Of a stretch of 31,247 bases of DNA, positions 1-31,247 are shown piece by piece (position 1 is the stretch's first letter; each line of letters starts with the position of its first letter). Origin of the DNA: Candidatus Aminicenantota bacterium (GTDB lineage: Bacteria > Acidobacteriota > Aminicenantia > JAMOAD01); the NCBI GenBank assembly GCA_027061995.1, contig JAMOUT010000077.1, positions 1 to 31,247 on the forward strand. The letters are read 5' to 3'. A model generated the notes under the pieces. That model saw only the letters and a list, made by a program, of their open reading frames with translations. It did no database searches and had not been told where the DNA came from. Both the position numbers and the translations under genes were made by a program.

Positions 1-2
1 AT

Positions 3-122
3 AACACTGAGATGGAGATAAGTCTTATAAAACCCATAGCAATGGAGAAAGGACTGAGATTTGCTATCAGAGAGGGTGGAAGAACGATAGGTGCTGGATC
101 AGTTACAGAAATAATCGAATAA
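3..122 (+). CDS. tuf: Elongation factor Tu, C-terminal end (partial)
   Basis: Only the last 39 residues and the stop lie in the window. They include the domain-3 motifs [20 protein letters not shown] and [10 protein letters not shown], which are diagnostic of EF-Tu, the GTPase that brings aminoacyl-tRNA to the ribosomal A site. The gene ends 10 bases before rpsJ, with a GAGGTAAAA ribosome-binding stretch in between. This is the usual junction between the str operon and the S10 operon. The start and the GTPase domain lie outside the window. Confidence 0.96.
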
Positions 123-132
123 GAGGTAAAAA

Positions 133-438
133 ATGGAAAAAATAAGAATCAAATTAAAAGCTTTTGATTATAGGTTGATTGATAGATCAGCTATTGACAT
201 AGTTCAAAAAGCGAAAGATACCGGAGCGAGAGTTTCCGGTCCTATCCCTTTGCCGACAAGAAAACAAAAATTTTGTGTTCTCAGGTCTCCCCATGTTGAT
301 AAAAATTCAAGGGAGCATTTTGAGATTAGAACGCACAAAAGATTGATTGAAATAGTTGAATATAATGAAGATACGATTCAAGAACTGCAAAAACTTGACT
401 TGCCCGCAGGGATTGAAGTAGAAGTAAAAGCATTGTGA
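133..438 (+). CDS. rpsJ: 30S ribosomal protein S10
   Basis: This 101-residue protein has the usual S10 length. The central loop reads [20 protein letters not shown], followed by [18 protein letters not shown], both hallmark S10 segments. S10 sits in the head of the 30S subunit and in many bacteria is also the NusE partner in transcription antitermination. It is the first gene of the S10 cluster. The ATG has an upstream GAGG, and rplC follows after 7 bases, so the two are clearly co-transcribed. Nothing unusual was seen. Confidence 0.98.
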
Positions 439-445
439 GGTTAAA

Positions 446-1087
446 ATGATAGAAGGAATTATCGGAAAAAAATTAGGTATGACTCAGATTGTTAAGGATG
501 ATGGTGAAGTTGTGCCCGTTACCATACTAAAAGCAGGACCCTGTGTTATAGTGCAGAAAAAGAGTGTTGATAATGACGGATATGAAGCTATTCAGCTCGG
601 ATTGGTTGAAGATAAAGCCATCAGGAAAATGACAAAGCCTATGAAAGGACATTTTGAGAAGAGAGGGATAAAGCAACCCGTGAAAGTATTAAGGGAGTTC
701 CATTACAAAAATGAAAAAGAGATTGAAGAGGGAAAAGAGATTACGGTTGATATTTTCAATGATGCTAAAAAAGTTAATATAGTCGGAATATCCAAAGGTA
801 AAGGTTTTCAGGGAGTTATGAAAAGACATGGCTTCAGCGGTCAAGGAAAATCACATGGTTCGAAGATTCATAGAGCGACAGGTTCAATAGGACAAGCCAC
901 TTATCCCGGTAAAGTTATGAGGGGGAAGGCAATGCCCGGACACATGGGAAATGAAAGAGTTATGGTTAAAAATCTTAAAATAGAAAAAATAATGAAAGAG
1001 GAAAATCTTATTTTGGTCAGAGGCGCGGTTCCGGGGCCTAAGGGTGGAACTATTCTGATTAAAAATAGTGAGTTTAAGAGAGGTTGA
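446..1087 (+). CDS. rplC: 50S ribosomal protein L3
   Basis: This 213-residue protein starts with IIGKKLGMTQI, the standard L3 N-terminus. It carries the long extension that reaches toward the peptidyl-transferase centre (KGKGFQGVMKRHGFSGQGKS, then GSIGQATYPGKVMRGKAMPG, about residues 115-165). L3 is an early-assembly 23S rRNA binder. Its stop lies next to the rplD start region, and its last codons (GAGAGG) serve as the Shine-Dalgarno for rplD. Length and motifs are ordinary. Confidence 0.98.
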   Translation: MIEGIIGKKLGMTQIVKDDGEVVPVTILKAGPCVIVQKKSVDNDGYEAIQLGLVEDKAIRKMTKPMKGHFEKRGIKQPVKVLREFHYKNEKEIEEGKEITVDIFNDAKKVNIVGISKGKGFQGVMKRHGFSGQGKSHGSKIHRATGSIGQATYPGKVMRGKAMPGHMGNERVMVKNLKIEKIMKEENLILVRGAVPGPKGGTILIKNSEFKRG

Positions 1088-1089
1088 AG

Positions 1090-1710
1090 ATGTTTAAAAT
1101 TGAAGTAAAAAACAGAGATAATAAACAGGTTAAAGAGATTGAGCTTCCTAAAGAGGTTTTCGGATATCCTGTCAATAAGCACTTGATATGGGAAGTTGTA
1201 AAAGCTTTTCTCGCAAACAGGAGAAGCGGAACAGCAGCTACAAAATCAAGAGGAATGCTTAGAGGGGGAGGCAGGAAACCTTGGAGGCAAAAAGGGAGAG
1301 GAACTGCAAGAGCCGGAACAATAACTTCCCCTTTATGGAGACACGGAGGGACCGTTTTCGGACCTCAGCCGAGAGATTATAGTGTCCGTATTCCGAAAAA
1401 AGTAAAAAAGAATGCTTTGAAATCAGCGCTTTCCGGTAAATTCAGGGATAAGGAGATTATTTTGATTGATAATCTTAATATAGATGAACCTAAAACCAAG
1501 ATAGCGCAAAAGATAATTGATACATTTGCTCTAAGTTCCGCATTGATAGTTGATTCGAGAGAAAACAGAAATTTTTATCTTGCTTCGAGAAATCTTCCCA
1601 ATATTAAATTTGTGGATTACAGAGAGGTTAATGTTTATGATGTTGTTAAATATAAAAATCTTGTTTTTAGTGAGAATGGGTTGGAATCAATGATGGAGGT
1701 CTTCAAATGA
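1090..1710 (+). CDS. rplD: 50S ribosomal protein L4
   Basis: L4 binds 23S rRNA, lines the exit tunnel and in some bacteria represses the S10 operon. I place the start at ATG 1090 (206 residues), because GAGAGG at 1078-1083 is then spaced 6 bases away. An in-frame TTG at 1084 would touch the Shine-Dalgarno directly. The tunnel loop is clear: RRSGTAATKSRGMLRGGGRK, PWRQKGRGTARAG and FGPQPRDYS. The end overlaps rplW by 4 bases (ATGA), implying translational coupling. No S10-type leader is visible here because the cluster is continuous from tuf. Confidence 0.97.
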   Translation: MFKIEVKNRDNKQVKEIELPKEVFGYPVNKHLIWEVVKAFLANRRSGTAATKSRGMLRGGGRKPWRQKGRGTARAGTITSPLWRHGGTVFGPQPRDYSVRIPKKVKKNALKSALSGKFRDKEIILIDNLNIDEPKTKIAQKIIDTFALSSALIVDSRENRNFYLASRNLPNIKFVDYREVNVYDVVKYKNLVFSENGLESMMEVFK

Positions 1711-2003
1711 GATATGATAAATACGATATAGTAAAATACCCCCTGATTACGGAAAAAAGCACCGATATGAAAGAGAATGAGGGAACGGTTGGTTTTATAG
1801 TTGACATAAGGGCGAATAAGCATCAGATAAAAAGAGCGGTTGAAGAGATTTTTAAAGTTAAAGTTGATTCAGTCAGAGTTATTGTTAAGAAAGGTAAACC
1901 CAAAAGATACGGTAGATTTACTTCCAAAGGTGCTAAAGTTAAAAAAGCTTATGTTAAGCTGAAAAAAGGTGAAAAAATGATAGAATTCTTTGAGGCGGTG
2001 TAA
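1707..2003 (+). CDS. rplW: 50S ribosomal protein L23
   Basis: This 98-residue protein begins with the L23 signature [14 protein letters not shown] and has the conserved segment [19 protein letters not shown]23 sits at the tunnel exit, where it docks trigger factor and SRP. It starts within the last codons of rplD (ATGA overlap) and stops two bases before rplB. Size and motifs are standard. Confidence 0.98.
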
Positions 2004-2005
2004 AA

Positions 2006-2830
2006 ATGGGAATTAAAAATTACAGACCGGTAACACCTTCGAGAAGGTATATTACAGGATTTGATTTTGAAGAGATTACGGCAAAAAAACCTTATAAACC
2101 TTTGACCGTATCTCTTAAAAAAACAGGTGGAAGAAATAATCTCGGTAGAATCACGGTAAGGCACAGAGGCGGAGGACATAAGAGAGCTTATAGAATCATC
2201 GATTTTAAAAGAGATAAGATTGACATACCCGGAGTTATCGAAACAATTGAGTATGATCCTAATAGGTCTGCAAGGATAGCTCTTGTGAAGTATGCTGACG
2301 GTGAAAGAAGATATATCATCGCTCCGATTTCTTTGAAAGTCGGTGATAAAATAATTTCAACCGATGGCGAAGCTGAAATTTTACCGGGAAATTCAATGCT
2401 TCTTGCAAATATTCCCGTAGGAACACTTGTTCACAATATTGAGATGTATCCGGGAAGAGGCGGTCAAATTGTCAGGTCTGCCGGAACACTTGCGCGAATT
2501 CTCGGGAAAGAGGGCAAATATGCCATTATTAAAATGCCTTCAAATGAGATTAGAAAGATAAATTTGAAATGCAGAGCTACCATAGGACAGGTTGGAAATA
2601 CTGATCATTCAAATATAACAATAGGTAAAGCGGGAAGAAGCAGGTGGCTCGGAAGAAGGCCTCATGTTAGAGGAACCGCCATGAACCCGGTTGATCATCC
2701 GCATGGCGGAGGAGAAGGTAAAGCCAAAGGGGGAAGACACCCTGTTAGTCCCTGGGGAACACCTACCAAAGGTTATAAAACAAGAAGAAACAAAAGAACT
2801 GATAAATTAATCATAAAGAGGAGAAAGTAA
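2006..2830 (+). CDS. rplB: 50S ribosomal protein L2
   Basis: This 274-residue protein matches the usual L2 length. The C-terminal region carries [18 protein letters not shown] and [16 protein letters not shown]. The first includes the histidine-rich loop near the peptidyl-transferase centre. The N-terminus has FKPVTPSRR-like residues ([13 protein letters not shown]), as in other L2 proteins. L2 is needed for subunit association and peptide-bond formation. It is tightly packed, with 2 bases to rplW and 1 base to rpsS. Confidence 0.98.
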
Positions 2831-2831
2831 A

Positions 2832-3119
2832 ATGGGAAGATCACTTAAAAAAGGACCCTTTGTTGATAAAAAACTCCTGGGAAAGGTTTTGGAAGCTCAA
2901 AAAGATGTTAAAAAGAAATCCGTTATTAAGACTTGGTCAAGAAGATCAACTGTTGTTCCCGAAATGGTAGGGCTTACTATAGCTGTTCACAATGGTAAAA
3001 AGTTTGTTCCTGTTTTTGTTACTGAGAATATGGTAGGTCATAAATTGGGAGAATTTTCAATAACAAGAAATTATAAAGGACATACATCAAAAAACGAAAA
3101 GGTTGCAAAGAGGAGATAA
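2832..3119 (+). CDS. rpsS: 30S ribosomal protein S19
   Basis: This 95-residue protein starts with the invariant [16 protein letters not shown]. It contains [20 protein letters not shown] and [15 protein letters not shown], which bind 16S rRNA in the 30S head next to S13. It follows rplB by one base and precedes rplV by three. The family length is 87-96, so this is ordinary. Confidence 0.98.
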
Positions 3120-3122
3120 CAA

Positions 3123-3479
3123 ATGGAAAAAGAAAAAAAATATATATCGGAAGCTCATGCAAAATATATAAGAATATCCCCTTCAAAAGCAAGGCTGATT
3201 GTTGATGTGATAAGGGGAAAAGATGTTAATGAAGCTGTAACGATTCTTAAATTCTCATCGAAGAAAAAAGCGGCGGGTATTGTGGAAAAAGTTTTGAATT
3301 CAGCTGTTGCAAATGCGGAAAATAAATTCCCTAATATAGATATTGATAAATTATTCGTTGAAAAAATATTTGTGAATGAAGCGCCGAGAATGAAGAGATT
3401 TAAAGCTGGAGCAAGAGGAATGGTGAAACCTATTGTTAGAAGGTTTTCTCATATTTCAATATATCTAAGCGAAAAGTAG
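3123..3479 (+). CDS. rplV: 50S ribosomal protein L22
   Basis: This 118-residue protein has the L22 signature [20 protein letters not shown] near the N-terminus. The C-terminal hairpin ([20 protein letters not shown]) lines the nascent-chain exit tunnel. The N-terminus carries a short lysine-rich extension ([11 protein letters not shown]) ahead of the core. It is followed after 11 bases by GTG-initiated rpsC. Confidence 0.98.
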
Positions 3480-3490
3480 GAGGTTATAAA

Positions 3491-4156
3491 GTGGGACAGA
3501 AAACACATCCTTATGGTTTTAGGTTAGGTTTTAATAAAAGTTGGAAATCTTTGTGGTATGCAGACGGACCTGAGTATATTGACAGACTTCACGAAGATTT
3601 GAAAGTTAGAAAATTCATTAAGAAAGCTTATTATCATGCGGCTATTCAGGATATCATTATTGAAAGAATCACGAATTCGATTAATGTTAAGATTTTTGCC
3701 GCAAGACCCGGAGTTATAATAGGTAAAGGCGGTAAAGAGTTGCAGAATCTTAAAAGAGCTATTAAACAATTGATCAACAAAGATATCTCTATAGAAATCA
3801 AAGAGTATAAAAAACCGGAACTTTCAGCACAATTAACGGCGGAGCAAGTTGCTTTCAGGCTTGAAAAAAGGACAGCTTTCAGAAGAGCCATGAGAGGGGC
3901 GGTATCATCCGCCATTAAAGTCGGAGCAGAAGGGATTAAAATCATGGTATCCGGCAGACTCGGTGGTGCTGAAATAGCAAGATCGGAATGGTATCTTGTG
4001 GGTAAAGTTCCCCTGCAAACGCTTAAAGCCGATATAGATTACGGGTTTGCTGAAGCTTTTACGACTTACGGACAGATTGGGATTAAAGTATGGATATACA
4101 AGGGGATAAAAGAAAAACAGAAAAGTAAAAAGAATATATTGAGAGAGGAGGCATAA
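3491..4156 (+). CDS. rpsC: 30S ribosomal protein S3
   Basis: This 221-residue protein starts at GTG 3491, with TAGGAGGTTATAAA in front as a strong Shine-Dalgarno. The N-terminus [17 protein letters not shown] is the conserved S3 start, so the GTG is secure. A KH RNA-binding domain is visible around residues 65-85 ([18 protein letters not shown]). The C-terminal domain follows ([20 protein letters not shown]). S3 forms part of the mRNA entry channel. It lies 3 bases before rplP. Confidence 0.98.
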
Positions 4157-4159
4157 AAA

Positions 4160-4564
4160 ATGTTGATGCCAAAGAAGGTTAAATATAGAAAAATACAAAG
4201 AGGAAGGATGAAAGGTAAAGCTCAATCCGGCAATAAGCTTAGCTTTGGTGATTTCGGACTTCAAGCCGTCGGTAGAACCTGGCTTACTGCAAGGCAGATA
4301 GAAGCGGCGAGGGTAGCGATTAACAGACATATTAAAAAAGGTGGAAAAATGTGGATTAGAGTTTTTCCTTGGAAACCCATCTCAAAAAGGCCCCCTGAAA
4401 CAAGAATGGGTAAAGGAAAAGGGGATGTGTCAGAATGGGTGGATGTAATAAAACCAGGTAGAATTATTTTTGAACTTGAAGGAGTCCCTGAAGAGTTGGC
4501 TAAGGAAGCATTCAGACTTGCTTCTCATAAACTACCGTTTAAAACAAGGTTCGTAAAGAGGTGA
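4160..4564 (+). CDS. rplP: 50S ribosomal protein L16
   Basis: This 134-residue protein starts [19 protein letters not shown], the standard L16 N-terminus, so the first ATG is used. Core motifs are [40 protein letters not shown] and [12 protein letters not shown]-like residues ([13 protein letters not shown]). L16 contacts A-site tRNA and helps organise the peptidyl-transferase region. Its Shine-Dalgarno GAGAGGAGG lies in the last codons of rpsC. Confidence 0.98.
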
Positions 4565-4568
4565 TGAT

Positions 4569-4757
4569 ATGAAGGCAAAAGATTTAAGAGAAAAAACAAG
4601 TGAAGAATTAAATAATCTTGAAAAAGAGTTAAAACAAAAATTGTTTAACCTTAATTTTCAGAAGGTTATGGGACAATTACAGAACCCTATGAAAGTCAAA
4701 GAGGTGAAAAAAGATATAGCAAGGGTTAAAACAATTTTAAATGAGCGAGGAGAATAA
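4569..4757 (+). CDS. rpmC: 50S ribosomal protein L29
   Basis: This 62-residue helical protein has the L29 pattern: MKAKDLREKTSEELNNLEKE followed by LKQKLFNLNFQKVMGQLQNP and a C-terminal helix ending ARVKTILNERG. L29 lies next to L23 at the tunnel exit. The gap to rplP is 4 bases and to rpsQ 2 bases. It is the usual small gene at this place in the cluster. Confidence 0.97.
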   Translation: MKAKDLREKTSEELNNLEKELKQKLFNLNFQKVMGQLQNPMKVKEVKKDIARVKTILNERGE

Positions 4758-4759
4758 AA

Positions 4760-5062
4760 ATGGCTAATAATACAAGGACGGGAATTGTTACATCTTCAAA
4801 GATGGATAAAACAATAGTTGTAACCGTTTACAGAACAGTTAAACACCCCCTGTATAAGAAGATTATTAAGAGGAAAAAAAGATATATAGCTCATGATGAA
4901 AATAATAGGTCGAAAGAGGGAGATGTTGTTGTGATTGAAGCAACGAGACCCCTCTCTAAAAGAAAAAGATGGAGACTTGTAAAAATAGTTCAGTCTGCAA
5001 AAGAATTAGGTAAAGAGGAGGTTAAAGATGATTCAAATGCAATCGATTCTCAGGGTAGCTGA
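4760..5062 (+). CDS. rpsQ: 30S ribosomal protein S17
   Basis: The OB-fold core is clear: [39 protein letters not shown] and [16 protein letters not shown]17 is an early 16S rRNA binder. At 100 residues it is longer than the roughly 85 usual, because it carries a polar C-terminal tail of about 17 residues after the core. That tail is encoded over the Shine-Dalgarno and first codons of rplN, giving a 35-base overlap. The tail may simply result from the overlap and have no function. Confidence 0.97.
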
Positions 5063-5396
5063 TAATTCCGGAGCGAAAAAAATTATGGCTATTAGGCCTA
5101 TAGAGGGAGCTTCTCCTCATGTGGCGAGTATTGGTGATATAATCACCGCCACTGTTAAAGAGGCTGAACCTAATAGTAAAATTAAAAAAGGAACTGTTGT
5201 TAGAGCGGTTATAGTCAGAGCAAAGAAAGAGATTAAAAGAAGAGACGGCAGTTATATAAGATTTGATGATAATGCCGCTGTTCTGATAAACGGAGAAAAG
5301 GAGCCTATCGGAACAAGGGTATTCGGCCCCATTGCAAGAGAATTAAGAGAAAAGAGGTTCATGAAGATTGTGTCTTTGGCTATGGAGGTATTATAA
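5028..5396 (+). CDS. rplN: 50S ribosomal protein L14
   Basis: This 122-residue protein has the standard L14 length. It starts [20 protein letters not shown] and includes the signature region [20 protein letters not shown] and [11 protein letters not shown]14 sits at the subunit interface and is the docking site for the RsfS silencing factor. The start is supported by GAGGAGG at 5015-5021, six bases upstream and inside rpsQ. The last base of its stop is the first base of the rplX ATG. Confidence 0.98.
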
Positions 5397-5713
5397 TGTT
5401 AAAAATCAAAAAAGATGATACTGTGATTGTTGTTTCCGGAAAAGATAAAGGTAAAACCGGAAAAGTTATTAAAGTTATCCCCGACAAAAACAGAATTCTC
5501 GTGGAAAAGATAAATTTTGTGAAAAAACATGTAAGACCCAATCCTCAAAAGGGTGTTCAGGGAGGAACACTTGAGAAGGAGGCTCCCGTTAATATCTCAA
5601 ATGTTATGTATCTTTGCTCAAATTGCGGAGTTGGTGTTAGAGTTGGTTTTAAATACCTTGATGACGGCAGTAAAGTTCGATATTGTAAAAAATGTGGAAC
5701 GATGATAGATTAG
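5396..5713 (+). CDS. rplX: 50S ribosomal protein L24 with zinc-ribbon tail
   Basis: This 105-residue protein has an N-terminal KOW motif ([20 protein letters not shown]). The middle segment is [15 protein letters not shown]24 starts assembly of the 50S subunit. The C-terminus holds two CxxC pairs, CSNCG and CKKCG, about 23 residues apart, consistent with a structural zinc site seen in many but not all bacterial L24 proteins. It overlaps rplN by one base (TAATG) and is followed after 10 bases by rplE. Confidence 0.97.
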
Positions 5714-5723
5714 GAGGCGAGAA

Positions 5724-6266
5724 ATGGCAAGATTAAAAGAAAAATATGAAAACAGTTTGAAAAACGAGCTTATGAAAAAACTTAAATTAAAAAATATTAT
5801 GCAGGTTCCCAAGGTTGAAAAAATAGTTGTTAATATGGGAATCGGTGAAGCAACACAAAATATAAAAGCACTTGATGCTGCGGAAGCTGATTTGAGAATA
5901 ATTACGGGACAAAAACCTGTTGTAAGAAAAGCGAAAAAATCAATATCAAGTTTCAGGTTGAGGGAAGGGATGCCTATCGGGCTGAGTGTTACCCTTAGAA
6001 GTGACAGGATGTATGAGTTTCTTGATAGATTGATAAGTGTGGTTTTCCCGAGAATCAGAGATTTCAGAGGGATTTCAGCGAAATCTTTTGACGGAAGGGG
6101 AAATTATACGATCGGATTGAAAGATCAGTTGGTTTTTCCTGAAATAGACTATAATAAGGTTGACAAAAATAGAGGTATGAATATAACAATTGTAACAACT
6201 GCCAAAACCGATGACGAAGCGAGAGAGCTTCTGAAAATGTTTGGTATGCCATTTAGAGGAATATAG
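5724..6266 (+). CDS. rplE: 50S ribosomal protein L5
   Basis: This 180-residue protein has the standard L5 length. Signature segments are [38 protein letters not shown] and [13 protein letters not shown]. The conserved [20 protein letters not shown] follows. L5 binds 5S rRNA and contacts P-site tRNA and S13 across the subunits. A GGAGGCGAG Shine-Dalgarno precedes the ATG. Nothing unusual was seen. Confidence 0.98.
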
Positions 6267-6276
6267 GGAGGAAAAT

Positions 6277-6462
6277 ATGGCAAGAAAATCTCAATTAGCT
6301 AAAGCTAAAAAAACTCCGAAATATAAAGTTAGAGTGGTAAACCGTTGTAAAATATGCGGAAGACCGAGAGGTTATATCAGAAAATTCGGAATTTGCAGGC
6401 TCTGTATGAGGGAGATGTCCTTGAGAGGAGAACTTCCCGGAGTTATAAAAGCGAGCTGGTAA
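6277..6462 (+). CDS. rpsN: 30S ribosomal protein S14, short zinc type
   Basis: The start is ATG 6277, just after AGGGAGGAAAAT. A longer reading from TTG 6241 would overlap rplE and add non-S14 residues, so I reject it. The 61-residue product [20 protein letters not shown] ends in KASW. It carries CKICG and CRLC, the four cysteines of the zinc-binding (C+) S14 form. The zinc-less long form is about 100 residues. S14 sits in the 30S head near S3 and S10. Confidence 0.97.
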
Positions 6463-6484
6463 AAATTAAAAAGGAGAGAGAAAA

Positions 6485-6877
6485 ATGCTTACAGACCCAA
6501 TAGCAGATTATTTAACAAGAATAAGAAATGCTTTGTTAAGAGGATATAAAACCGTTGAAATTCCCGCGTCAGGTTTAAAGAAAGAGATTACAAGAATACT
6601 TAAAGAGGAAAACTATATCGAAGATTATGAATTTATTTCCGATGATAAACAGGGAGTAATAAAAATTACATTAAAATATGCTGATGGTAAACCTGTGATT
6701 AACGGACTTGAAAGAATTTCAAAACCGGGTTTAAGACAATACAGCACTGTTGATAAATTACCGAAAGTTCTGAATGGACTCGGAATAGCTATTATCTCCA
6801 CTTCAAAAGGTGTTTTAACGGATGCTATCGCAAGAAGAGAGAATGTTGGTGGAGAATTACTTTGCTATATATGGTGA
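6485..6877 (+). CDS. rpsH: 30S ribosomal protein S8
   Basis: This 130-residue protein starts [20 protein letters not shown] and ends with the S8 signature [20 protein letters not shown]. It closes on CYIW, as most S8 proteins do. S8 nucleates the 30S platform and in E. coli autoregulates the spc operon. No matching mRNA operator was recognised here. A GGAGAG Shine-Dalgarno lies just upstream. Confidence 0.98.
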
Positions 6878-6890
6878 TAGGGAGGAGAAA

Positions 6891-7430
6891 ATGTCAAGAA
6901 TAGGAAAATTACCGATTAATATTCCGAAAAGTGTTAAAATTAATCTCAGTGATGATAAAATAATGGTTGACGGACCAAAAGGAAAATTGGAAGTTCCGAG
7001 ATTTGATAAACTTGAATACAAAATTGAAAATGATTCTCTTAGTGTGGCTCTTAAAGTTGAAGATAATAAGACAAAAGCACTATGGGGACTGTCGAGATCT
7101 CTTTTAAATAATGCTGTCGAAGGTGTAACAAAAGGATATGTGAGAGAGATGCAGATTGTTGGTGCAGGTTACAGAGCACAGCTTCAAGGTAAAAAACTTG
7201 TTATAAATATCGGATTTTCGCATCCGGTTGAAGTTGAACCTCCCGAAGGGATAACATTTGAATTAAAAGATCCTCTTAATTTTTCGGTTTCGGGAATCGA
7301 TAAACAAAAAGTGGGGCAGGTTGCCGCTAACATAAGAAGAATCAGACCTCCCGAACCTTATAAATTAAAAGGGATTAGATTTAAAGATGAAAGATTGATT
7401 CAAAAAGAAAGAAAATTAGGAGCAAAATAA
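6891..7430 (+). CDS. rplF: 50S ribosomal protein L6
   Basis: The start is ATG 6891, after GGGAGGAGAAA. A longer frame from 6822 runs through rpsH and is spurious. The 179-residue product begins MSRIGKLPINIPKSV, has the two repeated L6 domains, and ends with the signature PEPYKLKGIRFKDERL. L6 lies at the base of the L7/L12 stalk near the sarcin-ricin loop. It ends one base before the rplR ATG. Confidence 0.98.
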   Translation: MSRIGKLPINIPKSVKINLSDDKIMVDGPKGKLEVPRFDKLEYKIENDSLSVALKVEDNKTKALWGLSRSLLNNAVEGVTKGYVREMQIVGAGYRAQLQGKKLVINIGFSHPVEVEPPEGITFELKDPLNFSVSGIDKQKVGQVAANIRRIRPPEPYKLKGIRFKDERLIQKERKLGAK

Positions 7431-7431
7431 A

Positions 7432-7806
7432 ATGATTAAAAACAAAGTTGAAGAGAGAAAAAGAAAAAGAAAAAAAATAAAGATGAGAATCAGAAAAAAA
7501 ATTCATGGAACTGCTGAAATGCCGAGGCTTATTGTTAATAAAACTGGAAAATATATTTATGCTCAAGCGATAGATGATGATAAAGGTAAAACAATAGCTT
7601 CTTCTTCATCTCTTGAAAAAGAGATAAAAGGGGAAAGAGTTAGTGCTAAAAATGTTGAAATAGCGAAAAAGGTCGGAGAAACTATTGCGGAAAAATTGAT
7701 AAAGCTTGGAGTTGAAAAAGTTGTTTTTGACAGAAACGGATTTATTTATCATGGAAAGATTAAAGCTATTGCTGATGGTGCAAGAGAAAAAGGGCTTAAA
7801 TTTTAG
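7432..7806 (+). CDS. rplR: 50S ribosomal protein L18
   Basis: This 124-residue protein has a very basic N-terminus (about 25 residues rich in Lys/Arg). The L18 core follows: [39 protein letters not shown] and [20 protein letters not shown]. It ends with REKGLKF, the usual L18 C-terminus. L18 binds 5S rRNA together with L5. The region just before its stop supplies AGGAGG for rpsE. Confidence 0.97.
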
Positions 7807-7815
7807 GAGGATATG

Positions 7816-8292
7816 ATGGAAAGAAAAGATATGAGAAAAGATACCGAGTTTATGGAGCAGGTAATACTTATTAGAAGAGTTACCAAGGTTGTTAAAGGTG
7901 GAAAAAATCTCAGATTTTCGGCTCTTGTAGCGGTTGGTAATAAAAACGGACTAGTGGGTCTTGGTAAAGGTAAGGCGAGAGAGGTTCCTCTTGCCATTAA
8001 AAAAGCGATAGAAGATGCTAAGAAGAATGTTATTAAGGTTCCTATTAAAAACGGAACTATTCCACATTATATAGAGGGAAGATATGGAGCGGGTCATGTT
8101 GTTCTGCGACCTGCATCAAAAGGAACGGGTGTTATTGCGGGAAGTTCCGTCAGGATTATTTTAGAACTTGCCGGAGTAAAGAATATTCTCACAAAAATCA
8201 TCGGAAGTAAAAATGCTATTACAAGTGCAAGAGCAACCATACAGGGACTAACCAGTTTATTAACCGAAAGATCCGGAGGTAAGAAAAAATGA
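7816..8292 (+). CDS. rpsE: 30S ribosomal protein S5
   Basis: Two ATG codons stand in a row at 7813 and 7816. AGGAGG at 7805-7810 is two bases from the first and five from the second, so I take 7816 (158 residues). The double-stranded-RNA-binding-like N-domain contains [20 protein letters not shown] and [18 protein letters not shown]. The C-domain has [19 protein letters not shown] and [10 protein letters not shown]5 takes part in decoding fidelity and mRNA unwinding. Its stop overlaps rpmD by 4 bases. Confidence 0.97.
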
Positions 8293-8492
8293 GCAGAACA
8301 AAAAAAGTAAAAAAAATTAAAATAACTCTTGTAAAAAGTGTTATAGGGAGAACAAAGAAACATAGAGAAGTTGTGAAAAGTCTCGGTTTGAGGAGAATCA
8401 GGCATTCTGTTATAAGAGAGGACAGGCCTGAAATCAGAGGGATGATAAATAAAATCCCGTATTTATTAAAAGTAGAAGAAACGGAGGAATAA
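8289..8492 (+). CDS. rpmD: 50S ribosomal protein L30
   Basis: This 67-residue protein has the short bacterial L30 form. After a basic leader it reads [20 protein letters not shown] and [20 protein letters not shown], the family signature with GLRR and the invariant hydrophobic core. It starts in the ATGA overlap with rpsE, with GGAGG at 8275-8279 upstream. It lies one base before rplO. Confidence 0.96.
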
Positions 8493-8493
8493 T

Positions 8494-8958
8494 ATGATTA
8501 TTACCGATATAAGACCAAATAAAAAAGCTTTGAAAAACAGAAAGAGAGTCGGAAGAGGTCCCGGTTCCGGTTGGGGTAAAACAGCAGGAAGAGGTGCGAA
8601 CGGGCAAAAATCAAGGTCCGGTTATTCGAGAAGATTCGGTTTTGAGGGGGGGCAGATGCCTCTTATCAGAAGAATCCCAAAAAGAGGGTTTACAAATTAC
8701 CCTTTTAAGAAAGAGTATCAGATTGTAAATTTAAGTGATTTTGTTAAAGTTGAAGCTGATGAAATTACACTTGAAGCAATGAAAAAAGCGGGATTAATAA
8801 AAAAAGAGAATGCTCTTGTTAAGGTTCTTTCAAACGGTGAACTTGAAAAGGCTGTTACTGTTTATGCACATAAATTTTCCGAACAAGCAAAAAAGAAAAT
8901 TGAAACAAAAGGTGGAAAAGCTATTATTGTCTCATTAAAAAAAAATAATAAAGAATAA
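8494..8958 (+). CDS. rplO: 50S ribosomal protein L15
   Basis: This 154-residue protein has the glycine-rich RNA-binding N-terminus (KRVGRGPGSGWGKTAGRG, then GQKSRSGYSRRFGFEGGQMP). The globular C-terminal part includes RRIPKRGFTNYPFKKEY. L15 is a late 50S assembly protein. It is slightly longer than the E. coli protein. Its last codons overlap the ribosome-binding region of secY. Confidence 0.97.
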   Translation: MIITDIRPNKKALKNRKRVGRGPGSGWGKTAGRGANGQKSRSGYSRRFGFEGGQMPLIRRIPKRGFTNYPFKKEYQIVNLSDFVKVEADEITLEAMKKAGLIKKENALVKVLSNGELEKAVTVYAHKFSEQAKKKIETKGGKAIIVSLKKNNKE

Positions 8959-8969
8959 GGAGTGGAAAG

Positions 8970-10352
8970 TTGATAAAAAGTATTAAAAATATGTTTTCGA
9001 TTCCCGATCTGAGAAAAAGGATTATTTTTACACTTTTACTTTTGGCTGTATATAGATTAGGTGCACAGGTTCCCACACCGGGTATTAATTCAACAGCACT
9101 TGCCGAGTTTTTTAATCAGGCAAAAAGCGGATTTCTCGGGTTTGTTGATATGTTCTCCGGAAGAGCTTTAAGTAGAATGAGTGTGTTTGCTCTCGGTATT
9201 ATGCCTTATATATCGGCTGCAATTATTCTTGAGCTTCTTGTTGTGGTTTGGCCCTATCTTGAAAAATTGAAAAAAGAGGGGGAATTGGGACAAAAGAAGA
9301 TAACCCAGATGACAAGATACGGAACAGTTGTAATATGTCTGATTCAGGGATTCGGAATCGCTGTAGGGCTCGAAAGAATGACTTCTCCTACGGGAAGCCC
9401 TGTTGTTTTGAGTCCTGGTTGGGGTTTCAGACTCTTAACTGTTTTAACTCTAACGGCAGGTGCGATTTTTGTCATGTGGCTCGGAGAGCAAATAACCGAG
9501 AGAGGGATAGGAAACGGTATTTCTCTTATTATTTTTGCTGGTATTGTCATCGGACTTCCCGCCGGTATCAGAAGTATTGTTATGAAATTCAGAAGTGGTG
9601 AGATGTCACCGTTGACTATTATTTTTCTTCTTGTGTTTATGTTGGCTGTTACAGCTTTTATTGTATTTGTTGAGAAAGGACAGAGGAGAATCCCCGTATC
9701 TTACGGAAAAAAAGTTCAGGGTAGAAAAATTTACGGTGGTCAATCCACTCATCTTCCTCTTAAAGTAAATACAGGTGGAGTTATTCCCATCATTTTCGCA
9801 TCTTCAGTTATTACTTTTCCCGCTACTATAGCAGGGTTCATTCATCATCCGATTGCTCAGTCAATTGCAAGGCAACTTGGTTGGGGTATGCCTCTTTATA
9901 ATCTTCTTTACATAAGTGCGATAATATTTTTCACATATTTTTATATATCAATCATATATAATCCGCAAGATGTTTCAGATAATCTGAGAAAATATTCCGG
10001 ATATATTCCCGGAATAAGACCGGGAAAAAACACGGCCGATTACATAGATAGTGTTTTATCAAGATTAACTTTTATAGGAGCTATGTATCTCGCATTGGTA
10101 GCGATAGTTCCCGAATTTATGATGAATGGTTTCAGGGTTGATGCTATTCCTTTTATCGGAGATTTTCTTGATGCTAATTTACCTCATTGGGTTACAAACG
10201 GTATGGGTGTAACATTCTATTTCGGAGGAACATCCTTGCTTATTGTTGTCGGTGTTGCCATGGATACACTTAATCAAATCGAGTCTCAACTTGTTATGAG
10301 AAATTATGAGAGTTTTTCAAGCAGAATAAAATTGAGAGGTAGAAAAGGATGA
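8970..10352 (+). CDS. secY: Protein translocase subunit SecY
   Basis: SecY is the pore-forming subunit of the SecYEG channel. The start is TTG 8970: AAGGAG at 8957-8962 is 7 bases upstream, and the first residues MIKSIKNMFSIPDLRKRIIF align with other SecY N-termini. The 460-residue protein has about ten hydrophobic segments. Family motifs include AVYRLGAQVPTPGIN, FALGIMPYISAAIILELL, GERGIGNGISLIIFAGI-like residues (TERGIGNGISLIIFAGI) and, near the C-terminus, GTSLLIVVGVAMDTLNQIES. It overlaps adk by 4 bases, as in many spc operons. Confidence 0.98.
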   Translation: MIKSIKNMFSIPDLRKRIIFTLLLLAVYRLGAQVPTPGINSTALAEFFNQAKSGFLGFVDMFSGRALSRMSVFALGIMPYISAAIILELLVVVWPYLEKLKKEGELGQKKITQMTRYGTVVICLIQGFGIAVGLERMTSPTGSPVVLSPGWGFRLLTVLTLTAGAIFVMWLGEQITERGIGNGISLIIFAGIVIGLPAGIRSIVMKFRSGEMSPLTIIFLLVFMLAVTAFIVFVEKGQRRIPVSYGKKVQGRKIYGGQSTHLPLKVNTGGVIPIIFASSVITFPATIAGFIHHPIAQSIARQLGWGMPLYNLLYISAIIFFTYFYISIIYNPQDVSDNLRKYSGYIPGIRPGKNTADYIDSVLSRLTFIGAMYLALVAIVPEFMMNGFRVDAIPFIGDFLDANLPHWVTNGMGVTFYFGGTSLLIVVGVAMDTLNQIESQLVMRNYESFSSRIKLRGRKG

Positions 10353-11005
10353 GGATAATTCTCTTAGGTGCCCCGGGGGCAGGAAAAGGAACCCAGGGAG
10401 ATCTTATTTCCGAAAAATATAATATTCCGAAAATATCCACAGGGGATATTCTAAGAGAAGCTGTTAGAAAAGGGACTCCGCTCGGGAAGAAAGCAAAAGA
10501 GGTCATGGAGCAAGGTAAGCTTGTCAGTGATGATATTATACTCGGTATTATTAAAGATAGGATTGAAGAGATAGATTGTAAAAAAGGGTATATACTTGAC
10601 GGTTTTCCGAGGACAATTGAGCAGGCGGAATCATTCGAGAATATGGTTAAGGATGATAATGAGATAGTCCTGTATATAAATATAAAAAAAGATGAATTAA
10701 TAAGAAGATTATCTTCGAGAAGAATTTGCCCGAAATGCGGAGCGATTTACAGTTTAATTGTCGAACCTCCGAAAAAAGATGGGATATGTGATAATTGCGG
10801 AGCGACACTTATTCAAAGAGATGATGATAAGCCTGAAACCATAGAAAAAAGATATAAGATTTATCTTAAAAGCACCGAACCTCTCATTAACTTTTATAAA
10901 AAAAGAGGAAACTTGGTTGAGATTGAAGGAAACACCGAAATTGAAAAGATTTTTTCAAAAATTTGTGATATAATAGAGCGGCAAAATGATAATATTAAAA
11001 AATAG
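10349..11005 (+). CDS. adk: Adenylate kinase, zinc-LID type
   Basis: This cytoplasmic enzyme converts ATP + AMP to 2 ADP. The 218-residue protein has the P-loop GAPGAGKGTQ (residues 7-16) and the AMP-binding STGDILREA. DGFPRT and RRICPKCG follow. The LID domain has four cysteines (CPKCG and CDNCG), so it is the long, zinc-structured bacterial form. It overlaps secY by 4 bases at the start and map by 20 bases at the end, and is clearly part of the spc-alpha run. Confidence 0.98.
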   Translation: MRIILLGAPGAGKGTQGDLISEKYNIPKISTGDILREAVRKGTPLGKKAKEVMEQGKLVSDDIILGIIKDRIEEIDCKKGYILDGFPRTIEQAESFENMVKDDNEIVLYINIKKDELIRRLSSRRICPKCGAIYSLIVEPPKKDGICDNCGATLIQRDDDKPETIEKRYKIYLKSTEPLINFYKKRGNLVEIEGNTEIEKIFSKICDIIERQNDNIKK

Positions 11006-11735
11006 AGAAGAAAAATTAAAAATGAAGGAAAGCAATAGAATAGTAGCCCTTGTCTTAAAAGAGATTGAGAAAAAAATAAAACCAGGGGTGAAAACCATTG
11101 ATTTGGATAAATTTGCCGAAGAATTAATAAGAAAAGAGGGAGCTGTTCCGGGTTTTAAGGGTTATCTCGGGTACCCTGCAACTCTTTGCATATCCATAGA
11201 TGAGGAGATTGTTCACGGAATCCCGTCCGAAAGAAAATTGAAAGAGGGTGAGATAGTATCAATAGATGTTGGGACCATAAAGGACGGGTTTTACGGAGAT
11301 GGTGCTCGGACTTATGCGGTCGGTGAAATTGATGAATCGGGTAAAAAACTTATGGAGACGACTGAAAAATCTTTATATATAGGTATTGAAAAAGCAATCC
11401 CGGGGAACAGACTTTCCGATATTTCAAATGCTATTCAAACCCATATTGAGAGTGAAGGTTTTTCAGTTGTTAGAGATTTTGTAGGTCATGGCATCGGGAG
11501 AAATTTGCATGAAGACCCTCAAATACCTAATTACGGAGATCCGGGTATGGGTCCTGTTATTAGAGAGGGGATGACATTTGCGATTGAACCAATGGTTTGT
11601 GAAGGAAAAAGCTGGAAAACAAAAATTTTACCTGACGGTTGGACAGCTGTTTGTGAGGATGGTTCGAGAGCCGCACATTTCGAGCATACTATTTTTATTA
11701 ATGCTGAAGGTCCTGAAATTTTAACGGTGGCATAA
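10986..11735 (+). CDS. map: Methionine aminopeptidase, type I
   Basis: This 249-residue dinuclear metalloprotease removes initiator methionine. The ATG at 10986 lies inside adk (20-base overlap), but [20 protein letters not shown] matches the usual Map N-terminus, so the long start is favoured. Metal ligands are visible: the two Asp of [16 protein letters not shown], His in [13 protein letters not shown], Glu in MTFAIEPM and Glu in EHTIFI. It overlaps infA by one base. The order secY-adk-map-infA-rpmJ is typical of many bacteria outside the gamma-proteobacteria. Confidence 0.98.
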
Positions 11736-11956
11736 TGGGAAAAGAAGACCATATCGAGATTAAAGGGACTGTGCTTGAAACATTGCCTAACGGCAAATTC
11801 AAGATTGAGATGGAAGGCAATCCCGAACATATTATAATGGCACATATATCCGGAAAGATGAGAAAATACAGAATCAGGATTCTCCCCGGAGATAAAGTGC
11901 TTGTTGAAGTTTCACCTTATGATCTTACTAAAGGTAGAATAGTTTATAGATATTAG
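11735..11956 (+). CDS. infA: Translation initiation factor IF-1
   Basis: This 73-residue S1/OB-fold protein begins [20 protein letters not shown]. It contains the IF-1 signature [19 protein letters not shown] and ends [16 protein letters not shown]-1 occupies the ribosomal A site during initiation. The ATG shares its first base with the last base of the map stop. rpmJ follows after 9 bases containing AGGAGG. Confidence 0.98.
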
Positions 11957-11965
11957 GAGGTTATT

Positions 11966-12079
11966 ATGAAAGTCAGAGCATCAGTAAAAAAGATGTGTGA
12001 TAAATGTAAGATAATTAAAAGACATGGTGTTGTCAGAGTTATCTGTGAAAACCCTAAACATAAGCAGAGACAAGGATAA
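11966..12079 (+). CDS. rpmJ: 50S ribosomal protein L36, zinc type
   Basis: This 37-codon gene starts at ATG 11966, after TTAGGAGGTTATT. The product reads [20 protein letters not shown] and ends NPKHKQRQG. The cysteines CDKC and the later C...H give the CCCH zinc site of the C+ form of L36. L36 is the smallest bacterial ribosomal protein and sits between 23S rRNA domains. Its position between infA and rpsM is conserved. Confidence 0.97.
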
Positions 12080-12090
12080 GGAGGTGTGAG

Positions 12091-12459
12091 TTGGCAAGAA
12101 TAGCAGGAGTGGAAATACCTGAGAACAAAAGAGTTTTAATTAGTTTAACTTATATTTTCGGAATAGGCAGATCAACATCTGAAAAGATACTAGAAAAAGC
12201 TAAAATCGACAAGAACAAAAAAGTTAAGGAATTATCACCCGAAGAGATTAATAAAATCAGAGGGATTATCGAAAAAGAGCAGAAAGTCGAGGGAGACTTG
12301 AGAAAAGAGGTTCAGATGAATATTAAAAGATTGATTGAGATAGGTTCCTACAGAGGAAGAAGGCATGTTATGAAACTACCTGTGAGAGGTCAAAAGACCA
12401 AAACAAATGCTCGAACAAGAAAAGGACCCAAAGGTTCTTTAATAAAGAAGAAAAAATAA
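12091..12459 (+). CDS. rpsM: 30S ribosomal protein S13
   Basis: This 122-residue protein uses a TTG start at 12091, after AAGGAGGTGTGAG. The N-terminus [20 protein letters not shown] is the conserved S13 start, and there is no nearer ATG. Motifs include [15 protein letters not shown] and the C-terminal [20 protein letters not shown] with [11 protein letters not shown]13 contacts P-site tRNA and L5. It is the first gene of the alpha-operon segment. Confidence 0.98.
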
Positions 12460-12470
12460 GGAGGAGATAA

Positions 12471-12860
12471 ATGCCACCGAGAAGAAGAGGAAAAAAGAAA
12501 AAGATAACAAAAGTGGTAACAAGTGGTGTTGCGAATATTTATTCCACATTTAACAATACAATAGTTACAATAACTGATACCGAAGGAAATGTTCTCGCAT
12601 GGGCTTCGGGTGGAACCGCAGGCTTTAAAGGGGCGAGAAAAGGAACTCCTTTTGCAGCCCAGATAGCTGCGCAGAGTGCGGTTGAAAAAGCAAAAGAATA
12701 TAAAATGCAAACTGTTGATGTTAATGTAAAAGGTCCCGGCCCCGGAAGAGAAGCGGCATTAAGGACTATTAATTCAGCGGGTTTAAGAGTTAAATCAATC
12801 AGAGATATAACTCCGATACCGCATAATGGTTGTAGAGCAAGAAAAAGAAGAAGAGTATAG
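12471..12860 (+). CDS. rpsK: 30S ribosomal protein S11
   Basis: This 129-residue protein has a basic N-terminus ([14 protein letters not shown]). The S11 core follows: [40 protein letters not shown], and the signature [17 protein letters not shown]. It ends [19 protein letters not shown], as nearly all S11 proteins do. S11 sits on the 30S platform by the mRNA exit. Confidence 0.98.
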
Positions 12861-12869
12861 GAGGAACTT

Positions 12870-13511
12870 ATGTCAAGATATACGGAAGCTAAATGTCGTC
12901 TGTGCAGGAGAGAGATGACTAAACTCTATTTAAAAGGAGCTAAATGCTATACTGATAAATGTCCCCTTGAGAAAAGAAAATTTCCTCCGGGAAAACCTGG
13001 AAGAGGAAGACAAAAAGCGCTTATCGGGTATAATCTTCAGTTAAGGGAAAAACAAAAAGTAAAAAGACATTATGGTATGACCGAGAAACAATTTTTTCTG
13101 TTCTTTCAGAGAGCGAACAGGATGGGTGGAGTAACCGGTGAAAATCTTATTCAACTTCTTGAAAGAAGATTGGATAATGTTGTTTTTAAATCAGGTTTTG
13201 CCACATCAAGAAATCAGGCAAGACAGCTTATAAGACATGGTTTTGTTCAGGTGAACGGAAGAAAAGTTAATATCCCTTCATTCTTGGTAAAAAAAGAGGA
13301 TATTGTTGAATATAGAGAGGGGAAAAAAGAGAAAATAACGGATTTGGCCGAAGAGGGTAAAAATCTTGTAAATTCTTCGGTTAAAACACTTCCTACATGG
13401 TTTAGCGTTGACCATGATGAGATGAAAGTTAAGATAGTGGAATTGCCGGGTATCAAAGATATAAGCATTCCTGTTGAAGAGCATTTAATTGTTGAGCTTT
13501 ACTCCAAATAA
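12870..13511 (+). CDS. rpsD: 30S ribosomal protein S4, zinc type
   Basis: This 213-residue protein has an N-terminal zinc motif: CRLC near residues 9-12 and two further cysteines about residues 26 and 31 (CYTDKC). This is the C+ S4 form. The S4 RNA-binding domain follows (LERRLDNVVFKSGFATSRNQ, ARQLIRHGFVQVNGRKVNIP). S4 starts 30S body assembly and in some bacteria represses the alpha operon. A strong AGGAGG precedes the ATG. Confidence 0.98.
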   Translation: MSRYTEAKCRLCRREMTKLYLKGAKCYTDKCPLEKRKFPPGKPGRGRQKALIGYNLQLREKQKVKRHYGMTEKQFFLFFQRANRMGGVTGENLIQLLERRLDNVVFKSGFATSRNQARQLIRHGFVQVNGRKVNIPSFLVKKEDIVEYREGKKEKITDLAEEGKNLVNSSVKTLPTWFSVDHDEMKVKIVELPGIKDISIPVEEHLIVELYSK

Positions 13512-13526
13512 GGGAGGTATATATAT

Positions 13527-14525
13527 ATGAAAGATTTAAAAAAACATTTTCAAAAACCGAGAACAGTGGAGGTGGACGAAGGAACTATTACCGAAAATTA
13601 TGGTAGGTTTGAGGCACAACCTCTCGAAAAAGGGTTTGCAACCACTCTTGGTAATGCGATGAGAAGGGTTTTATTATCTTCGATAGAAGGGGCTGCTATA
13701 ACCTCTGTTAAAATTGACGGAGTTGTTCATGAATTTTCGACAATTCAGGGTGTGTGGGAAGATGTTTTAAATATTATTTTAAACTTAAAAGCTATCCCTA
13801 TAAAGATGGATGTGGAAGGTCCCGTAATAATGACATTGAAAAAAGTCGGAGAGGGTGAAGTTAAATCAGGTGATATTAAAGTTCCCGAGGGGATAGAGAT
13901 TATTGATAAGGATATACACATAGCAACTCTTGATAAAGACGGAAGACTTGTTATGGAGATGAAAGTTGATAAAAATTTCGGATATGTTCCTGCGGAATAT
14001 AATTATGATGATGATCAATTTATTCCCATAGATTCTGTTCATTCACCGATTAAACAGGTTAAATATTCCGTGGAAAATGCAAGGGTGGGTTTCAGAACCG
14101 ATTATGAAAAACTCATACTTGAAGTATGGACAAACGGAACTGTCCGACCAACCGATGCCATTGATAAAGCGGCAAAGATTTTAAGAGAACATTTTGCCAT
14201 ATTTATGAACTCCGAGGATGAACTCGGTATGTTCGGAAAAGCCGATGAAAAAGAGGCGTTATGGGATAAATTGGAAATATTGACTTCTACAATTGCTGAT
14301 CTTTCATTATCCGCGAGAGCAACTAATTCTCTTGAAAGAGCCGGGGTTAAACATGTTTATCAATTGGTTCAAAAAACCGAGGATGAATTAATGGCGACAG
14401 AGAAACTCGGTAAAAAATCCGTTGATGAAATTATAAATAAAATAAATGAGTTAGGGTTTACACCTGGCATCAAACTTCATAATGATTTGCTTAAAAAAAT
14501 CGAAACAAAAATTAATACGAAATAA
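13527..14525 (+). CDS. rpoA: RNA polymerase alpha subunit
   Basis: This 332-residue protein has the N-terminal dimerisation domain (LEKGFATTLGNAMRRVLLSS, IEGAAITSVKIDGVVHEFST). The C-terminal DNA/activator-binding domain follows after a flexible linker (LSARATNSLERAGVKHVYQL, then LGKKSVDEIINKINELG, about residues 265-315). Both domains are complete. It nucleates core polymerase assembly and reads UP elements. An AGGGAGG Shine-Dalgarno lies ten bases upstream. It sits between rpsD and rplQ as in most bacteria. Confidence 0.98.
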   Translation: MKDLKKHFQKPRTVEVDEGTITENYGRFEAQPLEKGFATTLGNAMRRVLLSSIEGAAITSVKIDGVVHEFSTIQGVWEDVLNIILNLKAIPIKMDVEGPVIMTLKKVGEGEVKSGDIKVPEGIEIIDKDIHIATLDKDGRLVMEMKVDKNFGYVPAEYNYDDDQFIPIDSVHSPIKQVKYSVENARVGFRTDYEKLILEVWTNGTVRPTDAIDKAAKILREHFAIFMNSEDELGMFGKADEKEALWDKLEILTSTIADLSLSARATNSLERAGVKHVYQLVQKTEDELMATEKLGKKSVDEIINKINELGFTPGIKLHNDLLKKIETKINTK

Positions 14526-14536
14526 GGAGTAATCCG

Positions 14537-14926
14537 ATGAGACATTTGGTAGCACATAGGAAATTGGGTAGAAATCAAGGGCATAGAAAAGCCCTTTTAA
14601 GAAACCTTGTTATATCTTTGATAGAAAGGGAGAGGATTACCACAACTCTTCAAAAAGCAAAAGAAGCTCGATCAATGGCTGAAAAAATGGTTACATTGGG
14701 GAAAAAAGGAACTCTACATCATAGAAGACTTGCATATAGATTTTTAACGAAGAAAAATCCATTAAAAAAACTATTTGATGAGATAGCCCCGAGATTTTCC
14801 GAAAGAGACGGAGGATATACCAGAATAATCAGACTCAGCACAAGAAAAGGTGACGGAGCTGAAATGGCTATTCTTGAATTTGTGGATTATGAATTCAAGA
14901 AAAAAGCCAAAAAAAAGAAAAGTTAA
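14537..14926 (+). CDS. rplQ: 50S ribosomal protein L17
   Basis: This 129-residue protein starts MRHLVAHRKLGRNQGHRKAL and carries LRNLVISLIERERITTTLQK, the L17 signature. It ends LEFVDYEFKKKAKKKKS. L17 binds all six 23S domains near the tunnel exit. It is normally the last gene of the alpha operon. Here a protease reading frame starts 38 bases before its stop. Confidence 0.98.
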   Translation: MRHLVAHRKLGRNQGHRKALLRNLVISLIERERITTTLQKAKEARSMAEKMVTLGKKGTLHHRRLAYRFLTKKNPLKKLFDEIAPRFSERDGGYTRIIRLSTRKGDGAEMAILEFVDYEFKKKAKKKKS

Positions 14927-16439
14927 AATTATAGAGAAAAGAGATAATTTAAGAAAAAACAGAAAATTTAATCTTGTATTTCTCTTTATATTAATATTTA
15001 TAATAACCAATATATTATCCTCTTTGGAATTCAGAGAAGGAAAATACAATAAATTATCGATAAAATCAGGTTCATCAGTTTTTTCAAGGATAACCGTTGA
15101 TTTTTCAAATAAAATAAAATCATTCGGGATAGAAAGTCTTTTTTATAAACAAAAATTCAGAGGTGTTCCCGTTTTCGGCGGAAAAATAGTTGAACATAGG
15201 TCGGAATCGGGTAAAATAAGTTATAGTTTTAATCTGTATGATAATATTATTCCGAAAAATAAAATCATATTAACCAAACCAAAAATAATAAAAGATATAG
15301 AAGAAAAATTCAATGGATTCTTTATCAGAAAAATCAATCTTTTTATCCTACCTTTGAAAAACGGGGATTTTTACTCCTATGTAGCGGATATAGTAAACGG
15401 GAACAAAAGATATCTTTTGTTTATTGACAGTGAAACAGGTAAAATAATAGATAAGATAGACAATATCCAGTTTGATGAGATTCCGAGAATAGGAAAAGGG
15501 ATAGGAGCTCTCGGAGATATTAAAAAATTCTCATCAATTTTATCAAATGGAGCATTTTGGCCGAGAGACAGAATGAGACCGGCACTAATCGAGACTTATG
15601 ATGTTAAATGGGGGAAAAATTTGGAAAAAGCATATTTCCCATCCGATGATGATAATGTATGGGAAAACAGACCTCTTGTGGATGCTCACGCATATTCTGG
15701 TTTTGTTTATGATATCTATTATAAAGTTTTTTCAAGAAAGGGGATTGATAATAAAAATATGAAGATTAAGAATTTCGTAAACTACGGGAACGGATATAAT
15801 AATGCTTTTTGGAACGGTGATTCAATAGTTTACGGGAGCGGAGACGAGAGTGTTTATTACCCTTTTTCAACAGCGCTTGATATAGTTGCCCATGAATATA
15901 CTCACGGAGTGATCGAATGGACGAGCGGGCTTATATATCAGAATGAATCGGGAGCGTTGAATGAAGCATTCGCGGATATTATGGGGGTATATACTGAGTT
16001 TTATTATCAAAAAAAGGGGATAGGATATTTAAGAGCTGATTGGTGGATAGGGGAAGACTTATTCAGAAATTTTGGTTCAATATTAAGGAGTATAAGAGCT
16101 CCCTACGGAGAGAGCGGTTATCCTTCTCATTATAATATGAGATACAAGGGTAGAAATAATGATGCTAAAGTTCATTATAATTCCACTATTGTAAGTTATG
16201 TTTTTTATCTTTTATCAGAAGGCGGAATTAATGAATATTCTCTATTATATATATCCGGAATCGGTCTGGATAAAGCCATTAAAATATTTTATAATGCATT
16301 TACGGGTTATCTTCCGGAAACAGCAAACTTTCATAAAGCGAGGTTGGAAACCATCAGAGCAGCTCAAGATCTTTACGGAGTAAATTCCAATGAGGTTCAA
16401 CAATTAAAAAGGGCTTGGGATTCCGTAGGGGTTGAATAA
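14889..16439 (+). CDS. M4-family (thermolysin-type) zinc metallopeptidase
   Basis: The protein has 516 residues from ATG 14889. It has a basic N-terminus, one hydrophobic segment at about 26-46 (signal peptide or membrane anchor), and an FTP-like propeptide (FRGVPVFGGKIVEH, about 90-103). A PepSY-like stretch to about 190 and the M4 catalytic domain from about 225 follow. Zinc ligands are His335, His339 (HEYTH) and Glu359 (ALNEAFADIMG), with the expected 20-residue step from the second His to Glu. The likely catalytic His429 lies in VHYNS. It should be exported and self-processed. The start lies 38 bases inside rplQ and no Shine-Dalgarno is visible. An upstream in-frame GTG at 14850 is possible but less likely. 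It may be co-expressed with the ribosomal run. Confidence 0.9.
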   Translation: MNSRKKPKKRKVKIIEKRDNLRKNRKFNLVFLFILIFIITNILSSLEFREGKYNKLSIKSGSSVFSRITVDFSNKIKSFGIESLFYKQKFRGVPVFGGKIVEHRSESGKISYSFNLYDNIIPKNKIILTKPKIIKDIEEKFNGFFIRKINLFILPLKNGDFYSYVADIVNGNKRYLLFIDSETGKIIDKIDNIQFDEIPRIGKGIGALGDIKKFSSILSNGAFWPRDRMRPALIETYDVKWGKNLEKAYFPSDDDNVWENRPLVDAHAYSGFVYDIYYKVFSRKGIDNKNMKIKNFVNYGNGYNNAFWNGDSIVYGSGDESVYYPFSTALDIVAHEYTHGVIEWTSGLIYQNESGALNEAFADIMGVYTEFYYQKKGIGYLRADWWIGEDLFRNFGSILRSIRAPYGESGYPSHYNMRYKGRNNDAKVHYNSTIVSYVFYLLSEGGINEYSLLYISGIGLDKAIKIFYNAFTGYLPETANFHKARLETIRAAQDLYGVNSNEVQQLKRAWDSVGVE

Positions 16440-16481
16440 ATATTTATTTGATGATTTCTTGTCTTAATTAACATAAATTTT

Positions 16482-16645
16482 AAAGCCTCCGAGAATCAAA
16501 GCCGAAAAGAAGCCCAAAGCCCAAAGCCTCCGTGGCAGCTCTTTGGGCTTAGAGCTAATAAAGCATAAAGCTCTTGCAAAGAAAAGCCAAAGCCATTAAG
16601 CTTTTGTAGTTGGCTTTGAAAATAGCTCCGATGCTTTGATGCTTT
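16482..16645. repeat. AAGC/GCTT-rich intergenic repeat cluster
   Basis: The 361-base gap between the metallopeptidase and parA holds no gene. This part is dense in AAAGC, AGCTC and GCTTT words. AAAGCCTCCG is directly repeated at 16482-16491 and 16523-16532. AAGCCCAAAG at 16510-16519 and again at 16517-16526 can pair with CTTTGGGCTT at 16541-16550. AGCTCT at 16537-16542 pairs with AGAGCT at 16551-16556. AAAGCCAA at 16583-16590 pairs with TTGGCTTT at 16610-16617. GATGCTTT is tandemly repeated near 16630-16644. Several folds are mutually exclusive. No T-run follows, so it is not a typical terminator. Its function is unknown. Confidence 0.7.
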
Positions 16646-16746
16646 GTTTTATTCATCATTGTTTGTTTGAAGATTTTATGCTCTCGCCTTAAAGTTTTTT
16701 ATCTCTTTTCATTATTTTATTTGAATTATCGGCTAAATAAATCCTC

Positions 16747-16775
16747 TTGAACAAAACAGGAAATTAGAATATAAT
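16747..16775 (+). promoter_or_regulatory. Promoter of parAB
   Basis: TTGAAC at 16747-16752 and TATAAT at 16770-16775 are separated by exactly 17 bases. This is a good sigma-70-type promoter. Transcription would start near 16782, leaving a short leader with GAGGTAGGGA in front of the TTG start of parA. Confidence 0.7.
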
Positions 16776-16800
16776 TTGATATTAAATATGAGGTAGGGAA

Positions 16801-17553
16801 TTGATAATAACAATAGCTAACCAAAAAGGTGGAGTTGGAAAAACAACCACCGCAATTAATCTTTCCGCTGGTCTTGCATACAAAGGCAAGAAAGTTTTAC
16901 TTATTGATCTTGACCCTCAGGCAAACAGCACAATAACTTTTGTTGACCCCCATTCGCTTACTGTTTCCATTTTTGATGTTTTGACCGATAAAGCCGGATT
17001 TGAAGAGGCGATAGTTAATACGGAGATAGAAAATCTTGATCTCGCCCCTTCAACAATCTCTCTTGCAAAACTCGAAAGGGAACTTCTCGGTGATATAGAC
17101 AGCCATTTTAAATTAAAGGATAAACTATCGGAATTAAGCGGAGAATACGATTATATAATAATAGATACACCTCCCACTCTCGGGATAATCACCCTTAATG
17201 CTTTTGTTGCGGCTACCCATGTTCTTGTCCCTATCCAATCCTCATATTTTGCACTTGAAGGGACGGATGACCTTCTTGAAACAATTGAGAAAGTAAAATA
17301 TAGAAGTAATCCCTCCTTAACTCTTCTCGGAGTTGTAATAACTCTGCATGACAGAAGAACAGCTCTCGGAAAAGATATTGTGGAGCAGATAAAAAAAGTA
17401 TTTAAAGATAAAGTTTTCAAAACAATAATCCTGAAAAATGTCAGACTTGAAGAAAGTCCCGCATACAGGGAATCAATATATACATTCGCCCCCTCTTCAA
17501 AAGGAGCGAAAGATTATCTGAGTTTAACGGAGGAGATTCTATCCCGTGGCTAA
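16801..17553 (+). CDS. parA: Chromosome-partitioning ATPase ParA (Soj)
   Basis: This 250-residue protein starts at TTG 16801, preceded by GAGGTAGGGA. The N-terminus IITIANQKGGVGKTT has the deviant Walker A motif KGGVGKTT (residues 9-16) with both signature lysines. LLIDLDPQANST and the Walker B DYIIIDTPPTLG (about 117-128) follow. There is no N-terminal helix-turn-helix, so it is the short chromosomal Soj type and not a plasmid type Ia ParA. It forms ATP-dependent dimers on DNA and, with ParB, segregates origins. It overlaps parB by 8 bases. Confidence 0.96.
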   Translation: MIITIANQKGGVGKTTTAINLSAGLAYKGKKVLLIDLDPQANSTITFVDPHSLTVSIFDVLTDKAGFEEAIVNTEIENLDLAPSTISLAKLERELLGDIDSHFKLKDKLSELSGEYDYIIIDTPPTLGIITLNAFVAATHVLVPIQSSYFALEGTDDLLETIEKVKYRSNPSLTLLGVVITLHDRRTALGKDIVEQIKKVFKDKVFKTIILKNVRLEESPAYRESIYTFAPSSKGAKDYLSLTEEILSRG

Positions 17554-18376
17554 AAAAAGAGGTTTACCCCAATCGGTTAAAATGAGGCATGATGATCATT
17601 TTGTAGATGAGATTTCATCCGCCTCCAATCCTGTTTCTGTTAGAATGATTAAGATAGAGAGGATAATGCTGAATCCTCATCAACCGCGAAAAACAATGGG
17701 AAATATTGATGAGCTTGCCGCATCAGTCAAAGAAAAAGGGATTTTGGTTCCCATAATAGTCAGAAAAAAAGATACGAAATTTGAGGTTGTTGCGGGAGAA
17801 AGAAGAGTCAGGGCGGCTAAACAGGCGGGTTTGCAAGAAGTTCCCGCCATAGAGATGGATATAGAAGATGATGAAGCTCTGGAACTTGCCATTGTTGAAA
17901 ATGTTCAGAGAAAAGAGCTTACCCCCTTTGAAGAAGCTTTTGCATACAAAACACTGAATCAAATTTTCGGATTTACCCATGAAGAGATTGCAACAAGAAT
18001 AGGTAAATCGAGAAGCACTATATCCGAGATAATAAAAATCGCATATCTTCCCGAAAGAATTATAAACATATGTCAGAGTAAAGGGATTTTTTCAAAGAGT
18101 TTCCTTTTGGAATTATCAAAATTAAACTCTGAAAATGATATGCTTGATGTATTGGAAGCATACACAAAAGAATCAATTACAAGGGATGATTTAAGGGAAA
18201 AAAGAAAAGGGGGGGGAGATAAACCCAAGAGATTTGTTTTTAATTTTTCCTCGCCCGATAAAAAATATAAGATAAAAATTCAATTAAAAGAGGAAAATCC
18301 CTCTAAGGATGATTTGATAGAGATTTTAACAAATCTTATTAACTCTCTTAAATCGGGGGAGATTGATGGAGTATAG
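17546..18376 (+). CDS. parB: Chromosome-partitioning protein ParB (Spo0J)
   Basis: This 276-residue protein starts at GTG 17546, inside the parA end, with CGGAGGAG upstream. Motifs in order: LNPHQPRK (about 49-56), the ParB/CTPase motif VVAGERRVRAAKQAGL (about 85-100), and ENVQRKELTPFEEA. A helix-turn-helix follows (THEEIATRIGKSRSTISEII, about 147-166), then a C-terminal dimerisation part. ParB loads on parS as a CTP-dependent clamp. I saw no parS-like 16-mer in the window. The first 35 residues are poorly conserved linker, as in other ParB proteins. Confidence 0.95.
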   Translation: MAKKRGLPQSVKMRHDDHFVDEISSASNPVSVRMIKIERIMLNPHQPRKTMGNIDELAASVKEKGILVPIIVRKKDTKFEVVAGERRVRAAKQAGLQEVPAIEMDIEDDEALELAIVENVQRKELTPFEEAFAYKTLNQIFGFTHEEIATRIGKSRSTISEIIKIAYLPERIINICQSKGIFSKSFLLELSKLNSENDMLDVLEAYTKESITRDDLREKRKGGGDKPKRFVFNFSSPDKKYKIKIQLKEENPSKDDLIEILTNLINSLKSGEIDGV

Positions 18377-18548
18377 GATTATATATTAGACTATCCTAAA
18401 ATCCATTAATTGCTTAATGTTTGATAAGTATCTGTTTCGGTTGTTTTTCATATCATTGTTTTGAAGATGTGAAAACATGTTTTACAAGATTTTTCCTATT
18501 TTATCAGGTATAATATCGGATTAATATGATTTAGTAAGGAGGTGACAA

Positions 18549-19088
18549 ATGATAGATTTTTATATTGAGTTTGTTAAAAATAATATTATTTTATCATCAT
18601 TTATTCAATTTGCGATACTCGGATTGCTCGGAGAGTATGCCGGTATCTATGTATCTAAGAAAAGAATTTCAAAAGCATTTACTCTTCCGCAAGCTCTGTT
18701 AAAATCTCTGGGGTGGGGGTTTTTGGGGATTTTGATTAAATATGCTTTTACCGGTTTTGTTGCATTTACGAACGGATTAATTGCTCATCACTTGTTACCC
18801 TCCTCTTTTGCATGTGTATGGATATTTTCATTTTTTACATCATTTTTTATGAATACGCTTTTCGGTCCTCAACTTATGTTTTTGCACAGATTTATAGATA
18901 ATCTGATTGTTAAAAGAAAGGGTTTTAAAGGGATAGAGGGTGCGCTTAAAACACTTATTTGGTTTTGGATTCCGGCTCATACGATAACTTTCACGCTTCC
19001 GGTTGAATTCAGAATAGGGCTTGCCGCTCTTTGGTCGGTTGTTCTCGGGGTAATTTTGGGATTTTTCAAACAAAAAAGCGGTGAATAA
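18549..19088 (+). CDS. Four-helix membrane protein resembling Mpv17/PMP22
   Basis: This 179-residue integral membrane protein has hydrophobic segments near 12-35, 52-75, 85-112 and 135-172. It starts at ATG 18549 after AAGGAGGTGA. I know no firmly named bacterial family for it. By memory it aligns along its length with eukaryotic Mpv17 (176 residues): FAILGLLGEYAGIYVSKKR with the Mpv17 GLGDIISQQ region, GWGFLGI with CGFVGPV, and WFWIPAHTITFTLPVEFR with LWPAVQLANFYLVPLHYR. Mpv17-family proteins are organelle membrane proteins, with channel activity reported for some. The assignment is inferred. A TATAAT at 18509-18514 may be its -10; no clear -35 was seen. Confidence 0.5.
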   Translation: MIDFYIEFVKNNIILSSFIQFAILGLLGEYAGIYVSKKRISKAFTLPQALLKSLGWGFLGILIKYAFTGFVAFTNGLIAHHLLPSSFACVWIFSFFTSFFMNTLFGPQLMFLHRFIDNLIVKRKGFKGIEGALKTLIWFWIPAHTITFTLPVEFRIGLAALWSVVLGVILGFFKQKSGE

Positions 19089-19096
19089 TTTTTTAT

Positions 19097-19125
19097 TTGA
19101 TAGATGTGATTAAATTTGGTTTAAT
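19097..19125 (+). promoter_or_regulatory. Likely promoter of ilvE
   Basis: TTGATA at 19097-19102 is followed, after 17 bases, by TTTAAT at 19120-19125. A start near 19132 would give a leader of about 27 bases with GGAGGAAGAG before the chosen ATG. The hexamers are imperfect and the area is AT-rich, so confidence is moderate. Confidence 0.4.
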
Positions 19126-19158
19126 TATATATATAAATAATTTTCTATGGAGGAAGAG

Positions 19159-20211
19159 ATGGAATGGATAGTAAAGCAAAAAAATGATTTAAAACCATTA
19201 TATGAGGAGGAGGGTAAAATAGGTTTCGGTAAATATTATACCGATTATATGCTTAAGATGTTGTATTCAAAAAATAAAGGTTGGTATGATGCGGAGATAA
19301 CAGAATTTAAAGATATCTCCATATCTCCAGCGGCTCTTGTTCTTCATTACGGACAAGAGATATTTGAAGGGATGAAGGGGTTTTTAGGCAACGATGGTAA
19401 GATTCGCTTGTTCAGACCTATGGAAAATATGAATAGATTGAATAGGAGTGCAAGTAGATTAATGATGCCTGAGATTGACGGGGAATTTGTATTGGAAGGT
19501 CTGAAAAAATTGCTTTTACTTGATAAAAGATGGTTCCCTAAAAACAAAGGTAATGCTGTTTATATAAGACCTACCATGATAGCGGTAGAACCTACGGTTT
19601 ATCTGAAACCTTCCGATGAATATCTGTTTTATATTATTTTATCCCCTGCGGCTGGTATATATGGTTTGAAGGAGTTAAAACTTTATGCGGAAACAGAGTT
19701 TGTCAGAGCCGCAATAGGGGGAACAGCAGATATTAAAACCGGTGGGAATTATGCGTCAGCCTTTTATCCGGGAAAATTAAGAGAAAAATTTGATGCTCTT
19801 TTATGGCTTGATTCACAGGAAAGAAAATATGTCCAGGAAGTTGGAACTATGAATATTTTCTTTGTTGAGAAGGGGAAACGATTAATAACTCCGAAACTTG
19901 ACGGAGGTATTCTTCCCGGAATCACAAGAGATTCAATCATAAAGATTGCTCAACATGATGGTTATGAAGTTGAAGAGAGAAAGATAACTATTGATGAGGT
20001 GGTAGATAATATTTCAAAAGGGATTTTCACCGAGGCTTTTGGAACAGGAACAGCTGCTATTGTTTCACCTGTCCGTGAAATTTTTTATAAAGATAATTCT
20101 TACGCTTTTTCTTTTGAAACGGATTTAAGGAATTATTTTTATAATAAACTATTGAATATTCAGTATGGGATTGATGAGGATTTATTCAATTGGGTAGAGG
20201 TAATTGAATAA
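19159..20211 (+). CDS. ilvE: Branched-chain amino acid aminotransferase
   Basis: This PLP enzyme (class IV fold) transfers the amino group between glutamate and the keto acids of Leu, Ile and Val. I start it at ATG 19159 (350 residues): GGAGGAAGAG lies just before it, whereas ATG 19147 overlaps that signal. MEWIVKQKNDLKPLYEEEGK followed by IGFGKYYTDYML matches the longer, eukaryote-like BCAT subgroup. HYGQEIFEGMKGF (about 63-75), the PLP lysine in ADIKTGGNYASAF (Lys193) and EVGTMNIFFV are present. No other ilv or leu genes are near, so it stands alone as a biosynthetic or catabolic BCAT. Confidence 0.93.
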   Translation: MEWIVKQKNDLKPLYEEEGKIGFGKYYTDYMLKMLYSKNKGWYDAEITEFKDISISPAALVLHYGQEIFEGMKGFLGNDGKIRLFRPMENMNRLNRSASRLMMPEIDGEFVLEGLKKLLLLDKRWFPKNKGNAVYIRPTMIAVEPTVYLKPSDEYLFYIILSPAAGIYGLKELKLYAETEFVRAAIGGTADIKTGGNYASAFYPGKLREKFDALLWLDSQERKYVQEVGTMNIFFVEKGKRLITPKLDGGILPGITRDSIIKIAQHDGYEVEERKITIDEVVDNISKGIFTEAFGTGTAAIVSPVREIFYKDNSYAFSFETDLRNYFYNKLLNIQYGIDEDLFNWVEVIE

Positions 20212-20302
20212 TAAAACAACCAAAATGAGAGTTGATTTCTGACAGTTTATGTTAATCAAGGTGATACATTGAAGATTAGCGTGGATTCACAAAAATCAGG
20301 TA

Positions 20303-20331
20303 TTTACAATTTTCCTTTTTTAATTTATCAT
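20303..20331 (+). promoter_or_regulatory. Leaderless-type promoter of murA
   Basis: TTTACA at 20303-20308 and TATCAT at 20326-20331 are 17 bases apart. The -10 ends five bases before the ATG of murA, so transcription would begin at or next to the start codon. No Shine-Dalgarno precedes the gene. Three other genes in the window have the same geometry. Confidence 0.65.
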
Positions 20332-20336
20332 TCCAT

Positions 20337-21587
20337 ATGAAACTAAAAATAAAAGGTCAAAAAATTCTCGGCGGAGAGGTTGAGATTTCGGGAGCCAAAA
20401 ATTCCGCTTTGCCTGTTATGGCCGCCTCTCTTTTAACCGAAGAATTGTATCTTAAAAATATTCCGTTTGTTCAGGATATATTTTCCATGAAAAAACTTAT
20501 TGAAGGTCTCGGTGGTCATATAGAGATTAATAAAAATAATGAACTTTTTATTAACACCGCTTCCATTGCATCACTTGAAGCGCCTTATGATTATGTAAAA
20601 CAGATGAGAGCCTCGATACTTGTTCTCGGACCTTTGATAGCAAAATACGGTGAAGTTAGGGTCGCTTATCCGGGCGGATGCAAAATCGGTGCAAGACCTG
20701 TTGATCTTCACCTTGAAAATTTGAAAAAGATGGGTGCAGAGATAAAGGTTGAACACGGGACAATTGTTGCCAAAGCCTCTCGGCTTTCCGCAGCAAATAT
20801 AAGCTTTGAGAAAGTAAGTGTTACGGGAACGGAAAATATTATGATGGCTGCTGTTCTTGCAAAGGGGACAACGGTGATTGAAAATGCTGCAAAAGAGCCT
20901 GAAGTTGTTGATTTGGCGAATCTTTTGAAAAAGATGGGGGCTAAGATAAAGGGAGATGGCTCGGATACCATTGAGATAATAGGGGTTGATACATTGCATC
21001 CCGTGGAATACGGAATAATTCCCGACAGGATAGAAGCGGGGACATATCTTATAATAGGGGGATTAATATCATCTGGACTTACCATTAAAAACATAAGGAT
21101 AGATCATATAAAAAACATTATATCCAAACTGGAAGAGGCGGGAATTTGTTTGAAAATAAAAAAAGATTTTATAAAAGTAAAAAAAATAAAAAAACTTAAC
21201 CCCATTGATATAGAGACTCAGCCTTTTCCGGGGTTTCCAACCGATATGCAGGCGCAGTTTATGGTCATGCTGACGCAAGCGGAAGGTAGGTCTATTGTCA
21301 GAGATACTATTTTCCCGGGTAGGTTTCACCATGTTGACGAACTTTTAAGATTAGGTGCCAATATTAAGAAAATCGGTAATGGGGAAGTTAGTATAGTGGG
21401 AAAAACAGAACTTTCAGGTGCCGAAGTTATTGCAACCGATTTAAGGGCTTCCGCTTCTCTTGTGATAGCGGGTTTAATTGCATCGGGAGAAACAATAATA
21501 AATGATATATTTCATCTTGAAAGGGGTTATGAAAGATTTGTGGAAAAACTGCAGAACATTGGCAGTAAAATAGATTATTTGGAATAG
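20337..21587 (+). CDS. murA: UDP-N-acetylglucosamine 1-carboxyvinyltransferase
   Basis: This 416-residue cytoplasmic enzyme takes the first committed step of peptidoglycan synthesis, moving enolpyruvate from PEP to UDP-GlcNAc. The N-terminus GGEVEISGAKNSALPVMAAS has the conserved KN pair. YPGGCKIGARPVDLH contains the active-site Cys exactly at residue 115, so the protein should be sensitive to fosfomycin-type inhibitors in principle. FPTDMQAQFMVMLTQAEG and DLRASASLVIAGL are further family motifs. It probably has a leaderless promoter. The HIT gene follows after 8 bases. Confidence 0.97.
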   Translation: MKLKIKGQKILGGEVEISGAKNSALPVMAASLLTEELYLKNIPFVQDIFSMKKLIEGLGGHIEINKNNELFINTASIASLEAPYDYVKQMRASILVLGPLIAKYGEVRVAYPGGCKIGARPVDLHLENLKKMGAEIKVEHGTIVAKASRLSAANISFEKVSVTGTENIMMAAVLAKGTTVIENAAKEPEVVDLANLLKKMGAKIKGDGSDTIEIIGVDTLHPVEYGIIPDRIEAGTYLIIGGLISSGLTIKNIRIDHIKNIISKLEEAGICLKIKKDFIKVKKIKKLNPIDIETQPFPGFPTDMQAQFMVMLTQAEGRSIVRDTIFPGRFHHVDELLRLGANIKKIGNGEVSIVGKTELSGAEVIATDLRASASLVIAGLIASGETIINDIFHLERGYERFVEKLQNIGSKIDYLE

Positions 21588-21595
21588 GAGGGATT

Positions 21596-21937
21596 ATGGA
21601 TTGTATCTTTTGTAAAATTATCAAAAAGGAGATTCCTTCGAAAATTGTCTATGAAGATGAGAATATAATAGGATTTGAGGATATTAATCCGCAAGCTCCG
21701 ATTCATATCCTGATTATACCGAAAGAGCATATCCCCATGATAAATGATCTTCGGGATAATCATTCTAAATTGATAGGTGATATGATAATTGTGGCTAAAA
21801 AACTTGCAAAAGAGAAAGGGATATCGGGGACAGGCTATAGATTGGTATTTAATAACGGAGAAAATGCGGGTCAAGAGGTCTTTCATATCCATCTTCATCT
21901 TCTCGGGGGTAGAAAGTTCGGATGGCCTCCGGGGTAA
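21596..21937 (+). CDS. HIT-family nucleotide hydrolase (HinT-like)
   Basis: This 113-residue protein starts CIFCKIIKKEIPSKIVYEDE, with the zinc-associated cysteines of the PKCI/HinT branch. It carries the histidine triad HIHLHLLGGR (His97, His99, His101) and ends FGWPPG, as HinT proteins do. Such enzymes hydrolyse AMP-lysine or other nucleoside phosphoramidates. AGGAGGG precedes the ATG. It probably forms an operon with murA (8-base gap). An imperfect TCCGG/CCGGA hairpin follows the stop but lacks a T-run. Confidence 0.94.
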   Translation: MDCIFCKIIKKEIPSKIVYEDENIIGFEDINPQAPIHILIIPKEHIPMINDLRDNHSKLIGDMIIVAKKLAKEKGISGTGYRLVFNNGENAGQEVFHIHLHLLGGRKFGWPPG

Positions 21938-22006
21938 AGTAAAACAAGTTTTCCGGAATAATTTCTGAAAAACGAATGATTATTATCCTAAAACGGGTAT
22001 TAGTAT

Positions 22007-22561
22007 ATGAGCTTGAATGATGATGAAAAAAATCTGCTTATCTCTTTTATCAACGGGGATAATGATTCATACTATAAGATATATAATATTTTCAAAGACA
22101 GGGTTTTTTCATTGATTTACGGCATTGTTAGAAACAGAGAGAAAACCGAGGATCTCTTTCAAGATGTTTTTTTAAAGCTTTATAAAAACAGGGGGAAACT
22201 TGACCATGAAAGACCTCTGTGGCCGTATCTCAGAAAAATAGCTGTAAATACAACATATTCCTCTTTCAGAAAATGGAAAAAGGAGTTGTCCATTGATGAT
22301 ATTCCCGAGTTTTCCAATAATACGAATATTGAAAAAGAATACGGGATGAAAGATTTGATGAATAAAATCCTTGAGCAACTCCCCATAAATCAGAGGCTTG
22401 TTATCGTTTTACAAAAGTTTGAAGGTTATAAACTTGAGGAGATCTCACGAGAATTGGGGATATCAATAAAAGCTGTTGAATCTTTATTAAGCAGAGCAAC
22501 AAAAAATATCGTTAAAATTTATAATTTAATAGAAAGGAAAAATCATGAAAAACGAGTATAA
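22007..22561 (+). CDS. ECF-type RNA polymerase sigma factor
   Basis: This 184-residue sigma-70-family protein has region 2 (RVFSLIYGIVRNREKTEDLF, QDVFLKLYK, about residues 31-60) and RPLWPYLRKIAVNTTYSSFR. Region 4 carries a helix-turn-helix (LPINQRLVIVLQKFEGYKLE, EISRELGISIKAVESLLSRA, about 123-165). Regions 1.1 and 3 are missing, as expected for the ECF group. No Shine-Dalgarno is evident before the ATG. It is followed 18 bases later by a zinc-finger anti-sigma gene, so it is presumably held inactive by that partner. I could not read a matching ECF promoter with confidence. Confidence 0.92.
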   Translation: MSLNDDEKNLLISFINGDNDSYYKIYNIFKDRVFSLIYGIVRNREKTEDLFQDVFLKLYKNRGKLDHERPLWPYLRKIAVNTTYSSFRKWKKELSIDDIPEFSNNTNIEKEYGMKDLMNKILEQLPINQRLVIVLQKFEGYKLEEISRELGISIKAVESLLSRATKNIVKIYNLIERKNHEKRV

Positions 22562-22579
22562 TATATATGGAGCAATAAA

Positions 22580-22990
22580 ATGAGATGTAAAACAGTTAAA
22601 AAACTTTTTTTTAATTATATTGAGGATAGTTTGACAAACCCTGAGAAAACAGAGTTTGAGAATCATCTGAACATGTGTGATGAATGTAGAAGGGAATTAG
22701 AGATAGTCAAATCCTTTTATGAAAGTATTGAGGTTGAAAATGTAAAGGCTCCCGATGAGATGGTTTTAAGACTAAGAGATAAGATTGAAAAAACGGAAAC
22801 AACTGTTTTTGATAAAATTACGGCAAAAATACTTTACCCTGCCACAGTAATTTTCGGATTGACTCTTGGTATTATTATCGCAAATCTTCTATATACCCCG
22901 AGCACTTATGATGAGACAATAACCCTTTTAAGTAATAATACCATTATAGTTGAGCCTATAATTGATTTGGATGGTGAGATGAATGAATAA
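22580..22990 (+). CDS. zf-HC2 anti-sigma factor, membrane-anchored
   Basis: This 136-residue protein has the HxxxCxxC zinc motif at His29, Cys33 and Cys36 (NHLNMCDECRREL), the mark of zinc-binding anti-sigma domains. It has one membrane segment at about 93-108 (YPATVIFGLTLGIIIANLLY) and a short outer tail. The N-terminal cytoplasmic domain would bind the ECF sigma factor encoded just upstream. It overlaps the next gene by 8 bases, so the three are translated together. Confidence 0.88.
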   Translation: MRCKTVKKLFFNYIEDSLTNPEKTEFENHLNMCDECRRELEIVKSFYESIEVENVKAPDEMVLRLRDKIEKTETTVFDKITAKILYPATVIFGLTLGIIIANLLYTPSTYDETITLLSNNTIIVEPIIDLDGEMNE

Positions 22991-23480
22991 TAATAAGATA
23001 ATAGTTGTTTTATTGATGTTTTCTCTCGCACTTAACATAGGGATAATAGCTTATCTTGTTTATGAGCATAATTCGCATAATCTTATCAACAGATATATTC
23101 CGGATAGAATATCACATGGCCGAATGAAGAGTATGAGAGACAGGATGTTTAGAAAAAGAAAAAAGATGACCGGAAAATACGGGAAAATCAGATTTACGAA
23201 AGATGAGCGAAAAAAAATAAGAGATTTTTTTATAAGGCTTCATAAAGATATGAGGGGTAAAATCAGAGAACAGAAAAGATTGAAAAAGGAGTTATATAAC
23301 TCTTTTCAAAACGGAGATATTGAGAAAGCTAAGGATATTTTAACCGTTATTCACAAAAACCAAAAAGAGATAGATATCAGGTTTCTTTCGGAAGCCTTGG
23401 ATTTGGTAAAAGAGTTTCCCCCTGAAAAGAGAAAGCCGGTGTTAATAATGATTTTCAGGATAATCGGAAGAAAAAGATAG
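22983..23480 (+). CDS. CnrX/Spy-like membrane-anchored periplasmic sensor
   Basis: This 165-residue protein has an N-terminal membrane segment (IIVVLLMFSLALNIGIIAYL, about 5-26). A strongly basic, helical periplasmic part follows: FTKDERKKIRDFFIRLHKDM, KEL(Y)NSFQNGDIEKAKDIL, and a later helix. The four-helix LTxxQ-like layout is that of the heavy-metal-sensor/Spy group. With a sigma factor and anti-sigma factor upstream it matches a CnrYXH-type signalling unit. The metal ligands of CnrX are not clearly conserved, so the signal could be envelope stress instead of metal. Family placement is by layout, not by strong motifs. Confidence 0.65.
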   Translation: MNNNKIIVVLLMFSLALNIGIIAYLVYEHNSHNLINRYIPDRISHGRMKSMRDRMFRKRKKMTGKYGKIRFTKDERKKIRDFFIRLHKDMRGKIREQKRLKKELYNSFQNGDIEKAKDILTVIHKNQKEIDIRFLSEALDLVKEFPPEKRKPVLIMIFRIIGRKR

Positions 23481-23547
23481 TTTTCTTATTATAAAAATAG
23501 GTCGGGTAATTTTATCATATTATGTTAATTTGATAATTCTCAATTTC

Positions 23548-23576
23548 TTTACTTAATTTTTAAAGTTTGATAATAT
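23548..23576 (+). promoter_or_regulatory. Possible promoter of the cobalamin riboswitch transcript
   Basis: TTTACT at 23548-23553 and TAATAT at 23571-23576 are 17 bases apart. A start near 23583 would coincide with the first base of the riboswitch P1 stem. A better -10 hexamer, TATAAT, overlaps at 23574-23579 but has a poorer -35. The area is AT-rich, so this remains tentative. Confidence 0.4.
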
Positions 23577-23582
23577 AATTCG

Positions 23583-23725
23583 TTTTTCAGGTTCAAGGGA
23601 AGAGAGGTAAAAGCCTCCGCTGCCCCCGCAGCCGTGAATAGGGACCGATATCTTTATGCCACTGTCTTTATGATGGGAAGGTTGATGTCGGAATGAACTA
23701 TGAGCCGGAAGACCTACCTGAAAAA
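23583..23725 (+). ncRNA. Cobalamin (B12) riboswitch aptamer
   Basis: The conserved core is clear: AGAGAGGTAAAAGCCTCC, then the CTGCCCCCGCAGCCGTG block with stem GCTGC/GCAGC, GGGACCGAT, GCCACTG, GGGAAGG, and the B12 box AGCCGGAAGACCTACC at 23703-23718. TTTTTCAGGT at 23583-23592 pairs perfectly with ACCTGAAAAA at 23716-23725 to form P1. It senses adenosylcobalamin or a related cobalamin and precedes a TonB-dependent receptor gene, a classic pairing. An ATG inside the aptamer (23693) is not a real start. Confidence 0.95.
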
Positions 23726-23732
23726 CCGACTG

Positions 23733-23795
23733 TTTCCTTTCGGAGGGAAAGGAAAAGTTTGAATTTACTATCCCTCCATAGAAATTTTAGGAGGT
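23733..23795 (+). promoter_or_regulatory. Riboswitch expression platform with Shine-Dalgarno switch
   Basis: TTTCCTTTC at 23733-23741 and GAAAGGAAA at 23747-23755 form a perfect 9-bp stem whose loop is GGAGG. GGAGGGA at 23742-23748 is the exact complement of TCCCTCC at 23771-23777. CCTCC at 23773-23777 can instead pair with GGAGG at 23790-23794, the Shine-Dalgarno of the receptor gene. The two pairings exclude each other, which fits translational control. There is no T-run, so a terminator mechanism is unlikely. Confidence 0.7.
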
Positions 23796-23800
23796 TTTTT

Positions 23801-25636
23801 ATGTTTAAAAAATTCTTTATTTTTTTATCAGCTTGTTTAATTATCACACATCTCTCTTTTTCCGAAACAAACAAAAAAAAGAAAAAAGAGGATGAAACTA
23901 TTGTTCGAGAGACAATTGTTGTAACAGCAACATCTCTTAAAGAGGATTCCAAATCCGTGATAGGTCAATTTTCAATTATTGATTCGGAACAAATTAAAAA
24001 CTGGAAATTCGTTAATCTTTCCGAGGCTCTTTCTTTTGCGAATGATACTCTCAGCTTTACCACGGGAAGTTACGGGCAAATGAGCTCTTCATTTGTCAGG
24101 GGTGCTTCCTCAAAGCAAACCGTATTTATGATTAACGGAATAAAAATCAATGATCCAGCCTCTCTCTCTCTTGATGTTTCCCCGATTGCCGCAAACATTT
24201 TTAATCAGATAGAGATTATTGACGGGCCTCAAAGTCCTCTCTATGGTTCAGAGGCTATGGGCGGTGCGGTAAATCTTATCTCAAAATCAAAGGATGGTTT
24301 CTCTTTTTCTGCGATGGGCGGTGAAAATTCAACCTATAACGGAAATTTTAACATCGGAAAAACTTATAATAATATCAGTTTTTCATTAAATTACAATTAT
24401 TTTTCATCGAATGGTATTTATGAAAACAATGATTTTAAAAACTCAAATCTATTATCTTCCCTATCTTTTAAATTAGGTAGAACAAAGATTGCTCCGTTTT
24501 TTTATATTGTTGATTCAAAGATAGGTATCCCTTTTAATTATGGATATCCCTCTTTACAAAGAAGAGCACAGACAAAAATACAGGTAATAGGATTGCCTTT
24601 TGATTTTAAATTCACCGATAATTTGAATTTTAAATTTAATCTCGGGTATTATAAAAGAGATTATGAATTAAAAGATCCCGGAGCTTATTGGGGTAAATAT
24701 TATAATTCCATAAGCAAAAATTATCAGTTAAACGGTAGATTCATTTACAAAGGGATAAATCAAAAATCCCCCACTTTGCTTGGTTTTGAGATATTAAATT
24801 CCAAAATTTGGGAAAAAACTGATGCCGGGAAATCTTTTGATAATAGAAAATATGATTCAAACTCGGTTTATTTGCAACAGATATTTAATTATCAGGGATT
24901 AAAAATTGTAGGGGGATTAAGATATGATAAATACAGGGATTTTAAATCAAATATATCTCCCAAAATATCCGCACTTTATAATCTAACGGGTAATGGTTAT
25001 TATGCCGGATTATACGGTATCTATTCCGGAGGTTTCAGGGCACCTAAACCAGTTGAATATGCTTCCGTATGGGGTAACCCGAATCTGAAACCGGAAAAAT
25101 CCGAAAATATTGAATTCGGAGTAAATTTCGGATATGAAAACCTCTTGATTAAAACAGGCTATTTTAATACCAAATATACGGATTTGATTGTTTATAATTT
25201 TGCAACTTACAAATTGGAAAACTCTGAAAATGATACTATAAAGGGATTTAATATTAAAACGATGTATAATTTCGGGAAAAATAATCTATCCTTATCTTAC
25301 ATGAAAATTTCCGCAATAAATGATATAACGGGAGAAAAACTTTTAAGAAGACCCGATTATATTTTGAAAGCCATGGTTCATGCGGAATATAAGAAAGCAT
25401 ATCTGAATTTTTTCGGCAGGTTTATCGGCAAGAGAAAAGATTATAATGAAAAAACATTCGGAACTGTTAATGCTGATGCTTTTACAGTTTTTTCATTAAC
25501 GGCGGGATACAATGTAAATAAAAATATCTCTCTCTTTGTCAAAGTTCATAATGTTTTTAATAATGAATATTATGAAATTTTCGGTTATAAATCCTTACCG
25601 AGACAATTCTATATTGGCTTGGATTATAGTCTTTAA
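23801..25636 (+). CDS. btuB: TonB-dependent outer-membrane receptor, BtuB-like (cobalamin uptake)
   Basis: I start it at ATG 23801, six bases after AGGAGG and outside the riboswitch (611 residues). A signal peptide (FKKFFIFLSACLIITHLSFS) comes first. A lysine/glutamate-rich spacer, the TonB-box-like ETIVVTATS and a plug domain follow (SFVRGASSKQTVFMINGIKI, VEIIDGPQSPLYGSEAMGG-like residues, GAVNLISK). The rest is a 22-strand-type barrel with a TonB-dependent-receptor C-terminus (KVHNVFNNEYYEIFGY, then PRQFYIGLDYSL). Cobalamin as cargo is inferred from the riboswitch; the barrel alone does not prove it. No btuCDF genes are in the window. Confidence 0.9.
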   Translation: MFKKFFIFLSACLIITHLSFSETNKKKKKEDETIVRETIVVTATSLKEDSKSVIGQFSIIDSEQIKNWKFVNLSEALSFANDTLSFTTGSYGQMSSSFVRGASSKQTVFMINGIKINDPASLSLDVSPIAANIFNQIEIIDGPQSPLYGSEAMGGAVNLISKSKDGFSFSAMGGENSTYNGNFNIGKTYNNISFSLNYNYFSSNGIYENNDFKNSNLLSSLSFKLGRTKIAPFFYIVDSKIGIPFNYGYPSLQRRAQTKIQVIGLPFDFKFTDNLNFKFNLGYYKRDYELKDPGAYWGKYYNSISKNYQLNGRFIYKGINQKSPTLLGFEILNSKIWEKTDAGKSFDNRKYDSNSVYLQQIFNYQGLKIVGGLRYDKYRDFKSNISPKISALYNLTGNGYYAGLYGIYSGGFRAPKPVEYASVWGNPNLKPEKSENIEFGVNFGYENLLIKTGYFNTKYTDLIVYNFATYKLENSENDTIKGFNIKTMYNFGKNNLSLSYMKISAINDITGEKLLRRPDYILKAMVHAEYKKAYLNFFGRFIGKRKDYNEKTFGTVNADAFTVFSLTAGYNVNKNISLFVKVHNVFNNEYYEIFGYKSLPRQFYIGLDYSL

Positions 25637-25640
25637 ATAA

Positions 25641-25675
25641 AAAAGGGCAGGTTGTAAAACCTGCCCTTTTTCCCG
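25641..25675. terminator. Bidirectional intrinsic terminator
   Basis: AAAAGGGCAGGTT at 25641-25653 and AACCTGCCCTTTT at 25658-25670 form a perfect 13-bp stem with a GTAA loop. T-runs lie on both strands. It ends the plus-strand receptor transcript and the minus-strand barrel gene, which converge here. It is the only clear intrinsic terminator in the window. Confidence 0.93.
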
Positions 25676-25690
25676 TTTCCCTCAAAATTT

Positions 25691-26359
25691 TTAAAACATC
25701 CATCCGAGAACAAAAGATAATGATACTCCCGATAGATCAAGAGGCTCGAAGCCCTCGAATTCACTTGATAATCTGCTTTTAAGATATTGATATTTACCTT
25801 CAATCCCGACCATCAAACCTCTTGTCGGACGGAAAACCAACCCTACAAAACCGCTTCCGCCGAGAGAAGTTGTTTTAGATACAAAATCCCCTTCATACGA
25901 ATAACCACCGTCAAAATCTATAAAATCACCCCACTGTTCATAAGTAACGGTGTAAAATCCCAATCCTACACCTACATAAGGAAATACCATATGTCTTTTT
26001 TGAACAGGATAGATTTTCATTGTTAATTCAAAAGGGTGAATTTTATAACCTACGGCTTGTCCTATTGATGTCCCGTCATCATAGGTGAAATCTCTATACT
26101 CCGAGTCAACTTCGGTTTTTTGCATGGAGCCGAATTGAAATCCGACACTTAGTATGGGTGAAACCGAAGTTTCCCACTCAAAAAAGAATTGACTTGTCTG
26201 AAAATCAGCTTTTTGTAAAATAAGATTTTCAAAATTTGTTGCCCAAAGATCACTATTACATTCGGGATAAAATAGACCCATCTTAAGCCAAACTATACTT
26301 GCATTTAGAGCCGAAGCCAAAAATAAAACCATTAATAATAAAACAATATTTTTCTTCAT
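25691..26359 (-). CDS. Predicted outer-membrane beta-barrel protein
   Basis: This 222-residue protein has a classic signal peptide (KKNIVLLLMVLFLASALNA). Alternating short hydrophobic strands follow, for example ILSVGFQFGSMQ, VFPYVGVGLGFYTVTYEQW and GSGFVGLVFRPTRGLMVGIE. It ends SVSLSFVLGWMF-like (VSLSFVLGWMF) with a terminal Phe, as in barrels inserted by BamA. The layout resembles small OmpW/OprF-type barrels, but no family signature is firm. The ATG is preceded by AGGAGGAAT (reading the minus strand). A TATAAT hexamer at 26395-26400 (minus strand) may be its -10. Confidence 0.7.
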   Translation of the reverse strand: MKKNIVLLLMVLFLASALNASIVWLKMGLFYPECNSDLWATNFENLILQKADFQTSQFFFEWETSVSPILSVGFQFGSMQKTEVDSEYRDFTYDDGTSIGQAVGYKIHPFELTMKIYPVQKRHMVFPYVGVGLGFYTVTYEQWGDFIDFDGGYSYEGDFVSKTTSLGGSGFVGLVFRPTRGLMVGIEGKYQYLKSRLSSEFEGFEPLDLSGVSLSFVLGWMF

Positions 26360-26515
26360 TTTATTCCTCCTTTTCTAATATAAAATTATATATCATTTTT
26401 TATGCCAAAGCTGAATATAATAAAAAACGCCATGAATATTGATGTTTCAATATTTAATTTTTTTAGATTGTGTATCATAGACTTATCATGTGTTCAAAAG
26501 GCTTAACACAGTAAT

Positions 26516-26827
26516 TTATCCTTTAATTTTGGAAAGAACGGAATTTTTCTTATATTCCATATCTATCTCCTTATCCCTTCTATCATCGATTGTAATTAAA
26601 GTTACAACCCTTTTTGCTCCGTGTTTAAATGACTCATTATGAATCTTCCGTCCGAGAGTAAAAAGTTCTTCGATTTTACCCTCTATAACGGTAGCCGTAG
26701 GTGTAAGTTCGAACTTTAGCCCCGAATCTTTTATTATTTCAAGTGCTCTTGCAACATAACCGCTTACACTTGTTCCCCCCTCTTTTTCCGGAGGGGAAGG
26801 GATTATTGTTATCTGCATCATTGCCAT
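26516..26827 (-). CDS. MTH1187/YqgV-type thiamine-binding-family protein
   Basis: This 103-residue ferredoxin-like-fold protein has the family pattern. The N-terminal strand is MQITIIPSPPEKEGGTSVSG, then YVARALEIIKDSGLKFELTP, the conserved TATVIEGKIEELF, and HNESFKHGAKRVVTLITIDD. Members bind thiamine or its derivatives in their oligomeric form; the cellular role is poorly known. No Shine-Dalgarno precedes the ATG, but a promoter sits directly upstream, so the mRNA is probably leaderless. No thi genes or TPP riboswitch were seen nearby. Confidence 0.85.
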   Translation of the reverse strand: MAMMQITIIPSPPEKEGGTSVSGYVARALEIIKDSGLKFELTPTATVIEGKIEELFTLGRKIHNESFKHGAKRVVTLITIDDRRDKEIDMEYKKNSVLSKIKG

Positions 26828-26832
26828 ATTAT

Positions 26833-26861
26833 TTTATATACCATTAAGCACAGTAAGTCAA
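26833..26861 (-). promoter_or_regulatory. Leaderless-type promoter of the MTH1187-family gene
   Basis: On the minus strand TTGACT (26861-26856) and TATAAA (26838-26833) are 17 bases apart. The -10 ends five bases before the ATG at 26827. The -35 lies only seven bases from the -35 of the divergent uvrA promoter. Confidence 0.65.
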
Positions 26862-26868
26862 TATGGAT

Positions 26869-26897
26869 TTGAATCAAATATAAAGAAAGATTATAAT
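26869..26897 (+). promoter_or_regulatory. Leaderless-type promoter of uvrA
   Basis: TTGAAT at 26869-26874 and a consensus TATAAT at 26892-26897 are 17 bases apart. Five bases (ATCCG) separate the -10 from the ATG at 26903. There is no room for a Shine-Dalgarno. I saw no LexA-type operator in the 75-base divergent gap. Confidence 0.7.
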
Positions 26898-26902
26898 ATC
26901 CG

Positions 26903-29389
26903 ATGGATTATCTTATTATAAGAAAAGCGAATCAAAATAATCTTAAATCAATAAATCTTAAGATACCGAGACGGAAATGGACTGTTATTACGGGAGTTTC
27001 AGGGTCAGGTAAATCATCTCTTGCATTTGATACTATTTATGCCGAAGGGGAGAGAAGATATCTTTCAACTCTGTCTCTTTATGCGAGGCAATTTCTTAAA
27101 CAGCTTGAGAAAGCTGATGTTGAGTCAATAAAGGGGCTTTCTCCGACCATATCGGTTGAGCAAAAAACAATAGCTCCCAATCCCCGTTCAACCGTTGGCT
27201 CTGTTTCCGAAGTTTATGATTATCTTAGGCTGCTTTTTGCAAGGGTAGGGGAGCTATATTGCCCCGTATGCGGAGACAAGATAAATAAGATATCGGTTTC
27301 CGAACTTATAGGGAGGATCTTTGAAAAATACGAAGGGAAAAAGGTTAGAATACTGGCTCCCGTTATAATGGGGAGAAAGGGGGAATTCAGGGCTTTATTC
27401 GAAGATTTCGGTAAAAAGGGTTGGACGAGAGTTAAGATAGACGGAGAATGGGATGAGATAGACAGAGAAATAAAACTTGAAAGAAACAGAGAACATTCGA
27501 TAAGTGTTTTAATCGATTCGGTTAAAGTTGAAGAGAGTCGTAGAGACAGGTTACAAAAAGGGATTATAGAAGCTGTGGAAATTGCTAAAAATTCGGTTAT
27601 CATTGAAATTGAAGAAAAGGAATATCTGTATTCAACGGAATACTATTGCCCCAAATGCGGACTCTCTTTTAAAGAATTTGAACCGAGAAATTTTTCTTAT
27701 AATTCACCTTACGGATATTGCCGGAGATGTAAAGGGTTGGGTGTAATATTAAAAGACACCCGTAATGGGGTTGAGGAAAAAGAGATTTGCCCCGTATGTA
27801 AAGGAAAAAGATTAAGCGATGAAGTTTTGAATGTCAGAATCAATGGAAAAGATATCGCTTACTATGGGATGATATCAATTAAAAAACTTTTAAAAGAGTT
27901 ATCGGAAATCGATTTCAAAGGGAAAAAAAAGAAGATAGCCGATAAAATACTTGATGAACTTATTGAAAGATTAAAAGTTTTGGATGAGCTTTCCTTGGGA
28001 TATCTGAGTTTGTTCAGACCTGTTTATTCACTTTCGGGAGGAGAAGCTCAGAGGATAAGGCTTGCTTCTCAATTAAGCTCAAAATTAAAAGGGATAATCT
28101 ATGTTCTTGATGAGCCGAGTATAGGTCTTCACCCTGTTGATCATAAAAAATTGTTGAAAGTTTTGGAAAGGATTAAAGATTACGGTAATACGATTATTGT
28201 TGTCGAGCATGATGAAGATACTATAAATAGTGCCGATTATATTGTTGATTTGGGACCCGGCGGTGGGGAAAACGGAGGCAAACTTTTATTTGCGGGGGAA
28301 TATGAAAAATTTCGAGAAGCGGATACAATGACCGCAAAATATATTAGAAAAGAACTGGTGCCTTATATAAAAGCCGAGAGGAAAAAACCCGTAGCTTGGA
28401 TTAAAATAAAAAAAGCTTATAAGCATAATCTTAAAAATGTGGATATTGATATACCTCTCGGAGTTTTAACCGTTATAACCGGTGTGTCGGGTTCGGGGAA
28501 AAGCACCCTGCTTTTCGATGTTTTGAAAAAAGGGATAAATATGAAGAAAAAGGGTAAATTAAAACAGGGGAGAGGGTTTGACGATATATCGGGAGTTGAT
28601 AATGTATCAAGGATAATAGAGGTTGATCAATCTCCCATAGGAAAGAATGTCAGATCCACCCCCGCAACATATTCGGGAATCTTTGATGAAATAAGAAAAC
28701 TTTATGCGATGCTTCCCGAATCAAGAGCAAAAGGGTTTGATTCCCCTTTTTTTTCATACAATGTTTCAAAAGGGAGATGTCATAAATGTGAAGGTAAAGG
28801 GATAATAAAAGTTGAGCTTGGTCTTTTGCCCCCGGTTTATTTAAGATGTGAAGAGTGCGGAGGGAAAAGATACGGAGAAGAACTTCTTAAAATAAGATTT
28901 AAAGGGAAAAATATAGCTGAAGTTCTTGATATGACTGTTGAAAAATCATTGGAACATTTTAAAAATATCCCGAAAATAAGAGATAAACTCGGTTTTTTAA
29001 AAGAGATAGGGATGGATTATATTAAGCTCGGACAACCAACCCCTAATCTTTCGGGCGGAGAAGCTCAAAGGATAAAAATTGCTAAAGAGCTCGGAAGAGG
29101 TGTAAAAAAGAATACACTCTATCTTCTTGATGAACCGACCGTGGGACTTCATTTTAATGATATTAAAAAATTGATAAAATCTTTAAGAAAATTTACCGAG
29201 AGGGGAGACAGCGTAATAATAATAGAGCATAATCCCGATATAATATATTCCGCGGATTATGTGATTGATCTCGGACCCGAAGGTGGTGAAGAGGGAGGGT
29301 ATATAATTGCAAAAGGGACTCCCGAACAAATAATGAAATTTGAAAACTCAAAAACCGGTTTGGTTCTTAAACGGATATTCGGTAAATAG
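26903..29389 (+). CDS. uvrA: Excinuclease ABC subunit A lacking the insertion domain
   Basis: UvrA finds bulky DNA lesions and loads UvrB in nucleotide excision repair. The 828-residue protein has Walker A GVSGSGKSS (31-39), a UvrB-binding domain (about 118-240) and zinc module CPKCG/CRRC (249-276). CPVCKGKRL (296-304), signature LSGGEAQRIRLA (377-388) and VLDEPSIGLH follow. The second half has Walker A GVSGSGKST (527-535), zinc module CHKC/CEEC (626-652), LSGGEAQRIKIA (716-727) and LLDEPTVGLH. Usual UvrA has about 940 residues. Only 19 residues separate Cys276 and Cys296, where about 120 are usual, so the insertion domain is missing. The frame is open and the flanks intact, so this looks natural and not like a frameshift. 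Confidence 0.96.
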   Translation: MDYLIIRKANQNNLKSINLKIPRRKWTVITGVSGSGKSSLAFDTIYAEGERRYLSTLSLYARQFLKQLEKADVESIKGLSPTISVEQKTIAPNPRSTVGSVSEVYDYLRLLFARVGELYCPVCGDKINKISVSELIGRIFEKYEGKKVRILAPVIMGRKGEFRALFEDFGKKGWTRVKIDGEWDEIDREIKLERNREHSISVLIDSVKVEESRRDRLQKGIIEAVEIAKNSVIIEIEEKEYLYSTEYYCPKCGLSFKEFEPRNFSYNSPYGYCRRCKGLGVILKDTRNGVEEKEICPVCKGKRLSDEVLNVRINGKDIAYYGMISIKKLLKELSEIDFKGKKKKIADKILDELIERLKVLDELSLGYLSLFRPVYSLSGGEAQRIRLASQLSSKLKGIIYVLDEPSIGLHPVDHKKLLKVLERIKDYGNTIIVVEHDEDTINSADYIVDLGPGGGENGGKLLFAGEYEKFREADTMTAKYIRKELVPYIKAERKKPVAWIKIKKAYKHNLKNVDIDIPLGVLTVITGVSGSGKSTLLFDVLKKGINMKKKGKLKQGRGFDDISGVDNVSRIIEVDQSPIGKNVRSTPATYSGIFDEIRKLYAMLPESRAKGFDSPFFSYNVSKGRCHKCEGKGIIKVELGLLPPVYLRCEECGGKRYGEELLKIRFKGKNIAEVLDMTVEKSLEHFKNIPKIRDKLGFLKEIGMDYIKLGQPTPNLSGGEAQRIKIAKELGRGVKKNTLYLLDEPTVGLHFNDIKKLIKSLRKFTERGDSVIIIEHNPDIIYSADYVIDLGPEGGEEGGYIIAKGTPEQIMKFENSKTGLVLKRIFGK

Positions 29390-29403
29390 GATGATTAATG
29401 GTT

Positions 29404-30456
29404 TTATCTCGGTGTAAAAGATATGTAAGCGATTGTTATATTTAAAGAGGAAAGTTTATTCCATGAAGAGATGGATGCTGAACCCATAAGATAGATTTTA
29501 TTACCCAAAACATAACCGAATCCGGCTGATAGTGTTGAAGGTGCTCCCGATGATAATAGTTTTTCCCCTTCAAGATCGGAGAGCCAACCGAGAGTTAAAA
29601 AAGAGTTTCTTGAAAAAAAATGGGTGGTTGAAAATTTTATCGGTTTAGTGTAATAATTATCATATAAAAAGAATTTTTGTTTTTTCAGGGCGAGAGAAAA
29701 ATCAATGGTTGTATCTCTCGAGAGTAGAAGAGTCATTCCCCCTTCATAACCTGTTTCTATTTTCTTCCCGAGATTTTTAATTTTAACACTATTTATGGGG
29801 CTGATTTTAAGAGATAAGTTCAAAAACCTGTAAACATTCATCATAATAGAACCGCTTATCGTATAAAAAGAGGTTTCTTTAGGTTCAACCTTATCCCTTG
29901 TTTCTAAAAAATTATTTATCAAATCTTTATAACTTCTGTAATAATCAAGTGTTTTAGCTGACCCTTCATAAAATTTCCCCGAATATTTTTTAACACTTAT
30001 TCCGTATTGTAATCCTCCCCCTCTTTTAAAATAAGATGTCCCGTAAACCGTTCCTTTGAAACCGTTTAAAAGATATGATTCAGTGGAATTATCATATACG
30101 GAAAAAACATTGTTCAAGGATATTCTATACATTGAGAATGAACCGTGAGCTGCAACAATCATTGATGATGATACCCCTCGAAAATAATTTCTGTCTGATG
30201 AAGGGATTGAGTTATTATAAAGTCTCTTTCTGAAATTTCCCGATTCTTCGCTATAATTGACGGATGAAAAAGATACTGCCGGTGGAAAAGCTCCCGCCGG
30301 AATATATGTGCCTACGGTAGGGGATAGATAAAAAGAGGATAGAGTAAAAGCGGATGCTATCCCGTAAGGGGACGGCATAAAAAAGCGGTCTATGGCGAAA
30401 AGTGGGACGGAAACAATTAAAATCAGTATTAATAATAATACTCTTTTGATTTTCAT
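29404..30456 (-). CDS. Signal-peptide protein, predicted outer-membrane barrel
   Basis: I do not recognise this 350-residue protein. It has a strong signal peptide (KIKRVLLLILILIVSVPLFA, cleavage after about residue 21). Many alternating strands rich in Ser, Tyr and Phe follow, for example GSFSMYRISLNNVFSVYDN, GGLQYGISVKKYSGKFYEG, YEGGMTLLLSRDTTIDFSLA, SAGFGYVLGNKIYLMGSASI and a final NITIAYISFTPR. This suggests a beta-barrel of about 14-16 strands or a PorV/FadL-like surface protein; no family is certain. It converges with uvrA with only 14 bases between them. Its ATG is fixed by the signal peptide and has no Shine-Dalgarno. Confidence 0.65.
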   Translation of the reverse strand: MKIKRVLLLILILIVSVPLFAIDRFFMPSPYGIASAFTLSSFYLSPTVGTYIPAGAFPPAVSFSSVNYSEESGNFRKRLYNNSIPSSDRNYFRGVSSSMIVAAHGSFSMYRISLNNVFSVYDNSTESYLLNGFKGTVYGTSYFKRGGGLQYGISVKKYSGKFYEGSAKTLDYYRSYKDLINNFLETRDKVEPKETSFYTISGSIMMNVYRFLNLSLKISPINSVKIKNLGKKIETGYEGGMTLLLSRDTTIDFSLALKKQKFFLYDNYYTKPIKFSTTHFFSRNSFLTLGWLSDLEGEKLLSSGAPSTLSAGFGYVLGNKIYLMGSASISSWNKLSSLNITIAYISFTPR

Positions 30457-30461
30457 TTTTT

Positions 30462-30490
30462 AATATAGTTTAAATATTGTTTTTTGTCAA
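30462..30490 (-). promoter_or_regulatory. Leaderless-type promoter of the minus-strand barrel gene
   Basis: On the minus strand a perfect TTGACA (30490-30485) is 17 bases from TATATT (30467-30462). The -10 ends five bases before the ATG at 30456, so the transcript should start at the ATG. This is the strongest -35 of the set. Confidence 0.72.
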
Positions 30491-30628
30491 GAAAAGGGGG
30501 GAGATTAATTAATAATTATGAATTCGGAATTAAATTATAAGCGTGAAATTATTAGAGCCGAGCATTAAAAAACAAATTCCCCGTTCTTGCCCCTTTAATT
30601 TAACCCCTAAAAATTTTTATATTATTTT

Positions 30629-30656
30629 TTGATATTTTTAAAAAACGGAGTATATT
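30629..30656 (+). promoter_or_regulatory. Likely promoter of the lipoprotein leader transcript
   Basis: TTGATA at 30629-30634 and TATATT at 30651-30656 are 16 bases apart (17 if TTTGAT is used). Transcription would start near 30663, about 480 bases before the lipoprotein ATG. No nearer promoter of similar quality was seen in front of that gene. Confidence 0.5.
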
Positions 30657-30662
30657 AATCTT

Positions 30663-31142
30663 AGATAATTTGAGGAGACAATAAAATCAATATTTAAAAT
30701 CTCAAAAAAAATTCCTGAACAAGGAAAAACTCAAAAAACCATCGTCGGAATATCCAAAAATTCCTGCAAGCGGAAAAGAGAAGTATATACCCGATTCATG
30801 ATTAACGATTTTTCGTTCACAAATAACCTTTATCACTATTTGGTAAAGGTTAGGGTTTATACTAAAAGCGGAAATTATTTTTGGAGGTGTGAAAGCAGTC
30901 AAAAACAGCTCTTTTGAATGTTTTTTAATTTATGATTTCCCGCTTTTTACAGTTGAGAAAAAAAGGGAATCTATCGGAATAAGGGGAGATAAAAAACCAA
31001 AGCTTTGTATAATAGATTTCTTGAGAAATCCGTATTTAATCAAAAAAAAACAAAAGCTTGAAGCTGGAGTAGCTGAAAGCGCGAAAAGCTGCCTTAGAGG
31101 CTGCTCGGCTGCTCAGCTTAATGGCTTTAAAGGAGGTATCTA
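30663..31142 (+). other. Long leader or gene-free region before the lipoprotein gene
   Basis: About 480 bases lack a convincing gene. An open frame runs from about 30669 to 30920 after a GAGGAG at 30672-30677. It has no ATG, GTG or TTG at the right distance (an ATA stands there). A second frame from GTG 30889 to 31143 has its start directly against GGAGG and looks non-protein-like at its end, because it runs through the repeat cluster. The region may be a degraded gene, a structured 5' leader or a small RNA. I cannot decide. Confidence 0.4.
31052..31129. repeat. AAGC/GCTGC-rich repeat cluster before the lipoprotein gene
   Basis: AAGCTTGAAGCTGG and AGCTGAAAGC words are followed by the perfect tandem octamer GGCTGCTC (31099-31106 and 31107-31114). 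AAGCTG at 31086-31091 pairs with CAGCTT at 31114-31119, and GCCT/AGGC at 31091-31101 forms a small hairpin. Its word composition resembles the cluster at 16482-16645, suggesting a shared family of intergenic repeats. It ends just before the AAAGGAGG Shine-Dalgarno. Confidence 0.55.
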
Positions 31143-31247
31143 ATGGTAAAAAAAACAATATCTGTAATGATTTTATTATCATTTGTTTTTATGTTTTCGG
31201 GATGCGCTGCAATATTCAAAGGCTCCAACAGTAAACTCAATCTTTCT
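31143..31247 (+). CDS. Lipoprotein, N-terminal part (cut by window end)
   Basis: ATG 31143 follows AAAGGAGGTATCTA. The first 35 residues show a lipoprotein signal: VKKTISVMILLSFVFMFSGC with Cys21 in a lipobox (FSGC). AAIFKGSNSKLNLS follows. Signal peptidase II would cleave before the Cys. The segment after the Cys resembles the start of small GCAxIFKG-type lipoproteins, some of which carry a PEGA domain. That is a guess, since the rest of the gene lies outside. Confidence 0.8.
   Translation, partial: MVKKTISVMILLSFVFMFSGCAAIFKGSNSKLNLS

Follow-up and report, generated by a model that had tools for sequence, protein, structure and literature searches.

Introduction

How does a UvrA protein manage without its insertion domain (ID), the part of UvrA thought to probe damaged DNA? 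The question is raised by a gene in a stretch of 31,247 nucleotides from an Aminicenantota bacterium (the window), whose UvrA product misses exactly this domain. Shortened UvrAs of class II are familiar, and these lose the UvrB-binding domain. Whether UvrA needs the ID to recognise damage has so far been judged from laboratory deletions, and these disagree. Deleting the ID of E. coli UvrA reduced damage discrimination but preserved transcription-coupled repair, while no apparent in vitro defect is cited by the same source for the B. stearothermophilus deletion (PMC3025350), and DNA binding was lost in Ecm16, a class II protein without ID (PMC10192343). Natural, repeatedly evolved ID-less UvrAs, along with a near-identical pair of UvrAs with and without ID from the genus g78, now make this question directly testable.

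Results and Discussion

A class I UvrA without insertion domain

The gene, referred to as compact uvrA in the following, and its features are located in the window as listed here.

26903..29389, + strand: compact class I uvrA, 828 aa (TIGR00630 score, AlphaFold2 model, structure alignment)
26993..27016, + strand: Walker A of ATPase half I (GVSGSGKS, residue 31)
27293..27613, + strand: UvrB-binding domain PF17760, residues 131–237, including the GRKGE motif (Pfam 94.2 bits; alignment)
27647..27730, + strand: zinc module 2, CPKC...CRRC, residues 249–276
27743..27787, + strand: 15-residue linker VILKDTRNGVEEKEI at the ID position, with a predicted beta hairpin 281–284 / 292–295
27788..27799, + strand: CPVC at residue 296, the first residues past the missing domain
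28031..28045, + strand: ABC signature I (LSGGE)
28481..28504, + strand: Walker A of ATPase half II
28778..28858, + strand: zinc module 3 (CHKC...CEEC), residues 626–652
29048..29062, + strand: ABC signature II (LSGGE)

By homology and family score, the product is a UvrA of class I that is without one feature of its class, the ID. It scores 1053.7 bits against the curated UvrA family TIGR00630 and thereby exceeds the cut-off of 729.8, stays slightly under that of PRK00349 (1091.7 versus 1147) and reaches 670 bits with PRK00635, the model of fused double UvrAs, for which the cut-off is 3054. Both ATPase halves are intact, as seen from two GVSGSGKS and two LSGGE motifs, VLDEP/LLDEP and VVEHD/IIEHN, which cover Walker A/B, signature and His switch, and six CxxC pairs starting at residues 120, 249, 273, 296, 626 and 649 make up three zinc modules, their cysteines being invariant in the alignment. 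The UvrB-binding domain PF17760 (UvrA_inter) was found in 44 of 44 compact UvrAs, which furthermore retain zinc module 3 and most of the DNA-binding arginines. The initial annotation had described all parts other than the ID as intact, in agreement with these findings, and its statement that the protein does not belong to class II equally holds, since the UvrB-binding domain is kept; we therefore rejected a class II assignment of the window gene.

The ID itself, represented by PF17755 (UvrA_DNA-bind), gave no Pfam match in the same protein that matched PF17760. In its place, the sequence runs from GLG at residues 278–280 through 15 further residues to Cys296, so that Cys276 and Cys296 are separated by only 19 residues. 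The equivalent CxxC pairs of E. coli UvrA start at residues 277 and 406, with 125 residues between C280 and C406; thus, a stretch of about 125 residues including the ID has been exchanged for 19. The best sequence match in the PDB aligns residues 2–284 and 294–826 of the compact protein, while the PDB chain jumps from 307 to 426 and about 118 of its residues are skipped. The count of 19 residues and the clean loss of the ID, both proposed from the sequence beforehand, were confirmed. The zinc module beside the gap, previously labelled the first, turned out to be the second module bearing CxxC pairs, as a further CxxC is found at residue 120.

An AlphaFold2 model of the single chain (mean pLDDT 87.7) contains predicted strands at residues 281–284 and 292–295 connected by a low-confidence turn, and this predicted hairpin would stand at the position of the ID. 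Structure alignment of the model with M. tuberculosis UvrA (3zqj) by VIA-align resulted in a Z score of 46.9 over 809 residues at 3.8 Å, and the identity to solved UvrA chains ranges from 44 to 52 % in the structure alignment. Compact UvrA shares two ABC halves, three zinc modules and the UvrB-binding domain with the class I proteins of E. coli, B. stearothermophilus, T. maritima and M. tuberculosis, but differs from them in having the 19-residue predicted hairpin between Cys276 and Cys296 instead of the ID. The class II proteins D. radiodurans UvrA2, Ecm16 and DrrC are likewise shortened and alike in the ABC core, yet they represent the opposite case, as they are without the UvrB-binding domain and compact UvrA is without the ID. 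The same domain has been removed in the laboratory constructs E. coli delta290–400, ID-less B. stearothermophilus UvrA and T. maritima d117–399 (6n9l), of which compact UvrA is a natural, conserved counterpart.

An operon joining compact uvrA to repair genes was considered and rejected, as none was seen; its neighbours encode beta-barrel proteins, a TonB receptor and a thiamine-binding protein of PF01910. The PF01910 gene (MTH1187-like) lies at 26516–26827 on the − strand, divergent to uvrA, and no repair gene is adjacent.

Spread of the gap, repeated loss and selection

A gap of this kind might arise from an assembly error, which its presence in related genomes speaks against. In a 199-genome sample of the phylum, the compact form aligned end to end in 21 genomes including the query, with 6–22 residues linking GLG to the next cysteine. 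The same gap occurs in the nearest relatives, other Aminicenantia families, other Acidobacteriota, Nitrospirota, Deltaproteobacteria and Planctomycetota. A DNA pattern spanning the ID junction in one codon choice only was furthermore scanned across 84,980 species and yielded at least 118 loci. Of the matches listed, 46 were set aside as hits to the C-terminal zinc module only, and at least 72 are genuine UvrAs or UvrA halves without ID from many phyla, among them Nitrospirota, Planctomycetota, Deltaproteobacteria and Aminicenantes.

Because nearest relatives, other families and other phyla all have the gap, it is not an assembly deletion; the search in related genomes that had been suggested thus ruled out this error. 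An artefact of assembly or frameshift was rejected on the same grounds, with the gap common to dozens of species, the frame intact and the gene under purifying selection, the latter following from dN/dS values of 0.05–0.13 for compact genes. A decaying or mis-assembled copy without function, for which the missing domain alone could be cited, is refuted by these dN/dS values, by catalytic motifs that are all intact and by a gap shared between dozens of species and also present in G123, a genome that is 99 % complete in two contigs; we give this explanation practically no weight.

The initial annotation had called the protein a different and possibly undescribed compact form. Rare it is not, given at least 72 loci. 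We found no description of a natural ID-less class I UvrA in the open-access literature, which is weak evidence of novelty because the search was limited to that literature.

In the trees, compact UvrAs are scattered at several places among ID-bearing ones. In the genus g78, the compact UvrA of G123 (855 aa) shares 92 % identity with the full-length protein of G165 (934 aa, CxxC spacing 124) and 75 % with the one of G096 (938 aa), and its ID has been cleanly excised. Judged from this 92 % identical pair within one genus, loss of the ID is recent, precise and repeated. A single origin of all compact UvrAs is unsupported, considering their several tree positions and the independent recent loss in g78. 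Both G123 and G165 additionally hold a second, ID-bearing UvrA of the type described below, called partner UvrA. We also observed for G123 (L028/L256) and G165 (L251/L254) that the partner UvrAs are 99.3 % identical with a dS of 0.05, while their main UvrAs, one without and one with ID, differ by a dS of 0.44, as if an allele had been replaced.

A second, ID-bearing UvrA

The initial annotation had also proposed a search of the genome for a second full-length uvrA and for uvrB and uvrC. Besides the compact UvrA, the window genome encodes exactly one other, which bears an ID, as well as one UvrB and one UvrC. The partner UvrA comprises 896 aa, is encoded on another contig (C57:69987–72677) about 5 kb from uvrC, and its structure model matches UvrA structures throughout. 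Its ID is shortened, with a CxxC spacing of 110, and its UvrB-binding region is also shortened and has lost the RGRKGEY motif, which is gone in most partners. PF17760 gave no Pfam match among those listed for this protein; of 33 such partners, 32 do give one with E values up to 1. Among the partners read, a CxxC spacing of exactly 110 is found in almost every one from Aminicenantia and in each one from Nitrospirota, compared with 124–130 in canonical UvrAs, and partners share an ID motif ending in HVRVFLSRYR..CP.C. In the tree, a branch with 100/100 support separates compact UvrAs, canonical UvrAs and the ID-less C-halves of fused UvrAs from partners and ID-bearing fused N-halves. No description of this short-ID lineage was found in the open-access literature. 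The partner of the window genome (L003) has LSRGE as ABC signature I at residues about 450–458, a variant seen in this protein only; LSGGE is found in its nearest relatives.

We considered whether the partner has lost all of its contacts with UvrB, but this is unsupported, as R216 (E. coli numbering), one of the residues contacting UvrB, is retained in 27 of 27 aligned partners. With E222 kept in 23 of 27 as well, the partner may still bind UvrB. The compact protein of the window has Ile at position 222.

Of 47 sampled Aminicenantia genomes outside the aberrant family f3, 46 contain both UvrA types, the exception being G249, and exactly one of each was found in 10 of 10 Nitrospirota genomes checked; mostly they are the only two UvrAs of these genomes. 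In G249 and G266, only the compact UvrA was seen, and both assemblies may be incomplete. Across the phylum sample, the partner ID motif is present in 126 of 199 genomes, that is in 22 of 22 compact-bearing genomes (in one of them the compact gene is truncated at a contig end) versus 104 of 177 others. The resulting association (Fisher p 2.7e-5 for 199 genomes, ignoring kinship) is suggestive but not decisive, because the baseline of 59 % is high. Since the partner is also common beside full-length UvrA, its role cannot consist merely in replacing a lost ID.

A possible division of labour between two UvrAs

As nearly all compact-bearing genomes hold a second, ID-keeping UvrA, a mixed pair may operate in them. 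The reading that we favour, at a rough probability of 0.48, is that compact UvrA is functional, belongs to class I, lost its ID by a precise deletion in an ancestor and forms one half of a UvrA heterodimer, with the ID supplied by its partner. The two proteins would dimerise; the compact subunit, keeping its UvrB-binding domain, would load UvrB, and the partner, through its shortened ID with an invariant K.YK.xVRV.LSRYR-type motif, would contact DNA, its ID acting in trans within the mixed dimer and its own binding of UvrB being weak or absent. Directly established as the base of this proposal are the domains present, the conserved gap, the repeated loss of the ID, purifying selection on compact genes, the co-occurrence of the two types and their fusion into one chain elsewhere. 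With a second, ID-keeping UvrA next to one UvrB and one UvrC in the genome, the ID loss would more likely mean that two UvrA subunits divide the work than that lesions are discriminated from normal DNA in a new way.

Observations that speak against a heterodimer are R216 in all aligned partners, the occurrence of the partner beside full-length UvrA, the compact UvrA as the only one seen in G249 and G266, and the genus g5 of family f3. In the g5 genomes G214 (L273, L280) and G216 (L274, L279), both UvrAs are ID-less, the partner-lineage protein having a CxxC spacing of 19, and an ID-bearing UvrA was not found in these two genomes. The g5 case and the partner beside full-length UvrA would both fit the main rival explanation, an ordinary homodimer of compact UvrA that needs no ID and tells lesions by the zinc-3 hairpin, signature II and UvrB, with the partner being independent. 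Zinc module 3 and the arginines retained in compact UvrAs are also in line with it, as is the ID-less B. stearothermophilus protein, for which PMC3025350 cites no apparent defect in vitro. Such a homodimer is nevertheless at odds with E. coli UvrA, which without residues 290–400 is less able to discriminate damage and achieves poor repair of plasmids (PMC3025350), with the ID-less class II protein Ecm16, which binds no DNA (PMC10192343), and with the fusions of partner-lineage and ID-less halves described below, which suggest joint action. On balance, we regard this explanation as rather unlikely, although it competes most closely with the heterodimer.

The E. coli deletion brings up one further explanation, as the ID-less protein loses far less of transcription-coupled than of global repair (PMC3025350). 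Compact UvrA could accordingly be specialised for transcription-coupled repair, where delivery by Mfd would make recognition by UvrA dispensable, leaving global repair to the ID-bearing partner. Compact UvrA has kept the domain binding UvrB and Mfd, and a 1126-aa open reading frame of the genome contains a UvrB-like segment suggestive of Mfd, but Mfd is near-universal and its presence thus proves nothing. With its eroded UvrB-binding domain, the partner would moreover be ill suited to carry out global repair on its own, and fusions would be unexpected if the two roles were separate, so that we consider such a specialisation a distinctly weaker candidate than the homodimer.

Returning to the heterodimer, the short-ID paralogue with its eroded UvrB-binding domain and the fusions suggest that the UvrA dimer may be asymmetric, which, if true, would bear on strand choice by a symmetric damage sensor. 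More far-reaching and in our eyes doubtful is an obligate form of it, in which UvrA of several bacterial phyla would be an asymmetric heterodimer with the sole competent UvrB-binding domain on one subunit and the sole ID on the other. If so, damage would be sensed on one side and UvrB loaded from the other, and the sensor would be asymmetric by build, not by later symmetry breaking through loading of two UvrBs.

Fused double UvrAs

The main hint that ID-less and ID-bearing UvrAs may act as one unit comes from fusions. Desulfobacterota and Thermosulfurimonas encode single chains of about 1760–1840 aa that consist of a partner-lineage N-half with an ID spacing of 110–111 and a C-half that has a good UvrB-binding domain but no ID. 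The likeness of the fused double UvrAs (PRK00635, 1809 aa; Desulfobacterota fusions) to the pair described here is read from these Desulfobacterota and Thermosulfurimonas members, with their ID-less C-half and ID-bearing, partner-like N-half; the window genome differs in having two separate genes on different contigs. A second, unrelated-looking fusion of about 1640 aa has the UvrB-binding domain in its N-half only and the ID in its C-half only, and was found in Asgard archaea, Theionarchaea, another bacterium and a few Aminicenantia (L064, L097, L099, L133, L146, L239).

Planctomycete UvrAs (L080, L092, L218, L220) lie in even longer reading frames of roughly 2000–2490 aa, exceeding any UvrA fusion known to us. 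One fused double UvrA was detected in a metagenome bin titled Klebsiella pneumoniae (L132), which is unlike that species and renders the title doubtful.
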